Assembly (NCBI RefSeq): GCF_036169555.1
Contig: NZ_CP108032.1
Span: 6,572,001-6,636,000, forward strand
Origin: Streptomyces sp. NBC_00306
GTDB lineage: Bacteria; Actinomycetota; Actinomycetes; Streptomycetales; Streptomycetaceae
Length of the DNA stretch: 64,000 nucleotides
Direction: 5' to 3'
The notes under the pieces were generated by a model. That model saw only the letters and a list, made by a program, of their open reading frames with translations. It searched no databases and was not told the origin of the DNA. Below are positions 1 through 64,000 of the stretch, piece by piece. The stretch's first letter is position 1, and each line of letters opens with the position of its first letter. Both the position numbers and the translations under genes were made by a program.

Positions 1-1
1 G

Positions 2-67
2 TTCGGCTCGCACATCTACCGCGCCTCGCGCTACGCCTTCGAGTTCCAGCTCCTCGTACGCCCCTGA
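2..67 (+). CDS. C-terminal end of a probable GntR/UTRA transcriptional regulator (partial)
   Basis: Only the last 21 codons are in the window, ending in TGA at 65-67. The tail, with a HIYRASRYAFEFQ stretch, resembles the last beta strands of a UTRA ligand-binding domain found in GntR/HutC-type regulators. It lies on the same strand just before a sugar ABC transporter operon, a common place for the cognate regulator. The identification rests on a very short fragment and on context, so it is tentative. Confidence 0.4.
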   Translation, partial: FGSHIYRASRYAFEFQLLVRP

Positions 68-113
68 GCGCGGCCGGAGACCTTCCGGCGGACGATGGAC
101 ATGATCAGGTCAC

Positions 114-140
114 GTAAGAATGTCCTTCTGGTAAGAATGT
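114..140. repeat. 10-bp direct repeat GTAAGAATGT, possible regulator site
   Basis: GTAAGAATGT occurs at 114-123 and again at 131-140, so the copies are offset by 17 bp. The pair lies 13 bp upstream of a candidate -35 box and about 90 bp before the first sugar-binding lipoprotein gene. The first copy also contains a short inverted repeat (AGAA at 117-120, TTCT at 126-129). The position suggests a binding site for the sugar-responsive regulator; this is inference. Confidence 0.4.
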
Positions 141-152
141 TCGGACAAAGTC

Positions 153-181
153 TTGACGGGGTGCGGCCGTCGCCGTAGAAA
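153..181 (+). promoter_or_regulatory. Candidate promoter of the twin-receptor sugar ABC operon
   Basis: TTGACG at 153-158 is followed after 17 bp by TAGAAA at 176-181, a reasonable match to a housekeeping streptomycete promoter. A transcript from here would start near 188, about 40 nt before the ATG at 229, which has a GAAGG ribosome-binding site at about 212-217. Confidence 0.45.
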
Positions 182-228
182 CTCACCCAGCCGCAACCGG
201 GCGGCCGGGAGAGAAGGCGGACCCCACC

Positions 229-1227
229 ATGCGAACCCACCGCAAGGCAGCAGCCGTGCTCGCCGCATGCGCCCTGGTCGCCGTCGCCGGATGCAGCAGT
301 TCCGGCGGCAAGGAGGCCAAGGAGGACACCTCCAAGGACGGCGGAGGCGGCGTCCCCGCGGCCACCGAACGCCTCAAGATCGCCATGGTCACGCACTCCG
401 GCGAGGGCGACACCTTCTGGGACATCGTCCAGAGCGGCGCCAAGGTCGCGGCCAAGAAGGACAACGTCGAGTTCCTCTACGCCGCCAACAAGGAGGGCAA
501 GGAGCAGGCGCAGCTCGTCCAGACCTACATCGACCAGAAGGTCGACGGGATCATCGTCACCCTCGCCAAGCCCGAGGCGGTCGGCGCCGTCGTCAAGAAG
601 GCCGTCGCGGCCGGGATACCCGTCGTCACGATCAACTCCGGCGCCGAGTTCTCCGATGCGCTCGGCGCGCTCAGCCACATCGGCCAGGACGAGGCCGTCG
701 CCGGCGAGGCGGTCGGCGAGGAACTCAACAAGCGCGGCAAGAAGAAGGCGCTCTGCGTCATCCACGAGCAGGGCAACGTCTCCCTCGAAGCCCGCTGCGC
801 CGGAGTCAAGAAGACCTTCAAGGGCACGGTCGAGAACCTCAACGTGGAGGGCACGAACATGCCCGCCTCCACTTCCTCCATCGAGGCGAAGCTGCAGAGC
901 GGCAAGGACATCGACTCCGTGGTCACGCTCGGCGCCCCGTTCGCCGCAGCCTCCGTCAAGGCCAAGTCGGGCGCGGGCTCGAAGGCGGAGGTCAACACCT
1001 TCGACCTCAACGCCGAGGTGGTCAAACAGCTCAAGGCCGGCGAGATCGGCTTCGCCGTCGACCAGCAGCCCTACCTCCAGGGCTACCTCGCCATCGACGA
1101 GCTGTGGCTCAACAAGACCAACCTGAACGTCATCGGCGGCGGCAAGCCCGTTCTCACCGGCCCGGCGCTCGTCACCGAGAAGGACGTGCCCACGCTGGAG
1201 AAGCTCACCGCCGACGGAACCCGATGA
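229..1227 (+). CDS. Sugar ABC transporter substrate-binding lipoprotein (first of a tandem pair)
   Basis: This 332-aa receptor would be anchored to the outer face of the membrane and deliver a sugar to the permease encoded downstream. The N-terminus is a lipoprotein signal with an AVAGC lipobox (lipidated Cys22). The rest matches the periplasmic-binding-protein-4 fold: an early MVTHSGEGDTFWD segment contacts ligand, and KVDGIIVTLAKP and FDLNAEV segments follow. Two cysteines around residues 181 and 194, shared with the next gene, could form a disulfide. The stop overlaps a spurious in-frame ATG of the following reading frame. Fructose, ribose or inositol-like substrates are all possible. Confidence 0.88.
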   Translation: MRTHRKAAAVLAACALVAVAGCSSSGGKEAKEDTSKDGGGGVPAATERLKIAMVTHSGEGDTFWDIVQSGAKVAAKKDNVEFLYAANKEGKEQAQLVQTYIDQKVDGIIVTLAKPEAVGAVVKKAVAAGIPVVTINSGAEFSDALGALSHIGQDEAVAGEAVGEELNKRGKKKALCVIHEQGNVSLEARCAGVKKTFKGTVENLNVEGTNMPASTSSIEAKLQSGKDIDSVVTLGAPFAAASVKAKSGAGSKAEVNTFDLNAEVVKQLKAGEIGFAVDQQPYLQGYLAIDELWLNKTNLNVIGGGKPVLTGPALVTEKDVPTLEKLTADGTR

Positions 1228-1280
1228 CGTACCCGGCCCACCCGATGCCGACCCTCCCACCTGCCGTGACACATACTTGG

Positions 1281-1314
1281 GCGGCCGGGGCGCGAGGACA
1301 CGCCCCCCGGCCGC
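1281..1314 (+). other. Intercistronic RNA hairpin between the two binding-protein genes
   Basis: GCGGCCGGGGCG (1281-1292) pairs with 1301-1314, giving a 12-bp GC stem with a two-base bulge and an 8-nt loop. It sits in the 119-nt gap between the paralogous receptor genes. It has no trailing T-run. Such hairpins often protect the upstream message or partly attenuate the downstream one; the role here is inferred. Confidence 0.45.
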
Positions 1315-1346
1315 ACCGGGAGAATCGGCAAGAAGGGCACGGCGTC

Positions 1347-2360
1347 GTGGCTAGGGCAAGGACAGGGGTACGCGCACTGGGCGCGCTGCTGGCGGCGGTA
1401 CTCGGAGCCTCTCTCGCGGGATGCAGCAGCACCGGCGGAAAGCGGGCCGAGGACGCGCGCAAGGCGCAGGCCGCGGCCGGCAAGGCCGCCGTGAACACCC
1501 CTCGCTGGACCTTCGCGATGGTCACCCACTCGGGCGACGGCGACACCTTCTGGGACATCGTCCAGAACGGCGCCAAGCAGGCCGCCGCCAAGGACAACAT
1601 CAACTTCCTGTACTCCCACAGCGACGAGGGCCAGCAGCAGGCCCAGCTCGTGCAGGCCGCCATCGACAAGAAGGTCGACGGCCTGATCGTGACGCTCGCC
1701 AAGCCGGACGCGATGAAGGGCGTCCTCGCCAAGGCCACCGCGGCCGGGATCCCCGTGATCACCGTCAACTCGGGATCCGAGCAGTCCAAGCCGTACGGCG
1801 CGCTGACGCACATCGGCCAGGACGAGACCATCGCGGGCGAGGCCGTCGGCGACGAGCTGGACAAGCGGGGCAAGAAGAAGGCCCTGTGCGTCCTGCACGA
1901 GCAGGGCAACGTCGGACACGAGCAGCGCTGCGCCGGCACCAAGAAGACCTTCGACGGCACCCTCCAGAACCTGTACGTCGACGGCACCAACATGCCCGAC
2001 GTGCAGGCCTCCATCGAGGCCAAGCTCCAGGCCGACCCCTCCATCGACTCGGTCGTCACCCTCGGCGCACCGTTCGCGGACGCCGCCGTACAGGCGAAGA
2101 AGACCGCGGGCAGCAAGGCCGAGGTCGACACCTTCGATCTGAACGCCAAGGTCGCGAGCGGCCTCAAGGCCGGGACCCTCGGCTTCGCGGTCGACCAGCA
2201 GCCGTTCCTCCAGGGGTACGAGGCCATCGACCTGCTGTGGCTCTACCAGTACAACGCCGATGTCCTCGGCGGCGGGCGGCCCGTCCTCACCGGTCCGCAG
2301 ATCATCACCAAGGAGAACGCCGCCGAGCTCGAGGACTACACCGAGCGGGGAACCCGATGA
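1347..2360 (+). CDS. Sugar ABC transporter substrate-binding lipoprotein (second of a tandem pair)
   Basis: A 337-aa paralogue of the preceding gene, with the same [30 protein letters not shown] and CVLHEQGNV blocks and the same cysteine pair. I chose the GTG at 1347 because it places an LAGC lipobox (Cys26) at a normal distance. The frame also has an ATG at 1224 that overlaps the previous stop, but it would add 41 residues in front of the signal peptide. The stop overlaps the permease start (ATGA), so expression is coupled to the membrane component. The two copies may bind different sugars or differ in affinity. Confidence 0.87.
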
Positions 2361-3418
2361 GTGCTACCGCACCACCTGCCGGCACCCGGCAGCCGGAGAA
2401 GACCGACGAGCGGCTGATGCGCACCTCGCCCCTGCGCAAGCTGATGGCGAGGCCCGAGCTCGGCTCGGTCGTCGGCGCGGTCGCGGTCTTCCTCTTCTTC
2501 TCGATCGTCGCGGACTCCTTCCTGCGGGCGTCCAGCTTCTCCACCGTGCTGTACGCGGCCTCCACGCTCGGCATCATGGCCGTGCCGGTCGCGCTGCTGA
2601 TGATCGGCGGCGAGTTCGACCTGTCGGCCGGCGTGATGGTCACGACCTCCGCGCTGATCTCGGCGATGTTCAGCTACCAGATGACCGCCAACGTCTGGGT
2701 CGGGCTGCTCGTCTCGCTGGTGGTGACGCTGGCCGTCGGGGTGTTCAACGGCTACATGCTGATCCGGACGAAACTGCCGAGCTTCATCATCACGCTCGGC
2801 ACGTTCCTGATGCTGACCGGCCTCAACCTCGGCTTCACCAAACTGATCAGCGGCACGGTCTCCACCAAGTCCATCGCCGACATGGACGGCTTCACCTCCG
2901 CGCAGAAGCTCTTCGCCTCCGAACTCACCCTCGGCGACATCACCTTGAAGGTGACGATCCTCTGGTGGTTCGCCCTGGTCGCGCTCGCCACCTGGATCCT
3001 GCTGCGCACCCGCTTCGGCAACTGGATCTTCGCCGTCGGCGGCAACGCGGACGCGGCCCGCGCGGTCGGTGTGCCGGTCACCAGGACCAAGATCGGCCTC
3101 TACATGGGCGTCGCGTTCGCCGCCTGGATCTCGGGACAGCACCTCCTCTTCTCCTTCGACGTCGTGCAGTCCGGCGAGGGCGTCGGCAACGAGCTGACGT
3201 ACATCATCGCGGCCGTCATCGGCGGCTGTCTGATCACCGGTGGCTACGGCTCCGCGATCGGCTCGGCGGTCGGCGCATTCATCTTCGGCATGACCAGCAA
3301 GGGCATCGTGTACGCCGAGTGGAACCCGGACTGGTTCAAGTTCTTCCTGGGAGCGATGCTCCTTCTGGCCACCCTGCTCAACGCATGGGTCCGCAAGCGT
3401 GCGGAGGCAACGCGATGA
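2357..3418 (+). CDS. Sugar ABC transporter permease
   Basis: A 353-aa integral membrane protein of the RbsC/FrcC (BPD_transp_2) family. A cytoplasmic N-tail of about 40 residues is followed by roughly nine or ten hydrophobic segments, and the conserved GGEFDLSAG block is typical of ribose/fructose-class permeases. It presumably forms a homodimeric channel served by both upstream receptors and the downstream ATPase. The start overlaps the second receptor's stop by four bases and its own stop overlaps the ATPase start, so the three genes are translationally coupled. Confidence 0.9.
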
Positions 3419-4260
3419 CCACGCCGAAGTCCACGGAGCCCGCGGACACCGGGCGGACGCCTCTCGTCGAGCTCGACGACGTCAGCAAGTACTACGGCAA
3501 CATCCGCGCGCTGGAAGGTGTCTCGCTGGAGGTGCACGCCGGGGAGATCTCTTGCGTCCTCGGCGACAACGGCGCCGGCAAGTCCACTCTCATCAAGATC
3601 ATCGCGGGGCTGCACCGGCACGACGCGGGCACCTTCCTCATCGAGGGGGAGGAGGCGGACCTGTCGAGCCCCCGCGAGGCGCTGGACCGCGGCATCGCCA
3701 CGGTCTACCAGGATCTCGCCGTGGTGCCGCTCATGCCGGTCTGGCGGAACTTCTTCCTCGGCTCCGAGCCGACCAGGGGCAAGGGCCCGCTCAAGCGGCT
3801 CGACGTCGACAAGATGCGCGAGACCACCAGGTCCGAGCTGCTGCGCATGGGGATCGACCTGCGCGACGTCGACCAGCCCATCGGGACGCTGTCGGGCGGC
3901 GAGCGCCAGTGCGTGGCCATCGCCCGCGCCGTCTACTTCGGTGCGAAGGTTCTCGTCCTCGACGAGCCGACCGCCGCCCTCGGGGTGAAGCAGTCGGGCG
4001 TGGTGCTGAAGTATGTTGCCGCAGCCCGCGACGCCGGGCTGGGCGTCGTGTTGATCACCCACAACCCGCACCACGCCTATCTCGTCGGCGACCGTTTCAT
4101 CCTGCTCAAGCGCGGTGTCATGTCCGCCAGCCACACCAAGGACTCCGTCACGCTCGACGAACTCACCCGCCAGATGGCGGGCGGCAGCGAGCTGGAGGAC
4201 CTGCGCCACGAGCTGGAGCGCGCACCCGTACCGACGCACCTGGGCGGCCACGACCAGTAG
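3415..4260 (+). CDS. Sugar ABC transporter ATP-binding protein
   Basis: A 281-aa nucleotide-binding subunit with Walker [10 protein letters not shown], signature LSGGERQ and Walker [13 protein letters not shown]. It has a single ABC domain, as in FrcA, unlike RbsA or XylG which carry two. It would couple ATP hydrolysis to the 2357-3418 permease. The start overlaps the permease stop (ATGA). A 130-bp gap separates it from the ROK kinase gene, so the kinase may be on the same message. Confidence 0.92.
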
Positions 4261-4391
4261 CCGTCCGCACCGCGGACCCGGCGCTCCCGCCCAGGGGCGC
4301 CGGGCCGGTCCGGCCCTCGGCCGGGGCCGCGGGCCGACGGCCCGGATGGCAGAATCGGGCCCGTCAGCCGCCCCCGAAACCCCGCAGGGAC

Positions 4392-5552
4392 ATGAGCACC
4401 TACCGCGACTTCGCCCACCGCGGCTCCGCCCGCGCCACCGTCCTGCGTACCGTCGGCACCCGGGAGCGGCGGTCGCACCTCACGGCGCCGCGTGTGCCGA
4501 CCGTCGGAATCGACATCGGCGGGACGAAGGTGATGGCCGGCGTCGTCGACGCCGACGGGGTCATCCTGGAGAAGGTCCGCACCGAGACGCCGGACAAGTC
4601 CAAGAGCCCGAAGGTCGTCGAGGACACCATCTGCGAGCTGGTGCTAGACCTCTCCGACCGGCACGACGTGCACGCGGTGGGCATCGGAGCGGCCGGCTGG
4701 GTCGACGCCGACCGGTCCACGGTGCTCTTCGCCCCGCACCTCGCCTGGCGCAACGAACCCCTGCGCGACGCGCTCACGGCCCGGCTCGCCGTCCCCGTAC
4801 TGGTCGACAACGACGCCAACACCGCCGCATGGGCGGAGTGGCGCTTCGGCGCCGGCCGCGGCGAGGACCATCTCGTCATGATCACGCTCGGGACCGGCAT
4901 CGGCGGCGCGATCCTCGAGGACGGCCAGGTCAAGCGGGGCAAGTACGGGGTCGCCGGTGAGTTCGGCCATATGCAGGTCGTCCCCGGCGGGCACCGCTGC
5001 CCCTGCGGAAACCGTGGCTGCTGGGAGCAGTACAGCTCCGGCAACGCCCTCGTTCGCGAGGCCCGGGAGCTGGCGGCCGCCGACTCCCCGGTCGCCTACA
5101 GCCTCATCGACCGGGTGGGCGGCAACGTCGGCGACATCACCGGACCGCTGATCACCGAACTCGCCCGCGAGGGCGACGCCATGTGCGTCGAACTGTTCCA
5201 GGACATCGGCCAGTGGCTCGGCGTCGGCATCGCCAACCTCGCCGCCGCGCTCGACCCCTCCTGCTTCGTCATCGGCGGAGGTGTCAGCGCCGCCGACGAC
5301 CTGCTCATCGGACCAGCCCGGGACGCCTTCCGCCGCCACCTCACGGGCCGCGGATACCGGCCCGAGGCCAAGATCGCGAAGGCGCAGCTCGGGCCCGAGG
5401 CGGGTATGGTCGGCGCGGCCGACCTCGCTCGGCTCGTGGCTCGCCGCTTCCGCCGCACCAACCGGCGACGGGTGGAGCGCCACGAACGCTACGAGCGCTA
5501 TGCGCAGGCCCTCCGCAACGCCGGATCGCCCGGCCCCACCCAGGAACCGTAG
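4392..5552 (+). CDS. ROK-family sugar kinase
   Basis: A 386-aa ROK protein without an N-terminal HTH, so an enzyme rather than a repressor. After about 38 non-conserved residues come the phosphate loop GIDIGGTKVMAG, the catalytic-Asp block VDNDANTAAW, LGTGIGG, and the ROK zinc motif CPCGNRGCWE. It resembles glucokinase GlkA but is longer at both ends. Next to a sugar importer it most likely phosphorylates the imported hexose. Downstream is a four-codon-spaced membrane protein gene. Substrate cannot be set from sequence alone. Confidence 0.88.
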   Translation: MSTYRDFAHRGSARATVLRTVGTRERRSHLTAPRVPTVGIDIGGTKVMAGVVDADGVILEKVRTETPDKSKSPKVVEDTICELVLDLSDRHDVHAVGIGAAGWVDADRSTVLFAPHLAWRNEPLRDALTARLAVPVLVDNDANTAAWAEWRFGAGRGEDHLVMITLGTGIGGAILEDGQVKRGKYGVAGEFGHMQVVPGGHRCPCGNRGCWEQYSSGNALVREARELAAADSPVAYSLIDRVGGNVGDITGPLITELAREGDAMCVELFQDIGQWLGVGIANLAAALDPSCFVIGGGVSAADDLLIGPARDAFRRHLTGRGYRPEAKIAKAQLGPEAGMVGAADLARLVARRFRRTNRRRVERHERYERYAQALRNAGSPGPTQEP

Positions 5553-5554
5553 TC

Positions 5555-6130
5555 ATGACCGTGCCCCGCCAGTCCGCCGCCCCCGACGAGAACTTCCGTC
5601 CGCCGGAGGACCGACGCCACATGATCCGCCGCCGCTGGCTGACGGCGATCATCATCGTGCTGCTCGTCGGTATCCCGGCCGGCTATCTGGTCGTCTCCGC
5701 GGAGCAGAGCCGGGACAGCGGCCGGGACAAGGAGGCCGAGTCCTCGGCCAGCGGGCTGCGGGACACCTGGCCGTCGCAGATGAAGCGCCGGGTCTTCGGG
5801 GTGCCGATCCCTCCGAAGTCCAAGGGGGTCGCGTACTACGAGACCAGCAACTGGAAGACCAGCCGGCTGTTCGTGCAGTTCCGGACCACGTCCGCGGGGC
5901 TGGACCTGTTCCTGGAAGGCGTCGGCATCAACCGCGCTGCGCTGAAGAACGGCGAGATCACCATCGGCGACCGGGACGCGGACACCGTCGGCTGGAAATT
6001 CCCGCCGTCCCGGGACTGGGCGGGCGCCAGCCATACGCAGAAGGACCCGCTGCCCAGCCAGGACATCACGGTCGACATGACCCGTACGGACCGTCCCAAG
6101 GTCTACGTCGTCTCCACGACCACCCCCTGA
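5555..6130 (+). CDS. Membrane-anchored protein of unknown function
   Basis: A 191-aa protein that begins two bases after the ROK kinase stop. An alternative ATG at 5621 would remove 22 polar residues and start just before the basic RRRW and a hydrophobic segment (about residues 28-48), which looks like an uncleaved signal anchor. The remaining 140 residues are predicted extracytoplasmic and soluble, with no motif that I recognise. The last seven codons and stop are duplicated in tandem just downstream. Co-transcription with the kinase is likely, but a link to sugar use is unproven. Confidence 0.65.
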   Translation: MTVPRQSAAPDENFRPPEDRRHMIRRRWLTAIIIVLLVGIPAGYLVVSAEQSRDSGRDKEAESSASGLRDTWPSQMKRRVFGVPIPPKSKGVAYYETSNWKTSRLFVQFRTTSAGLDLFLEGVGINRAALKNGEITIGDRDADTVGWKFPPSRDWAGASHTQKDPLPSQDITVDMTRTDRPKVYVVSTTTP

Positions 6131-6151
6131 GTCTCCACGACCACCCCCTGA
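6110..6151 (+). repeat. Perfect 21-bp tandem duplication across a stop codon
   Basis: The 21 bases at 6110-6130, which encode the last six residues and TGA of the preceding gene, are repeated exactly at 6131-6151. The second copy lies after the stop and is in the same frame, so it would re-encode VSTTTP and another stop on readthrough. Confidence 0.9.
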
Positions 6152-6222
6152 CCGGCATACGGCCGGGCCTCACGGCAGCGAGCGGAGGGGGGCCGTCCAC
6201 TCATGACCCCGGAGTCACTACC

Positions 6223-7518
6223 GTGGAGCGGGTGAGTGACACGCAGACGCCCCCGAAGACCCTTCAGTACCGGATCGACGGTCCGGACGACGCCCCCGTA
6301 CTCATCCTCGGGCCCTCGCTCGGGACCACCTGGCACATGTGGGACCGCCAGATCGGGGACCTCGCCCGCCAGTGGCGGGTCCTCCGCTTCGACCTCCCCG
6401 GGCACGGCGGCGCTCCCGCGTACCCCGCCCCCTCCGTCGCCGAGCTCGCCGGCCGGCTGCTGACGACGCTCGACGAACTGGGCATCCAGCGCTTCGGATA
6501 CGCGGGCTGCTCCGTCGGCGGGGCGATCGGCCTCGAACTGGCGCTGCGCCATCCCCACCGCCTCGCGTCGCTCGCGCTGGTCGCCACATCGCCGCGGTTC
6601 GGCACGGCCGACGAGTTCCGTCAGCGGGGCGTGATCGTGCGGACGAACGGCCTCGACCCGATGGCCCGCAGCGCGCCGGAACGCTGGTTCACCCAGGGCT
6701 TCGCCCTCGCGCAGCCGGCGATCGTCGAATGGGCGGTCCAGATGGTGCGCACCACCGACCCCGGCTGCTACATCGCCACCTGCGAGGCGCTCGCGGCCTT
6801 CGACGTCCGTGCCGAACTCGGCCGCGTCGGGGTGCCCACGCTCGTCCTGGTCGGCTCCGAGGACCAGGTGACCGGACCGGCCGAGGCCCGCACCCTGGTC
6901 GCCGGTATACCGGACGCCCGGCTGGCGCTGGTGCCCGGTGCCTCGCATCTCGCGCCCGTCGAGCAGCCCTCCGCCGTCACCGACCTTCTCGTGCGCCACT
7001 TCTCCAGCGCCTGGCAGGACACCCTGACCGCCATCCCGGTGCCGCACGCGGTACCGGCGGTCTCCGCGCCGATGGGCCCGGTCGCCGAGATCGGCCCCGC
7101 CGGTCATGCCCAGCCCGAGGCGGTGACGCACGGCCGCCCCGACCCCTACGAGGCGGGGATGACGGTACGCCGCGCGGTGCTCGGCGACGCCCACGTCGAC
7201 CGCGCGACGGCCGCCGCCGACGGCTTCACCGGCGACTTCCAGGAGCTGATCACCCGCTACGCCTGGGGCGAGGTGTGGACGCGGGAGGGACTCGACAGAC
7301 GCACGCGCAGCGTGATCACCCTGACCGCGCTGGTCGCGGGCGGTCACCTGGACGAGCTGGCGTTCCACACCAGGGCGGCGCTGCGCAACGGGCTCACCCC
7401 CGACGAGATCAAGGAAGTGCTGATCCACACCGCCGTCTACTGCGGCGTACCCGCCGCGAACTCCGCCTTCAAGGTGGCCCAGGCCGTCATCCAGGAGGAG
7501 ACCACACCGAGGCCGTAG
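6223..7518 (+). CDS. pcaL: Bifunctional 3-oxoadipate enol-lactonase / 4-carboxymuconolactone decarboxylase fusion
   Basis: A 431-aa fusion of PcaD and PcaC, the two steps that convert gamma-carboxymuconolactone to 3-oxoadipate in the protocatechuate branch. Residues 1-260 are an alpha/beta hydrolase with nucleophile elbow GCSVGG and a C-terminal GASHLAPVEQP histidine block. Residues 305-431 are a carboxymuconolactone decarboxylase domain ending with EVLIHTAVYCGVPAAN. The GTG at 6223 has GGAG eight bases upstream; the GTG at 6232 is the alternative. No other pca gene is nearby, so it may serve a different lactone. Confidence 0.85.
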   Translation: MERVSDTQTPPKTLQYRIDGPDDAPVLILGPSLGTTWHMWDRQIGDLARQWRVLRFDLPGHGGAPAYPAPSVAELAGRLLTTLDELGIQRFGYAGCSVGGAIGLELALRHPHRLASLALVATSPRFGTADEFRQRGVIVRTNGLDPMARSAPERWFTQGFALAQPAIVEWAVQMVRTTDPGCYIATCEALAAFDVRAELGRVGVPTLVLVGSEDQVTGPAEARTLVAGIPDARLALVPGASHLAPVEQPSAVTDLLVRHFSSAWQDTLTAIPVPHAVPAVSAPMGPVAEIGPAGHAQPEAVTHGRPDPYEAGMTVRRAVLGDAHVDRATAAADGFTGDFQELITRYAWGEVWTREGLDRRTRSVITLTALVAGGHLDELAFHTRAALRNGLTPDEIKEVLIHTAVYCGVPAANSAFKVAQAVIQEETTPRP

Positions 7519-7530
7519 CAGGATGGAGTC

Positions 7531-8163
7531 ATGAGGCTCACGAAGAAGAAGCACGCGTGCATCCGGCTGGAGAAGGACGGACGGACCCTCGTCGTCGATC
7601 CGGGCGCCTTCAGTGAGGAGGACGCCGCCGTCGGAGCCGACGCCGTCCTCGTCACCCACGAGCACCCCGACCACTTCGACGAGGGCCGGCTGCGTGCGGC
7701 GCTGGAGGCCAACGCGGAGGCGGAGATCTGGACCCTGCGGAGCGTCGCCGAGAAGATCTCGGCGGCGTTCCCGGGGCGGGTCCACACCGTCGGGCACGGC
7801 GACACCTTCACCGCGGCGGGCTTCGACGTCCAGGTCCACGGTGAACTGCACGCCGTGATCCACCCGGACCTGCCGAGGGTCACCAACGTCGGCTACCTGG
7901 TGGACGGTTCGGTCTTCCACCCGGGCGACGCGCTCACGGTCCCCGACCACCCCGTCGAGACGCTGATGCTTCCGGTCCACGCGCCGTGGAACAAGATCGC
8001 GGAGATCATCGACTATGTGCGCGAGGTGAAGCCGCGGCGGTCCGTCGACATCCACGACGCTCTGCTCACCGACCTCGCACGCCCTCTGTACGACCAGCAT
8101 CTCGGCAATCTCAGCGGCGCGGAGCACGACCGGCTCGGCCCGGGGGAGACGGCGGACCTCTGA
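7531..8163 (+). CDS. MBL-fold (UlaG-like) metal-dependent hydrolase
   Basis: A 210-aa member of the metallo-beta-lactamase superfamily with the THEHPDHFD metal motif near residues 50-58 and further conserved histidines (GELHAV, HPGDAL, PVHAPW). It is the short cytoplasmic UlaG/L-ascorbate-lactonase-like type. No signal peptide is visible. It begins 12 bp after the lactonase/decarboxylase fusion, so the two may be co-transcribed. The substrate is unknown. Confidence 0.8.
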   Translation: MRLTKKKHACIRLEKDGRTLVVDPGAFSEEDAAVGADAVLVTHEHPDHFDEGRLRAALEANAEAEIWTLRSVAEKISAAFPGRVHTVGHGDTFTAAGFDVQVHGELHAVIHPDLPRVTNVGYLVDGSVFHPGDALTVPDHPVETLMLPVHAPWNKIAEIIDYVREVKPRRSVDIHDALLTDLARPLYDQHLGNLSGAEHDRLGPGETADL

Positions 8164-8193
8164 CTGTCACACCCCGCCGTTAGGCTTCTCCTC

Positions 8194-8973
8194 ATGCGTA
8201 TCGCCACGTGGAACGTCAACTCGATCACCGCCCGGCTGCCCCGGCTGCTGGCCTGGCTGGAGAGCAGCGGCACCGATGTGGTGTGCCTCCAGGAGACCAA
8301 GTGCACCGAGGAGCAGTTCCCGGCCGACGCGCTGCGCGAGATCGGCTACGAGTCGGCGGTCCACGCCGCCGGCCGGTGGAACGGCGTGGCGCTGGTCTCC
8401 CGGGTCGGCCTGGAGGACGTGGTCAAGGGCCTGCCCGACGGCCCGGCCTACGAGGGCACACAGGAACCTCGGTCGATCGCCGGCACCTGCGGACCGGTCC
8501 GTCTCCGGTCGGTCTATGTGCCCAACGGCCGCGAGGTCGCCCACGACCACTACACCTACAAGCTGAGCTGGCTCGACGCGCTCAAGGTGTCGGTGGCCGA
8601 GGACACGGCGGGCAGCCGCCCCTTCGCGGTGCTGGGCGACTTCAACATCGCGCCGACCGACGACGACGTGTGGGACCGGTCGGTCTTCGAGGGCAGCACC
8701 CATGTCACCGAGCCCGAGCGTGCGGCCCTGGCGTCGCTGCGCGAGGCCGGTCTGTCCGACGTGGTGCCGCGTCCGCTCAAGTACGACCAGCCCTTCACCT
8801 ACTGGGACTACCGCCAGCTGGCCTTCCCGAAGAACCGCGGCATGCGCATCGACCTGGTCTACGGCAACGAACCGTTCACCAAGTCCGTCAAGGACAGCTA
8901 CGTGGACCGTGAGGAGCGCAAGGGCAAGGGCGCGTCGGACCATGCGCCGGTGGTCGTGGATCTGGACATCTGA
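8194..8973 (+). CDS. xthA: Exodeoxyribonuclease III
   Basis: A 259-aa AP endonuclease/3'-5' exonuclease of the ExoA/XthA family, used in base-excision repair. It starts with MRIATWNVNSI and contains the metal-binding LQETK, GDFNIAPTD and C-terminal SDHAPVVVDL motifs that form the active site. Length and motif order are normal. It starts 30 bp after the MBL-fold gene, and a small conserved gene follows at 9032. Confidence 0.93.
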   Translation: MRIATWNVNSITARLPRLLAWLESSGTDVVCLQETKCTEEQFPADALREIGYESAVHAAGRWNGVALVSRVGLEDVVKGLPDGPAYEGTQEPRSIAGTCGPVRLRSVYVPNGREVAHDHYTYKLSWLDALKVSVAEDTAGSRPFAVLGDFNIAPTDDDVWDRSVFEGSTHVTEPERAALASLREAGLSDVVPRPLKYDQPFTYWDYRQLAFPKNRGMRIDLVYGNEPFTKSVKDSYVDREERKGKGASDHAPVVVDLDI

Positions 8974-9031
8974 CGACTGCCGACGCGTGCCCTGTAGTGC
9001 GTCGGGCCGCCGGGATGCGAGGCTGAGTGGT

Positions 9032-9481
9032 ATGAACATCCCTTTCTTGGACAACTGGCTCAAGCGCCACAGCGCCGACACCGGTGAGAGTGACTTCGCG
9101 GCCGCCGAGAAGGACCCCGAGCGCGCGGCCGCCATCGCCGAGCTGCTCTCGGAGTGCGAGCTGCTGCGTGTCCGAGTGGGCCAGGCCGGGCTCGAACTGG
9201 ACGACTCCCCGGCATCCTTGAGCGCTCTCGACCAGCTGCCGCCACGCTGGCGCGACGACCCGGAGGAACTGCCCTGGCTCGGCAACGACGCGGGGCTCTA
9301 CCTCGGCACCGTGATCGTCCGTACCGTCCCGGGCGCGAGCTGGCACATCTGGCCGGGCGGCAGCCCGGTGGTGCGCCTCGTCTCCGGCCGTGAGATCAGC
9401 GTCGTGGAGGCCGGTCTGGACTGGGCCGTGACCGGTTCGCCGGAGCTCTCCCAGGTCTACGCGGAGGCCGCCGAAGCCTGA
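9032..9481 (+). CDS. Conserved streptomycete protein of unknown function
   Basis: A 149-aa soluble protein opening with MNIPFLDNWLKRH. It has a charged helical N-terminal third, then a compact region with several tryptophans (PPRWRDD, SWHIWPGG). I do not recognise a characterised domain, though the pattern resembles a small family common in streptomycetes. It follows xthA by 58 bp on the same strand, so it could share that message. The 110 bp after it hold an AT-rich stretch that probably contains the gluA promoter. Confidence 0.65.
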   Translation: MNIPFLDNWLKRHSADTGESDFAAAEKDPERAAAIAELLSECELLRVRVGQAGLELDDSPASLSALDQLPPRWRDDPEELPWLGNDAGLYLGTVIVRTVPGASWHIWPGGSPVVRLVSGREISVVEAGLDWAVTGSPELSQVYAEAAEA

Positions 9482-9592
9482 AGTTGGTAAATACGGCTTA
9501 TGCCCCATTTATGCGTGTCGGGTGTGAAGTCCCTTATCGGGCTGGATAGTTTGCGCTGACCTCGACACTGCGATGGGTGGGTAGGGCAGTCT

Positions 9593-10336
<744 letters not shown>

Positions 10337-10353
10337 CGGGGGGTGCAGTACCG

Positions 10354-11268
10354 ATGATGCGTACGAGGCGCGCCCTGGCGGCGCTGACGCTCGTCCTGGC
10401 GGCCGTGGCCGTCACGGCCTGCGGCAAGGAAGGCAGTCCACCGGTCAAGGGGCCGCAGGCCGACCAACTGCCGGACTACCAGGTGAACAAGGGCTTCCAG
10501 CTGCCCGATTCGCCGACCTGGCGCAAGGCCGAGAAGCGCGGTCACCTCGTCGTCGGGGCCAAGGAGGACCAGCCGTACGTCGGCGAGAAGGACCCGGCCA
10601 CCGGCCTGTACACCGGGTTCGACATCGAGATCGCCAAAATGGTCGGCGCCTATCTGGGCTTCGACCCCGGGACCATCACCTTCCGGACGATCGCCTCCGC
10701 GAACCGCGAAACCGCCCTGCAGAACGGCCAGATCGACTACTACGTCGGCACCTACACCATCAACGACAACCGCAAGAAGCTCGTCGGCTTCGCGGGCCCG
10801 TACTTCCTCGCCGGCCAGTCGCTGCTCGTACGGGCGGACGAGAACGACATCAAGGGCCCCCAGGACCTCGACGGCAAGCGCGTCTGTTCGGCCGCCGGCT
10901 CGACCCCCTACCAGCGCATCGCGAGCGACTACCCGAAGGCCGACCTCGTCGCGTACGACACCTACTCCGTCTGCGTCGACAACCTGCTCACCTATCAGGT
11001 CGACGCCGTGACCACCGACGACGCGATCCTCACCGGCTACGCGGCCAAGGTGCCCGACGAACTCAAGGTCGTCGGCAAGCCGTTCTCCCAGGAGCCGTAC
11101 GGCATCGGCGTCCCCCGCAACGACAACGCCCTGCGCTTCGCGATCGACGACGCGCTCGCGGCCAACGAGAAGAACGGGAACTGGCAGAAGGCCTACGCAG
11201 CGACGCTCGGCCTGTCCGGGGTACCGGCCCCGAAGCCGCCCCCGATCGACCGCTATCCGGCGTCCTGA
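10354..11268 (+). CDS. gluB: Glutamate-type amino acid ABC transporter binding lipoprotein
   Basis: A 304-aa SBP_bac_3 family receptor. The signal peptide ends in a VTAC lipobox (Cys23), so it is a lipoprotein on the outer membrane face. The mature part has the family pattern GHLVVGAKEDQPY, a TGLYTGFDIEIAKM ligand segment, and YYVGTYTINDNRK, where an Arg/Asp pair usually holds the amino acid backbone. The start could be either ATG 10354 or 10357. It follows gluA and precedes the two permease genes. Confidence 0.88.
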   Translation: MMRTRRALAALTLVLAAVAVTACGKEGSPPVKGPQADQLPDYQVNKGFQLPDSPTWRKAEKRGHLVVGAKEDQPYVGEKDPATGLYTGFDIEIAKMVGAYLGFDPGTITFRTIASANRETALQNGQIDYYVGTYTINDNRKKLVGFAGPYFLAGQSLLVRADENDIKGPQDLDGKRVCSAAGSTPYQRIASDYPKADLVAYDTYSVCVDNLLTYQVDAVTTDDAILTGYAAKVPDELKVVGKPFSQEPYGIGVPRNDNALRFAIDDALAANEKNGNWQKAYAATLGLSGVPAPKPPPIDRYPAS

Positions 11269-11279
11269 GCGAGGCACCT

Positions 11280-11924
11280 GTGAACGTACTGACCGACAAC
11301 TTCTCCCTGTACGGCGAGGGCTTTCTCGGCACCGTCGAACTCACGGTGTACGCCTCGCTCCTCGCCCTGGTCCTCGGCTTCGTCATGGCGTCCTTCCGCG
11401 CCGCCCCCGTGGGCTCGCTGCGCGTCGTCGGCACGGTGTGGGTGACCGTGCTGCGCAACACCCCGCTCACCCTGCTGTTCTTCGCCGTCCTGCTGGGACT
11501 CCCGCGTTTCGGGCTGGTCCTGCCCTTCCAGGTCTTCGCGGTGATCGCACTGGGCTGCTACACCTCGGCCTTCATCTGCGAGGCGCTGCGCTCCGGCATC
11601 AACACCGTGCCGACGGGTCAGGGCGAGGCGGCCCGCAGCCTCGGGATGAGCTTCGGCCAGACCCTGAACACCGTGGTGCTGCCCCAGGCGTTCCGCAGCG
11701 TCATCCCACCGGTCGGCTCCACACTCATCGCCCTCGCCAAGAACTCGGCGATCGCGGGCGCGTTCAGCGTCACCGAGCTCCTCGGCGTCTACAAGCCCCT
11801 CAACGAGATGGGCTACAGCATCATCTGGTCCTTCGTCTGGATCGCTGTCGGCTACCTGATCATCACCCTGACCATCAGTGCGCTGTTCAACGTGCTCGAG
11901 AAGCGCTTCGGAGTCGCCCGATGA
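11280..11924 (+). CDS. gluC: Glutamate-type amino acid ABC transporter permease, first
   Basis: A 214-aa PAAT permease with about five transmembrane segments, starting at GTG 11280, 11 bp after gluB. It carries the canonical NTPLTLLFF block and the cytoplasmic EAA coupling loop GQGEAARSLGMSFGQT followed by LPQAFRSVIPP. The last four bases overlap the gluD start, so the two permeases are made together and probably form a heterodimer. Confidence 0.9.
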   Translation: MNVLTDNFSLYGEGFLGTVELTVYASLLALVLGFVMASFRAAPVGSLRVVGTVWVTVLRNTPLTLLFFAVLLGLPRFGLVLPFQVFAVIALGCYTSAFICEALRSGINTVPTGQGEAARSLGMSFGQTLNTVVLPQAFRSVIPPVGSTLIALAKNSAIAGAFSVTELLGVYKPLNEMGYSIIWSFVWIAVGYLIITLTISALFNVLEKRFGVAR

Positions 11925-12787
11925 CTTCCACCGCCCTCTACGACGTCCCCGGACCCCACACCCGCAGGCGGCACCGGCTCTACGGCATCATCTCCACCGT
12001 CGCCGTCCTCGCCCTGGTCGGCTGGATCGTCTATCTGCTGTTCGACACCGGCCAGTTCACCGCGGCCAAGTGGACACCCTTCGAGTACAAGGGCATCCAG
12101 GAACTGCTGCTGAGGGGGCTCGGCAACACCCTCAAGGCGTTCGCCTGCGCCGCTGTGCTCTCGCTCCTCCTCGGCGGGATCCTCGCCGTCGGCCGGCTCT
12201 CCGAACACCGGGCCCTGCGCTGGCCGGCCACGGTGGTCGTGGAGTTCTTCAGGGCGATGCCCGTGCTGGTGATGATCTTCTTCATCTTCGTCGCGCTGAA
12301 GGTGCAGCCGCTGCCCGCCCTGGTGGCCGGACTGACGCTCTACAACGGCTCGGTGCTCGCCGAGGTGTTCCGGGCCGGCATCAACTCCGTGGAGCCGGGC
12401 CAGCGGGAGGCCTCGTACGCACTCGGCATGCGCAAGACACAGGTCATGGCCCACGTTCTGATGCCGCAGGCCGTACGCGCGATGCTGCCGACGATCATCA
12501 GTCAGCTGGTGGTCGCCCTCAAGGACACCTCACTCGGCTATCTCATCACCTATGAGGAATTCCTCCACGCGGGCAAGCTCATCGCGTCGAATCTCGACTA
12601 CGATTTGCCGTTCATCCCTGTGGTGATGGTGATTTCGCCGATCTACATCGGGATGTGCATGCTGCTCTCCTGGTTCGCCAACTGGATGGCCAGGCGGCAG
12701 CGGCGCAATCCGAGAACAGAGGCCGTGGACATCGCCCCGGCCGAACCAGGGACGCTGCTGCCCGGGGGTCCTCCCGAGCCTCGATAG
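11921..12787 (+). CDS. gluD: Glutamate-type amino acid ABC transporter permease, second
   Basis: A 288-aa PAAT permease, longer than its partner through a 30-residue cytoplasmic N-tail and a 30-residue C-tail. It has the FRAMPVLVMIFF block and EAA loop GQREASYALGMRKTQ with LMPQAVRAMLP. ATGA overlap with gluC indicates translational coupling. A short GC hairpin at 12830-12846 may end the operon; the next gene is convergent. Confidence 0.9.
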   Translation: MTSTALYDVPGPHTRRRHRLYGIISTVAVLALVGWIVYLLFDTGQFTAAKWTPFEYKGIQELLLRGLGNTLKAFACAAVLSLLLGGILAVGRLSEHRALRWPATVVVEFFRAMPVLVMIFFIFVALKVQPLPALVAGLTLYNGSVLAEVFRAGINSVEPGQREASYALGMRKTQVMAHVLMPQAVRAMLPTIISQLVVALKDTSLGYLITYEEFLHAGKLIASNLDYDLPFIPVVMVISPIYIGMCMLLSWFANWMARRQRRNPRTEAVDIAPAEPGTLLPGGPPEPR

Positions 12788-12829
12788 GTACGGAGGGCAG
12801 GACAGCAGCTCATGGGGCACGACTCATTT

Positions 12830-12846
12830 CCCCGCCCTGGGCGGGG
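12830..12846. terminator. Short GC hairpin between convergent genes
   Basis: CCCCGCC (12830-12836) pairs with GGCGGGG (12840-12846) across a 3-nt loop, 42 bp after gluD and 21 bp before the end of the convergent hydrolase gene. There is no T-run, as is normal for many streptomycete terminators. A weak call. Confidence 0.4.
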
Positions 12847-12867
12847 GCCCCTGGCAGCAGCCGGTGA

Positions 12868-14475
12868 TCACTTCTGGCGCAGCGGGACCGACAGATACGA
12901 CGGGTCGGCTGCGGACGAGGAGAAGGTCAGCTGCGCGCCGAACGGGTTGTGCTCGATGTAGAGCGGGTCGACAGTGTCGACGACCAGGGCGAGACGGTGG
13001 CCCGCCGGTACGTCGTAGGCCGTGGAGAACAGTTCCAGGTCGACGGCGAACGGCGTGCCGGGCGTCTTGTCGTGGAAGGTGTACGGCGCATTGCTGACCA
13101 GCTTGCCGAGGCCGAGCGGGCCCACGTCGTAGAGGTACGCGACGAGGGTGCCGCTCTCCTTGGTACCGGTGAGCGTGGTGTGCAGCTTCGCGGTTCCCCG
13201 GATCTGCTGCGTCGAGTCGTAGCGCTCCGACTGCCACACGGCGGCGAACGGCCGCGGCAGCAGCGGGATCGACGCGATCGGGGGCAGTTTCACGAACTGG
13301 TCGAGCATGCTGGACAGCAGGATGAGCCCGCCGTTGGCGCCCGAATCGACGTTGGCCCAGATCTTCTTCCTGCCGTCCAGGTTCAGCTTGCGCCGGTCCG
13401 CCGCGACCGACTTCCAGTCGGGGTAGCTCTCGTACGCGCCGGTGGAACGGGACTTGAGACGGACCGGCTGCTCGCGGTCCACGCCGTTGTCGTCGCCCTT
13501 GAGGTAGTGGTCGAGCCAGCGGTGGGTGCTGGTCCAGGTGTCGTTGGGCAGCCCGAGGAGACCGCCGATCTCCGGGGTGGCATGGTCGCCGGGGCGGAAC
13601 TCCAGCCGCTTGGGGACGGTCAGCTTCTCGTAGAAGTCCGCGGTCTGGTTCGGCGGGAAGACCGTGTCGCCCCAGGCGTTGCCCAGCATGACGGCCGTGC
13701 CGTTGGCGTTGATCCGGTCCACGAAGGCGGCCGGTGAACGCTTCTTCCCCCAGTCGACCATCTCCTGCTCCTTGTCGAGATGGGAGCCGAGGAAGTCATG
13801 GGTGAACTGCTGGAACTCGGGGCTGGGCCGGCCGGTGAGATAGCCGGCGCCGCTGAGCAGCAGAGCGGCCTGCCGGTTCTGGGTGCGGCCGCGGTAGATG
13901 GAATCGACGAGGTCGGCCCAGCCACTGAGGGCGGCCACGGCCTTGATCCGCTTGTCGTGGGCGGCGGCCAGCAGGCTGATCCCGGCCGCGTAGGAGACAC
14001 CGGCCATCCCGATCCGGCTCGGATCGGCCGGCGTGTTGGCGAGCGTCCAGTCGATGACCTTGGACGCGTCGGCGACGTCGGGCGGTCCCGCCACCTCGAT
14101 GTAGCCGCCCGACTGCCAGAAACCACGGGCGTTGTAGGTGACCACCACATATCCGGCGTCGGCGAGCTTCTTGGCCTGTGCGAGATACTCGATCTGGGGC
14201 AGCGCCCAGCTGGTGGGCAGGATCAGTACGGGATAGGTGCGGCTGCCGTCAGCGCCCGCCGGGGTGACCACGTTCCCCTTGAGCACCGTGCCGCCGTCGC
14301 CCTTGATGTCGACGAAACGTACGCCGGGTACCCCGGTCTGCTGTTCGGCCCTGAGCGGTGCGGTGACGCCCGCGACCGGTGCGGCGGGCGCGACACCGGC
14401 CGCCGGCCCGGCGAGGAGCGCGGCGGAGACGGTGCCGATGGCGGTGGTACGCAGAACCTTGCGCGGCTGTCCCAC
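12868..14475 (-). CDS. Secreted alpha/beta hydrolase, S15 / CocE-NonD type
   Basis: A 535-aa enzyme with a cleavable signal peptide ending near residue 37. The body follows the X-Pro dipeptidyl-peptidase S15 pattern: catalytic Ser161 in GVSYAAG, the substrate-side SGWADL and QSGGY segments, a helical cap, then a C-terminal jelly-roll domain (about 380-535) as in CocE and X-Pro peptidases. It probably cleaves a peptide or ester outside the cell; the exact substrate is not evident. The GTG start at 14475 has GGAG six bases upstream. An inverted repeat at 14539-14558 lies in the promoter region. Confidence 0.75.
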   Translation of the reverse strand: MGQPRKVLRTTAIGTVSAALLAGPAAGVAPAAPVAGVTAPLRAEQQTGVPGVRFVDIKGDGGTVLKGNVVTPAGADGSRTYPVLILPTSWALPQIEYLAQAKKLADAGYVVVTYNARGFWQSGGYIEVAGPPDVADASKVIDWTLANTPADPSRIGMAGVSYAAGISLLAAAHDKRIKAVAALSGWADLVDSIYRGRTQNRQAALLLSGAGYLTGRPSPEFQQFTHDFLGSHLDKEQEMVDWGKKRSPAAFVDRINANGTAVMLGNAWGDTVFPPNQTADFYEKLTVPKRLEFRPGDHATPEIGGLLGLPNDTWTSTHRWLDHYLKGDDNGVDREQPVRLKSRSTGAYESYPDWKSVAADRRKLNLDGRKKIWANVDSGANGGLILLSSMLDQFVKLPPIASIPLLPRPFAAVWQSERYDSTQQIRGTAKLHTTLTGTKESGTLVAYLYDVGPLGLGKLVSNAPYTFHDKTPGTPFAVDLELFSTAYDVPAGHRLALVVDTVDPLYIEHNPFGAQLTFSSSAADPSYLSVPLRQK

Positions 14476-14538
14476 AGGTCACTCCTCACACGTGTCACGG
14501 GAAAGTGACCCGACGGTAACGTCAGCGACTTACGCGAG

Positions 14539-14558
14539 GTAACTCCTCGGTAAGTTAC
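14539..14558. promoter_or_regulatory. Inverted repeat GTAAC-N10-GTTAC, possible operator
   Basis: GTAAC at 14539-14543 and GTTAC at 14554-14558 form a perfect 5-bp inverted repeat, about 65 bp upstream of the secreted hydrolase gene. Related GGTAA-like words crowd the same 50 bp. A TetR- or MarR-sized operator is conceivable; there is no linked regulator. Confidence 0.3.
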
Positions 14559-14586
14559 GTGTGAGTAAAGATTGTTGGACGTCGCG

Positions 14587-15768
14587 TCAGTACAGGGCGC
14601 TCTTCGTCCGCCAGGTCTCCCACGGCAGATTCCACTCGCCGTAGCCGTTGTTGAGGGCCTGCGTGCCCTTGGCCTCGTTGCCCGTGACCTCGAACGGATC
14701 GCCCACCTGGACCTGGCCGTAGATCCACTTGGCGTCCGCGTCGCTCATGCCGATGCAGCCGGAACTCCGGTTGGCGTTGCCGAAGTAGCCGGTGTTCCAG
14801 GGCGCCGCGTGCGCGTACATGCCCGACCACGTCAGCCGCATCGAGTAGTCGACCATCTTGTTGTATGCGTCGCCGAGGCCCACGGTCTCCGAACGCATGT
14901 TGATCGTGCCCTCCTTCGCCATCAGCACGGTCCTGCCCCGCCAGGACGCCTTCTCGCCGCCCGGGGTGCCCGCGGACATCGGCACCTCCCTGACCGCGCG
15001 GCCGTCGCGCACCAGCGTCAGGCGGTGCCGGTCCAGGTCCACCGCGACCGACTGGCTCCTGCCGATGGTGTAGGTCGTCGCGTAGTCACGGACGAACCAC
15101 CCGCCCGCTCCCGAGTCGATGCCGCTCAGCTCGGCATCGAGCGAGACCTTCGTGCCCGGCCGCCAGTACTCCTTCGGCCGCCAGTCGACCCTGTCCCTGC
15201 CCGACCAGTCGCGCATCCAGCCCCAGGAGCCCTCGGTGTTGTTCGAGGTGGTGACCTTGAGGTGCTTCTCCACCTGGGCCCTGTTCTTCACCGGGTGGTC
15301 GAACACGATCGACAGGGGGTGCGCGACGCCGACCGTGGAGTTCTTGCCCGGGGCCATCGCGAGCTTGTTGACCTTGGCGGGGGCGGCGGTGGCGAAAGCC
15401 GCCGTGGAGGCGCCTCCGCCGGTGTCCTTCGCCGCGACCGAGTAGCGGGTGCCCGGGGTCGCGGGGCGGACCGACGTCCAGCTCCTGCCGTCGTCGGCGA
15501 TGCGTCCGTCCAGCCGTCCGCCCTTGGCGTCGGTGACCGTGACCTCCGCCAGCTTTCCGTCGGCGAGCGTCACCCGTACGGGCTCGCCGGCGGCCTGCTT
15601 GCCTGTCGGGGTCACCGAGATGGCGGGCCCGTCCTTGCCGTCGGCATCGGCGTCCGCCGTGCCGCCGGAACATCCGGTGAGCAGCACGGCAAGCACCGCG
15701 CCGCCGACGGACACGGCGGGGCGGACGGGTCGGCGGCCGAGCGGGAAGCGCGGTCGTGTGCGGCTCAA
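14587..15768 (-). CDS. L,D-transpeptidase lipoprotein with N-terminal Ig-like domains
   Basis: A 393-aa envelope protein that would form 3-3 peptidoglycan cross-links. The signal ends in LLTGC (lipidated Cys33). Two beta-rich Ig-like modules (about 48-240) precede a YkuD domain with catalytic His320 in YAHAAPW and Cys338 in RSSGCIGM, the usual HxnSxGC arrangement of mycobacterial LdtMt2-type enzymes. The start codon is TTG at 15768, supported by GGAGG seven bases upstream. An ORF on the opposite strand over this gene is a shadow. Confidence 0.9.
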   Translation of the reverse strand: MSRTRPRFPLGRRPVRPAVSVGGAVLAVLLTGCSGGTADADADGKDGPAISVTPTGKQAAGEPVRVTLADGKLAEVTVTDAKGGRLDGRIADDGRSWTSVRPATPGTRYSVAAKDTGGGASTAAFATAAPAKVNKLAMAPGKNSTVGVAHPLSIVFDHPVKNRAQVEKHLKVTTSNNTEGSWGWMRDWSGRDRVDWRPKEYWRPGTKVSLDAELSGIDSGAGGWFVRDYATTYTIGRSQSVAVDLDRHRLTLVRDGRAVREVPMSAGTPGGEKASWRGRTVLMAKEGTINMRSETVGLGDAYNKMVDYSMRLTWSGMYAHAAPWNTGYFGNANRSSGCIGMSDADAKWIYGQVQVGDPFEVTGNEAKGTQALNNGYGEWNLPWETWRTKSALY

Positions 15769-15983
15769 GGCAAAACCTCCGTTGCGGTCTTCGTCGCGCA
15801 GTGAGAGTCCGCTCCGGTGTCGCGGGTTCCGGAATTTCCCGGATTTCCCTCTAACTCCGGTGTGACGATAAACGCAGGGAAAGAGACGTTTGGTCCACGG
15901 CGAACGCGGGCCCGAGGCCGGCCGCGACCTCCTGCGGGCCGTGACCCCTGGTGTTCTGTCCGGTCGTCAGGCACTCTCGCCTG

Positions 15984-16526
15984 ATGGATCCGGCACCGGC
16001 AGGAACGATCCTGCGACTGAGGCTGAGGCGGCGGGCCGAGTGGATACCGCTCGCCGCGATCGTGCTGCTCGTCGTCTGGGGCATCGCCACGGCGTCGATC
16101 GTCGACGGGCCCAACGGCACCTCCGGAGGCATCGCGCTCGCGGTCGTCGGAGTGCCGGTGGCCGTGTTCGCCGTCAGCTGCGCGGCGCATCTGGTGCGGC
16201 CGATGCGCCTCACCGTCGACGCCGGCGGGCTGGAGGTACGGCTGCCGCTCTGGCCGGCCAGGACCGTCCCCTGGTCCCGGATCACCGGCGTGAGCGCCCC
16301 GCCGGACCACGTCGTCGTCGACTGCGCCGCACCCGTCGGTGGCCTGCCGCCGACCTGCCGGCCACGGGCCGCGTACCGCAGACTCGCGGCCGACCTCGGA
16401 CGGCCCGCCGGCGGTCAGGGGCTCTGCTTCGAGACGCGCGTCTTCGACCTGGAGGCGGCCGAACTGCTCGACGCGATCGCACGGCACGCCCCGCAGGGGA
16501 CCCCGGTGCGTGCGGGACGGTCCTGA
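15984..16526 (+). CDS. Small membrane protein of unknown function, PH-like
   Basis: A 180-aa protein with two N-terminal hydrophobic segments (about 21-41 and 49-68) separated by a short outer loop. A cytoplasmic region follows, with the LTVDAGGLEVRLPLWPARTVPWSRI pattern often seen in bacterial PH-like membrane proteins (shown here in two halves: LTVDAGGLEVRL and WPARTVPWSRI). It diverges from the L,D-transpeptidase gene across 215 bp, which must hold both promoters. Function unknown. Confidence 0.6.
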   Translation: MDPAPAGTILRLRLRRRAEWIPLAAIVLLVVWGIATASIVDGPNGTSGGIALAVVGVPVAVFAVSCAAHLVRPMRLTVDAGGLEVRLPLWPARTVPWSRITGVSAPPDHVVVDCAAPVGGLPPTCRPRAAYRRLAADLGRPAGGQGLCFETRVFDLEAAELLDAIARHAPQGTPVRAGRS

Positions 16527-16764
16527 CGGGGCGCGAACGCGGTCCTCTGTCCGGCAGTCCCCGGCGGGCGGACGACGACAGCTACGGCCCTCCCCCGTAG
16601 CCCTTCGGGCACGGGAGGTGCCCCCACGCCGCGTTGTCGGATCGCCCGGATACGACCGGCATGAGGGCGACCTTCCCCAGCCTCCGGCGGGGTGCCCCCA
16701 TCGCCGTGCGATGCACCGCATCCGACGCCGCGCGCTGATCCAACGGCGATGACGGGGACAGCCC

Positions 16765-17508
16765 TCAGCTCGCTGCCTGGGCCGAGGGCCGCGGGGTGGG
16801 CAGCGGTGCCTGTGCCGCACGGGTGACGTCCGCGACCAGCTCGACCACGTCCGGTCCGTACGCCTGCGAGTTGACCACCTTGAGCAGCAGACAGAACGAC
16901 GAGGCCCCGTGCTTGCGGGTGAGCTTCTCGTGGTTGCGGGCGAGATAGCGGGTCGCCGCCTGGTTGGTTATCGCGCGCTGGCCGCAGAAGAGGAAGACCG
17001 GCCGGGCGTCCTGGCCCGCGGTGAGCCGGGCGAGGAACACGTACTCGGCGACGCCGGGCTCCATCCGGTAGCGCTCCGACCCGATCTGGAACGCCCCCTG
17101 GTCCGGACCGGGCTCCGGATCGGTGTTGATCCGCACGCCGGGCAGCAGCGAATGCAGATGCGCGGCCATCCGGCGGTTGCTGAACGGGCCTCCCACGCAG
17201 AACTCCGTGCGCTCGCCGAAGCCCTGCTGGGCCGTGTCGTGCCAGACGATCTGGGCGTGCGCCCCGCAGCCCTTGATCAGCGCGGAGAGCTCCAGGAGGG
17301 CGAAGACGTCGAAACGGTGCACGGAGCCGTCCCGGCCGGCCTCACGGTTGACCACGAGCAGCGATTCGGAGTTCGTGGGCAGACCGAAGAATGCCTGCTT
17401 GCGACGGAGTTTGCGGCGCCACAGATACGTGCGCGCGAGCCAGCCGAGCGTGGCGCTGATGCCGGCGGCCACCACGCCGAGCACGATGTTGCGTACGTCG
17501 TCAGTCAT
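16765..17508 (-). CDS. Conserved protein of unknown function with an N-terminal membrane anchor
   Basis: A 247-aa protein. Residues 7-28 form one hydrophobic segment followed by a basic RRKLRRK stop-transfer, so most of the chain is probably cytoplasmic. Recognisable but unassigned blocks are GLPTNSESLLVVNREAG, WHDTAQQGFGERTEFCVGGPFSNRRM and GVAEYVFLARL. The middle resembles an NTP- or nucleotide-binding alpha/beta fold, but I cannot name the family. The 238 bp before its 3' end (16527-16764) show no gene; a convergent terminator is likely there. Confidence 0.6.
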   Translation of the reverse strand: MTDDVRNIVLGVVAAGISATLGWLARTYLWRRKLRRKQAFFGLPTNSESLLVVNREAGRDGSVHRFDVFALLELSALIKGCGAHAQIVWHDTAQQGFGERTEFCVGGPFSNRRMAAHLHSLLPGVRINTDPEPGPDQGAFQIGSERYRMEPGVAEYVFLARLTAGQDARPVFLFCGQRAITNQAATRYLARNHEKLTRKHGASSFCLLLKVVNSQAYGPDVVELVADVTRAAQAPLPTPRPSAQAAS

Positions 17509-17613
17509 GGGCGCGCATGGTAGCGGGGTTGTCGCGACATTGTTCGAAACGGTCCTGACGAGACGTGCGCGGTGAAGTTACGCTGCGCGGACGTACGTTG
17601 ACTGGAGGTACGG

Positions 17614-19431
17614 ATGCGTCGCTCCGTCGCACGGAATGTGTCGGCTCTGGCCGTGACCGCGGCCGTCATCTCGATCGGGGCCGCGGCCCCGCCCACCCCC
17701 TCGCCGCCGGGCGGGGCACCGGTCAAGAAGCCGGTCGCCGTGGGCTACGGCGGCGCCGTCGCCAGTGTCGACGCGGACGCGTCGGCCGCGGGCATCGAGG
17801 TGCTGCGCCGTGGCGGCAACGCCGTGGACGCGGCCGTCGCGACGGCCGCCGCGCTCGGCGTCACCGAGCCGTACTCCGCCGGCATCGGCGGTGGCGGCTT
17901 CTTCGTCTACTACAACGCCAAGTCCCGCACGGTCCACACCATCGACGGCCGCGAGACCGCGCCCCGCTCCGCCGACGCCTCCCTCTTCCTGGAGAACGGC
18001 AAGCCCATCCCCTTCGAGGAGGGCGTGACGAGCGGCCTGGGCGTCGGCACCCCCGGCACCCCGGCGACCTGGGAGTCGGCGCTGGACGCCTGGGGGAGCA
18101 GGCCGCTGGGGCAGCTGTTGCAGCCGGCCGAACGCCTGGCGAAGGACGGCTTCACCGTCGACGCCACCTTCCGCTCGCAGACCCAGTCCAACCAGGCCCG
18201 CTTCGCGGACTTCCCCGCATCGGCGGAGCTCTTCCTGCCCGGCGGGCAGCTCCCGGTCGTCGGCTCGGTCTTCAAGAACCCGGATCTGGCGCGTACGTAC
18301 AAGGAGATCGCCCGCAAGGGCGTCGGCACGCTGTACCGCGGCGACATCGCCCAGGACATCGTGCGCACCGTCCGCACGCCTCCGGTGGCCAAGGGCGCCA
18401 CCCGGGTCGTACGGCCCGGCGATCTGACCACGCGCGACCTGCGCGCGTACGAGACGATCCGGCGGGCGCCCACGAAGGTCTCCTACCGCGGCCTGGACGT
18501 CTACGGCATGGCTCCGGTCTCCTCCGGCGGCACCAGCGTCGGCGAGGCGCTCAACATCCTGGAGCGGAGCAACCTGTCGAAGGCCACGCAGACGCAGTAT
18601 CTGCACCGCTTCATCGAGGCGAGCCGGATCGCGTTCGCGGACCGAGGGCGCTGGGTCGGTGACCCGGCGTTCGAGAAGGTGCCGACGAAGGGGCTCCTGT
18701 CGCAGCGGTTCGCCGACTCGCGCGGATGCCTGATCAAGGACGACGCGGTGCTCACCAGCCCGCTGGCGCCGGGCGATCCGAACAGGCCGGTGGCGTGCGG
18801 CGGATCGGGCACGGCGGCACCGACCACGTTCGAGGGCGAGAACACCACCCATCTGACGGCGGCCGACAAGTGGGGCAACGTCGTCGCCTACACCCTCACC
18901 ATCGAGTCGACCGGCGGCAGCGGCATCACCGTGCCCGATCGGGGCTTCCTGCTCAACAACGAGCTCACGGACTTCTCGTTCGCCCCGGCCAGCCCGGCGG
19001 TGCACGACCCGAACCTGCCGGGTCCGGGCAAGCGACCGCGCTCGTCGATCTCGCCGACGATCGTCCTCGATGACGGCCGTCCCGTCCTCGCACTCGGATC
19101 CCCGGGCGGGGCGACCATCATCACCACCGTCCTCCAGTCCCTGACGGGCCGTCTGGACCGGGGCCTGCCGTTGGTGGACGCGATCGCCGCGCCGCGCGCC
19201 AGCCAGCGCAACCAGACGACGACGGAGATCGAGCCGGCTCTGTGGAACAGCCCGCTCCGCGGACAGCTGGAGAAGATCGGGCACGCCTTCCGGCAGAACC
19301 CGGAGATCGGCGCGGCGACGGGCATCGAGCGGCTGCCCGACGGCCGCTGGCTCGCCGCCGCCGAAAAGGTCCGCAGGGGCGGCGGATCGGCCATGGTCGT
19401 CCGCCCCAGCGGTGATCCGTACGGCCGCTGA
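17614..19431 (+). CDS. ggt: Gamma-glutamyltransferase
   Basis: A 605-aa Ntn hydrolase that transfers or hydrolyses the gamma-glutamyl bond of glutathione-like compounds outside the cell. A signal peptide (about 1-30) leads into the large subunit. Autocleavage is expected before Thr411 in the NTTHLTAADKWGN block, making the new N-terminal nucleophile. The later PRSSISPTIVLDDG and GSPGGATIITT blocks complete the small-subunit active site. Length and motifs are normal. A perfect 22-bp hairpin follows 12 bp after the stop. Confidence 0.92.
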   Translation: MRRSVARNVSALAVTAAVISIGAAAPPTPSPPGGAPVKKPVAVGYGGAVASVDADASAAGIEVLRRGGNAVDAAVATAAALGVTEPYSAGIGGGGFFVYYNAKSRTVHTIDGRETAPRSADASLFLENGKPIPFEEGVTSGLGVGTPGTPATWESALDAWGSRPLGQLLQPAERLAKDGFTVDATFRSQTQSNQARFADFPASAELFLPGGQLPVVGSVFKNPDLARTYKEIARKGVGTLYRGDIAQDIVRTVRTPPVAKGATRVVRPGDLTTRDLRAYETIRRAPTKVSYRGLDVYGMAPVSSGGTSVGEALNILERSNLSKATQTQYLHRFIEASRIAFADRGRWVGDPAFEKVPTKGLLSQRFADSRGCLIKDDAVLTSPLAPGDPNRPVACGGSGTAAPTTFEGENTTHLTAADKWGNVVAYTLTIESTGGSGITVPDRGFLLNNELTDFSFAPASPAVHDPNLPGPGKRPRSSISPTIVLDDGRPVLALGSPGGATIITTVLQSLTGRLDRGLPLVDAIAAPRASQRNQTTTEIEPALWNSPLRGQLEKIGHAFRQNPEIGAATGIERLPDGRWLAAAEKVRRGGGSAMVVRPSGDPYGR

Positions 19432-19443
19432 CCGAACGGCGCA

Positions 19444-19494
19444 AACGTCCGCCGCCCGTCCGGGGCCCCAAACCCCGGACGGGCGGCGGACGTT
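19444..19494 (+). terminator. Strong terminator hairpin after ggt
   Basis: A perfect 22-bp inverted repeat (19444-19465 with 19473-19494) and a 7-nt loop begins 12 bases after the ggt stop. It is the strongest stem seen in the window. It isolates ggt from the chitosanase gene. Confidence 0.85.
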
Positions 19495-19550
19495 GGTCGT
19501 CCGGGGTCGGCGAGCGCCGGGTGGGGGCGATCGGATGTGCGCGTGAGCGG

Positions 19551-19569
19551 GTAAGGACGCTTTCCTTAC
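19551..19569 (+). promoter_or_regulatory. Perfect 7-bp inverted repeat before the chitosanase gene
   Basis: GTAAGGA (19551-19557) and TCCTTAC (19563-19569) are exact inverted copies around a 5-bp centre, 19 bp before the start codon and just before the GAAAGG ribosome-binding site. The position fits an operator near the transcription start, for example for a chitosan-oligosaccharide repressor. The regulator is not encoded nearby. Confidence 0.45.
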
Positions 19570-19587
19570 AGAAAGGCGACACCCCCC

Positions 19588-20283
19588 ATGCGCACTCGCA
19601 CACTCGCGCTCGCCGTCTGCGGCGCCGCCCTCCTCGCGGCGGTCGCGCTGCCCGCTACGGCGAGTTCCGCGGCGACCGGCACCGGTGCCTTCCGCGAAGG
19701 CACGGTCACCGCGGCCGACCTGCTCGCCAAGGTGACGGGCTGTCCGCAGATCTCGAACGGCCTGTACCGGACCGACAGCGAGGCCCCGGCGACGATCCCG
19801 GTCTGCGGCAAGGACGGCGTCGTGTACTGGACGGCCGACATGGACATCGACTGCGACGGCCAGGTCACGAGCGCGTGCAACACCGGCACCGACCCGTGGT
19901 TCCAGGCCGCGACGGCCTTCCACCAGTCCGACGGCCGGGCTCTCGACGCCGAGCGGCTGCCGTACGTCGTCGTGCCGACCACCAGCGCCATCTGGAACTA
20001 CGCGAGCGCCGGCATCAAAGGGGGCGGCGTGGTCGCCGTCATCCACAACAACCAGGTGCAGTACGCGGTCGTCGGGGACACGGGCCCCAGCCAGATCATC
20101 GGTGAGGCGTCCTACGCCACCGCCCGGGCGCTGGGCATCGACCCGGACCCGTCGACGGGCGGCACCGCCGCCGGGGTCACGTACATCTTCTTCCCCAACA
20201 CCACGGTGCTGCCGATCGAGAACCACGAGGCGGCGGTGACCCTCGGGGAGACGCTTGCCAAGCAGTTCGTCGCCGGGTTCTGA
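19588..20283 (+). CDS. Secreted GH75-type chitosanase
   Basis: A 231-aa secreted protein with a signal peptide cleaved near ATASSA (about residue 28). The mature domain matches glycoside hydrolase family 75 endo-chitosanases: the acidic DMDIDCDG block, PYVVVP, and the VVGDTGPSQIIGEAS motif that carries the general acid. It would hydrolyse chitosan outside the cell for nutrition or competition with fungi. It is monocistronic: an upstream terminator, its own inverted repeat, and a convergent gene downstream. Family assignment is from recalled motifs. Confidence 0.8.
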   Translation: MRTRTLALAVCGAALLAAVALPATASSAATGTGAFREGTVTAADLLAKVTGCPQISNGLYRTDSEAPATIPVCGKDGVVYWTADMDIDCDGQVTSACNTGTDPWFQAATAFHQSDGRALDAERLPYVVVPTTSAIWNYASAGIKGGGVVAVIHNNQVQYAVVGDTGPSQIIGEASYATARALGIDPDPSTGGTAAGVTYIFFPNTTVLPIENHEAAVTLGETLAKQFVAGF

Positions 20284-20329
20284 CGGCGGGGGATCCGGCG
20301 GCGGGGCCCTGCGGTCCGCGAGGGCACGG

Positions 20330-21097
20330 TCAGAGCGCGGTGAGGATGCGGGGTCCGTCGTCCGTGATCGCCACCGTGTGCTCCGCGTGCGAGGCGCGGC
20401 TGCCGTCGAGCGTGCGGACCGTCCAGCCGTCGCCCGCCGTGCGGTGGCCGTCGGTGCCGCCGCCGATCACCATCGGCTCGATCGCCAGCACCATCCCGTG
20501 GCGCAACGGCATGCCCCGGCCCGGGCGTCCCTCGTTCGGGACGCCCGGGTCCTCGTGCATGCTGCGCCCCACGCCATGACCGCCGAAGCCGTCCGGGATG
20601 CCGTACCCGGCCGTCCGGCACACGCGGCCGACGGCATGGGCGATGTCACCGATGCGGTTGCCGACGACGGCGGCCGCGATACCGGCCTCCAGGGCCTCCT
20701 CGGCGGTGGCGATCAGTCGTACGTCCTCGGGCCGGGCGCGCCCGACCGTGAAGCTGACGGCCGAGTCGCCCACCCAGCCGTCCCGGATCGCCCCGCAGTC
20801 GAGGCTCACCAGATCGCCGTCCCGCAGGCGGTATCCGTCCGGGATGCCGTGCACGATCGCGTCGTTGACGGACGCGCAGATGACCGCGGGGAAGGGGATG
20901 GGAGCCCATGAGGGGTGATAGTCCAGGAACGGTGATCCCGCCCCGGCCTCGTCCAGCACCGCCCGGGCGGCACGGTCCAGTTCCAGCAGGCTGACGCCCA
21001 CGGCCGCGGTCTCGCGGGCCGCCGTGAGTGCCTGCGCCACGAGGCGGCCGGCCTCGCGCATCGCCTCGATCGAGGCATCGGTCTTGATCTCTACCAT
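20330..21097 (-). CDS. map: Type I methionine aminopeptidase
   Basis: A 255-aa MetAP that removes the initiator Met from nascent proteins. All expected residues are present: His83 in IVHGIPDG, metal ligands Asp100 and Asp111, His174 in GGHGVG, Glu207 in AIEP and Glu239 in HAEHTV. Streptomycetes have several map genes; this is likely an accessory copy, because it is monocistronic and paired with a divergent XRE regulator rather than with ribosomal genes. A TATAGT -10 element lies seven bases before the ATG, so the mRNA is probably leaderless. Confidence 0.9.
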   Translation of the reverse strand: MVEIKTDASIEAMREAGRLVAQALTAARETAAVGVSLLELDRAARAVLDEAGAGSPFLDYHPSWAPIPFPAVICASVNDAIVHGIPDGYRLRDGDLVSLDCGAIRDGWVGDSAVSFTVGRARPEDVRLIATAEEALEAGIAAAVVGNRIGDIAHAVGRVCRTAGYGIPDGFGGHGVGRSMHEDPGVPNEGRPGRGMPLRHGMVLAIEPMVIGGGTDGHRTAGDGWTVRTLDGSRASHAEHTVAITDDGPRILTAL

Positions 21098-21152
21098 GCC
21101 AATTACTATACCGATCCTACCGGTATTGGAATACCAGCATTAGAATACCGCC
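21098..21152. promoter_or_regulatory. Divergent, probably leaderless promoters with a 14-bp-period operator
   Basis: The 55-bp gap between map and the XRE gene is unusually AT-rich. On the minus strand, TATAGT (21110-21105) is seven bases from the map ATG. On the plus strand, TAGAAT (21141-21146) is six bases from the XRE ATG, so both mRNAs may lack a leader. GGTATTGGAATACC (21122-21135) is a perfect palindrome, and AGCATTAGAATACC (21136-21149) repeats it imperfectly. TACC recurs at 21118, 21132 and 21146, a 14-bp period. This is a likely operator for the XRE protein. Confidence 0.6.
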
Positions 21153-21407
21153 ATGGTGCGCACCCCTCTCACCCCCGAAGAGCGCGAACGCGGCGAACGG
21201 CTCGGCCGGATCCTGCGCGTCGCGCGCGGCGACCGCAGCATGGTGGAGATCGCCGCGGCCGCCGGCCTCTCGGCCGAGACCCTGCGCAAGATCGAGACGG
21301 GCCGGGCCCCGACGCCCGCGTTCTTCACGGTCGCCGCTCTCGCGCGGGTGCTCGGTCTGTCGATGGACGAACTCGTGGTGCGCTGCGCGCTGGTGCCGGC
21401 CGCCTGA
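21153..21407 (+). CDS. Small XRE-family transcriptional regulator
   Basis: An 84-aa protein that is essentially one Cro/C1-type helix-turn-helix: RILRVARGDRSMVEIAAAAG, then LSAETLRKIETGRAPTPAF as the recognition and following helices. It has no ligand-binding domain. It diverges from the methionine aminopeptidase gene over 55 bp that contains a 14-bp-period palindrome, so autoregulation and control of map are likely. No Shine-Dalgarno sequence is visible, which fits a leaderless transcript. Confidence 0.85.
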   Translation: MVRTPLTPEERERGERLGRILRVARGDRSMVEIAAAAGLSAETLRKIETGRAPTPAFFTVAALARVLGLSMDELVVRCALVPAA

Positions 21408-21463
21408 CGGGCCTCCGGGCCGATCAGGTACGACCCGGGCCTGCCGTTCGGAACAAGACCGGG

Positions 21464-22138
21464 TCAGTGACCGGGTTCCGGTGCGAGCGACGGGACCTCG
21501 CCCGCCACCGCGAGCTGGATACGGCGGTGGCGCGGCCGCTCGATCTCGTCGAGCAGGGCCACGGCCAGGTCGCCGTGCGCGATCCGTCCGCCGCCGTCGA
21601 TGAGCCGTCCCCGGGCCGTCCGGTAGCGGCCCGTGCGGGGAGCTTCCGCGTCCAGGTCCATGGGCGGGACGACCATCAGCCAGTCCAGCTCCTCGGGCGC
21701 CCCGCGCAGGACGTCGAACTCCGCGACATGCCCCTGGGAGAACGCCCGGTACGGCTCGGGGAAGCCCGGATCGTCCATCACCCGTACACCCGGTGACGTC
21801 TCCAGCGTCGAGGCGATGCCCAGCGTCAGGAAGCGGCGCACGCCGGCCTCGGTCAGCCCGGTGACCATCGCCTCGGCCGCGCCCGTGAAGAACTCCTCCG
21901 CCGGGACGTCCAGCCGCGCCGCCGCGTTGACCGCCGCCTCGTGGCCCGCCGCGAGCCGGGCGACCGCTGCTCCGTCCGTCGCGTCGCCGGGTACGACCGT
22001 CACGCCGTCCGCCGCGAGATCCGGGTGTCTGCCGGGGTCGCGCACCACCGCTGTCACCTCGTGGCCGCGCGCCGCCGCCTCCGACACCGCAGCTCTGCCG
22101 ACCCGTCCGCCCGCTCCGAAAACGATGATGTGGCTCAT
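21464..22138 (-). CDS. NmrA/SDR-like NAD(P)-binding protein
   Basis: A 224-aa atypical short-chain dehydrogenase. The N-terminal VFGAGGRVGRAA is the Rossmann glycine motif, followed by GHEVTAVVRDP and the typical FLTLGIAST and WLMVVPPMDL blocks of NmrA-like reductases (for example YwnB/SCO-type). No Tyr-Lys catalytic pair is obvious, so it may be a reductase of small redox signals or a sensor. It diverges from an HxlR regulator gene over 70 bp, a frequent pairing in which the regulator controls the reductase. Confidence 0.8.
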   Translation of the reverse strand: MSHIIVFGAGGRVGRAAVSEAAARGHEVTAVVRDPGRHPDLAADGVTVVPGDATDGAAVARLAAGHEAAVNAAARLDVPAEEFFTGAAEAMVTGLTEAGVRRFLTLGIASTLETSPGVRVMDDPGFPEPYRAFSQGHVAEFDVLRGAPEELDWLMVVPPMDLDAEAPRTGRYRTARGRLIDGGGRIAHGDLAVALLDEIERPRHRRIQLAVAGEVPSLAPEPGH

Positions 22139-22208
22139 GTCCCGGACGGTAGAACGGAGGTGGCCGGTTACTGCAAAGGTACCGAGCGGACCCGGGGGAG
22201 CACGCAGG

Positions 22209-22604
22209 ATGGAGCGCATGGAGACGAAGCCGGAGCCGCTGAGGCCGGACATGTTCGACGATCCCGACTGCTCGGCCGGGTTGCAGCCGTTCCGGTTCGG
22301 CGACAAGTGGTCCGGGATGGTGATGCGCTGCCTGGAGGACGGACGGCGCCGCTTCTCCGAACTGCGTGTCGCGCTGCACCGGGTGACCCCGAAAGTGCTC
22401 ACCGAGACGCTCCGCGCGATGGAACGCGAGGGCTTCGTGAAGCGGACGGCGTACGACGAGAATCCGCCACGGGTCGAGTACGAACTCACCGCTCTGGGCC
22501 GCTCAGCACTCCAGCCGATGAACGCGGCGTGCGACTGGGCGCGTACGCACCGGCCCGAGCTCGTCGCGGCCCGGGATGCGGACCCGGAGTACGGGCGCGG
22601 ATAG
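22209..22604 (+). CDS. HxlR-family transcriptional regulator
   Basis: A 131-aa winged-helix protein of the HxlR/DUF24 type. The family signature is clear: a cysteine near the N-terminus (DCSAGLQPFRFGDKWSGM), RRRFSELRVALHRVTPKVLTETL as the HTH (in the pieces RRRFSELRVAL and VTPKVLTETL), and VEYELTALGRSAL in the wing. Such proteins often sense aldehydes or quinones through that cysteine. ATG 22209 has GGAG eight bases upstream; ATG 22218 is the alternative. It is divergent from the NmrA-like gene and likely controls it. Confidence 0.87.
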   Translation: MERMETKPEPLRPDMFDDPDCSAGLQPFRFGDKWSGMVMRCLEDGRRRFSELRVALHRVTPKVLTETLRAMEREGFVKRTAYDENPPRVEYELTALGRSALQPMNAACDWARTHRPELVAARDADPEYGRG

Positions 22605-22652
22605 CCGGACCGGCCGCGCCAGGGGCCCCGGACACGGCGTAGTCTCGCGAAC

Positions 22653-23033
22653 GTGACTGCCGAGGACTTCGCCGCCGCCAAGTACATCAGCGTGACCACG
22701 TTCCGTAAGAACGGAACGGGTGTCGCTACCCCCGTCTGGTTCGCCGAGGACGGCGGAAAGCTGTACGCCTGGACACGGACCGATTCCTGGAAGGTCAAGC
22801 GGCTGCGCAACGACCCGCGCGTCGTGGTGAGCGTGTGCGACGTGCGTGGGCGGATCGCCGAGGGCGCCCCCACCGCGGAGGGGACGGCCGAGCTCCTCGA
22901 CGCGGCGGCGACCGCACGGATCCGCAAACTCCTGGCCCGCAAGTACACCTGGCAGTTCTGGCTGGTCGACTGGCCGGCCACGCTGGTGAGGCTCGGCAAG
23001 CGCCCGCACACCGGCATTGCGGTAACCGTCTGA
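22653..23033 (+). CDS. PPOX-class F420-dependent oxidoreductase-like protein
   Basis: A 126-aa split beta-barrel protein of the pyridoxamine-phosphate-oxidase superfamily, resembling the mycobacterial Rv2061 type that uses F420 rather than FMN. Conserved blocks are TGVATPVWFAEDGG, DSWKVKRLRNDPRVVVSV and the C-terminal LVRLGKRP. The start is GTG at 22653. The gene is 49 bp after the HxlR gene on the same strand. The physiological substrate is unknown. Confidence 0.78.
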   Translation: MTAEDFAAAKYISVTTFRKNGTGVATPVWFAEDGGKLYAWTRTDSWKVKRLRNDPRVVVSVCDVRGRIAEGAPTAEGTAELLDAAATARIRKLLARKYTWQFWLVDWPATLVRLGKRPHTGIAVTV

Positions 23034-23105
23034 AAACAGCGCGTAGCAGTGCCGTAACACGTCTGATGTCCAATGCCACCCAGTCGAGGGTGGGGCGGGA
23101 CAGTG

Positions 23106-24527
23106 ATGGCGGTGCATCAAGTACCGGCACAGACCGGTGTGTTCGCGCGGTACCTCAAGGGGCTGGCCGCGCTCCTGGACCGTGACGGCGGCTGGTACGC
23201 GGTCTTCCTGCACCGTGACCCGCAGGGCATGCAGGCGTGCCTGGACGGCTTCGAGGTCCCGCCGTGGGACGTCGTCGGATCACTGCTCCAGGATCTCGCG
23301 GTGGTGCGCGGACGGGAGTTCGTGGAGCAGGAACAGCTCCGGGCGAAGCAGCTGCACACGGCCTCGGCCGCGGCCCACGACCGCCGGCCGGGCGGTCGCG
23401 AGGCCCTTGTGGAGCGCCTGGAGCTGATGCGGCGCGAACTGATCCACGCCACCGGTCGCGACGAGGAGCTCATCCGTCTGATCGCCTCCGAACCGGAGGG
23501 CACGGAGACGGCGGAACAGCTGGCGTACGAGCTGGAGTGGGTCCGGGACGACCACGCGCGGGCCACCGCGAGGGTCGCGGAACTGCGCCGGCGCCTGGCC
23601 GCCCTTCCCCCACCGGAACACGGCCGGGCCGGCGCCCCGGGAGCGGCGGAGCGTGTGCCCCGGCAGGCGTCCCGCCCGGCCCCGGTGCAGTGGCCCGCTC
23701 CGGCACAGGAAGGACCCCGGCCCGGCCCGCACACCCACACGGCCGGGCCGTCCGCGGGGCCCGACCAGGGCAAGGGCAGGAGCAAGGACGGCGGCAAGGA
23801 CGGCGGCAAGGACGGCGGCAAGACCAAGGACAAGCGCCGGCGCCCGCGCGGCGCCCGGTTCGCCGGCATGGAGGAGGACGCCGAGGCCGTCGCCGTGCCC
23901 GAACTCCCCGTCGGCGGGGATCTGCCCCGCGGGGCACGGTACGGCGGCGCGGGCACGGCTCCCGAACAGGAGCAGCCCGTCCTCGCCGATCCCGACGATG
24001 CCCTGCGCGCCGCGCGCGAGACCGTGCGCACCCTCGGGCGGCTGCGCGCCGAGGGCCGCAGCGGAGAGGCCCATGCCCTGCTCTGCGAGGCCGCCACCCT
24101 GCCCGCCACCTGGTTGCCCGTGCTCGCCGCCGAGCTCCACCGCGCCGGCCTGGAGGCCGACTGGGCCACGCTGCTGTGGGAGGCCGCCTCGCAGCCCGTG
24201 CTGCGGCTCGCGGCGATCGCCGGAGCCCTCTCCGGCGCCGGCCGCGCCCAGGACGGCCACCAGCTCCTGCGTCAGGGCGTGACCCGCCCCGCCGACGAGA
24301 TCGCCGCCGCCGTGCTCTCCCTCGACGAGGACGGCCGCGCCCCCGAGGCGCTCGCCCTGCTCATCGCCTACGCCCAGCTGCACACCCCCGCCGACACGGC
24401 GAGAATCGCCGACCGCGACCCCGCCCGTCTCGTCCCCCGTCTGCTCGCCGCCGCCCGTGCCGGAACCGCGGCCCATGAGCGCGATCTTGTCCACGCCTTA
24501 CGTGTCTCGGGCCACCTCGGCGCCTGA
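23106..24527 (+). CDS. Coiled-coil protein of unknown function with a TTA codon
   Basis: A 473-aa protein, no membrane segment. Residues 1-90 form a compact region (YLKGLAALLDRDGGWYAVFLHRD). Residues 95-195 are heptad-rich and probably a coiled coil. Residues 195-285 are a Pro/Gly/Lys linker with three DGGK repeats (228-239), and residues 290-473 are Ala/Leu-rich helices like tandem alpha-helical repeats. Relatives are often misnamed after a herpesvirus tegument protein, which I reject. Codon 465 is TTA (24498-24500), so full-length synthesis should need the bldA tRNA. Start: ATG 23106 with GGGAC upstream. Confidence 0.7.
   Translation: MAVHQVPAQTGVFARYLKGLAALLDRDGGWYAVFLHRDPQGMQACLDGFEVPPWDVVGSLLQDLAVVRGREFVEQEQLRAKQLHTASAAAHDRRPGGREALVERLELMRRELIHATGRDEELIRLIASEPEGTETAEQLAYELEWVRDDHARATARVAELRRRLAALPPPEHGRAGAPGAAERVPRQASRPAPVQWPAPAQEGPRPGPHTHTAGPSAGPDQGKGRSKDGGKDGGKDGGKTKDKRRRPRGARFAGMEEDAEAVAVPELPVGGDLPRGARYGGAGTAPEQEQPVLADPDDALRAARETVRTLGRLRAEGRSGEAHALLCEAATLPATWLPVLAAELHRAGLEADWATLLWEAASQPVLRLAAIAGALSGAGRAQDGHQLLRQGVTRPADEIAAAVLSLDEDGRAPEALALLIAYAQLHTPADTARIADRDPARLVPRLLAAARAGTAAHERDLVHALRVSGHLGA
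23787..23822 (+). repeat. Three tandem copies of a 12-bp coding repeat
   Basis: GACGGCGGCAAG is present three times without interruption and encodes DGGK x3 in the flexible linker of the coiled-coil protein. The unit is frame-preserving, so copy number can change without disrupting the gene. Confidence 0.9.
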
Positions 24528-24626
24528 CCCGTACGGTGTCGACCGCTCGGGTGCGAAACACGATCGACTCTGCGGGTTGACGACGATGGTCTTGCCCCAG
24601 TGTGTGACGGGGCTTACGTTCTCCAT

Positions 24627-24650
24627 CTACGCATTCGTCTACGTGCGTAG
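24627..24650 (+). promoter_or_regulatory. Inverted repeat upstream of the pyrimidine/hydantoin operon
   Basis: CTACGCA (24627-24633) and TGCGTAG (24644-24650) are perfect 7-bp inverted copies separated by 10 bp. TCTACG also recurs 12 bp apart (24626, 24638). The site ends 33 bp before the first gene of the catabolic operon and lies upstream of its AAGGAG ribosome-binding site, which fits a repressor operator near the transcription start. Confidence 0.5.
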
Positions 24651-24683
24651 AGGCCCTCTGCCGTTCGGCCGAAGGAGCAGCTC

Positions 24684-25526
24684 ATGGCCACTGTCGTACG
24701 CGCCGCACTCGTCCAGGCGACCTGGACCGGCGACACCGAATCCATGATTGCCAAACACGAGGAACATGCCCGGGAGGCGGCCCGTCAGGGTGCCAAGGTC
24801 ATCGGATTCCAAGAGGTCTTCAACGCCCCGTACTTCTGCCAGGTCCAGGACCCGGAGCACTACCGCTGGGCCGAGCCCGTCCCGGACGGTCCCACCGTCC
24901 GCCGGATGCAGGATCTCGCCCGCGAGACCGGCATGGTCATCGTGGTACCGGTCTTCGAGATCGAGGGCGCGGGCTTCTACTACAACACCGCCGCCGTGAT
25001 CGACGCCGACGGCTCCTACCTGGGTAAATACCGTAAGCACCACATCCCTCAGGTCAAGGGATTCTGGGAGAAGTACTACTTCAGGCCCGGAAACGCCGGC
25101 TGGCCCGTCTTCGAGACCGCGGTCGGCAAGGTCGGTGTCTACATCTGCTACGACCGCCACTTCCCGGAGGGCTGGCGGCAACTGGGCCTCCAGGGTGCCC
25201 AGTTGGTCTACAACCCGTCGGCGACCTCGCGCGGCCTCTCCAGCTACCTCTGGCAGCTCGAACAGCCGGCCGCCGCCGTGGCGAACGAGTACTTCATCGC
25301 CGCGATCAACCGCGTCGGCGAGGAGGAGTACGGCGACAACGACTTCTACGGCACCAGCTACTTCGTCGACCCCCGCGGCCAGTTCGTCGGCGAGGTGGCC
25401 AGCGACAAGGCCGAGGAGCTCGTCGTACGCGACCTGGACTTCGACCTGATCGACACCGTCCGGCAGCAGTGGGCCTTCTACCGCGACCGGCGCCCCGACG
25501 CGTACGAGGGGCTGGTGCAGCCGTGA
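24684..25526 (+). CDS. Beta-ureidopropionase (N-carbamoyl-beta-alanine amidohydrolase)
   Basis: A 280-aa nitrilase-superfamily carbon-nitrogen hydrolase. The Glu-Lys-Cys triad is visible: Glu44 in GFQEVFNAPYF, Lys118 in KYRKHHIP and Cys155 in YICYDRHFPEGWR. It would release CO2 and ammonia from N-carbamoyl-beta-amino acids, the product of the dihydropyrimidinase encoded two genes downstream. The stop overlaps the aminotransferase start, which ties the two steps together. It has a good AAGGAG site before the ATG. Carbamoyl-D-amino-acid specificity cannot be excluded. Confidence 0.85.
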   Translation: MATVVRAALVQATWTGDTESMIAKHEEHAREAARQGAKVIGFQEVFNAPYFCQVQDPEHYRWAEPVPDGPTVRRMQDLARETGMVIVVPVFEIEGAGFYYNTAAVIDADGSYLGKYRKHHIPQVKGFWEKYYFRPGNAGWPVFETAVGKVGVYICYDRHFPEGWRQLGLQGAQLVYNPSATSRGLSSYLWQLEQPAAAVANEYFIAAINRVGEEEYGDNDFYGTSYFVDPRGQFVGEVASDKAEELVVRDLDFDLIDTVRQQWAFYRDRRPDAYEGLVQP

Positions 25527-26803
25527 GTCATCTGTACGACCGGCACAAAGCCGTGATCCCCGACTGGGTCGCGCTCTACTACCAGCGCCCCATCGAGATC
25601 ACACACGGCGAGGGCCGCCATGTCTGGGACGCGGACGGCAACCGCTACCTCGACTTCTTCGGCGGCATCCTCACCACGATGACCGCCCACGCGCTGCCCG
25701 AGGTCACCAAGGCGGTGAGCGAGCAGGCCGGGCGGATCATCCACTCCTCGACGCTCTATCTGAACCGCCCGATGGTGGAGCTCGCCGAGCGGATCGCGGC
25801 GCTCTCGGGCATCCCCGACGCGCGGGTCTTCTTCACCACCTCGGGCACCGAGGCCAACGACACCGCCCTGCTGCTGGCCACCGGACACCGCCGGTCCAAC
25901 CAGATCCTGGCGATGCGCAACAGCTACCACGGCCGGTCGTTCTCGACCGTGTCCATCACGGGCAACCGCAGCTGGTCGCCGACCTCGCTCTCCCCGCTGC
26001 AGACGCTGTACGTGCACGGCGGCGTCCGCACCCGGGGGCCGTACGCCCACCTGTCCGACGCGCAGTTCATCGAGGCGTGCGTGGCGGACCTGGAGGACCT
26101 GCTCGGCCACACCCGCGACGTCGCCGCGCTGATCGCCGAACCCATCCAGGGCGTCGGCGGGTTCACCTCCCCGCCCGACGGGCTGTACGCCGCGTTCCGT
26201 GAAGTCCTCGACCGGCACGGCATCCTGTGGATCGCCGACGAGGTGCAGACCGGCTGGGGCCGTACCGGCGACCACTTCTGGGGCTGGCAGGCGCACGCCG
26301 GCAACGGACCGCCGGACATCCTCACCTTCGCCAAGGGCATCGGCAACGGCATGTCCGTCGGCGGCGTCGTCGCGCGTGCCGAGATCATGAACTCGCTGGA
26401 CGCCAACTCCATTTCGACGTTCGGCGGCTCACCGGTCACCATGGCCGCGGGCAGCGCCAACCTCGCGTATCTGCTGGAGCACGACCTCCAGGGCAACGCC
26501 CGCCGCGTCGGCGGACTGCTGCTCGAGCGGCTGCGCGGGATCGGGGCGAGCGTGCCCGCCGTCCGCGAGGTGCGCGGCCGGGGGCTGATGCTCGGCATCG
26601 AACTGGTCAGGCCCGGCACCGACGAGGCCGATCCGCAGGCGGCGGCGGCCGTCCTGGAGGCCGCGCGCGAGGGCGGGCTGCTGATCGGCAAGGGCGGCGG
26701 GCACAACACCAGTGCGCTGCGCGTCGCGCCGCCGCTCTCCCTGACCGTGGCCGAGGCGGAAGAGGGCGCGTCCATCCTCGAACACGCTCTGCGCAGCGTT
26801 TAG
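25523..26803 (+). CDS. Class III omega-aminotransferase, probably beta-alanine-type
   Basis: A 426-aa PLP enzyme of the AGXT2/aspartate-aminotransferase (class III) family. The PLP-phosphate segment TTSGTEANDTALLLAT, Asp239 in LWIADEVQTGWGRTG and Schiff-base Lys271 in TFAKGIGNGMS are intact. In this operon it most likely converts beta-alanine (or 3-aminoisobutyrate) to malonate semialdehyde. The start is GTG 25523, overlapping the preceding stop by four bases. The stop codon itself leads straight into a long hairpin. Confidence 0.88.
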   Translation: MSHLYDRHKAVIPDWVALYYQRPIEITHGEGRHVWDADGNRYLDFFGGILTTMTAHALPEVTKAVSEQAGRIIHSSTLYLNRPMVELAERIAALSGIPDARVFFTTSGTEANDTALLLATGHRRSNQILAMRNSYHGRSFSTVSITGNRSWSPTSLSPLQTLYVHGGVRTRGPYAHLSDAQFIEACVADLEDLLGHTRDVAALIAEPIQGVGGFTSPPDGLYAAFREVLDRHGILWIADEVQTGWGRTGDHFWGWQAHAGNGPPDILTFAKGIGNGMSVGGVVARAEIMNSLDANSISTFGGSPVTMAAGSANLAYLLEHDLQGNARRVGGLLLERLRGIGASVPAVREVRGRGLMLGIELVRPGTDEADPQAAAAVLEAAREGGLLIGKGGGHNTSALRVAPPLSLTVAEAEEGASILEHALRSV

Positions 26804-26879
26804 GGCCCGATCCACACGACAGGCCCAGGGCCTGACGCCGGACAGGCCCCGCGCAGGGCCTGTCGTCGGGATCGGGCCC
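26803..26879 (+). other. Long two-part hairpin within the catabolic operon
   Basis: GGGCCCGATCC (26803-26813) pairs with 26869-26879, and ACGACAGGCCC (26816-26826) with 26856-26866, giving 22 paired bases around a GC-rich centre. The structure starts at the aminotransferase stop codon and ends 37 bp before the dihydropyrimidinase ATG. It could end or attenuate transcription, splitting the unit into two, or set relative mRNA stability. Confidence 0.6.
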
Positions 26880-26915
26880 AGCCGACCGTACGTATCCCAA
26901 GGGAGCGCACCAGCC

Positions 26916-28322
26916 ATGAGCAGCACCCGCACCCTCATCCGTGGCGGACTGGTCATCACCGCATCGGACGAGATCCACGCAGACGTACTGATCGAGGACG
27001 GCCGCATCGCCGCGCTCGCCGCGCAGGGGTCGGCCGTCTCCGAGCCCTGGACCGCCGACCGCATCATCGACGCGACGAACAAGTACGTCATCCCGGGCGG
27101 CGTCGACGCCCATACGCACATGGAGCTCCCGTTCGGCGGGACCTTCGCCTCCGACACCTTCGAGACGGGCACCCGCGCCGCCGCCTGGGGCGGCACGACC
27201 ACCATCGTCGACTTCGCCGTCCAGTCGGTGGGCCGCCCGCTGCGCGAGGGGCTCGACGCCTGGTACGCGAAGGCCGACGGCAACTGCGCCGTCGACTACG
27301 GCTTCCACATGATCCTCTCGGACGTCAACGAGTCGTCCCTGAAGGAGATGGACCGGCTGGTCGAGGAGGGTGTCACCTCCTTCAAGCTGTTCATGGCCTA
27401 TCCGGGCGTCTTCTACAGCGACGACGGCCAGATCCTGCGCGCCATGCAGCGCTCCGCCACCAACGGCGGGCTGATCATGATGCACGCCGAGAACGGCATC
27501 GCCATCGACGTCCTCGTCGAACAGGCTCTCGCCGAGGGCCGCACCGACCCGCGCTACCACGGCGAGGTGCGCCGGGTGCTGCTGGAGGCCGAGGCCACCC
27601 ACCGCGCCATCCAGCTGGCCCGGGTCGCGGGCGCCCCGCTCTACGTCGTGCACGTCTCGGCCGAGGAGGCCCTCGCCGAACTCGCCGCCGCCCGCGACAT
27701 GGGGCTCAACGTCTTCGGCGAGACCTGCCCGCAGTACCTCTTCCTGTCCACGGACAACCTCGCCGAGCCCGACTTCGGCGGCGCGAAGTACGTCTGCAGC
27801 ACCCCGCTGCGACCGAAGGAGCACCAGGCGGCGCTCTGGCGCGGACTGCGGACCAACGATCTCCAGGTGGTCTCCACCGACCACTGCCCGTTCTGCTTCG
27901 TCGGGCAGAAGGAACTGGGCCGCGGCGACTTCTCCAAGATTCCCAACGGCCTGCCGGGCGTCGAGAACCGGATGGACCTGCTGCACCAGGCCGTCGTCGA
28001 CGGGCACATCACCCGCCGCCGGTGGATCGAGATCGCGTGCGCCACCCCGGCCCGCATGTTCGGTATGTACCCGAAGAAGGGGACTATCGCGCCGGGCGCG
28101 GACGCCGACGTCGTCGTCTACGACCCGCACACCGAGCAGACCCTCTCGGTGGAGACCCACCACATGAACGTCGACTACTCCGCGTACGAGGGCAAGCGGG
28201 TCACCGGACAGGTGGAGACCGTGCTCTCTCGCGGTGAAGTCGTCATCGACCAGCGGAAGTTCACCGGCCGGGCGGGACACGGCCAGTACACCCCGCGCGG
28301 AACCTGTCAGTACCTCGGCTAG
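26916..28322 (+). CDS. Dihydropyrimidinase / D-hydantoinase
   Basis: A 468-aa cyclic amidohydrolase. The dinuclear metal site is complete: His66 and His68 (DAHTHME), carbamylated Lys157 (SFKLFMAYPG), His190 (HAEN), His246 (VVHVSAE) and Asp322 (STDHCPF). It opens dihydrouracil, dihydrothymine or 5-substituted hydantoins to N-carbamoyl amino acids, which the 24684 gene product can hydrolyse. The length equals typical bacterial D-hydantoinases. A GGGAGC site lies before the ATG, and the LLM oxidoreductase gene follows after 15 bp. Confidence 0.92.
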   Translation: MSSTRTLIRGGLVITASDEIHADVLIEDGRIAALAAQGSAVSEPWTADRIIDATNKYVIPGGVDAHTHMELPFGGTFASDTFETGTRAAAWGGTTTIVDFAVQSVGRPLREGLDAWYAKADGNCAVDYGFHMILSDVNESSLKEMDRLVEEGVTSFKLFMAYPGVFYSDDGQILRAMQRSATNGGLIMMHAENGIAIDVLVEQALAEGRTDPRYHGEVRRVLLEAEATHRAIQLARVAGAPLYVVHVSAEEALAELAAARDMGLNVFGETCPQYLFLSTDNLAEPDFGGAKYVCSTPLRPKEHQAALWRGLRTNDLQVVSTDHCPFCFVGQKELGRGDFSKIPNGLPGVENRMDLLHQAVVDGHITRRRWIEIACATPARMFGMYPKKGTIAPGADADVVVYDPHTEQTLSVETHHMNVDYSAYEGKRVTGQVETVLSRGEVVIDQRKFTGRAGHGQYTPRGTCQYLG

Positions 28323-28337
28323 AAGGGGTCAAAGACC

Positions 28338-29339
28338 ATGGACTTCGGACTCGTCCTGCAGACGGATCCGCCGGCATCCGGTGTCGTCGGACTGATGCGG
28401 CGCGCGGAGCGCAACGGCTTCCGCTACGGCTGGACCTTCGACTCGGCGGTGCTCTGGCAGGAGCCGTTCGTCATCTACAGCCGCATCCTCGAACACACCG
28501 AGACGATGATCGTCGGGCCGATGGTGACCAACCCGGGCACCCGGACCTGGGAGGTCACCGCCTCCACCTTCGCCACGCTCAACGACATGTACGGCAACCG
28601 CACGGTCTGCGGCATCGGCCGGGGCGACTCGGCGATGCGGGTCGCGGGCCGCAAGCCCAACACCCTTGCCCGGCTGGGCGAGGCGATGGGGGTGATCCGC
28701 GATCTCGCGGAGGGACGCGAGGCCGTGGTCGACGGTCAGCCGCTGCGCCTTCCATGGGTGCAGGGCGGCAAACTGCCGGTGTGGATGGCTGCGTACGGCC
28801 CCAAGGCGCTCGCTCTCGCGGGTCAGAAGGCCGACGGTTTCATCCTCCAGCTCGCCGACCCGTATCTCACCGAGTCGATGATCAACGCCGTGCGCACCGC
28901 CGCGTCCGACGCCGGACGGGACCCCGACGCGATCACCATCTGCGTCTCGGCGCCTGCCTACGTCGGCGACGATCTGGCCCACGCCCGAGACCAGTGCCGG
29001 TGGTTCGGCGGGATGGTCGGCAACCACGTCGCCGACCTGGTCTCGCGCTACGGCGAACACTCCGGCCTGGTGCCCGAGGCCCTCACCTCGTACATCAAGT
29101 CACGTGAGGGGTACGACTACAGCCACCACGGCCGCGCGGGCAATCCCTCCACGGACTTCGTCCCGGACGAGATCGTCGACCGGTTCTGTCTGCTGGGCCC
29201 GGCCGAGGCGCACATCGAGAAGCTGAGGACACTGCGCGAGCTGGGCGTGGACCAGTTCGCCGTCTACAACATGCACGACGCCAAGGAAGTGACGATCGAC
29301 GCGTACGGCGCCGAGATCATCCCCGCGCTGAACGGCTGA
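28338..29339 (+). CDS. F420-dependent LLM-class oxidoreductase linked to hydantoin/pyrimidine catabolism
   Basis: A 333-aa luciferase-like TIM-barrel oxidoreductase. It resembles the TIGR03842-type family that I recall as often adjacent to dihydropyrimidinase genes. Family blocks include WTFDSAVLWQEPFV, NPGTRTWEVTASTFATL, GIGRGDSAMRV and VWMAAYGPKALALAGQKADG. Its position between the ring-opening enzyme and the permease suggests it modifies the ring, for example in place of dihydropyrimidine dehydrogenase, or oxidises a side chain. Cofactor choice (F420 versus FMN) is inferred from the family. Confidence 0.82.
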   Translation: MDFGLVLQTDPPASGVVGLMRRAERNGFRYGWTFDSAVLWQEPFVIYSRILEHTETMIVGPMVTNPGTRTWEVTASTFATLNDMYGNRTVCGIGRGDSAMRVAGRKPNTLARLGEAMGVIRDLAEGREAVVDGQPLRLPWVQGGKLPVWMAAYGPKALALAGQKADGFILQLADPYLTESMINAVRTAASDAGRDPDAITICVSAPAYVGDDLAHARDQCRWFGGMVGNHVADLVSRYGEHSGLVPEALTSYIKSREGYDYSHHGRAGNPSTDFVPDEIVDRFCLLGPAEAHIEKLRTLRELGVDQFAVYNMHDAKEVTIDAYGAEIIPALNG

Positions 29340-29422
29340 TATCCCCGTCACGCCGCAGCCCGCTCCCACTGAACCGTGCACGACCGCTCACCACCGCTGA
29401 AGACCTCCGAAGGGCCAGCGCC

Positions 29423-30949
29423 ATGACCGCGACCGTCCCCCCTGCCCCCTCCGGCCAACCGATACCGGATTCGTCCGGCCGCGTCGAGCTCGCACCCGGC
29501 GCCGTACCCGCGGACGGCCGCTTCGTCAACGACGATCTGCTGCCCGTCCCCGTCGCCCGACGCCGCTGGACCACGTACAACTTCGCCGCCCTGTGGGTCG
29601 GCATGGCCCACAACATCCCGTCCTGGCTGCTCGCCTCGGGACTCGTCGCTCTGGGCATGGACTGGAAGCAGGCGGTCTTCACCATCGGGCTTGCCAACGT
29701 GATCGTCCTCGCGCCGATGCTGCTCACCGGGCACGCCGGACCGAAGTACGGCATCCCCTTCCCGGTCCTGGCGCGCGCCTCGTTCGGGCTGCGCGGCGCG
29801 AATCTGCCCGCCCTGATCCGGGCCGCGGTGGCCTGTGCCTGGTTCGGCATCCAGACCTGGATCGGCGGGCAGGGCATCTTCATCCTGCTGGGCAAGATCT
29901 TCGGCGGCTGGACCTCGGCCGCGGAGATCGGCGGCCAGCCCTGGACGCTGTGGGTCTGCTTCCTGCTCTTCTGGATCCTCGAACTCGCCATCATCTACCG
30001 GGGGATGGAGGCCCTGCGGCGGTTCGAGAACTGGGCGGCGCCGTTCGTCATCGTCGGCGCCGTGGTGCTGCTCGTGTGGATCGCCGTCAAGGCGGGCGGC
30101 TTCGGCCCGCTCCTCGACCAGCCCTCCAAGCTGGGATGGGGCGCCGACTTCTGGCCGGTCTTCTTCCCCTCCCTGATGGGCATGATCGCCTTCTGGTCGA
30201 CCCTGAGCCTCAACATCCCGGACTTCACCCGGTTCGGCGCCGGGCAGCGGGCCCAGATCTGGGGCCAGACGCTGGGTCTGCCGACGACGATGACGCTCTT
30301 CGCCCTGCTGTCGGTCTTCGTCACCTCCGGCTCGCAGGCGGTGTACGGGGAGGCCGTCTGGGACCCGGTCCAGCTCGCCGCCAAGACCGACAACGTCTTC
30401 GGGCTGCTCTTCGCGCTGGTGACGGTGCTGATCGCGACGATCTCGGTGAACATCGCGGCCAACGTCGTCTCACCCGCGTACGACCTGGCGAACCTGGCGC
30501 CGAAGTTCATCAACTTCCGCACCGGAGCGCTGATCACGGGTGTGGTGGGCGTCCTGATCATGCCGTGGAAGCTGACCGAGACACCCGAGCTGTACATCTT
30601 CACCTGGCTCGGCCTGGTCGGCGGCCTGCTCGGCACGGTCGCGGGCATCCTCATCGCGGACTACTGGCTGATCCGGCGCACGGTCCTCGATCTGCCCGGC
30701 CTCTACACCGAGGGCGGCCGCTACTGGTACACCTCCGGCTGGAATCTGCGGGCCGTGGCCGCCTTCGTCGTCGGCGGTGTGCTGGCGATCGGCGGCTCGC
30801 ACTCGGCGCCGGGCAAGGGGCCCTTCCCCGAGGACGGCCTCATCCCGTTCCTCAAGCCCCTCGCCGACTACGGCTGGGCCGTCGGGCTCGCGGCCTCGCT
30901 GCTGCTCTACGTCTCGCTCATGCGGATCTCGGAGCGCCGGAAGGCGTGA
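29423..30949 (+). CDS. NCS1-family nucleobase/hydantoin symporter
   Basis: A 508-aa cation symporter of the Mhp1/CodB/uracil-allantoin permease family with about 12 transmembrane helices. The signature NFAALWVGMAHNIPSW near the start, then GPKYGIPFPVLARASFG (in two parts GPKYGIPF and VLARASFG), TWIGGQG and NIPDFTRF, all belong to NCS1 carriers. As last gene of the operon it would supply the uracil-, allantoin- or hydantoin-like substrate. The next gene is convergent with 40 bp between. Confidence 0.9.
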   Translation: MTATVPPAPSGQPIPDSSGRVELAPGAVPADGRFVNDDLLPVPVARRRWTTYNFAALWVGMAHNIPSWLLASGLVALGMDWKQAVFTIGLANVIVLAPMLLTGHAGPKYGIPFPVLARASFGLRGANLPALIRAAVACAWFGIQTWIGGQGIFILLGKIFGGWTSAAEIGGQPWTLWVCFLLFWILELAIIYRGMEALRRFENWAAPFVIVGAVVLLVWIAVKAGGFGPLLDQPSKLGWGADFWPVFFPSLMGMIAFWSTLSLNIPDFTRFGAGQRAQIWGQTLGLPTTMTLFALLSVFVTSGSQAVYGEAVWDPVQLAAKTDNVFGLLFALVTVLIATISVNIAANVVSPAYDLANLAPKFINFRTGALITGVVGVLIMPWKLTETPELYIFTWLGLVGGLLGTVAGILIADYWLIRRTVLDLPGLYTEGGRYWYTSGWNLRAVAAFVVGGVLAIGGSHSAPGKGPFPEDGLIPFLKPLADYGWAVGLAASLLLYVSLMRISERRKA

Positions 30950-30989
30950 GACCCCACGGAGGCGCGGCGTCCCCGCCGTTCAGCGCCGC

Positions 30990-31781
30990 TCAGCGACGGG
31001 AACGCTGCGCCTCCACGATCTTCTCGACCGTCGGCTCCGCCCCGGCCCGCCGCTGCACCCGCTCGGCGAATCCGGGGAACTGGCCGGCGATCGCGCTCAG
31101 GATCTTCAGCTCCAGGGGAGCGACGTTGATCTCGGCGACGTCGCGCTCGACCGCCCGCATCACGGCGTTCACGACCGCGCGCGGCGAGACGGTACGGACC
31201 CCGCCGGGCGTCCCGGAACCGGTGGCGGCGAACATCCCGAGGTCGCGGACGAAACCGGGCTGCACGACGGAGACGCCGACGCCCGTACCGTGCAGATCCT
31301 GGCGGAAGCCGAGGGAGAAGCCGCGCAGCCCGAACTTGGTCGCGTTGTAGAGGGACGACGACTTGGTCGCCGCCTTCCCGGACAGGGAGCCGACGAAGGC
31401 GATGTGGCCTCTGCCCGCGTCGACCATCGCGGGCGCGAGCAGCCGGGCCAGCATCGTGGGCGCCCGCAGATTCACCGCGAGGGCCCGGTCGATCTCCTCG
31501 GGCGAGTAGTCGAGGACGTCGCCGCTGGAGGGCAGGGCGGCGTTGGCTATCAGGATGTCCGTCCCCGCGGCCTCCTCGGCGAGCCGCCGTACGTCGTCCG
31601 GGTCACCGAGGTCCGCGAGAATCGTGCGGGCGCCATAGGCGTCGGCGAGCGGTGTCAGTGCCTCGGCGCGCCGGCCGGACACCACCAAGGTCGCCCCTCG
31701 CGCCGCCAGTTCGGCGGCGAGCGCCCCGCCGATGCCCCCCGTCACGCCGGTGAGCAGAACGGTTGCTCCGGTGATGCGCAT
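30990..31781 (-). CDS. Short-chain dehydrogenase/reductase
   Basis: A 263-aa classical SDR. It has the cofactor motif TGVTGGIGGALA (residues 12-23), NAALPSSG, active-site Ser near VGSLSGK, and YNATKFGLRGF for the catalytic Tyr and Lys. An acidic residue after the second beta strand is absent (VVSGRRAEAL), which suggests NADP. The substrate is unknown. Its ATG is 18 bp from a perfect palindrome shared with the divergent amidase-tetR operon, so it is probably co-regulated. GGAGGG lies seven bases before the start. Confidence 0.87.
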   Translation of the reverse strand: MRITGATVLLTGVTGGIGGALAAELAARGATLVVSGRRAEALTPLADAYGARTILADLGDPDDVRRLAEEAAGTDILIANAALPSSGDVLDYSPEEIDRALAVNLRAPTMLARLLAPAMVDAGRGHIAFVGSLSGKAATKSSSLYNATKFGLRGFSLGFRQDLHGTGVGVSVVQPGFVRDLGMFAATGSGTPGGVRTVSPRAVVNAVMRAVERDVAEINVAPLELKILSAIAGQFPGFAERVQRRAGAEPTVEKIVEAQRSRR

Positions 31782-31799
31782 CTGGTTACCCTCCAGTTC

Positions 31800-31817
31800 T
31801 GTTCGTTCGAACGAACA
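31800..31817. promoter_or_regulatory. Perfect 18-bp palindrome, probable TetR operator
   Basis: TGTTCGTTCGAACGAACA is its own reverse complement over all 18 bases. It sits in the 55-bp gap between the divergent SDR and amidase genes; the amidase operon ends with a TetR gene. TetR repressors bind such palindromes, so it is the likely autoregulatory operator that controls all three genes. Confidence 0.75.
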
Positions 31818-31836
31818 ATAGGGAGGCGGGGCGGTC

Positions 31837-33273
31837 GTGTCCACAGACGAATTCGGCGGACTGACGGAACACGTAAGCGAGTTGGCGGACGGCCACACCA
31901 CGTCCGAGGCCCTCGTGGCGCGTGCCCTCGAGCGCATCGAGGCAAGTCAGGGCACCATCAACGCCTTCCGCTGGGTGCGCTCCGAGGAAGCACTCGCCGA
32001 GGCCCGGGAAGCCGACCGGCGGCTCGCCGCGGGGGAGAGGCTGCCGCTGCTCGGCGTGCCGGTCGCCGTCAAGGACGACACCGACGTGGCCGGACTGCCC
32101 ACCCTCTTCGGCTGTCAGGGGGACATCGTCGCCGCGGGTTCGGACGGTGAGGCGACCCGCCGGCTGCGCGCGGCGGGAGCGGTGATCGTCGGCAAGACCA
32201 ACTCCTGCGAACTCGGCCAGTGGCCGTTCACCGAAGGACCCGCCTTCGGCGCCACCCGCAACCCCTGGTCCACCGACCACACCCCGGGCGGTTCGTCCGG
32301 CGGCTCTGCCGCCGCCGTCTCGGCCGGGCTCGTGCCCGCGGCCCTCGGCTCGGACGGCGCCGGGTCCATTCGCATCCCGTCCGCCTGGACGCACCTGGTG
32401 GGCATCAAGCCCCAGCGTGGCCGCGTCTCCCTGCACCCGTACTCCGACGCCTTCCAGGGCCTCGCCGTCAACGGCCCGCTCGCCCGCACCGTGGCGGACG
32501 CCGCCCTGCTGCTCGACGTCGTGCAGGGCCCGCACCCCGAGGATCTGCACCGCCCGGACGCGATCGACGCCTCCACCGCCGCCCGCCGCGAACCGGGCAG
32601 GCTGCGGATCGCGCTCGCCTGGCGGCCCCCGCTGACCCTCACCCGCACCGGCCCCCACCCCGAGGTGCGGCGCGCGGTCACCGGGATCGCCGAGGCGCTC
32701 GCCCGGCTCGGCCACCACGTCGAGGAGGCCCGGCCGCGCTACGGCCTGATCGGCCTCTCCTTCGTGCCGCGCGCCACCGCCGGTGTCGCGGAGGTCGCCG
32801 CCCTGCACCCCGATCCGGCGCTGCTCGACCCGCGCACCCGCAGCGCGATGCGCTCCGGCAAGCGACTCGGCGGCCGGGTCGTGCGCGCGGCCCGCGCCCG
32901 TGAGGCCCGCCAGCACACACGGATCGGCGAGATCTTCGACGGCCGCGGGTTCGACGTCGTGCTGGCGCCGACCACCGCGACACCGCCCCCGCGCATCGGC
33001 ACCTTCGACCACCTGGGCGCCTGGCGGACGAACGCCGTCATGGCGGCCGCCTGTCCCTACGCCTGGCCCTGGAACGTCCTCGGCTGGCCGGGTGTCAACG
33101 TACCCGCGGGCCTCACCGCCGACGGCCTGCCCGTCGGCGCCCAGCTCCTCGGCCCGGCCGGCAGCGAGGAGACGCTCATCTCGCTCGCCGCTCAACTGGA
33201 GGCCGACCAGCGCTGGTACGAGAAGCGTCCCCAAGCCCCCGGGATCTCCAGGAGCACCCCGGTGGAACAATGA
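31837..33273 (+). CDS. Amidase-signature family amidase
   Basis: A 478-aa amidase of the Ser-cisSer-Lys class: Lys79 in GVPVAVKDD, the GGSSGGSAAAV loop (cis-Ser at 153/154) and nucleophile Ser177 in GSDGAGSIRIPSA. Other typical blocks are NPWSTDHTPGG and PWNVLGWPGVNVPAGL. It is cytoplasmic, with unknown substrate. The start is GTG 31837 with GGGAGG upstream. The last bases overlap the TetR gene start (ATGA), so enzyme and repressor are made from one message. Confidence 0.9.
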   Translation: MSTDEFGGLTEHVSELADGHTTSEALVARALERIEASQGTINAFRWVRSEEALAEAREADRRLAAGERLPLLGVPVAVKDDTDVAGLPTLFGCQGDIVAAGSDGEATRRLRAAGAVIVGKTNSCELGQWPFTEGPAFGATRNPWSTDHTPGGSSGGSAAAVSAGLVPAALGSDGAGSIRIPSAWTHLVGIKPQRGRVSLHPYSDAFQGLAVNGPLARTVADAALLLDVVQGPHPEDLHRPDAIDASTAARREPGRLRIALAWRPPLTLTRTGPHPEVRRAVTGIAEALARLGHHVEEARPRYGLIGLSFVPRATAGVAEVAALHPDPALLDPRTRSAMRSGKRLGGRVVRAARAREARQHTRIGEIFDGRGFDVVLAPTTATPPPRIGTFDHLGAWRTNAVMAAACPYAWPWNVLGWPGVNVPAGLTADGLPVGAQLLGPAGSEETLISLAAQLEADQRWYEKRPQAPGISRSTPVEQ

Positions 33274-33866
33274 GAGGCATGTCCCACGCCGCCCGCTCCG
33301 CGCCGACCCGGCAGCGCATCATCACCGCCGTCCTGCACATCATCGGAGAGGGCGGTGTCGCGGCGGTCACCAACCGGCGCATAGCCAAGGAGGCCGGGGT
33401 CTCGCTCGGCTCGGTCACCTACCACTTCGAGACCCAGCACGACCTGTTGCGGGAGAGCCTGCTGCACTTCGTGCGCGAGGAGACCCGCCGCTTCACCGAA
33501 CTCGCCGACCAGTGCCAGAGCGAGGGCATCGACATCGGCGGCGCCGCGTCCCTGGCGGGCCAGGTCGCGGACGGCACCTCCTTCGACAGCGCGCACATCG
33601 CGCCCTTCGAGCTGTATGTCGAGGCGGGACGCGACGAGCGGCTGCGGGAGGCGGCGGCGGAGGCGTTCACCGCGTACGATCGGCTGGCGGCGCAGATCCT
33701 CACGGGCCTGGGCGTACCCGACGCCGAACGGCTCGCCGCGACGACCGTCGCCCTCGTGATGGGCCTCCAGCTGCGCCGACTCGCGACGGGCAGCTCGGCC
33801 GACGACCTGGTGGACGCGCTGCTGCTGCTCGCGCGGGGGGCGGCAGCCGCGGACACGAGCCGGTAG
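33270..33866 (+). CDS. TetR-family transcriptional regulator
   Basis: A 198-aa repressor. Residues 14-60 form the TetR HTH (RIITAVLHIIGEGGV, VTNRRIAKEAGVSLGSVTYHF). The rest is an all-helical ligand domain that I cannot assign. Translation is coupled to the amidase gene by an ATGA overlap; ATG 33279 is an alternative. The palindrome at 31800-31817 in front of the same operon is its probable target, and the divergent SDR its second target. Confidence 0.88.
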   Translation: MRGMSHAARSAPTRQRIITAVLHIIGEGGVAAVTNRRIAKEAGVSLGSVTYHFETQHDLLRESLLHFVREETRRFTELADQCQSEGIDIGGAASLAGQVADGTSFDSAHIAPFELYVEAGRDERLREAAAEAFTAYDRLAAQILTGLGVPDAERLAATTVALVMGLQLRRLATGSSADDLVDALLLLARGAAAADTSR

Positions 33867-33881
33867 GGCCCGTCGTTCCGA

Positions 33882-34658
33882 TCAGCCGAGGACCAGGTCC
33901 ACGACCTTGCGGTACTCGCTCTCCTGCGCCGCGTCGAGCGTCGCATGCGTGGCGATGCGGAAGACCAGTGCGCGCACGAGCAGTTGGGTCCAGTCCGGCA
34001 GATGCGACCAGCGCTCCAGCAGCGCGGGATCGGCGTCCCACCAGCACAGCGCGTCGACGGCGACGACCGCGGAGGCCCAGGACGCCGGCCGCCAGTACGG
34101 CGGCCAGTCGATGATCGCGGGCGGAGCGTCCGTCGCGAAGAGCACATTGCCCAGCAGGTCGCCGTGCACGATCTGCGCGGGTGCCGCGACGGGACGGCGC
34201 GCGGCCAGCAGTGGCCGCAGCAGCGGGAAGTCCGGGCCCTCCTCGCTCTCGCCCCACGCCAGCCGGTCCGCCCGTGACCAGGCGTTGTCCCGTACGCCGA
34301 GGAAGCGCGGCCGGGGCAGGTGCGCCACCGCCGCGTGGAATGCCTCGCCCGCGCGGATCACCTCGTCCGGCCGGCGCGGATCGGCCGTACCGCCGACCAT
34401 GCGCCACGCCTCCCAGCCGCCGGCGCACCAGGAGCCGTCGGCCGCCGCGACCGGCCGTGCGACCCGGAAGCCGGCCGTCTCCGGGAGGTGGCACAGCACC
34501 CCGGCGCGCCACGAGGTCTCGGGTCCCATCGCCGCGGGCTTCAGCACCACCGCGTCGGACCGCCAGGCCCAACCCTGGCCGCCGGGCAGGGGAGCCGGCC
34601 TGCCGGCCGTTCCGAACGCGGTGAGGACGGATGCGGGCGGGGCGGGGGAGTGGCTCAT
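33882..34658 (-). CDS. Aminoglycoside-phosphotransferase-like kinase
   Basis: A 258-aa protein of the APH/choline-kinase fold. The catalytic loop VHGDLLGNVLF and the metal-binding IIDWPPYWRP are intact. The N-lobe is short, with AWRSDAVVLKP supplying the probable ATP-binding lysine. Such proteins in streptomycetes phosphorylate antibiotics or small metabolites; there is no evidence for either here. It converges on the TetR gene with 15 bp between, and diverges from a gamma-glutamyltransferase-like gene. Start: ATG 34658. Confidence 0.78.
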   Translation of the reverse strand: MSHSPAPPASVLTAFGTAGRPAPLPGGQGWAWRSDAVVLKPAAMGPETSWRAGVLCHLPETAGFRVARPVAAADGSWCAGGWEAWRMVGGTADPRRPDEVIRAGEAFHAAVAHLPRPRFLGVRDNAWSRADRLAWGESEEGPDFPLLRPLLAARRPVAAPAQIVHGDLLGNVLFATDAPPAIIDWPPYWRPASWASAVVAVDALCWWDADPALLERWSHLPDWTQLLVRALVFRIATHATLDAAQESEYRKVVDLVLG

Positions 34659-34821
34659 GTCGTCGCAGCGTAGGCGACTAGCCTGCACGAATGCCGAACT
34701 CCCGTCTCGGGCCCGGTGAATTCGGGATGCCGCACAGGTTCGGTGACCGGTCGTACGGCTCGACGGGGGGCGGGCCGGCGAGAAGGGGCCGCGTACGGCC
34801 CACTGCTGCGAAAGGGGCTCC

Positions 34822-36606
34822 ATGTTCACCACCCGGCCCACCCTCCAGGGCACGTTCGGCATGGTCTCGTCCACGCACTGGCTTGCCTCGCAGTCCGCGA
34901 TGGCGGTCCTCGAGGACGGTGGCAACGCCTATGACGCGGCCGTGGCGGCCGGCTTCGTGCTGCACGTCGTCGAGCCGCATCTGTGCGGGCCCGCGGGCGA
35001 GGTGCCGATCCTCCTCGCCCCGGCCGGCGGCGACGTACGCGTGCTCTGCGGACAGGGTCCCGCACCCGCCGGGGCCACCATCGGCCACTACCGGTCCCTC
35101 GGACTCGACCTGGTGCCCGGCACCGGGCCGCTGGCCGCCGCGGTGCCCGGCGCCTTCGACGCCTGGATGGTGCTGTTGCGCGACCACGGGACCAAGTCCC
35201 TCGCCGAGGTGCTGCGTCACGCGATCGGGTACGCCGAGGACGGGCATCCGCCGGTGGAGCGCGTCGGGGCGACCGTGGAGGTGGTCCGCGAGCTCTTCGA
35301 GACGGAGTGGACCTCGTCCGCCGACGTCTATCTGCCAGGCGGCCGCGCCCCCGAGCCCGGCGAGTTGTTCCGCAACCCCGCCCTCGCGGCGACCTGGCGA
35401 CGGCTCGTCGCCGAGAGCGAGAGCGCGGGCGGCGGACGGGTGGCCGAGATCGAGACGGCGCGGCGGGTGTGGCGCGAAGGCTTCGTCGCCGAGGCACTGC
35501 TGAAGCAGTCCGGCCGCCCCACCATGGACACCAGCGGCCGACGGCACACCGGCACGCTGACCGCCGCCGACCTCGCCGGCTGGTCCGCCGCCCACGAAGC
35601 ACCGGCCACCTACGACTGGAACGGCTGGACCCTGTGCAAGGCGGGCCCCTGGAGCCAGGGCCCCGCGCTCCTGCAACAGCTCGCGCTGCTTCCCGACGAC
35701 CTGCCGCCGTACGGCTCCGCCGCGTACATCCACCTGCTGGTGGAGGGCTGCAAGCTCGCCATGGCCGACCGGGAGGCCTGGTACGGGGACGCCGACGACG
35801 TGCCCCTGGAGGAGCTGCTCTCGCAGCCGTACAACACCGCACGGCGCGCCCTGATCGGCGAGCGCGCCTCCCGTGAACTGCGGCCCGGCAGCCCCGGCGG
35901 CCGGACGCCCCGGCTCAGTCCGCGCGCCACGGACGTGGCCGGGAACGCCGGTGACGACGCCATGGGCGTCGGCGAGCCCACCGTCGCCAAGGACGGCAGA
36001 AGCAGCGGCGACACCTGCCACATCGACGTCGTCGACCGCTGGGGCAACATGGTCGCCGCCACTCCGAGCGGCGGCTGGCTCCAGTCGAACCCGGTCGTAC
36101 CCGAGCTGGGCTTTCCCCTCGGCACCCGCCTCCAAATGGCCTGGCTCGACCCCGGACTGCCCAACTCCCTGACCCCCGGCCGGCGGCCGCGCACCACCCT
36201 GACGCCCTCGATCGCCCTGCGTGACGGCGAGCCCGTGATGGCCTTCGGCACCCCCGGAGGGGACCAGCAGGACCAGTGGCAGCTGCACTTCTTCCTGGCG
36301 GTGGCGCTGGGCTCCGCCGTACGCGGCGGGCTCGACCTCCAGGGCGCGATCGACGCCCCCAACTGGCACAACGACAGCTTCCCCGGCTCCTTCTACCCGC
36401 GCGGCATGTCGCCCGGCAGCGTCACGGTCGAGTCCCGCGTCGGGCCCGACGTGATCGCGGAGCTGCGGCGGCGCGGCCATGACGTCACGGTGGGTGACGC
36501 GTGGTCCGAAGGGCGGCTGTGCGCGGTCGCCCGGGACCCGCGCACCGGGGTGCTGTCCGCCGGGGCGAACCCGAGGGGAATGCAGGGTTACGCGGTGGGA
36601 CGCTGA
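34822..36606 (+). CDS. Gamma-glutamyltransferase-like Ntn hydrolase, no signal peptide
   Basis: A 594-aa member of the GGT family, distinct from the gene at 17614. It lacks a signal peptide and so is predicted cytoplasmic. The expected autocleavage/nucleophile Thr is Thr398 in SGDTCHIDVVDRWGNMV; the second residue, usually Thr or Ser in GGTs, is Cys. The small subunit has TPSGGWLQSNPVV, RRPRTTLTPSIALRDG and GTPGGDQQDQWQL. It may act on a gamma-glutamyl or acyl substrate other than glutathione. An AAAGGGG site precedes ATG 34822. Confidence 0.82.
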   Translation: MFTTRPTLQGTFGMVSSTHWLASQSAMAVLEDGGNAYDAAVAAGFVLHVVEPHLCGPAGEVPILLAPAGGDVRVLCGQGPAPAGATIGHYRSLGLDLVPGTGPLAAAVPGAFDAWMVLLRDHGTKSLAEVLRHAIGYAEDGHPPVERVGATVEVVRELFETEWTSSADVYLPGGRAPEPGELFRNPALAATWRRLVAESESAGGGRVAEIETARRVWREGFVAEALLKQSGRPTMDTSGRRHTGTLTAADLAGWSAAHEAPATYDWNGWTLCKAGPWSQGPALLQQLALLPDDLPPYGSAAYIHLLVEGCKLAMADREAWYGDADDVPLEELLSQPYNTARRALIGERASRELRPGSPGGRTPRLSPRATDVAGNAGDDAMGVGEPTVAKDGRSSGDTCHIDVVDRWGNMVAATPSGGWLQSNPVVPELGFPLGTRLQMAWLDPGLPNSLTPGRRPRTTLTPSIALRDGEPVMAFGTPGGDQQDQWQLHFFLAVALGSAVRGGLDLQGAIDAPNWHNDSFPGSFYPRGMSPGSVTVESRVGPDVIAELRRRGHDVTVGDAWSEGRLCAVARDPRTGVLSAGANPRGMQGYAVGR

Positions 36607-36647
36607 GGGGACAGCCCGATGTCAGAGGGCCGTGCTTAGCTGGACAT

Positions 36648-37469
36648 ATGATCGATGACTTTGTTGCCGGTGACCTGTCCGACGTCGAGGAGGCGATCCG
36701 CAAGGCGGCCGCCGCCGAGATCATGCCGCGGTACCGCCAGCTCGCCGCACACGAGATCGTCGAGAAGACCGGCCCGCACGACCTGGTGACGACGGCCGAC
36801 CGTCAGGCCGAGGAGCACCTCACCGCCTCCCTCACCGCGCTGCTGCCCGGGTCGGTCGTGGTCGGCGAGGAGGCGGTGCACGCGGATCCCGCCGTGTACG
36901 ACGCGCTCCGGGGCGACGCACCCGTGTGGATCGTCGACCCCGTCGACGGCACGCGCCAGTTCGTGCACGGCGATCCCGGCTTCTGCACGCTGGTCGCGCT
37001 CGCGCAGCACGGGAAGGTGCTGGCGTCCTGGACGTACGCACCCGTCCGCGACGACATGGCGACGGCGGTCCGCGGCCGCGGCGCCCGCCTCAACGGTGAG
37101 CCCCTCCGCGCGGGCTCGCCCGGCCCCGACGCCGTCCTGCGCGTGGCCATGTCCCACCCCGACTACACCACCCCCGATCAAAAGCGCGCCCTCCTCGGAC
37201 TGAACGTCGACGGCGTCGACGCCCGCCCGTGCGGTTCGGCGGGCCTGGAGTACCTGTCGGTCGCCCGCGGCGACCTGGATGGAGTGGCCTTCTCCTGGGA
37301 GAACGCGTGGGATCACGCGGCGGGACTGCTGCTGGTGGAGGAGGCGGGCGGCACGGACGTGACGGTCGCGGGGGAGAGGTTCCGCATAGCGGGCGGGAAC
37401 ACGCTGCCGTTCACGTCGGCGCGGACGGACGCGGTGGCCCGGAGGATTCGCGCGCTGCTGACGACCTGA
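36648..37469 (+). CDS. Inositol-monophosphatase-family phosphatase
   Basis: A 273-aa Mg-dependent phosphatase of the IMPase/SuhB/HisN superfamily. Metal ligands are visible in GEEAVH, in IVDPVDGTRQFVHG (DPxDGT core) and in WENAWDHAAG. Substrates in this family include inositol phosphate, fructose-bisphosphate, histidinol phosphate and PAP; sequence alone does not choose, although the long FVHGDPGF block is like histidinol-phosphatase-type members. It starts 41 bp after the GGT-like gene and may share its transcript. Confidence 0.85.
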   Translation: MIDDFVAGDLSDVEEAIRKAAAAEIMPRYRQLAAHEIVEKTGPHDLVTTADRQAEEHLTASLTALLPGSVVVGEEAVHADPAVYDALRGDAPVWIVDPVDGTRQFVHGDPGFCTLVALAQHGKVLASWTYAPVRDDMATAVRGRGARLNGEPLRAGSPGPDAVLRVAMSHPDYTTPDQKRALLGLNVDGVDARPCGSAGLEYLSVARGDLDGVAFSWENAWDHAAGLLLVEEAGGTDVTVAGERFRIAGGNTLPFTSARTDAVARRIRALLTT

Positions 37470-37544
37470 GGCGCGGGCGGTCCGTCCGCCTTCGCGTGAA
37501 CAGGCTTCGCGGATCATGTGGTTGAGACCGGGTGATCGCCCTGT

Positions 37545-38708
37545 GTGATGATGTACGGACAAGAACCGGCCCTGGGGAGGACCGGTGAGGCGGAGGGGCG
37601 GGGACGGGGCGTGGGGAAGGACGGGGCGTCCATATCGGACGAGGAGTGGGAGCGCTTCCTGCGGGAGTCGGAGGCCGGAACCCATGACGCCCCCGAGGAG
37701 CCGTCGGCACGGGCCCGGATGGTCACGCGGCGGCTGCGGGACGAGCCCGCCCCTCCGGAGGGCTGGCGCACTCACCGGCCGGCCCGGCGGCGGCGGGGCA
37801 ACGGCTGGTACGGAGTCGGTCTGCTGGTCGCGATCGGCCTGTTCGTCGTGGCCCTGAACCCGGGCTGGGTCACCGGCCGCCTCGGAGGCGGAGGCGGCGG
37901 GAGTCAGCCGCTCGCTGCGGAGTCGGAACGTCCGGATCAGCCGCCGCCGAGCGAGGTGGCAGTCCAACTTCCCACAGTGGAAGAGCCGTTCAGAGGGTCG
38001 CCCGCCGCGGAGTGGGGCGATGGGACGGCCGGGGTCCATCTCCCTGTGGCACGGGCCACCGGCTGGATGAGCAAGCAGCAGGTCGCCCGGACGATCGAAC
38101 GGACCCGGGACTTCCTCGCCGCGTCCAGCCTGGATCCCGGAGTGCTGCGCGGGGAGCGGCCGGGCAAGGCGATCGCGTTGATCAATCCGCATCAGCAGGA
38201 CGTCCAGAACTATCTGGCGACCGCCTTCCGCGCGCCCAGCCGTCAGAACGATCCCCTGCTGCTGTTCAGCCGGTTCGGGAAAGAGCACGTGCGGCTCGTC
38301 GGGGACGTGATCAAGGCACGGGGACGGGTCACGTACCGGGAAGGTGAGCGCGGTGCGGTCGAGGTGACCACCGATGTCACCTACGTCTATCCGGTCGTAC
38401 GCGCCGCTGCGGGGAGCAGCGAGGTCGCGCGCACCGTCGTGCGCCGCGAGGTCGTGATGAGCTGGGACGACCCGCAGAAGGTGACCGTCGAGCCCGGGAC
38501 GTTCTCTCTCATCTCCTACAAGGTGGATACCGCCAACGGCGGTTGCGACACCTTCACCGGCTACTTCACCCCCGCGTTCACCGCCGAGCGGGCGGTCTCG
38601 GGCCCGGGAGACGGTCCCGAGGTCGACCCGTACGACCGGAGCACCTCGATGGACGTGCGTATGAGAGACGCCGCCGAAGCGGGATGCGGGACCGCCACCC
38701 GCTCGTAG
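37545..38708 (+). CDS. Single-pass membrane protein of unknown function
   Basis: A 387-aa protein. An acidic cytoplasmic N-terminal region (SISDEEWERFLRESEAG) leads to one membrane segment (about residues 90-107, YGVGLLVAIGLFVVAL) and a large extracytoplasmic domain. That domain contains WMSKQQVARTIERTRDFLAASSLDPGVLRG as a helical unit (start WMSKQQ, end DPGVLRG) and a C-terminal SLISYKVDTANGGCDTFTGYFTPAF block. It resembles a family widespread in streptomycetes with no known role. The start is unsure: GTG 37545, ATG 37548/37551, or GTG 37611. Confidence 0.65.
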   Translation: MMMYGQEPALGRTGEAEGRGRGVGKDGASISDEEWERFLRESEAGTHDAPEEPSARARMVTRRLRDEPAPPEGWRTHRPARRRRGNGWYGVGLLVAIGLFVVALNPGWVTGRLGGGGGGSQPLAAESERPDQPPPSEVAVQLPTVEEPFRGSPAAEWGDGTAGVHLPVARATGWMSKQQVARTIERTRDFLAASSLDPGVLRGERPGKAIALINPHQQDVQNYLATAFRAPSRQNDPLLLFSRFGKEHVRLVGDVIKARGRVTYREGERGAVEVTTDVTYVYPVVRAAAGSSEVARTVVRREVVMSWDDPQKVTVEPGTFSLISYKVDTANGGCDTFTGYFTPAFTAERAVSGPGDGPEVDPYDRSTSMDVRMRDAAEAGCGTATRS

Positions 38709-38721
38709 ACGCACGGGAGGC

Positions 38722-39519
38722 CTACGCGCCCACCGCCGCCCTCACCTCCCGCACCAGCCTCCCCGCCACTTCCACCGCTTCCCCGTCCAGCCCCTTCAGC
38801 ACCCTCCCGGCGTCCTTCGCGAACCCCTTCGGCGTGTCCCGCATCGTCGCCGCCGCCGGCAGCGCGCCCTTCTCGTTCAGGCACCACACCCTGTGGTGGG
38901 CGTGCAGGGACTGGACCAGAATGCCCATCGCGCGGGACAGGCACAGCGACTGGTGCAGTACGTCCCCGGTGCTCACCGACTTCGCCGCCGCCGCCACCGA
39001 GAACTCCGCCTCCCACGAGGCGCGGATCAGGGCCTCGCGCAGCGCTTCCGGGTACACCTGCGTCTCCTGCCGCAGCCCCGTCAACTCGCCGTCCGTGTCG
39101 GCCAGTACGCGGCACAGCGCCACTTCCCCGGCGTACGCGGGCGACCAGAACCCCAGCGGGTGGCCCGGCTGTATGCCGGTTTCGTAGCGGCCGGTGCGGC
39201 AGTCCGCCCAGACCCGCTCCACCCGGTCCAGGTCCCGCAGGATCCAGTCCACGGGCGTGCCGTCGACGACCAGCCACGCCCCGCCGTCGACCCACGGTCC
39301 CCACCCGCCCGGCCCTGCCACCTCGACCGGCCGCCCCGTCGCCTCCGCCGCCTGCGCGGCCAGGGCGGCGACGTCCACCGAACCCCGGTAGTAGACGCCG
39401 AGATCCCAGTCGGAGTCGGGCCGGTGCGTACCCCGGGCACGGCTTCCGCCGAGTGCCACGGCGCGTACCCCGGCGACGCTCATGAGCTGCGCGGACATCG
39501 TCTCGATCACGTTGTTCAC
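38722..39519 (-). CDS. Nucleotidyltransferase-domain protein
   Basis: A 265-aa protein with an N-terminal minimal-nucleotidyltransferase domain: GGSRARG then DSDWDLGVYY supplies the paired aspartates, and a third acidic residue may be in the VDWILRD segment. A helical C-terminal domain follows (WEAEFSVAAAAKS, LSRAMGILVQSLHA). The arrangement is like aminoglycoside/lincosamide-type or tRNA-like NTases of unknown target. GTG 39519 is preferred because AGGG lies nine bases upstream; GTG 39543 would add eight residues without a ribosome-binding site. It converges with the membrane protein gene. Confidence 0.7.
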   Translation of the reverse strand: MNNVIETMSAQLMSVAGVRAVALGGSRARGTHRPDSDWDLGVYYRGSVDVAALAAQAAEATGRPVEVAGPGGWGPWVDGGAWLVVDGTPVDWILRDLDRVERVWADCRTGRYETGIQPGHPLGFWSPAYAGEVALCRVLADTDGELTGLRQETQVYPEALREALIRASWEAEFSVAAAAKSVSTGDVLHQSLCLSRAMGILVQSLHAHHRVWCLNEKGALPAAATMRDTPKGFAKDAGRVLKGLDGEAVEVAGRLVREVRAAVGA

Positions 39520-39605
39520 GGCATCGGACCCTACCCAGGGCACCGCTGTCGGCGCCCCGGAATATCCTGGGGCTCCTGGCCATCGGCTGACAAAGGAGTC
39601 CGAAG

Positions 39606-41024
39606 GTGCCGTCGATGCTCGATGCCGTCGTCGTGGGGGCGGGCCCCAACGGACTGACCGCCGCCGTCGAACTGGCCCGCCGTGGCCACTCAGTGGCGGT
39701 GTTCGAAGCCCTGGACACCGTCGGCGGGGGAGCCAGGACCGAGGAGCTCACCCTCCCCGGCTTCCGCCACGACCCCTGCTCCGCCGTCCACCCGCTGGGC
39801 GTCGGCTCGCCCGCCTTCGCGGACATGCCGCTCGGTCGGTACGGCCTGGAGTGGTTGCAGCCCGAACTGCCGCTGGCGCACCCGTTCCCGGATGGCACGG
39901 CCGCCGTGCTGAGCCGCTCGGTGGGGGAGAGCGCGATGTCGCTGGGGGCCGGGGACGCGGGGACGTACCGCCGGCTCGTCGCGCCGTACATCGGGCACTG
40001 GGACACGATGGCCGCCGACTTCCTGCGCACGCCCTGGGACGGGCTGCCCCGGGACCCGTACCGCTTCGCCCGCTTCGGGACGACCGCGATCCAGCCCGCG
40101 ACCTGGGTCGCGCGCCGGTTCCGGGGCGAGAAGGCCCGAGGTCTGTTCGCCGGGCTGGCCGCCCACGCCATCGCGCCGACCAGCGGTATCGCGACGGCCG
40201 GTATCGCCATGATGTTCGCGCTCGCCGCCCATGCCAAGGGCTGGCCGGTGCCCCGCGGCGGCTCGCAGTCGATCTCCGACGCCCTCGCCGCGTATCTGCG
40301 GGACCAGGGCGGCACGATCCACACCGGCGCCGAGGTCAAGCGCCTCGACGAACTGCCCCCGGCCCGCGCGTACATCTTCGACACCTCACCGACGGCCCTC
40401 GCCCGTATCGCGGGCCTCGGGAACGCGTACGAGCACTACCGCTACGGCCCCGCCGCCTTCAAGATCGATTACGCGCTCTCCGGCCCCATGCCGTGGACCG
40501 CGAAGGAGGCCCGCAGCGCCGGGACGGTGCACATCGGCCCCACGGCCGGCGAGATCGAGGCGGCGCTCGGCGCGGCTCTGCACGGCCGGCAGCCCGACAA
40601 GCCGTTCCTGATCACCGCACAGCCGAGCCTCATCGACTCCTCACGGGCGCCTGCCGGCAAGCATGTCCTGTGGGTGTACGGCCATGTACCGGCCGGCTGG
40701 GACGGGGACGCCACCGAGGCGATCGAGCGCCAACTGGAGCGCTTCGCGCCCGGTTTCCGCGATCTCGTGCTCGCCCGCGCGGTCGCCGGCCCGCCCGAAC
40801 TGGCCGCGCGCAACGCCAACTACATCGGCGGGGACATCGCCTGCGGCGCCTTCGCCGGACTCCAGACGATCCTCCGGCCCAAGCTCGCCCGCGTCCCGTA
40901 CGCGACCGCGCACCCCGCCGTGTTCCTCTGCTCGTCGGCGACCCCGCCGGGTCCGGGGGTCCACGGGATGTCGGGTCACCACGCCGCCAAGGCCGTGTGG
41001 CGCCGGCTGCGGGGCGCCCGGTGA
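39606..41024 (+). CDS. Phytoene-desaturase-like FAD-dependent oxidoreductase
   Basis: A 472-aa flavoprotein of the amine-oxidase/CrtI superfamily. The dinucleotide fold [19 protein letters not shown] (residues 9-27) is followed by [17 protein letters not shown] and ends with [14 protein letters not shown], where a CrtI-type C-terminal FAD motif is expected. No other carotenoid gene is near, so a carotenoid role is not supported; many streptomycete homologues are uncharacterised. GTG 39606 has AAGGAG eight bases upstream. Confidence 0.82.
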
Positions 41025-41067
41025 GGAGGCCACTGCGGCGGCCGGCACGCAGGCGGATGATGGACGT

Positions 41068-41601
41068 ATGACACAGCAGCAGCCGAAGATCGTGCTCGTC
41101 CGCGGGGACATCACCGAGCAGCAGGTCGACGCCGTCGTCAACGCGGCCAACTCCTCGCTCCTCGGCGGCGGCGGTGTCGACGGTGCCATCCACCGCCGCG
41201 GCGGCCCGGCGATCCTCGCGGAGTGCCGTGACCTGCGTGCCTCGCACTACGGCAAGGGCCTGCCGACCGGCCAGGCGGTCGCCACCACCGCGGGCCATCT
41301 GCCCGCCGGCCATGTGATCCACACCGTCGGTCCGGTGTGGTCACGGGAGCAGGACCGCAGCGCCCTCCTCGCCTCCTGCTACCGCGAATCGCTGCGCGTG
41401 GCGCGGGAGTTGGGGGCGGGCACCGTGGCCTTCCCGGCCATCTCGACGGGCATCTACGGCTGGCCGATGGACGACGGGGCCCGGATCGCCGTCCGTACGG
41501 TCCGCGCCGAGGCGGGGCCGCCGGTCGCGGAGGTGCGGTTCGTCCTGTTCGACGACCGCGCGTATGAGCAGTTCGCCGCGGTGCTGGCCGCGGAGGAGTG
41601 A
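41068..41601 (+). CDS. Macro-domain protein, probable O-acetyl-ADP-ribose deacetylase
   Basis: A 177-aa stand-alone macro domain. VVNAANSSLLGGGGVDGAIH (residues 23-42) and AISTGIYGWP are the ADP-ribose-binding loops of the MacroD/YmdB class, which removes acetyl from the sirtuin product O-acetyl-ADP-ribose and can de-ADP-ribosylate proteins. A sirtuin, a NUDIX protein and an ADP-ribosylglycohydrolase are encoded within the next 11 kb. ATG 41068 is 43 bp after the flavoprotein gene. Confidence 0.9.
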   Translation: MTQQQPKIVLVRGDITEQQVDAVVNAANSSLLGGGGVDGAIHRRGGPAILAECRDLRASHYGKGLPTGQAVATTAGHLPAGHVIHTVGPVWSREQDRSALLASCYRESLRVARELGAGTVAFPAISTGIYGWPMDDGARIAVRTVRAEAGPPVAEVRFVLFDDRAYEQFAAVLAAEE

Positions 41602-41686
41602 TCCCTCGCGATCCGGCCGCGCCTCCCGAGGGGGCGCCGACGCGGTCCTGCCTCGGGGTGGGGCGCCGCGGTCGTGGTCTCGTACG

Positions 41687-41725
41687 GGTGACACCGGGCC
41701 TGGCCTCGCACGGTGACACCGGGCC
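41687..41725. repeat. 14-bp direct repeat in the leader of the Ada-AlkA gene
   Basis: GGTGACACCGGGCC occurs at 41687-41700 and 41712-41725, 25 bp apart start to start. It lies upstream of the alkylation-repair operon in a 202-bp gap. Whether it is regulatory is unknown. Confidence 0.5.
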
Positions 41726-41745
41726 CGGGCCGGGTCCTGGCAGCT

Positions 41746-41776
41746 CGAGGCTGATGTCGTTTTCCCGCCAGCCTCG
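41746..41776. promoter_or_regulatory. 8-bp inverted repeat upstream of the Ada-AlkA gene
   Basis: CGAGGCTG (41746-41753) and CAGCCTCG (41769-41776) are exact inverted copies separated by 15 bp, ending 27 bp before the ATG. The site could be an operator, including one for the Ada-type protein itself, or a leader hairpin. Confidence 0.4.
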
Positions 41777-41803
41777 GCACTGCCTGTGCACGATGCTTGA
41801 CCC

Positions 41804-43279
41804 ATGCACACCGACACCGAGCGCTGCGTGCGCGCCGTCCGGTCGAAGGACGCCCGATTCGACGGCTGGTTCTTCACGGCCGTCCTGACGACGCGGATCT
41901 ACTGCCGTCCCAGCTGCCCGGTGGTGCCGCCGAAGGTCGAGAACATGACCTTCTACCCGAGCGCCGCCGCCTGCCAGCAGGCGGGTTTCCGTGCCTGCAA
42001 GCGCTGCCGCCCCGACACCACACCCGGCTCCCCCGAGTGGAACGCCCGCGCGGACTCCGTGGCCCGTGCCATGCGCCTGATCGGGGACGGGGTCGTCGAC
42101 CGTGAGGGCGTCCCGGGCCTCGCCGCCCGCCTCGGCTACTCCACCCGCCAGATCGAGCGGCAACTGCTCGCGGAGCTGGGTGCGGGCCCTCTCGCCCTCG
42201 CCCGGGCCCAGCGCGCGCAGACCGCGCGCGTCCTGATCGAGACGACGGGCCTTCCGATGGCCGAGGTCGCCTTCGCGGCCGGCTTCTCCTCGATCCGCAC
42301 CTTCAACGACACCGTCCGCGAGGTCTTCGCGCTCGCACCCGGTGACCTGCGCACCCGTGCCGCCCGCAGCACGACCGCCTCGCCGCAGACCCCGGGAGTC
42401 ATCGCGCTCAGGCTGCCGTACCGGGCGCCGCTCGACCCGAGCAATCTCTTCGGGCACCTCGTGGCCACGGCCGTGCCCGGCGTCGAGGAGTGGCGCGACG
42501 GCGCCTACCGGCGCACCCTGCGGCTTCCGCACGGCCACGGCGTCGTCGCCCTCACCCCCCGCCCCGACCACATCGCCTGCCGGTTGTCACTGACCGACCC
42601 GTGCGATCTCACCATCGCCATCAGCCGCTGCCGCTGGATGCTCGACCTGGACGCCGATCCCGTCGCGGTCGACGACCAGCTGCGGACCGATCCCCTGCTC
42701 GCGCCCCTCGTCGACAAGGCCCCCGGGCGCCGGGTGCCGCGCACCGTCGACGCGGCGGAGTTCGCCGTACGGGCCGTGCTCGGCCAGCAGGTCTCCACGG
42801 CCGCGGCCCGTACGCACGCGGGCCGGCTGGTTCTCGCGCACGGTGAGCCGGTCGAGGACCCGGAGGGTGGCCTCTCCCACCTCTTCCCGTCCTCCGAGGC
42901 CCTCGCGGCGCTCGACCCCGAGTCCCTGGCACTGCCCCGCAGCCGGCGCACCACACTGACCACGCTGGTCGGGGCGCTGGCCGACGGCTCGCTCCGGCTG
43001 GGCGTCGACAGTGACTGGGACAAGGCCCGCGCGGAACTGACCGCCCTGCCCGGGTTCGGGCCGTGGACGGTCGAGACGATCGCCATGCGGGCCCTCGGTG
43101 ACCCGGACGCTTTTCTGCCGGGCGACCTCGGAGTGCGCCACGCGGCTGCCGGACTCGGCCTGCCCGTCACCCCGGCCGCCCTCACCGCACGCGCCGCGGC
43201 CTGGCGCCCTTGGCGCGCCTATGCCGTCCAGCACCTGTGGGCCACCGGCGACCACCCCGTCAACCGCCTGCCCGCGTAA
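41804..43279 (+). CDS. alkA: Ada regulatory domain fused to AlkA-type 3-methyladenine DNA glycosylase
   Basis: A 491-aa three-part alkylation-response protein. Residues 5-75 are the Ada methylphosphotriester zinc domain (Cys34, Cys38, Cys65, Cys68). Residues 85-185 are an AraC-type HTH (VPGLAARLGYSTRQIERQL, MAEVAFAAGFSSIRTFN). The rest is an AlkA glycosylase with helix-hairpin-helix LTALPGFGPWTVETIAMRA (pieces LTALPGFGPW and VETIAMRA) and catalytic Asp441 in LPGDLGV. It would sense methylated phosphotriesters, activate transcription and excise alkylated bases. The stop abuts the ogt ribosome-binding site. Confidence 0.92.
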   Translation: MHTDTERCVRAVRSKDARFDGWFFTAVLTTRIYCRPSCPVVPPKVENMTFYPSAAACQQAGFRACKRCRPDTTPGSPEWNARADSVARAMRLIGDGVVDREGVPGLAARLGYSTRQIERQLLAELGAGPLALARAQRAQTARVLIETTGLPMAEVAFAAGFSSIRTFNDTVREVFALAPGDLRTRAARSTTASPQTPGVIALRLPYRAPLDPSNLFGHLVATAVPGVEEWRDGAYRRTLRLPHGHGVVALTPRPDHIACRLSLTDPCDLTIAISRCRWMLDLDADPVAVDDQLRTDPLLAPLVDKAPGRRVPRTVDAAEFAVRAVLGQQVSTAAARTHAGRLVLAHGEPVEDPEGGLSHLFPSSEALAALDPESLALPRSRRTTLTTLVGALADGSLRLGVDSDWDKARAELTALPGFGPWTVETIAMRALGDPDAFLPGDLGVRHAAAGLGLPVTPAALTARAAAWRPWRAYAVQHLWATGDHPVNRLPA

Positions 43280-43290
43280 GGAGTTTCCTC

Positions 43291-43782
43291 ATGACCAAGC
43301 AGTACACGGTGGTCGACAGCGCCTACGGCCCGCTGACGCTCGTCGCCACCGACGGCACGCTGAGCGGCCTCTACATGACCGATCAGCGCCACCGCCCCGG
43401 CGAGGAGACGTTCGGTGAGGAGGACCCGGCCCCGTTCGGTGAGGTGATCAGACAGCTGGACGCGTACTTCGCCGGCGAACTGACCGCGTTCGACGTGCCG
43501 GTCCGGCTGGAGGGCACCCCCTTCCAGCGGAGCGTATGGGACCTGCTGATGAAGATCCCGTACGGCGAGACGCGGACGTACGGCGAACTCGCCGGGCAAC
43601 TCGGCAGGACGAGCGCCTCGCGGGCCGTAGGGCTCGCCAACGGCAAGAATCCGGTGTCGATCATCGTCCCGTGCCACCGGGTGATCGGCGCCTCGGGCAG
43701 CCTCATCGGTTACGGCGGCGGGCTGGACCGCAAGCAGCGGCTGCTCGCCCACGAGCGCGGCGCGGAGGGCGCCTTGTTCTAG
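43291..43782 (+). CDS. ogt: Methylated-DNA--protein-cysteine methyltransferase
   Basis: A 163-aa Ogt/AGT that directly removes alkyl groups from O6-alkylguanine in a single-turnover reaction. The acceptor Cys128 is in the IIVPCHRVIG motif; GTPFQRSVWDLLMKIPYGETRTYGEL (pieces GTPFQRSVWD and IPYGETRTYGEL) and SASRAVGLANGKNP form the HTH and Asn hinge. TAAGGAG overlaps the upstream stop codon, so the gene is coupled to the Ada-AlkA fusion. A strong hairpin ends the operon. Confidence 0.95.
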   Translation: MTKQYTVVDSAYGPLTLVATDGTLSGLYMTDQRHRPGEETFGEEDPAPFGEVIRQLDAYFAGELTAFDVPVRLEGTPFQRSVWDLLMKIPYGETRTYGELAGQLGRTSASRAVGLANGKNPVSIIVPCHRVIGASGSLIGYGGGLDRKQRLLAHERGAEGALF

Positions 43783-43811
43783 GGCCTGTCCGCCGGACCC
43801 CCACGACATGA

Positions 43812-43848
43812 CTGTCCCCCGCACCCTGACCTCGGGTGCGGGGGACAG
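43812..43848. terminator. Bidirectional terminator between ogt and the surface-protein gene
   Basis: A perfect 15-bp stem (43812-43826 with 43834-43848) with a 7-nt loop lies 30 bp after ogt and 55 bp past the end of the convergent surface-protein gene. The stem works on both strands. Confidence 0.8.
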
Positions 43849-43902
43849 CATGTGCGCGAGCGCACCGTCGGACGTTCAGGCCCTCATGCGAACGAGAAGG
43901 CC

Positions 43903-46248
43903 CTAGCCGCCCGAGGCCCTGCGGCGCCGCATCCACCACGTCAGCCCGCCGCCCGCGACGGCGAGCGCGGCAGCCGCGGCGGCGATCAGGCCGACGGGCG
44001 TGCTGTTGCCGGTGTCGGCGAGGTCGCCGTCCGGGTCCTTGGCCGGCGGAGTGGTGTCACCGCCGGGCGTGGACGGTCCGGGTGCCGGGGTCGACGGGGG
44101 GCCGGTCGGCGTCGGGTCGTCGGGGCCGGTCGGTGTCGGCGTCGGCTTCGGGTCCTCCGGGATGGTTTGCTGATCGGAGGTGCTTCCGCCGAAGTAGGCG
44201 GTCTCACTGTCCTGGTAGGTCACCTCTGACTGGACCGATGTCCTGGTGGTCTTGTCCAGGCCGCGGTGCTGCGTGATGAACTCGGTGCGGGTGATGTTCC
44301 GCTTCGGCGCCTTGGAGAAGTCGACCCCGCCCATGGACAGGATCCACACCTTGCCGTCGTAGACGCGCTCGAACTTGTAGTCACCGTTCTTGAACGAGTG
44401 GACGTACTTGTCGTAGACGGTCTTCTTGTCCCAGTCCTTGTTCTCGCCCCTGAGCGGCCACCGCTTCACATCGTTGCTGTTGATGATCTTGCGGAAGTCG
44501 GTCGGGCTGACCGCGTCCTGGCGGCGGATGTACTCGGCCGCCACCCGCGAGGAGTACACACGGCGCAGATCGACGTACGACGCGTCGTCGTTGACGCGGC
44601 GTTCGAGTTCCGGCTGGATCATCGTGAGGATCAGGTTCTCGGCCTGCTTGGTCTGCGCCTCGGTGAGCTTGCAGTTGCCGGGCGGCACATCGGGTCCGGT
44701 GGGGACCTCCATGTTGACCTTGAGCGGCGCGTCCAGGATGTAGATGCCGCCGTCCTGCTCCCGGATCTTCGCGGGCTTCGGGGTGATCCACTGGCGGATG
44801 ACCGGCAGGCACGGCATGCCTTCCGGGGTACGCGGCGCCTCGCGCCAGAAGCGCTCCCCGCGCTCGTACTTGTCGGGGTTCATCGCATCCGCGTAGTCGT
44901 GCTTGAGAGTCAGGTCCGCCTCCAGCAGGATGCGCCCGGCGTCGGTCTTCGCGAACTCCTTGTCCATGATCACGTCGGGACGGATCGGGTTGAGGTTGAC
45001 CCAGAACTTGTCCGGGGTCAGGGCGAGCCAGGTGAAGAAGGCGTCCGAGGCGAGCTGGAGCTTGGCGTCACCGCCGTAGCCCGGGTTCTCGTCCGGGTTC
45101 TTGACGTAGTCGGCCTTCATCGAATAGTCGAGGCCCTTGCCCTTGACCGGGGTGCCGACGTAGTTGATCTCCAGGGTGGAGAAGTCGATGCCGCCCGGCC
45201 CGCGGTTGAAGTAGCCGCCGCCGTTGTTCTGGTTGTACATCCCCTGCAGCCGGCGGGCTTCTTCGAGCGTCTTCCCCGACCGCAGTGCCTGGTCGATGAT
45301 CGGCCCCCGGCCGCCCTTGAGGGGATCCGGGTTGAAGCGCTTGTCGTAGTTGGTGTAGACGTTCGGCTTCTGTGTGCGCTCGATGGCGTTCGACCGGCGC
45401 TCGTTGACCCCGGCCTGGGTGCGGTCGGTGCCCCGGTCCCGCTTGAGGTCGTCGTCGAACTGCTTGATCTTGGCCTTCGTCGAGTCCTCGGTCCGGGCGC
45501 CGGTGAGGTACCGGAACGTCGACTTCGGCTTCTCCTTGGCGATCTGCCGGTCCGCCTTGAGCTGGTCGCTCTCGATCCTGCCGTTCGACTTCGCCTCGAC
45601 CTTGCGCTCGGTCCGGCGGTTGTGCATGTCGACGACGCGGTAGCGCTTCTCCCCGGTCTCCGGGTCGGTGTACTCGATGACGTCCTGGCACCACCAGTCG
45701 GGACCGACCATGTTGTACTTCTTGACCATGCGGGCCTCGAACGCCTCGCCCCGCGGAGGGTTGCCGTGCGCGCCGATGTAGCGCACGTCGAGGTACCGCT
45801 TGAAGTCCTTGTAGCCCGTCGGGTTGTTGTACTGGCTGTTGTAGCGGGCGTAGATCTCCATGACCTTGTCGGCCGGGTTCTTCGTCCGGTTGAACTTGCG
45901 CTGCCACTTGCGGTAGTTCGTTCCCGCGGCCTCGCGCTGGGCGTCGGTCGGCGGCAGCACCCCGTCATAGGCCTTCGCGGGGTTGTCGTAGGTGTAGTTC
46001 TCGTCGTTCGGCCACGCCTCGTACGGAAGACTGTTCGGCGGCCCGGAGTTGGCGGGCGTCGAGGGAAACTTCTTCTTGAGGAACTTCTCGTCGCACCGGA
46101 TCGGCTTGACGTTGGGCGGCTTCGCGGCGTGCGCCTCGTCGAGTGCGGGCAGGCCCGTCAGGGTCAGGGTTCCCGCGGCGGTGAAGGCGATCGCTAAGCG
46201 CGCCCACACACGCCGATGACGCGCAGGTCGAGGTGTCTGAGTGATCAC
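43903..46248 (-). CDS. Large LAxTG-anchored cell-surface protein of unknown function, TTA codon in signal peptide
   Basis: A 781-aa secreted protein. The signal peptide (basic RHRRVWARL, then a hydrophobic core, AHA cleavage near residue 42) is followed by about 640 residues without a recognised domain, rich in Lys, Asp, Asn and Tyr. Then comes a Pro/Thr/Gly stalk (about 705-740). It ends in LADTG (743-747), a membrane segment and RRRR: a class E sortase signal like that of the long chaplins. Codon 18 is TTA (46197-46195), so translation should depend on bldA. GTG 46248 has GGGAG seven bases upstream. Monocistronic. Confidence 0.82.
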   Translation of the reverse strand: MITQTPRPARHRRVWARLAIAFTAAGTLTLTGLPALDEAHAAKPPNVKPIRCDEKFLKKKFPSTPANSGPPNSLPYEAWPNDENYTYDNPAKAYDGVLPPTDAQREAAGTNYRKWQRKFNRTKNPADKVMEIYARYNSQYNNPTGYKDFKRYLDVRYIGAHGNPPRGEAFEARMVKKYNMVGPDWWCQDVIEYTDPETGEKRYRVVDMHNRRTERKVEAKSNGRIESDQLKADRQIAKEKPKSTFRYLTGARTEDSTKAKIKQFDDDLKRDRGTDRTQAGVNERRSNAIERTQKPNVYTNYDKRFNPDPLKGGRGPIIDQALRSGKTLEEARRLQGMYNQNNGGGYFNRGPGGIDFSTLEINYVGTPVKGKGLDYSMKADYVKNPDENPGYGGDAKLQLASDAFFTWLALTPDKFWVNLNPIRPDVIMDKEFAKTDAGRILLEADLTLKHDYADAMNPDKYERGERFWREAPRTPEGMPCLPVIRQWITPKPAKIREQDGGIYILDAPLKVNMEVPTGPDVPPGNCKLTEAQTKQAENLILTMIQPELERRVNDDASYVDLRRVYSSRVAAEYIRRQDAVSPTDFRKIINSNDVKRWPLRGENKDWDKKTVYDKYVHSFKNGDYKFERVYDGKVWILSMGGVDFSKAPKRNITRTEFITQHRGLDKTTRTSVQSEVTYQDSETAYFGGSTSDQQTIPEDPKPTPTPTGPDDPTPTGPPSTPAPGPSTPGGDTTPPAKDPDGDLADTGNSTPVGLIAAAAAALAVAGGGLTWWMRRRRASGG

Positions 46249-46317
46249 TGGCTTTCTCCCCGTTGGAACCCCCGTTGTCACTGGGAGAGTTGCGCGGCAC
46301 CAAGGGGGCTCCGATGT

Positions 46318-46353
46318 CAACTGGTCCGTGTGCGCCGCCAGTTGTTCACACTA
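46318..46353 (-). promoter_or_regulatory. Inverted repeat and -10-like element upstream of the surface-protein gene
   Basis: CAACTGG (46318-46324) and CCAGTTG (46338-46344) are perfect 7-bp inverted copies separated by 13 bp. On the minus strand TAGTGT (46353-46348) lies just upstream of them and could be a -10 element, which would put the repeat over the start of the transcript. A third CAACTGG occurs further upstream near 46401. A developmental or repressor site is possible. Confidence 0.4.
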
Positions 46354-46431
46354 GGGGTGTGGCGCCCGGGGTTCCCGGGGTTTTGTGCGGCATGTCCCCG
46401 ACAACTGGGCGCTGTTTCGCGATTGTTACGG

Positions 46432-47169
46432 TCAGAACTCGTCGAACTCCCCGAGCTCGCCGATCCAGGTGTCCTCCAGATCGCCGGTGGCCTCTTCGGT
46501 GTGCCGGACGCGGAAGACGGAGAGGGTGCGGCCCTTGCGGAACAGCGGGGCGGTACGCCCCAGAGCGAGCCGGACCAGACCTTCCCAGGCGAACGACCCT
46601 GGGGCGGCGTCGAGTTCGACGTCCTTGCCTGCCAGGTCGTCGGGGGAGATACCGAAGGCGTCGACGATCTCCTGCGGGGTGCCGAGGAGATCCCAGTCCC
46701 CTTCTCCGCTCCACCCGGCGGCGAACAGGCGCGCGCCGCCCGGGTGGTGGATCACATGGGTGCCGTAGGTCATGTTGTGGTCGATCGTCGCCGAGCCGAT
46801 GACGACCGCCCCGGGGAAGCGCTCGGACAGCGCGTCGGCCTGCTCGGCGAGGGGGAAGGTGCCCCCGGTGAACACCAGGGCGGGATCGTTGATCTCGGTC
46901 ACCGTTCCCCAGCACCCGACACCGACCAGATCGAGGTCGGCACGGGTGGCGAAGGGGGGCCGCTCGGTCGCCTCGATCCGGTCGGCCTCCTCCACCACGG
47001 TGCCGATGGTGCCGAAGGCAGCGGCGAACTCCCGTGCCCGCGCCGGGTCATGCGGGGGCAGTGCCTCCTTGCCGACGGGGAAGGGCGGCTCGACGAGGGT
47101 GAGCCTGAACTCGCCGAGCTGAGCGATGGACTGCTCGGGCGGGTACTCCCAGAAGTCGTTGTCGGTCAT
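46432..47169 (-). CDS. Conserved soluble protein of unknown function
   Basis: A 245-aa protein that begins MTDNDFWEYPPEQ. It is acidic and has no signal or membrane segment. Blocks such as GSATIDHNMTYGTHVIHHPGG and WSGEGDWDLLGTPQEIVDAFG look well structured, but I do not recognise a characterised family; similar proteins occur in other streptomycetes. A smaller unknown gene follows 28 bp upstream in sequence order on the same strand (47198-47587), so the two may be co-transcribed. Confidence 0.65.
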   Translation of the reverse strand: MTDNDFWEYPPEQSIAQLGEFRLTLVEPPFPVGKEALPPHDPARAREFAAAFGTIGTVVEEADRIEATERPPFATRADLDLVGVGCWGTVTEINDPALVFTGGTFPLAEQADALSERFPGAVVIGSATIDHNMTYGTHVIHHPGGARLFAAGWSGEGDWDLLGTPQEIVDAFGISPDDLAGKDVELDAAPGSFAWEGLVRLALGRTAPLFRKGRTLSVFRVRHTEEATGDLEDTWIGELGEFDEF

Positions 47170-47197
47170 CGGTTGCCTCCGTGGATATCAGGAAGGA

Positions 47198-47587
47198 TCA
47201 CGGCACGGGCCGTGGGAATCCCGGCCCTTGGGCGGGGTCTCCGGGTTCAGTCTCCAGGGCGTCGGCGCGCCGCGTGAGTTCCGCCGCGACGTCGTCCCGG
47301 TCCGGCCCGTGCAGCCACAGGCTCTCAGCGGCCTCGCGAAGGAGAGCCGGGTCGTCGGGCCGCTGAAGGAGCACGAGTCGATAGGCGAGGTTTCGAACCC
47401 ACACCGGAAGAAGGCCGTCGACCAGCTGCGGGCACAGCTCGCGCAGCATCGCGAGGATCGTCTCCGCCTCGGCGAAGGTCAGCTCCTCGACGAAGCAGTG
47501 CTCGTGATGTTCCCGACCGCATGCCGGAGTCGGTCGGTACTCGTCTCCGTAAAGACACCGGGCGTGCTCGGTCAGGGTGCGGTGCAT
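47198..47587 (-). CDS. Small cysteine/histidine-containing protein of unknown function
   Basis: A 129-aa protein. The N-terminal third holds C11, C23, H27, H28, H30 and C31 (ACGREHHEHCF), a spacing that could bind a metal. The rest is helical with LLREAAESLWLHGPDRDDVAAELTRRADAL (ends LLREAAES and LTRRADAL). It lies between the sirtuin gene (21 bp away, same strand) and the 46432 gene. No function can be assigned. Confidence 0.55.
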   Translation of the reverse strand: MHRTLTEHARCLYGDEYRPTPACGREHHEHCFVEELTFAEAETILAMLRELCPQLVDGLLPVWVRNLAYRLVLLQRPDDPALLREAAESLWLHGPDRDDVAAELTRRADALETEPGDPAQGPGFPRPVP

Positions 47588-47608
47588 GGAGCCGAGCCTA
47601 TGAGGTCG

Positions 47609-48343
47609 TCATCCGCCGGACGGACCCCGGAGAGCCGCGAGGAGCTTCGGCAGCGCCGTGCCGATCGGCTCGCGGACGAGCTCGTCGGCGAGTTCGTCGT
47701 ACGGCGTCGGGTCCGCGTTGACGATCGACAGACGCGCGCCGTGCTCGGCCGCGATCCCCGCGAGCGACGCGGCCGGCTGCACCTGAAGGCTCGTGCCGAC
47801 CGCGACGAAGATCTCGCTCGCCTTGGCGATCGCCATCGCCTCGGACAGCACCTGGGAGTCGAGCCGCTGCCCGAACATCACCGTCGCCGACTTCAGAATC
47901 CCGCCGCACGCCAGGCAGGAAGGATCCTCCTCGCCCGCCTCGACCCGCGCCAGCGCGTCCTCCATCGAGGAGCGCAGATGGCAGCTCGTGCACACCACCG
48001 ACCGTGACGTGCCGTGCAGTTCGAGCACCTTGCGGTCGGGCATCCCTGCCAGCTGGTGCAGCCCGTCCACGTTCTGGGTGACCACCCGGACCGCGAACCC
48101 CGGCCGTTTCTCCAGCTCGGCGACGGCATGGTGCGCGGCGTTGGGGCGTGCGCGCCATGCCGGGCTGTCCCGGCGCATCTGCCAGGCGCGGCGCCGGATG
48201 TCCGGATCGGCCATGTAGTAGTCGTACGTGACGAGCTTCTCGGCCTCCGGATCGCGCCGCCACAGGCCGTTGGGCCCGCGGTAGTCGGGAATGCCGGAGT
48301 CCGTGGAGATCCCGGCGCCGCTGAGAATCGCGACGAGAGTCAT
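47609..48343 (-). CDS. cobB: Sir2-family NAD-dependent protein deacylase
   Basis: A 244-aa sirtuin. NAD-binding [15 protein letters not shown] (residues 9-23), TQNVDGLH (89-96), catalytic His110 in LELHGT and the zinc cysteines Cys118, Cys121, Cys143 and Cys146 are all present. It removes acyl groups from lysines, for example on acetyl-CoA synthetase, and yields O-acyl-ADP-ribose. By neighbourhood (near pssA/psd and the ethylmalonyl-CoA genes) it corresponds to the second streptomycete CobB (SCO6464-like), as I recall. Confidence 0.93.
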
Positions 48344-48388
48344 ACGGCGAGCCTATGCAGCGGGTCCCGGGACAGCGAACCGGTTTTG

Positions 48389-48450
48389 CCGCGCCGGGGC
48401 GGACACGCCCGACCGCTCGCCGCGCCGGGGCGGATACACCCGACCGTTCG
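48389..48450. repeat. 31-bp tandem duplication between cobB and the NUDIX gene
   Basis: The 31 bases at 48389-48419 are repeated directly at 48420-48450 with three differences, all transitions. The repeat lies in the 129-bp gap upstream of cobB and may affect its promoter. Confidence 0.85.
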
Positions 48451-48472
48451 CCGCCGGCCGCACGGCAGAGCG

Positions 48473-48961
48473 TCAGACTGCCGGCCGGCCGTCCTCCAGT
48501 TCCACCGCACCCGCCCCCGTGGCCAGGACATCGAGCGCGGCCACCACCCGGTGGCCCAGTTCGCCCAGCAGATAGGTGTGGATCTCCTCGCGGCCCACCA
48601 GCCGCCACGACAGCAGCTCCTCCTCCTGGAGCCGGATCGCCTTGAGGCGGGACTCGCTGAGCACCCCGCCGTCGTACACATAGGCGATGATCGGCGGGCG
48701 TCCCGCGCCCGGGACCCAGTCGACCGCGAGCAGCCGCCCCGGCTGCACATCGAGGCCGATCTCCTCCAGCGTCTCCCGGCGGGCCGCCTGCCGGGGCGTC
48801 TCGTTGTCGTCCGACTCGACCGTCCCGCCGGGAAGTGCCCAGCCCTTGCGGTAGTTGGGTTCGACGATCAGCACCCGGCCCTGTTCGTCGAGGAAGAGCG
48901 TGGCGGCGCCGACGAGGACGCGGGGGAGCGAGGCGATGTACGCGGAGTAGTCGGAAGTCAC
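48473..48961 (-). CDS. NUDIX hydrolase
   Basis: A 162-aa NUDIX protein for nucleoside-diphosphate derivatives. The box runs from LPGGTVE (43-49) through RRETLEEIGL (61-70) with catalytic Glu63, Glu66 and Glu67. Between GGTVE and the next conserved Glu (Glu54) there are two extra residues compared with the consensus. The short N-terminus and YDGGVLSESRLKAIRLQEEEL segment (ends YDGGVLSES and RLQEEEL) give no clear substrate; ADP-ribose is attractive given the neighbours but unproven. GTG start at 48961. Confidence 0.85.
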   Translation of the reverse strand: MTSDYSAYIASLPRVLVGAATLFLDEQGRVLIVEPNYRKGWALPGGTVESDDNETPRQAARRETLEEIGLDVQPGRLLAVDWVPGAGRPPIIAYVYDGGVLSESRLKAIRLQEEELLSWRLVGREEIHTYLLGELGHRVVAALDVLATGAGAVELEDGRPAV

Positions 48962-49057
48962 GCAGGAAGCCTAGTGCCGCTCCCGGCACTGGAACGTGAC
49001 GGCGGGCCCTGTCCCTCGGAGCCGCCCCGGGCTCTCGGGCCACCGCGCCGGAGCGCC

Positions 49058-49849
49058 TCAGCTCTTGTCCGCACCGTGCGGGGACCGGTCCCGGCCGACC
49101 CGCTCCGCCAGGAACTCCTCCCAGGTGCGCTTCCCCAGGACGACCCCGTCGAGCGACAGGTTCTCCCCGGCCCGGTAGGCACGGCCGGCCTTCCCCGGGA
49201 TGCGGACCGGCAGCATCGGCCGGCGCCGGCCGCTCGCCCGGAGGTAGCCGCCGAGCAGGTCGGCCATCGTGTGGACCTCGGGACCGGCGAGGTCCGGCAC
49301 CAGGCCGGCCGGGGCGCCGAGCGTCAGTTCCACGAGACGGGCGGCCACCTCGCGGGAGTCGACCGGCTGGAGACGCATGCCCGGAGCGGGGATCACCGGC
49401 AGCTTGGCCATCTTCTCCGCCAGGGTCAGCGCCAGGTCGTGGAACTGCGCGGCCCGCAGCTTCGTCCACGGAATCCCGGACCCTGCCACGGCCTGCTCCG
49501 CGGCCAGCTTCGACCGGAGCCACGCCAGCGGGACCCTGTCCGCCCCGATGACCGAGATGGAGACGAGGTGCCGCACCCCGGCCGCTGACGCCGCCCGCAC
49601 CAGATGGCGGGTGGCCTCGTCGTCACCCTTCGGCCCGCCCGCGAGGTGCAGCACGATCTCGACCCCCTCCACGGCGGCCTCGATGCCCTCGCCCTTGACC
49701 AGATCACCGGTCATGTACTCGACGCCGTCCCCCGGCTCGCGGCCGTGGCGGCTGAACACCCGCACCTCGGGGCCGGCGTCCAGCAGCAGCGGAATCACGT
49801 GCCGGCCCAGGGTGCCCGTACCACCGGTGACGAGAATCGTCGATGCCAT
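49058..49849 (-). CDS. Atypical SDR / NmrA-like NAD(P)-binding protein
   Basis: A 263-aa atypical SDR with Rossmann motif LVTGGTGTLGRHV (residues 5-17), VFSRHGREPG as the NADP-ribose region, VLHLAGGPKGDDEAT, and SKLAAEQAVAGSGIPWT. It resembles NAD(P)H-binding reductases that SigJ/ECF41-type sigma factors commonly control. AGGAG lies just before the ATG. It is divergent from such a sigma factor gene with 104 bp between, which argues that it is the sigma target. Confidence 0.85.
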   Translation of the reverse strand: MASTILVTGGTGTLGRHVIPLLLDAGPEVRVFSRHGREPGDGVEYMTGDLVKGEGIEAAVEGVEIVLHLAGGPKGDDEATRHLVRAASAAGVRHLVSISVIGADRVPLAWLRSKLAAEQAVAGSGIPWTKLRAAQFHDLALTLAEKMAKLPVIPAPGMRLQPVDSREVAARLVELTLGAPAGLVPDLAGPEVHTMADLLGGYLRASGRRRPMLPVRIPGKAGRAYRAGENLSLDGVVLGKRTWEEFLAERVGRDRSPHGADKS

Positions 49850-49953
49850 CTTCTTCTCCTGACGTCGTGGGGGCGGGAAGGCAACTCCCGGGCCCGCTCG
49901 GTAGTTTTCGAGGTTCTGCTTCTCTGACACATGGCGAACGGGGAACGTGACCG

Positions 49954-50838
49954 ATGGACGAGCACGACTTTCTGACCGAGCGGTTCGCGGCCGACCGGAC
50001 ACACCTCGTGGCGGTGGCCTACCGGATGCTCGGCTCGCTGAGCGAGGCCGAGGACGCGGTGCAGGAAGCCTGGCTGCGTGCCCGCCGCGCCGGTACCGAC
50101 GGCGTGGAGAACCTCACCGGCTGGTTGACCACCGTGGTCGCCCGGGTCTGCCTGAACATGCTGCGCTCACGCCAGTCACGGCGTGAGGACCCCCTGGACG
50201 CCGGGGTGCCCGAACCGCCCCTCGGCTCCGAGACCGGCGGTGACCCCGAAGAGGAGGCACTGCTGGCCGACTCGGTCGGGGTCGCCCTGCTGGTGGTCCT
50301 CGACATGCTGACGCCGGCCGAGCGGCTCGCCTTCGTCCTGCACGACATGTTCGCGGTGCCGTTCGACGAGATCGGTCCGATGCTCGAACGCTCGCCGGCC
50401 GCGGTGAGACAGCTCGCGAGCCGGGCACGCCGCCGGATCAAGGGCGGCACCCCGGCGCCCGACGCCGACATGATCCGTCAGCGTGAGGCCGTGGAGGCAT
50501 TCCTGGCGGCCACCCGCGGCGGGAACTTCGACGCGCTGGTGGCGCTGCTCCACCCCGACGTCGTCCTCACCGCCGACCCGTCGGTCATTCCCACCCCCCA
50601 GCCCGTCGTGGTCAGCGGTGCTGCCACCGTCGCGAAGGGCGCGATGGCCGCCACCGGCCGGGCCCGCTTCACCGGACTCGCGCTCCTCGACGGCCGGATC
50701 GGCCTGGCGATGGCACCGCGCGGCCGGCTGTCCCTGGTCCTCGTCTTCACGGTCACCGAGGACGGGATCACGCAGATCGACGTCATCGCGGACCGCGAAC
50801 GGCTGGGCCGGATGGACCTCGCCGTCCTCGACGACTGA
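49954..50838 (+). CDS. SigJ/ECF41-type sigma factor with SnoaL-like C-terminal domain
   Basis: A 294-aa extracytoplasmic-function sigma factor. Region 2 (VAYRMLGSLSEAEDAVQEAWLR) and region 4 (LTPAERLAFVLHDMFAVPFDEI, RSPAAVRQLASRARRRI) are clear; pieces given for length. A C-terminal SnoaL-like domain (about 175-294) replaces an anti-sigma factor in this class. The linker and terminal motifs typical of ECF41 (WLPEP, NPDKL) are degenerate: GVPEPP and DRERLGRM. Regulation is probably built in through that domain. Divergent from an SDR gene. Confidence 0.88.
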   Translation: MDEHDFLTERFAADRTHLVAVAYRMLGSLSEAEDAVQEAWLRARRAGTDGVENLTGWLTTVVARVCLNMLRSRQSRREDPLDAGVPEPPLGSETGGDPEEEALLADSVGVALLVVLDMLTPAERLAFVLHDMFAVPFDEIGPMLERSPAAVRQLASRARRRIKGGTPAPDADMIRQREAVEAFLAATRGGNFDALVALLHPDVVLTADPSVIPTPQPVVVSGAATVAKGAMAATGRARFTGLALLDGRIGLAMAPRGRLSLVLVFTVTEDGITQIDVIADRERLGRMDLAVLDD

Positions 50839-50841
50839 ACG

Positions 50842-51927
50842 TCAGCCGCCGCCGTCTCCCGCCGTCGCGGTCAGCCGGACCGTACGCTCCGCGAGTTCAC
50901 TGATGCGTGAGCCGTCGAACCCGAACACCGCGCTGCGCACCCGGTCCTCCAGCGGCCGTGTCCACTGCGCGGGGATGGCGGCGGCTCCGCACAGCACGCC
51001 CACGACCGAGCCCGCCGTGGCGCCGTTGGAGTCGGTGTCCAGCCCGCCGCGGACGGTGAGGGCGACGGTGCCGCTGAAGTCCCCGGCGCCGTAGAGGAGT
51101 CCGGCCGTGATGACGGCGGCGTTGGGCACGACGTGGATCCAGCCGAGGCCGCCCGTACGGTCCTCCATCTCGGACAGCGTGTCGGACCAGGACGTCCCCG
51201 CGTCGTACAGGGCCGTGGTGTGGCGGACCGTACGGGCCAGTCGGCAGGTCGCCGGGATGCGCTCCAGGGCCGCCTCGATCGCCTCGCGCGGGCGGCTCGC
51301 GGTGAACGCGGCGGCCACCAGGGCGGCGGCCCACATCGATCCGTAGACACCGTTGCCGGTGTGCGACAGGACCGCGTCCCGGCGGGCCAGCGCGGCGGCG
51401 CGGTGCGGATCGCCGGGGGACGTCCAGCCGAAGATGTCCGCGCGGATGAGAGCGCCGATCCACTCCTGGTACGGATTGTCGTACGAGGCGGTGAGCGGCG
51501 GCTTGATGCCGTTCGCCAGACTGCGGTACGCGGCCCGCTCGGCGGTGAACGTCTGGAGATACGGCAGCCGCAGCAGCCACAGGTCACCCACCTGCTCGGT
51601 GGTGAAGGCGACCCCGTGGGTCTCCAGCAGATGCAGACCGAGGATCGCGTAGTCGATGTCGTCGTCCCGGCAGCTGCCGTGGATCCGGCCGCGCACGCAC
51701 TCCCGCCACTCCGGGCGCAGCTCGAACTCACCGGGCCCCGCGTCGGGCGGCGGGCCGGGCAGATAGTCCGTGAGCGGCAGGGCACCGGTGCGGCGCAGAT
51801 ACCGGTCGATACGCTCGCGCGTCCAGTGATCGCCACGCTCCACCGGTTTGCCGAGCATGTTCCCCGCGATCCTGCCGAGCCAGCCGCCGAGCGTCCGGTC
51901 GGCGAGCTCCGCATGGTGCAGTCCCAT
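50842..51927 (-). CDS. ADP-ribosylglycohydrolase-family protein
   Basis: A 361-aa DraG/ARH-fold protein. The family layout is visible: an N-terminal GGWLGRIAGNMLGKPVE, then SCRDDDIDYAILGLHLLE for the first metal site, and GGLDTDSNGATAGSVVGVLCG near 290-310 for the second (pieces GGLDTDSNGATAGS and VVGVLCG). It would remove ADP-ribose from protein or small molecules. Its 3' end is three bases from the convergent sigma factor gene. An annotation as a different carbohydrate hydrolase is less likely. Confidence 0.85.
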   Translation of the reverse strand: MGLHHAELADRTLGGWLGRIAGNMLGKPVERGDHWTRERIDRYLRRTGALPLTDYLPGPPPDAGPGEFELRPEWRECVRGRIHGSCRDDDIDYAILGLHLLETHGVAFTTEQVGDLWLLRLPYLQTFTAERAAYRSLANGIKPPLTASYDNPYQEWIGALIRADIFGWTSPGDPHRAAALARRDAVLSHTGNGVYGSMWAAALVAAAFTASRPREAIEAALERIPATCRLARTVRHTTALYDAGTSWSDTLSEMEDRTGGLGWIHVVPNAAVITAGLLYGAGDFSGTVALTVRGGLDTDSNGATAGSVVGVLCGAAAIPAQWTRPLEDRVRSAVFGFDGSRISELAERTVRLTATAGDGGG

Positions 51928-52089
51928 ACGTCCGGTGTACCGAAATGCGTCGCGAAGCGCGCGGTGGTGGGCCGGCCGTTCTGCCTCGTGCGCGGGTTCT
52001 CACGCTTCGTGGTGGGGTGGCACGTCCTGTGACCTGCCGGATAAGGTCGGGGCGGCGCGACTGCCTGTTCGACAGCAAGGGATAGCAGA

Positions 52090-53223
52090 GTGACGGACGG
52101 AGCAGTTCATCAGCCCGCGCGCGTGCTCGTGGCGGCTGACAAGTTCAAAGGCTCGCTCACGGCCGTACAGGTCGCGGAGCGGGTGACGGCGGGCCTCCAG
52201 CGGGTGGTGCCCGGCCTGGAGGTGGAGACCCTGCCCGTCGCCGACGGCGGCGACGGCACCGTCGCAGCTGCGGTGGCGGCCGGTTTCGAACGCCGTGAGG
52301 CCCAGGTGACCGGCCCTCTCGGCCAGGCCGTGACGGCGACCTACGCCCTGCGGGACGGCACCGCCGTCGTGGAGATGGCGGAGGCGTCCGGCCTCCAGCA
52401 CCTTCCCGAAGGGGTCTTCGCGCCGCTCACCGCCACCACCTACGGCTCGGGCGAGCTGCTGCGTGCCGCGCTCGACGCGGGCGCCCGCACGATCGTCTTC
52501 GGCGTCGGCGGCAGCGCGACGACCGACGGCGGCGCGGGCATGCTGGCCGCGCTCGGCGCCCGTTTCCTCGACGAGGGCGGTGCGCCCGTCACCCCCGGCG
52601 GCGGTGGTCTGCGGGAGCTGGCCACCGCGGATCTGTCCGGGCTCGACCCGCGCTTCAAGGACGTGGAACTCGTCCTCGCCAGCGACGTCGACAACCCCCT
52701 CACCGGCCCGAAGGGCGCGCCCGCCGTGTACGGCCCGCAGAAGGGCGCGACACCGCAGGACGTGGCCACCCTGGACGAGGCGCTGACCCACTACGCCTCG
52801 ATCCTGGGTCCCGACCAGGCCGGTCTGCCCGGGGCGGGTGCGGCGGGCGGTATCGGCTACGGGGCGCTGGTCGCGCTCGGCGCGAGCTTCCGCCCCGGTA
52901 TCGAGGTGATGCTCGACGTGCTCGGGTTCGCCCCCGCCCTGGCGCGAGCGACCCTGGTGATCACCGGCGAGGGTTCCCTCGACGAGCAGACCCTGCACGG
53001 CAAGGCACCGGCGGGCGTCGCGGCGGCGGCGCGCGCGCAGGACATCGAGGTCGTCGCGGTCTGCGGCCGGCTGACCCTGCCCCCGGAGGCCCTCGGCCGC
53101 GCGGGCATCCGCCGTGCCTACGCCCTGCTGGAGCTGGAACCTGACCCCGCCCGCTGTATGGCGGAGGCGGGCCCGCTGCTGGAGAAGGTGGCGGAGAACA
53201 TCGCGCGGGATTTCCTGACGTGA
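52090..53223 (+). CDS. glxK: Glycerate kinase (GlxK/GarK family)
   Basis: A 377-aa kinase that phosphorylates D-glycerate to 2- or 3-phosphoglycerate. The N-terminal VAADKFKGSLTAVQVAERV, LPVADGGDGTVAAAV, GVGGSATTDGGAGMLAALG and ITGEGSLDEQTLHGKAP blocks are the full GlxK signature. GTG 52090 has AAGGGA upstream. The 3' end (from about 53125) is duplicated in decayed form 265 bp downstream. It is divergent from the ADP-ribosylglycohydrolase gene. Confidence 0.9.
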   Translation: MTDGAVHQPARVLVAADKFKGSLTAVQVAERVTAGLQRVVPGLEVETLPVADGGDGTVAAAVAAGFERREAQVTGPLGQAVTATYALRDGTAVVEMAEASGLQHLPEGVFAPLTATTYGSGELLRAALDAGARTIVFGVGGSATTDGGAGMLAALGARFLDEGGAPVTPGGGGLRELATADLSGLDPRFKDVELVLASDVDNPLTGPKGAPAVYGPQKGATPQDVATLDEALTHYASILGPDQAGLPGAGAAGGIGYGALVALGASFRPGIEVMLDVLGFAPALARATLVITGEGSLDEQTLHGKAPAGVAAAARAQDIEVVAVCGRLTLPPEALGRAGIRRAYALLELEPDPARCMAEAGPLLEKVAENIARDFLT

Positions 53224-53605
53224 GCTGAGCCGGGGTGGCGGGGGCGGCGGGGGCGCGCAGGGAAGGTGCGGGCCGGGTACCCGGGGCCGGGTGGCGCACG
53301 TCCGGCGTCCACGGGCCCGTCGCTGCTTCGGTCGGCGAGCGAACGACGCGTTCGTGAAGCGGCACGCTGCCGGAGCCGAGGGCCCGCCCCTGCTGGAGCT
53401 GGAGCCGGACCCCGTCCGCTGCTGGAGAAGGTGGCGGAGAACATCGCGCGGGACTGCCCGACGTGACCTGAGCCGTGGCGGCGGGGCACGGCCGGGATGT
53501 GCGGGCTGGGCCCCGGGCCGGGCGCGCGCCCGGCGCCCACGGGCCCGTCGCTGCTCCGCTCGGCTCGGCGAGGCCGCGATGTGTTCGTGAAGCTGCCTGC
53601 TGCAT
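53125..53605 (+). repeat. Tandem duplication of the glycerate kinase 3' end and flank
   Basis: The last about 99 bases of glxK and the following flank (53125 to about 53370) reappear, degenerate, at 53390 to about 53605, an offset of 265 bp at the start of the unit. The second copy re-encodes LLELEPDP..LLEKVAENIARD with roughly 20 bases deleted inside, and its stop TGA at 53464-53466. The flanks share the CACGGGCCCGTCGCTGCT word and a TTCGTGAAGC word. The second copy is not expressed as a gene in any convincing way. Confidence 0.8.
53390..53466 (+). pseudogene. Decayed second copy of the glycerate kinase C-terminus
   Basis: This 77-base fragment matches the glxK 3' end (53125-53222) apart from an internal deletion and substitutions. 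It lacks a start, catalytic region and ribosome-binding site, so it is a remnant from the tandem duplication rather than a gene. Confidence 0.75.
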
Positions 53606-53776
53606 GAGCCGCGGGGGGCGACCGTCAGTCACGGGCGGCCGGCGCGCGTCGTGCCAGGCGGGCCCGCAGGCTGCCTTCGCACTCCTCGGCGCGGAAGAGC
53701 CGGCCGCGGGGGCCTCTCCATCTGGTCGGCAGAGGTCTGCTGGCAGGTGCGTGTGCGTCCCAGGAGGGCAGCGCGC

Positions 53777-54320
53777 TTTTCAGCGCCGAGCCGGTCGTCG
53801 CGCCGAGTCCGTCGTCCGCACTGAGCCGGTCGTCCCCGCCGAGTCCATCGACCGCCCTAGCCGGTCAGCCGCCGGCCGGTCGTCCCCGCCAGCCCGTCGT
53901 CCGCCCCGGGCCGAGCCGGTCGTCCCGCCGGTCAGCCGCCGCGGATCGGTCGTCCGTATCGAGCCCGTCGCCCGCGCCGAGTCCATCGACCGCCCTAGCC
54001 GGTCAGCCGCCGGGCCGGTCAGCCGCCGGGCCGGTCGTCCCCGCCGAGTCCATCGACCGCCCGAGCCGGTCGTCCCGGCCAGCCCGTCGTCCGCCCCGAG
54101 CCGGTCGTCCCGCCGCGGATCGGTCGTCCATTGGGCCGGTCGTCCGCAGCCGAGCCGGTCAGCCGCCGCGCATCGGTCGTCCGCATCGCGCCGATCGTCC
54201 CCGCCGAGTCCATCGACCGCCCGAGCCGATCGTCCCGCCGAGCGGTCGTCCCTGCCAGCCCGTCGTCCGCCCCGGCCGGTCATCCATATCGAGCCGGTCG
54301 GTCGTCGGAGCCGCCCGGTC
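53777..54320. repeat. Dense irregular repeat field between glxK and the 54334 gene
   Basis: About 540 bp built from a few short words. GAGTCCATCGACCGCCC occurs at 53841, 53979, 54046 and 54206; GCCAGCCCGTCGTCCGCCCC at 53888, 54078 and 54254; CCGGTCGTCC at least seven times; GCGGATCGGTCGTCC twice with a third near-match. Distances between copies (138, 67, 160; 190, 176) are mostly not multiples of three, so the repeats are not constrained to one frame although ORFs run through on both strands. Spacing is too irregular for a CRISPR array. I see no gene in the 1.1 kb from 53224 to 54333. Confidence 0.85.
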
Positions 54321-54333
54321 GACCCGGTCCGTA

Positions 54334-54843
54334 TCAGCCCTGTGCGTCCGCGAGTGCGATCGGGCCGCGCGGGCCGCCCGTGATGCGTCGCGCCTCCTCC
54401 ATGACCGCGGCCGTCACCCGGGCCACCGCTCCGTCGTCGCCCTCGATCACGGCGTACTCGTCGTCGAGCTCGACGAGCCGCTCGGCCAGGGGCAGTTCGT
54501 GCCCGAATAGCTGCTGGAGCCGGAACGTGAGTTCCCAGGGCGCCGACTGGCCGGACAGCATGCGCCGGGCGAGCGCTCGCACAGTCGCCTCCTCACGGGC
54601 CTCGCCCGCGACCGTATGGAAGGCCACACCGAGCTCGTCCAGCGCCACGAGGAGCAGGTCGTGCACGGCGTAGCCCGCCTCGGCGCGGGTGCAGGCCGCC
54701 AGCTGCCGGAGTCCGGGGCCCTCCAGTCCGGCGACGAGCGCGTCGCAGGCCGCGTCGACGACATCGGCCGCGGGGATCTCGCCCACGCTCCAGAGCGTGG
54801 CACGGTCCTGGAGTTCACTCAGCGCTGCTTCGGGCGACGGCAT
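54334..54843 (-). CDS. Helical protein of unknown function
   Basis: A 169-aa soluble, mostly helical protein (MPSPEAALSELQDRATLW at the start). A hydrophobic-charged pattern through GYAVHDLLLVALDELGVAF and a Gly/Ala-rich C-terminus give no known family. ATG 54843 is the only plausible start. It is monocistronic; the 288 bp upstream (54844-55131), shared with the divergent livF promoter, show no gene. Its 3' end borders the repeat field. Confidence 0.6.
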   Translation of the reverse strand: MPSPEAALSELQDRATLWSVGEIPAADVVDAACDALVAGLEGPGLRQLAACTRAEAGYAVHDLLLVALDELGVAFHTVAGEAREEATVRALARRMLSGQSAPWELTFRLQQLFGHELPLAERLVELDDEYAVIEGDDGAVARVTAAVMEEARRITGGPRGPIALADAQG

Positions 54844-55131
54844 CCGGCCATGATCCCCATGTCCCGGGGCCACGGTCGAACGGGTTTCACGGCAGCGGCC
54901 GTTCTGCAGCCCGCTCGGTGGGACTCGCACGCCCCGCGCCGATGTCCACCACATGCCCCGCAACCACCCGCCGCCGAGGGTGGCGGCGCTTGTGCCCGTG
55001 CACAAGGTGTGCGCTGCGCCGCTGGTCATCCGCAGCGATTCGCCCCGGCGGCGTGGACGGCCGGGCAGCGCCGGTGGTGATGTGAGGCACCACAGGGGCA
55101 CGCAGGACACAGGCCCCGGAAGGGGGACTGC

Positions 55132-55935
55132 ATGGCCGCCTCGCTCGAGGTACGAGCACTGTCCGTCGGCTACGGGCCGGTGCGGGCGCTGCGTGAGGTC
55201 TCCGTCGATGTGCCGGAGGGCAGGATCGTCGCCGTGCTCGGCGGCAACGGCGCGGGCAAGTCCACCCTGCTGCGCGCGATCTCACGCACCCTCACCTTTC
55301 AGCGGGGCCGGGTCACCGCGGGCTCCGTCCACTTCGAGGGCCGCCCGCTGGACGGGCTCAGCCCGGCGCGCGTCGTGGCCGCCGGAGTGGTCCAAGTGCC
55401 CGAAGGGCGGCAGGTGTTCGCACGGATGACGGTGGCCGACAATCTGCGGGCGGGCGCACTGGGGGCGCGTGGCGGCCGGCGGGAGGCCGCCGCGGCGCTC
55501 GCCCGCGTACACGAACTCTTCCCGGTCCTGGCCGACCGCGCCCACCAGCGGGCCGGTCTGCTCTCCGGCGGCGAGCAGCAGATGCTCGCGCTGGGCAGGG
55601 CGCTGATGGCACGGCCCCGGCTGCTGCTGCTCGACGAGCCGTCCCTGGGACTCGCCCCGCTGATGGCCGAACGGATCGCGCAGACCGTCCAGGAGATCAA
55701 CACCGCCGGCACCTCGGTCCTGCTGGTGGAGCAGAACGCGGCGATCGCGCTGCGGCTCGCCTCCACGGCGTACGTCCTGGAGGTCGGCGAGGTCGCCCTG
55801 GAGGGACCCGCGGACCGGCTGGCCGCCTCCGACGAGGTGCGCCGGCGCTATCTGGGAGTGGTCGACGAGGAGGCCGCGGAGGACGCCGTACGGGCCGAGG
55901 CGGCCGCACCGGCGCTGCGGAGGTGGTCCGCATGA
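55132..55935 (+). CDS. livF: Branched-chain amino acid-type ABC transporter ATPase (LivF)
   Basis: A 267-aa ABC ATPase of the LivF group: Walker [26 protein letters not shown] signature, LLLLDEPSLGLAP as Walker B, and the QNAAIAL switch region. The C-terminal 25 residues are extra and Ala-rich. First gene of a five-gene importer operon; its stop overlaps the livG start. The substrate could be leucine-type amino acids or another compound such as urea or an amide. Confidence 0.9.
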   Translation: MAASLEVRALSVGYGPVRALREVSVDVPEGRIVAVLGGNGAGKSTLLRAISRTLTFQRGRVTAGSVHFEGRPLDGLSPARVVAAGVVQVPEGRQVFARMTVADNLRAGALGARGGRREAAAALARVHELFPVLADRAHQRAGLLSGGEQQMLALGRALMARPRLLLLDEPSLGLAPLMAERIAQTVQEINTAGTSVLLVEQNAAIALRLASTAYVLEVGEVALEGPADRLAASDEVRRRYLGVVDEEAAEDAVRAEAAAPALRRWSA

Positions 55936-56747
55936 CGGCCCCGGACACGGCCGCTGCCGTGGACGACGCCGCCGCCACGCCGGCGCTCACCGTCTCCGGC
56001 CTCACCGTCCGCTTCGCCGGTCTCACCGCGCTCGACGACGTCTCCTTCACCGTCGCGCCCGGCAGTGTCCATGCCGTCATCGGCCCGAACGGCGCGGGGA
56101 AGTCCACCTGCTTCAACGTCCTGTCGGGTGTCTACCGCGCCACAGCCGGCACGGTCCACTTCGGCGACAGCGAACTCACCGGCCTGCCCCCGCACCGCAT
56201 CGCGGCGCTCGGTGTCGCCCGCACCTTCCAGAATCTCGCCCTCCCGCCGCACGCCACCGTCGCGGACAGCCTGCTGCTCGGCCGCCACCGGCTCACCCGC
56301 GCCGGCTTCCTCTCCGCCGGGCTGCGGCTGCCGTCCGCCGCCCGCGAGGAACGGCGCCATCGGGAACGCGTGGGCGAGATAGCGGAGTTCGTCGGGCTCG
56401 CGGCCGATCTCGGCCGTCCTGCCGGAGCGCTCCCGTACGGCAAACAGAAGCTTGTCGAGCTGGGCCGCGCGCTGTGCATGGAGCCGCGGCTGCTCCTGCT
56501 CGACGAACCCGTCGCGGGCATGACCGCCGACGAGCGGCAGCAGACCGCCGCCGTCATCGCGGGCGTGCGCGACGGTCTCGGCATATCCATCGTGCTGGTC
56601 GAACACGACATGGGGGTGGTGATGCGGCTCGCGGACGCCGTGACCGTACTCGACTTCGGGCGCCGGATCGCGGACGGCACCCCGGCCCAGGTGCAGAGCG
56701 ACCCGGCGGTCGTCCGGGCTTACCTCGGAACAGGTGCGCAGGCATGA
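55932..56747 (+). CDS. livG: Branched-chain amino acid-type ABC transporter ATPase (LivG)
   Basis: A 271-aa ABC ATPase of the LivG group: GPNGAGKST, a long ARTFQNLALPPHATV insertion loop, LPYGKQKLVELGRAL as the shortened LivG signature, and LLLLDEPVAGMTADE. It pairs with LivF in the transporter. Overlap with livF and livH at both ends (ATGA) indicates translational coupling. Confidence 0.9.
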   Translation: MTAPDTAAAVDDAAATPALTVSGLTVRFAGLTALDDVSFTVAPGSVHAVIGPNGAGKSTCFNVLSGVYRATAGTVHFGDSELTGLPPHRIAALGVARTFQNLALPPHATVADSLLLGRHRLTRAGFLSAGLRLPSAAREERRHRERVGEIAEFVGLAADLGRPAGALPYGKQKLVELGRALCMEPRLLLLDEPVAGMTADERQQTAAVIAGVRDGLGISIVLVEHDMGVVMRLADAVTVLDFGRRIADGTPAQVQSDPAVVRAYLGTGAQA

Positions 56748-57634
56748 CGACCTTCACCGAACTTCTTCTCGGCGGGCTCTCCATCGGCTCCGTCTACGCC
56801 CTGATCGCCCTCGGCTTCGTCGTCATCTTCAAGGCCACCGAGGTCGTCAACTTCGCCCACGCGTCCCTCCTGCTGGCCGGCGGCTACGTCACGGCCGTCC
56901 TCCACGACGACATCGGCTTCTGGGCGGCGCTCGCCGTCGGCATCGCGAGCGCGGCCGTGGTGGGAGCCGCCGTCGAGTTCTTCGTGATGCGCCGCTACCG
57001 CGGCTCCGACCACAGCGTCCTCGCCATCGTCACCATCGGTGTCGACATCCTGCTGACCACCGAACTCACCCGTCGTATCGGCACGGACGTCCTCGCCCTC
57101 GGCGACCCGTGGGGCGACCGGGTGGTCACCATCGGCGACATCACCATCGCGCAGACCCGGATCGCCGCGTTCGTCGCCGCCGCCCTCCTCATCACCGCGT
57201 TCCTGCTGGCCTTCCGCTTCACCTCCTGGGGAGTGGCCATGCGGGCGGCCGCAGAGAACCCGCAGACCGCCGCGCTGATGGGGGTGCGGCTCGGCAGGGT
57301 CTCGCTCGCCGCGTGGGGCGTGGCGGGCGGCCTCGCGGCCGTCGCCGCGCTGTTCCTCACGGTCTTCCCGACCCCCGGGCTGGAACGCGCCACCTCGCTC
57401 GCGGCGCTCAAGGCCTTCCCCGCCGCGATCCTCGGCGGACTCGACTCCACCACCGGCGCCCTCGCGGGCGGGCTGATCGTCGGTGTCACCGAGTCGTTCG
57501 CCACCGGGTACCAGAGCGAACTGTCCTTCCTGGGCCGGGGCATCGGCGATCTCGCGCCCTATCTGGTGATGGTGCTCGTCCTGCTCATCAGGCCGGCCGG
57601 ACTCTTCGGCACGAAGGAGCCCGCGCGTGTCTGA
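56744..57634 (+). CDS. livH: Branched-chain amino acid-type ABC transporter permease (LivH)
   Basis: A 296-aa membrane protein with about eight segments, opening with LLLGGLSIGSVYALIALGFV and containing VNFAHASLLLAGGY (the LivH NFAHG-like motif), RAAAENPQTAALMGV and a FPAAILGGLDSTTGALAGG coupling region. The 5' end overlaps livG and its last eight bases overlap livM. It is slightly short of, but within, the family's usual size. Confidence 0.9.
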   Translation: MTTFTELLLGGLSIGSVYALIALGFVVIFKATEVVNFAHASLLLAGGYVTAVLHDDIGFWAALAVGIASAAVVGAAVEFFVMRRYRGSDHSVLAIVTIGVDILLTTELTRRIGTDVLALGDPWGDRVVTIGDITIAQTRIAAFVAAALLITAFLLAFRFTSWGVAMRAAAENPQTAALMGVRLGRVSLAAWGVAGGLAAVAALFLTVFPTPGLERATSLAALKAFPAAILGGLDSTTGALAGGLIVGVTESFATGYQSELSFLGRGIGDLAPYLVMVLVLLIRPAGLFGTKEPARV

Positions 57635-58742
57635 CACCCTGCCCGAGACGCTCGACAAGGCCCCGTCCCTCAGGGCGCCCAGGGTCTCGGTGGCGTTCAG
57701 GAACCCCCGGGCCTACGCCTGGATCCTGGGCGGTCTCCTCCTCCTCGCCCTGCCCTTCTACCTCGACCGCTTCTGGCTCCAGGCCGGACTGTTCGCGATG
57801 GCCGCGGCGATCGGCGCCATCGGCATCAATCTGCTCACCGGCGCGACCGGCCAACTCTCCATGGGCCACGCCTTCTTCCTCGCCGTCGGCGCGTACGGCT
57901 ACTGCGTCCTCGCGGGCGGCGACGAGGCCGAGAACGGCCACCGTCTCACCGGCCTCGGCCTGCCGACCTGGCTGGCCGCGATCCTCGCCGTCCTGCTCGC
58001 CGGCGCGGCGGGCGGCCTGTTCAGCCCCATCGCCGGCCGGCTGAGCGGGGCGTATCTCGGTATCGCCACCCTCGCCCTGATCTTCATCGGCCAGCATGTG
58101 CTGTTCAACGCGAGTGATCTGACAGGGGGGTTCAACGGCCGCGCCGTCCCGCCGCTGTCCCTGTTCGGCTTCACCTTCGACGACACGGAGGTCGTGATCG
58201 CCGCCGTGCCGTTCCAGTCGGCGGAGAAGCTCTGGTACGCGGCCCTGGTCGCGCTCCTCGCCTGCGGGCTGTTCGCCCGCGGTGTGCTGCGTGGCCGCCC
58301 CGGGCGCGCCATGAACGCCCTGCGCGACCACCGCATAGCGGCGGGCGTGATGGGAGTTCCGGTCGCCCGCTACCGGGCCGCCGTCTTCGTCCTCTCGTCG
58401 ATGTACGCGGGTCTCGCGGGTGTTCTGCTCGCGCTGGTCTTCCAGCGCACGGTCCCCGAGTACTTCGGCATGATCCTCTCGCTCGAATACCTCGCCATGA
58501 TCGTGATCGGCGGTCTCGGCACGGTCGCGGGCGCGGTCGTCGGCGCGGCGTTCGTGTCCCTGCTGCCCCAAGTGCTCACCCACTACAGCGACAGCCTCCC
58601 GCTGGTCGCCGCCCCGGGCACGGGCGGCGTCTCGCCGGGGGAGGCGTCGCGCTATCTGTACGGCGCCGCGGTGGTCGCGGTGGTGCTGTTCCTGCCCGGC
58701 GGACTCACCCGCCCGACAGTGTCCCGACGGGAGAAGACATGA
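57627..58742 (+). CDS. livM: Branched-chain amino acid-type ABC transporter permease (LivM)
   Basis: A 371-aa membrane protein, the second permease of the pair: INLLTGATGQLSMGHAFFLAVGAYGY is the LivM-type motif (pieces INLLTGATGQLSMG and HAFFLAVGAYGY), and ALRDHRIAAGVMGVPVARYR is the cytoplasmic coupling loop. GTG 57627 begins inside livH. A 20-residue polar N-tail precedes the first membrane segment. The stop overlaps livK. Confidence 0.9.
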   Translation: MSDTLPETLDKAPSLRAPRVSVAFRNPRAYAWILGGLLLLALPFYLDRFWLQAGLFAMAAAIGAIGINLLTGATGQLSMGHAFFLAVGAYGYCVLAGGDEAENGHRLTGLGLPTWLAAILAVLLAGAAGGLFSPIAGRLSGAYLGIATLALIFIGQHVLFNASDLTGGFNGRAVPPLSLFGFTFDDTEVVIAAVPFQSAEKLWYAALVALLACGLFARGVLRGRPGRAMNALRDHRIAAGVMGVPVARYRAAVFVLSSMYAGLAGVLLALVFQRTVPEYFGMILSLEYLAMIVIGGLGTVAGAVVGAAFVSLLPQVLTHYSDSLPLVAAPGTGGVSPGEASRYLYGAAVVAVVLFLPGGLTRPTVSRREKT

Positions 58743-59992
58743 AGCCGAAGAGATACATGGCGGTGCTGGCCGTACTGGCGCTCAGCGCCGTCGGTTGCAG
58801 CGAGAAGGCGACGAGCGGTGACGGCGGTGGGAAGGACGCCGGGGGAGTGAAGACCGGTGAAGGTGTCACCGCCAAGACCATCACGCTCGGTGTGCTCACC
58901 GACATGACCGGTGTCTACGCCTCACTCGGCAAGAGCGTCACCCAGGCCCAGCAGCTGTGGGCGAAGCAGACCAACGCGGCCGGCGGTGTCTGCGGCCGGC
59001 AGATCGAGCTGACCGTGCGCGACCACGGCTACGACCCGCAGAAAGCCCTCGCCGGCTACACCGAGCTCGAACCGAAGGTGCTGGGCTTCGCGCAGTTCAT
59101 CGGCTCGCCGTTCGTGGCGGCCGTCAAGCAGCGCATCGACGGCCAGGACAAGGGCCTCGTCCTGCCGCAGGCATGGTCGGCCAGTCTGCTCGGCAGCCCG
59201 TACGTCCGGGTGGTCGGCGCGACGTACGACATCGAGACGATCAACGCGATCGACTATCTGCTCACCCAGAAGCGCATCGCCAAGGGCGACAAGATCGGTC
59301 ACGTCTACTTCGAGGGCGACTACGGCGAGAACGCCCTCGCCGGTTCCAAGTACGCGGCCCAGCAGGCGGGCCTCAGCATCGTCGAGCAGAAGATCAAACC
59401 GACCGACAACGACATGTCGGCCCAGGTGGCCGCGCTCAAGAAGGCGGGCGTCAAGGCCGTCGTCATCAGCGCCGGACCGCGGCAGGCGGCCTCCCTCGTC
59501 GGCGTGGCGGCCGCCGGCGGCTTCAATGTGCCGGTCGTCGGCAACAACTCCGCCTACGCCCCGCAGCTCCTCGCGACCCCGGCGGGGCCCGCGCTGATGA
59601 AGGACTACTACGTCGCCGCCTCCACCCTCCCCATCGGCGCCACGGACGCGGCGCCGGCCAAGCTGGCGAAGGAGTACGCGGCCGCCTACCCCAAGGACGG
59701 CCTCGACAACGGTGTGGTCGCCGGGTACACGGCCATGGGGGTCTACGGCGAGGTGCTGAAGAAGGCCTGCGCCGACAAGAACCTCACCCGGGAGGGCATC
59801 GACAAGGCCCTGCTGACCCTCTCCGCGTACGAGAGCGGCTTCGGCATCACCCACGACTTCTCCGACCCGGCAGCGCCGTCGACCCGGCAGAGCGTCATCA
59901 TGAAGCCGGACAACAAGGTCCCGGGCGGACTGAAGGTGGTGCGGCCCGCGGCCGTGGCGAAGGCGGCGGAGTCCTTCAAGAGCGGCGGCTAG
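58739..59992 (+). CDS. livK: Branched-chain amino acid-type ABC transporter binding lipoprotein (LivK)
   Basis: A 417-aa type I periplasmic-binding protein. The lipobox SAVGC gives lipidated Cys20. The mature chain has the LivK pattern ITLGVLTDMTGVYASLGKSV, HVYFEGDYGENALAG and VVGNNSAYAPQLL. Unlike many liv operons, the receptor gene is last (F-G-H-M-K). A 19-bp hairpin ends the operon 35 bp after the stop. Confidence 0.88.
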   Translation: MKPKRYMAVLAVLALSAVGCSEKATSGDGGGKDAGGVKTGEGVTAKTITLGVLTDMTGVYASLGKSVTQAQQLWAKQTNAAGGVCGRQIELTVRDHGYDPQKALAGYTELEPKVLGFAQFIGSPFVAAVKQRIDGQDKGLVLPQAWSASLLGSPYVRVVGATYDIETINAIDYLLTQKRIAKGDKIGHVYFEGDYGENALAGSKYAAQQAGLSIVEQKIKPTDNDMSAQVAALKKAGVKAVVISAGPRQAASLVGVAAAGGFNVPVVGNNSAYAPQLLATPAGPALMKDYYVAASTLPIGATDAAPAKLAKEYAAAYPKDGLDNGVVAGYTAMGVYGEVLKKACADKNLTREGIDKALLTLSAYESGFGITHDFSDPAAPSTRQSVIMKPDNKVPGGLKVVRPAAVAKAAESFKSGG

Positions 59993-60026
59993 GACGTGTC
60001 CCACCGCGGCTGAACCTGTCGCACAC

Positions 60027-60069
60027 ACGAGGAGGGCCCGGGTGCGGATCGCACCCGGGCCCTCCTCGT
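60027..60069. terminator. Bidirectional terminator between livK and pssA
   Basis: A perfect 19-bp stem (60027-60045 with 60051-60069) with a 5-nt loop fills the 91-bp gap between the convergent livK and pssA genes. It is symmetric enough to stop transcription from both sides. Confidence 0.85.
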
Positions 60070-60083
60070 ATGCCGTCGCCGTG

Positions 60084-60944
60084 TCAGGGCTGAGCCGCCC
60101 TGGCCTCACGGCTCTCACGACGGTTGTCACGGAACGTGTTCACCCGTCGTGCCGTTGCGAACAGCGGGATCGTCGCCGCCAGCACGATCTGCAGCGCGCA
60201 GCCGGTCTGCAGCAGCAGCTGGCCCGCCGGGGCGTCGAACGCCCAGGCCGCCAGCAGACCCATCGCGGCCACGATCCATCCGAGCATCGCCACCGCCAGG
60301 ACGCCCCGCGGCTTCGGGTACTCGACCCGGCTCACCATCAGCCACGCCGTACCGATGATCGCCAGCAGCGTCGGGATGAACGGCAGCTCCAGCAGGACGA
60401 TCGAGACCACCGTGAGCGCGCCGAAGGGGCTCGGCATGCCCTGGAACATGCCGTCCTTCAGGGTCACGCACGAGAATCTCGCAAGCCGCAGGACCACCGC
60501 CAGGAGCACCACGATCGCGGCCACCGCCGAGACCCGCTGGTGGGCGTCGTCCGCGACCATGCCGTACACGAGTACGAAGTAGGCCGGGGCGAGCCCGAAG
60601 CTGATCAGGTCGGAGAGGTTGTCCAGCTCCGCACCCATCGGCGAGCTGCGCAGCTTGCGCGCCACGAGCCCGTCGCAGAGGTCGAAGATCGCGGCGAGCA
60701 GCATCAGGATCACGGCGGTGGCGGCACTGTGCCGCGCCATGCCGGTCTCCTGGCTGCCCTGGAGATGCGGGATGAGGATGCCGGTGGTGGTGAAGTACAC
60801 CGCCATGAATCCACACGTCGCGTTACCGAGCGTGAGGGTGTCCGCTATTGACAGCCGCAGAGAGAGAGGCATCTCCTCCGCGTCGTCCTCGGCGTCGTCC
60901 TCGGCGACCCAGCCCGCCTGTGCGTCGGGATCAACCACGGTCAA
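60084..60944 (-). CDS. pssA: CDP-diacylglycerol--serine O-phosphatidyltransferase
   Basis: A 286-aa integral membrane enzyme that makes phosphatidylserine. The CDP-alcohol phosphotransferase motif is exact: Asp91-Gly92, Ala95-Arg96, Gly104, Asp108 and Asp112. About eight hydrophobic segments follow an acidic N-terminal tail (AEDDAEDDAEE). The start is TTG 60944 or GTG 60938; either overlaps the psd gene by 14 or 8 bases, so the two enzymes of phosphatidylethanolamine synthesis are co-translated. Confidence 0.92.
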   Translation of the reverse strand: MTVVDPDAQAGWVAEDDAEDDAEEMPLSLRLSIADTLTLGNATCGFMAVYFTTTGILIPHLQGSQETGMARHSAATAVILMLLAAIFDLCDGLVARKLRSSPMGAELDNLSDLISFGLAPAYFVLVYGMVADDAHQRVSAVAAIVVLLAVVLRLARFSCVTLKDGMFQGMPSPFGALTVVSIVLLELPFIPTLLAIIGTAWLMVSRVEYPKPRGVLAVAMLGWIVAAMGLLAAWAFDAPAGQLLLQTGCALQIVLAATIPLFATARRVNTFRDNRRESREARAAQP

Positions 60945-61587
60945 TGCGAGTCACCCCCGCGGTCGTGGTCTGACCGACCTCGACAGCGACATCGACACCT
61001 TCCGGAAGGTAGATGTCCACGCGCGAGCCGAAGCGGATCAGGCCGATACGGTCGCCCTGCTCGACCTTCGTGCCCTGCGGCACGTAAGGAACGATGCGCC
61101 GCGCGACGGCACCGGCGATCTGCACCATCTCGATGTCACCGAGCTCGGTGTCGAAGTGCCAGACAACGCGCTCGTTGTTCTCGCTCTCCTTGTTGAACGC
61201 CGGCACGAAGCCGCCGGGGATGTGCTCCACGGACGTCACCGTGCCCGCGAGGGGCGCGCGGTTGACGTGGACGTTCAGCGGGCTCATGAAGATCGCGACC
61301 CGGGTGCGCCCGTCCTTCCACGGCATGATGCTCTGCACCACACCGTCGGCCGGAGAGATGACGCGACCCTGAGTGATCTCGCGCTCGGGGTCGCGGAAGA
61401 ACCACAGCATGCCCGCCGCGAGCGCGGTGGCGGGCACGGCCACGACCGCCGCGCGCCGCGAACGGCGCGAGCGGGCGAGGCTGAGGGCGGCGGTGGCGAC
61501 GGTCGGCAGAAGCCACGGCGATGCTCCGCGCGCGAGGCGTACGCCACGGAGGCTGTCGCGAGGTGCAGAGGTTTGGCTGTGGGGCAT
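60931..61587 (-). CDS. psd: Phosphatidylserine decarboxylase, short (archaeal-type) proenzyme
   Basis: A 218-aa pyruvoyl enzyme that makes phosphatidylethanolamine. Autocleavage is expected between Gly187 and Ser188 in RFGSRVDIYLPEG, creating the pyruvoyl group; ADG (80-82) and NVHVNR carry the charge-relay residues. A membrane segment lies near 46-63. ATG 61587 has AAGG seven bases upstream and is preferred to an upstream in-frame start at 61623. It overlaps pssA; the 181-bp gap before the methylsuccinyl-CoA dehydrogenase gene shows no other ORF. Confidence 0.92.
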   Translation of the reverse strand: MPHSQTSAPRDSLRGVRLARGASPWLLPTVATAALSLARSRRSRRAAVVAVPATALAAGMLWFFRDPEREITQGRVISPADGVVQSIMPWKDGRTRVAIFMSPLNVHVNRAPLAGTVTSVEHIPGGFVPAFNKESENNERVVWHFDTELGDIEMVQIAGAVARRIVPYVPQGTKVEQGDRIGLIRFGSRVDIYLPEGVDVAVEVGQTTTAGVTRIDRG

Positions 61588-61768
61588 GGATGACCTTCGT
61601 AGCGGATGATGCCGCGCTGGCAACGGGGGACGGCGGCTTTCCGAGCGATGTTATCGGTTGTGAGCCGTAACTGGGAAAGCCAGAAGCCGAGTCGGTCGGC
61701 CGGAAACCCTCAGAGAATGCTGACAGGGTGTGATCTTCTTCGCGGCCGAACCGCCGCGAAAGCGACAA

Positions 61769-62974
61769 TCATCCCTGGAACCGGTACTCCTCGAGCAGCC
61801 TGCGTCCAATGATCATTTTCTGGATTTCGGCGGTACCTTCACCGATCAACAGCATCGGAGCCTCGCGGTAGAGGCGCTCGATCTCGTACTCCTTGGAGAA
61901 GCCGTAGCCGCCGTGGATCCGGAAGGCGTCCTCGACGACTTCCTTGCAGTACTCGGAGGCGAGGTACTTCGCCATCCCTGCCTCCAGGTCGTTTCGTTCC
62001 CCGGAGTCCTTTTTGCGTGCCGCATTCACCATCATCGCATGCGCGGCCTCGACCTTGGTAGCCATCTCGGCCAGTTTGAACTGGATCCCCTGGTGCTGGG
62101 CGATGGGCTTGCCGAAGGTGTGGCGCTGCTGTGCGTACGAGACGCCCAGCTCAAAGGCACGTTGCGCGACACCGCAGCCACGTGCCGCGACATTGACGCG
62201 GCCGACCTCGACGCCGTCCATCATTTGGTAAAACCCTCGGCCGGTGGTGCCGCCGAGTACCCGATTGGCCGGAATGCGCAGTCCGTCCATGATGAGTTCG
62301 GTCGTGTCGACGCCCTTGTAACCCATCTTGTCGATCTTCCCGGGGATGGTGAGGCCCGGACGGACCTCTCCGAAGCCGGGCTCCTTCTCGACGAGGAAGG
62401 TCGTCATCGACTTGTGCCGGGCGGTGCCCTCCGGGTGTCCTTCGTCACTCCGGCACAGAACGGCCACCAGATTCGACGTTCCGCCGTTCGTGAGCCACAT
62501 CTTCTGGCCGTTGAGGATGTACTCGTCGCCGTCCCTGACGCCCTTGGACGTGATGGCCGACACGTCCGAGCCGAGCGCCGGCTCCGACATGGAGAACGCG
62601 CCGCGCACCTCGCCCAGCGCCATCCGGGGCAGGAAGGTGTCCTTCTGCTCCTGGGTGCCGTGCTGCTTGAGCATGTACGCCACGATGAAATGCGTGTTGA
62701 TGATGCCCGAGACGGACATCCAGCCACGGGCGATCTCCTCGACGCACAGCGCGTACGTGAGCAGCGACTCGCCCAGACCGCCGTACTCCTCGGGAATCAT
62801 CAGCCCGAACAGGCCGAGCTCCTTGAGGCCTTCGACGATCTGCGTCGGGTACTCGTCGCGGTGCTCCAGCTCGGTGGCGACCGGGATGATCTCCTTGTCG
62901 ACGAAGTCCCGGACCGTCGACAGGATTTCCTGCTGGATGTCGGTCAGCCCGTGCGTCTGGGCGAGTCGGCTCAT
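61769..62974 (-). CDS. mcd: (2S)-methylsuccinyl-CoA dehydrogenase (acyl-CoA dehydrogenase)
   Basis: A 401-aa FAD-dependent acyl-CoA dehydrogenase. The Acyl-CoA_dh signatures are present: GAFSMSEPALGSDVSAI, KMWLTNGGTSNLVAV and the C-terminal IGEGTAEIQ with catalytic Glu379. In the ethylmalonyl-CoA pathway it oxidises methylsuccinyl-CoA to mesaconyl-CoA. Assignment rests on position: it follows the MaoC hydratase by two bases and the CitE-type lyase. It lacks the N-terminal extension of the proteobacterial Mcd, as other streptomycete versions do. Confidence 0.85.
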   Translation of the reverse strand: MSRLAQTHGLTDIQQEILSTVRDFVDKEIIPVATELEHRDEYPTQIVEGLKELGLFGLMIPEEYGGLGESLLTYALCVEEIARGWMSVSGIINTHFIVAYMLKQHGTQEQKDTFLPRMALGEVRGAFSMSEPALGSDVSAITSKGVRDGDEYILNGQKMWLTNGGTSNLVAVLCRSDEGHPEGTARHKSMTTFLVEKEPGFGEVRPGLTIPGKIDKMGYKGVDTTELIMDGLRIPANRVLGGTTGRGFYQMMDGVEVGRVNVAARGCGVAQRAFELGVSYAQQRHTFGKPIAQHQGIQFKLAEMATKVEAAHAMMVNAARKKDSGERNDLEAGMAKYLASEYCKEVVEDAFRIHGGYGFSKEYEIERLYREAPMLLIGEGTAEIQKMIIGRRLLEEYRFQG

Positions 62975-62976
62975 GA

Positions 62977-63501
62977 CTACTTCTCCGGCTTCTTGGAGGG
63001 CTCGATCAACTCCGGGCGGCCGGGCTGCTCGCCGCCGCGCTCCTTGATGTACGTCTCGGTGGGGACCATCACCTTGCGGCGGAACACGCAGACCAGCGTG
63101 CCGTCCTGCTTGTACCCCTTCGTCTCGACGTGGACGATGCCGCGGTCGCTCTTGGACCGGGACGGCGTCTTGTCGAGCACGGTGGTCTCGCCGTAGATCG
63201 TGTCGCCGTGGAACGTCGGCGCGACGTGCTTCAGCGACTCGATCTCCAGGTTGGCGATGGCCTTGCCGGAGACGTCCGGCACGGACATACCGAGGAGCAG
63301 CGAGTAGATGTAGTTGCCGACGACGACGTTCTTGCCGAAGTCCGTCGTCTTCTCCGCATAGTTCGTGTCCATGTGGAGGGGGTGGTGGTTCATGGTCAGC
63401 AGACAGAAGAGGTGGTCGTCGTACTCGGTGACCGTCTTCCCGGGCCAGTGCTTGTAGACCGCCCCGACCTCGAACTCTTCGTAGGTGCGTCCGAACTGCA
63501 T
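62977..63501 (-). CDS. mch: Mesaconyl-CoA hydratase (MaoC family)
   Basis: A 174-aa hot-dog-fold hydratase. CLLTMNHHPLHMD carries the likely catalytic His and Asp region, and VVVGNYIYSLLLGMSVPDVSG forms the hydratase-2 loop (pieces VVVGNYIYSLL and GMSVPDVSG). It interconverts mesaconyl-CoA and beta-methylmalyl-CoA in the ethylmalonyl-CoA pathway. It is shorter than the two-domain proteobacterial Mch, so a single-domain form. Stop and mcd start are two bases apart. Confidence 0.83.
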   Translation of the reverse strand: MQFGRTYEEFEVGAVYKHWPGKTVTEYDDHLFCLLTMNHHPLHMDTNYAEKTTDFGKNVVVGNYIYSLLLGMSVPDVSGKAIANLEIESLKHVAPTFHGDTIYGETTVLDKTPSRSKSDRGIVHVETKGYKQDGTLVCVFRRKVMVPTETYIKERGGEQPGRPELIEPSKKPEK

Positions 63502-63506
63502 GGTGC

Positions 63507-64000
63507 TCAGGCCTCCGGGGCTTCGAACGTCGAGGTACGGGTCATGCCCGCGGCACGGCCCTTGCCCGAGATGACCAGGGCCATCTTGCGGCTGGCCTCG
63601 TCGATCATCTCGTCGCCGAGCATCGCCGAGCCCTTCTTGCCGCCGGCCTCGGACGTGTAGTAGTCGTACGCGTCCAGGATCAGCTCGGCGTGGTCGTAGT
63701 CCTCCTGCGAGGGCGAGAACACCTCGTTGGACGCCTCGACCTGACCCGGGTGCAGGACCCACTTGCCGTCGAAGCCGAGCGCCGCGGCCCGCTGGGCGAC
63801 GGCCTTGTAGCCCTCGATGTTCTTGATCTGGAGGTAGGGGCCGTCGATCGCCTGGAGGTTGTTGGCACGGGCGGCCATCAGGATCTTCATCAGGATGTAG
63901 TGGTAGGCGTCCGCCGGGTAGCCGGGCGGCTGCTCGCCGACGACCAGCGACTTCATGTTGATCGACGCCATGAAGTCGGCCGGGCCGAAGATGATGGTCT
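63507..64000 (-). CDS. mcl1: CitE-type beta-methylmalyl-CoA/malyl-CoA lyase (5' end outside window)
   Basis: The C-terminal 164 residues of a CoA-ester lyase are present, ending at the TGA at 63507-63509. IDGPYLQIKNIEGYKAVAQRAA, LGFDGKWVLHPGQVEASNEVFSP and the acidic SPSQEDYDHA tail are typical of CitE/Mcl enzymes (pieces IDGPYLQIKN and FDGKWVLHPGQ). In this pathway it cleaves beta-methylmalyl-CoA to glyoxylate and propionyl-CoA. The frame runs off the window end, and the mch gene starts five bases before its stop. Ethylmalonyl-CoA mutase and crotonyl-CoA carboxylase/reductase are expected beyond. Confidence 0.85.
   Translation of the reverse strand, partial: TIIFGPADFMASINMKSLVVGEQPPGYPADAYHYILMKILMAARANNLQAIDGPYLQIKNIEGYKAVAQRAAALGFDGKWVLHPGQVEASNEVFSPSQEDYDHAELILDAYDYYTSEAGGKKGSAMLGDEMIDEASRKMALVISGKGRAAGMTRTSTFEAPEA

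What the first reader, a model, noticed from the sequence alone, without database searches (positions are those of the whole stretch)
43903..46248. Sortase-anchored 781-aa surface protein with no recognisable domain
The LADTG-membrane-RRRR ending, Pro/Thr stalk and signal peptide make cell-wall anchoring by a class E sortase very likely, but about 640 residues have no family that I can name. Only a few such large wall proteins exist per streptomycete, so this may be an adhesin, enzyme or developmental surface component.
Basis: partly seen in the sequence, partly recalled or inferred. Interest (0 to 1): 0.6.

Follow-up and report, generated by a model that had tools for sequence, protein, structure and literature searches.

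The report
Wall-anchored nuclease toxin with immunity partner
This Streptomyces surface protein is not a featureless wall protein: its front half looks like a DNA/RNA-cutting toxin, sister proteins carry different toxins on the same base, and a protective gene almost always sits beside it, so it is probably an undescribed "toxin-first" bacterial weapon.

Summary
In detail: the 781-aa ORF is on the minus strand (43903-46248) with a ribosome-binding site, signal peptide, Pro/Thr stalk, LADTG, membrane helix and RRRR. "No recognisable domain" holds against the libraries but not against relatives. The protein has two modules. Residues ~42-350 carry D207, E218-x-K220 and Q229, invariant or nearly so in 37 diverged homologues: the PD-(D/E)XK nuclease pattern. 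Residues 352-646 are a conserved domain with no Pfam or PDB match. In 103 homologues this domain follows different N-terminal domains: nuclease-like (77), zinc-deaminase-like (23, some matching Pfam XOO_2897-deam) and others (3). One pair is 86% identical in the conserved domain but has unrelated N-termini. The gene upstream tracks the toxin: DUF6333 (33) or an unnamed acidic family (43) beside 76/77 nuclease-type loci and 0/26 others. The best reading is a wall-anchored antibacterial effector that works like a polymorphic toxin but in reversed order, toxin first and anchor last, with DUF6333 (46432-47169) as its predicted immunity protein. Toxicity, immunity, fold and delivery route are not shown; AlphaFold models were poor. 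New variant of a known kind.

The parts
43903..46248 (-). Whole gene, 781-aa secreted, wall-anchored effector (GTG start; RBS GGGAGAA at 46254-46260)
   Evidence: homologues
46126..46248 (-). Signal peptide, residues 1-41
   Evidence: sequence; conserved in relatives
45199..46125 (-). N-terminal variable effector region, residues 42-350, pI 9.7
45445..45795 (-). PD-(D/E)XK nuclease-like core, residues 152-268
45562..45630 (-). Predicted catalytic residues D207, E218, K220, Q229
   Evidence: D, E, K invariant in 37/37 and Q in 36/37 aligned homologues
44311..45195 (-). Conserved carrier domain, residues 352-646 (GGIDFSTLE...FWVNLNP...GGVDFSK), shared by proteins with different N-terminal domains
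44023..44181 (-). Pro/Thr-rich wall-spanning stalk, residues 690-742
   Evidence: 53% P+T
44008..44022 (-). LADTG sortase signal, residues 743-747
43906..44007 (-). Membrane helix and RRRR tail, residues 748-781
46432..47169 (-). DUF6333 (PF19859) gene, 245 aa, pI 4.4, no signal peptide; predicted cognate immunity protein
   Evidence: E 2e-91; adjacency; genus distribution

Best explanation
A wall-anchored antibacterial effector that works like a polymorphic toxin but with reversed domain order. The protein is exported by Sec and fixed by a sortase through LADTG, so that the N-terminal nuclease-like domain is displayed outward on a Pro/Thr stalk. On contact with, or release towards, a competitor it enters the cell and cuts nucleic acid. 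The conserved 352-646 domain is the constant carrier (display, processing or entry). DUF6333, encoded just upstream, is the cytosolic immunity protein that protects the producer and its kin. Shown by sequence: export and anchor signals, invariant D/E-x-K/Q pattern, swapping of effector domains on the carrier in the sister branch, toxin-type-specific neighbour genes. Inferred: nuclease fold and activity, target, immunity function, delivery.
For: (1) D207, E218 and K220 are invariant in 37/37 homologues as low as 18% identical, Q229 in 36/37. Weak Tox-REase-7 and Tox-REase-9 matches, two members each, best E 0.025. (2) The carrier domain is joined to unrelated N-terminal domains in 103 homologues: 77 nuclease-like, 23 with a zinc-deaminase motif H[ST]E..C..C, 3 others. 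Sisters match PF14440 XOO_2897-deam at 4e-19 and 2.8e-10. L118 and L125 are 86% identical in the carrier with unrelated N-domains; L120 and L131 77%. (3) DUF6333 or an unrelated acidic family (hhalign probability 2.6%) lies next to 76/77 nuclease-type loci and 0/26 others, never both (Fisher p 2e-23, ignoring relatedness). At least 6 switches between the two families on the toxin tree. (4) DUF6333 occurs in only 15/150 Streptomyces; 13 of its 19 places lie beside this toxin type. It also occurs as extra and orphan copies. (5) Both neighbour families are acidic (median pI 4.4) and the N-domain is basic (9.6). (6) The N-domain diverges faster than the carrier (mean column identity 35% against 54%).
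Against: No Pfam or NCBIfam hit over cut-off for the N-domain. The AlphaFold model of the N-domain is poor (pLDDT 41.6), so the fold is unproven. The one PDB profile hit (4m7o, an iron-binding protein, E 1e-4) looks like a charge-driven chance match. All nuclease-type proteins fall in one clade on the carrier tree, though weakly supported (43), so swapping is shown only in the membrane-anchored sister branch. No delivery machinery was identified. A wall-anchored toxin needs release or contact to reach a target.
Confidence: 0.75

Rival explanations
1. Surface nuclease for food or matrix: it degrades extracellular DNA for nutrients or biofilm turnover, with no cellular target.
For: Secreted, wall-anchored, nuclease-like residues.
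Against: An external DNase needs no dedicated cytosolic neighbour gene, yet 76/77 loci have one, from two unrelated families. Sisters put deaminase-like domains in the same slot, which makes no sense for feeding.
Confidence: 0.08
2. Surface anti-phage device: nuclease or deaminase domains at the wall attack incoming phage nucleic acid, and the neighbour protein guards the host genome.
For: Effector types (nuclease, deaminase) also suit phage DNA; the neighbour protein would prevent self-damage.
Against: Phage DNA is injected past the wall, so a wall-anchored enzyme would rarely meet it. PADLOC gives only chance-level hits. Orphan DUF6333 copies in genomes without the toxin fit defence against a neighbour's toxin better.
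Confidence: 0.06
3. DUF6333 and the alternative family are export chaperones or regulators of the surface protein, not immunity proteins.
For: Strict adjacency alone does not distinguish partner types; most of the alternative-family genes are divergently transcribed.
Against: Two unrelated families replace each other at least six times beside homologous toxins. They follow the N-terminal domain type and are absent beside the 26 other carriers. Orphan and multiple copies exist.
Confidence: 0.1

Closest known systems
Polymorphic toxin systems (Zhang et al. 2012, PMC3482391)
   Same: Interchangeable enzymatic effector domains on a constant part; adjacent, toxin-specific small cytosolic immunity gene; nuclease and deaminase effectors; PrsW peptidase association, seen here as a separate gene in 9/26 sister loci
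   Different: There the toxin is C-terminal after an N-terminal trafficking part. Here it is N-terminal and the constant part and anchor are C-terminal. The held text of that paper does not mention sortase or LPXTG.
Streptococcus suis WapA-CT1 (PMC12704120)
   Same: Gram-positive, Sec-exported, wall-associated polymorphic toxin, linked to a SrtB sortase gene
   Different: Rhs/YD-repeat shell, C-terminal toxin, 350 kDa, autocleavage; none of these parts here
Streptomyces umbrella toxins UmbC (PMC11062931)
   Same: Streptomyces antibacterial polymorphic toxin with an immunity gene
   Different: Soluble multi-protein particle with lectins, toxin at the C-terminus, no sortase anchor
Tox-REase-7 / Tox-REase-9 (PF15649, PF15650)
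   Same: PD-(D/E)XK-type residue order; weak HMM similarity in a few members
   Different: Below Pfam cut-offs; fold not confirmed
Class E sortase substrates of Streptomyces (LAXTG proteins such as chaplins; PMC5148588)
   Same: Same sorting signal type
   Different: Chaplins are developmental surface proteins; the ectodomain here is unrelated

Membership tests
Polymorphic toxin system | Interchangeable effector domains on a conserved part | tested here: met
   (86% identical carrier with unrelated N-domains, in the membrane-anchored sister branch)
Polymorphic toxin system | Toxin domain at the C-terminus, trafficking part at the N-terminus | tested here: not met
   Order is reversed in all 103 homologues; so it is called a variant that works like one, not a member of a described class
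Polymorphic toxin system | Adjacent immunity gene specific to the toxin type | tested here: met
   76/77 against 0/26 loci; identity as immunity protein is inferred
Polymorphic toxin system | Toxicity of the effector domain and neutralisation by the partner | not testable with these tools
   needs expression assay
PD-(D/E)XK nuclease | Conserved D ... E-x-K plus Q | tested here: met
PD-(D/E)XK nuclease | Core fold | tested here: inconclusive
   AlphaFold pLDDT 41.6
Tox-REase-7/-9 (Pfam) | Score over curated cut-off | tested here: not met
   best E 0.025
Class E sortase substrate | LAXTG, membrane helix, basic tail | tested here: met
Class E sortase substrate | Cognate class E sortase in the genome | tested here: inconclusive
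   12 sortase-family genes found, class not resolved
XOO_2897-type deaminase (sister proteins only) | Pfam PF14440 over cut-off | tested here: met
   two of the representatives scanned, 69 and 40.6 bits against 27; not the window protein

The most novel reading that the evidence does not exclude
A distinct class of actinobacterial weapon: wall- or membrane-anchored, toxin-first proteins in which a previously undescribed ~295-aa carrier domain delivers interchangeable N-terminal nucleases and deaminases, released by sortase/wall turnover in one branch and by PrsW proteolysis in the other, with DUF6333 and an unnamed acidic family as two unrelated immunity families.
Probability: 0.4. Interest if true: 0.82.

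Novelty: new variant of a known kind. Interest (0 to 1): 0.68.

Why it matters
Antibacterial polymorphic toxins are described as carrying the toxin at the C-terminus. A toxin-first, wall-anchored family found in 82 of 393 Streptomyces species sampled would extend that rule, give a function to DUF6333, to an unnamed family and to an unnamed carrier domain, and raise a testable question: how a wall-attached enzyme reaches a neighbour's cytoplasm.

Tried and rejected
Pfam, NCBIfam, PADLOC and PDB searches with the single protein and with profiles gave no usable hit for the window protein. RWP-RK (E 0.01-0.03) and 4m7o were treated as chance or charge-driven. The nuclease core was not found in other architectures in 396 actinobacterial genomes. 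No homologue in phage records. The G902 hit is a glycoside-hydrolase-like protein, a chance match. Adhesin and developmental roles have no positive evidence. DUF6333 and the alternative family being one family was tested and rejected.

Full report
The observation. The ORF is on the minus strand of 43903-46248, with a GTG start at 46248 and GGGAGAA five bases before it. Five Streptomyces genomes carry full-length homologues at 70-90% identity. Single-protein searches of Pfam, NCBIfam and PDB name no ectodomain family; only the sorting signal is hinted at (strep_LAETG, below cut-off).

Two modules. tblastn against plasmid records gave three full-length hits and three that align only to residues 354-691. 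The latter have different N-terminal halves. A profile of residues 352-646 (A2) was found in 82 of 393 Streptomyces genomes and in 4 of 396 genomes drawn from the phylum: three Streptomyces, including the window's own, and one genome of another family. The own genome has a full-length paralogue at 45% identity (C1:4361911-4364214). I extracted 103 proteins with this domain and clustered what precedes it.

The N-terminal half of the window protein. It belongs to a group of 77. In an alignment of 37 diverged members (18-91% identical to the window protein), G167, D207, E218 and K220 are invariant and Q229 is present in 36. D ... E-x-K ... Q is the signature of PD-(D/E)XK nucleases (established knowledge). 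The only toxin families that individual members touch in Pfam are Tox-REase-7 and Tox-REase-9, at insignificant E-values. The AlphaFold model is poor, so fold and activity are inferred, not shown.

Other N-terminal halves. Of the other 26 proteins, 23 contain H[ST]E followed by a C-x(n)-C pair, the zinc-deaminase layout; representatives match Pfam XOO_2897-deam at E=4e-19 and 2.8e-10. Three (L125, L131, L132) have other N-termini. L118 (deaminase-like) and L125 (not) are 86% identical in the carrier domain with unrelated N-termini apart from a short linker; L120 and L131 are 77%. This is domain swapping. On the carrier tree the nuclease group falls together with weak support (43), so swapping is shown for the sister branch and not inside the wall-anchored branch.

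Neighbour genes. The gene 5' of the window gene is DUF6333 (PF19859, 46432-47169, same strand; E=2e-91). Across the 77 nuclease-type loci, 33 have DUF6333 and 43 an unrelated ~165-aa acidic family (called imm2 in my notes; no Pfam match) at the 5' side; one locus (L114) has neither and none has both. None of the 26 other loci has either. For five of the 43, the position was formally 'overlap' because stop-to-stop frames were used; in L007 the annotated gene lies just upstream. DUF6333 and the acidic family do not align (hhalign probability 2.6%). The two replace each other at least six times on the toxin tree. In 150 Streptomyces genomes DUF6333 occurs in 15; 13 of its 19 places lie beside this toxin type; the others are extra or orphan copies, some in genomes without a nuclease-type carrier. 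Both families are acidic and lack signal peptides, while the N-domain is basic. This is the pattern expected of toxin-specific immunity genes (criteria in PMC3482391). Two structurally unrelated immunity proteins for one nuclease toxin have a precedent (Tde5, PMC13392607).

Anchors. 73 of 77 nuclease-type proteins have an LAxTG-like signal; none of the other 26 does, most ending instead in a hydrophobic segment and basic tail. A PrsW-family intramembrane protease gene lies beside 9 of the 26 and beside none of the 77 (PF13367 E=1.5e-8). PrsW was proposed as a processing and release peptidase for polymorphic toxins (PMC3482391). A release role here is inference.

Mechanism. Best-supported: Sec export, sortase anchoring, outward display of a nuclease domain, transfer to a competitor, nucleic-acid cleavage, protection of kin by DUF6333. 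Export and anchoring signals, residue conservation, swapping in the sister branch and neighbour specificity are shown by sequence; activity, immunity, target and entry route are inferred. The role of the carrier domain (release, receptor binding or translocation) is open. The layout, catalytic domain first and constant domain last, resembles that of classical AB toxins (my own knowledge; an analogy only).

Comparison. It works like a polymorphic toxin, but the defining C-terminal position of the toxin is not met, so I do not file it under a described class. WapA of S. suis shows that sortase-linked wall-associated polymorphic toxins exist (PMC12704120), again with a C-terminal toxin. Literature searches found no description of this architecture, and no held paper mentions DUF6333; the library covers open-licence papers only.

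Noticed in passing
G000:C1:4361911-4364214 (L013, L087): Full-length paralogue in the same genome (45% identical) with the alternative acidic neighbour family instead of DUF6333, so one genome holds both pairings.
   Followed up: partly
L011, L118, L121, L125, L128, L129, L133, L134, L135: PrsW-family protease gene next to membrane-anchored, deaminase-type (and one other) sister proteins only, never beside the sortase-anchored type.
   Followed up: partly
L131, L132 (N-terminal ~230 aa): A third, unnamed N-terminal effector type on the same carrier domain, neither deaminase nor the main nuclease type.
   Followed up: no
L057 (G524): Two DUF6333 genes in tandem upstream of one toxin gene, and two more elsewhere in that genome.
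   Followed up: no
window 47609-48343 (-) and about 41020-41601 (+): By eye, a Sir2-like deacetylase gene and a macrodomain-like (ADP-ribose-binding) reading frame lie about 6 kb apart on either side of this locus.
   Followed up: no
window 41804-43782 (+): Adjacent DNA alkylation repair genes: an Ada/AlkA-like protein (by eye) and a methylguanine methyltransferase (Pfam).
   Followed up: no
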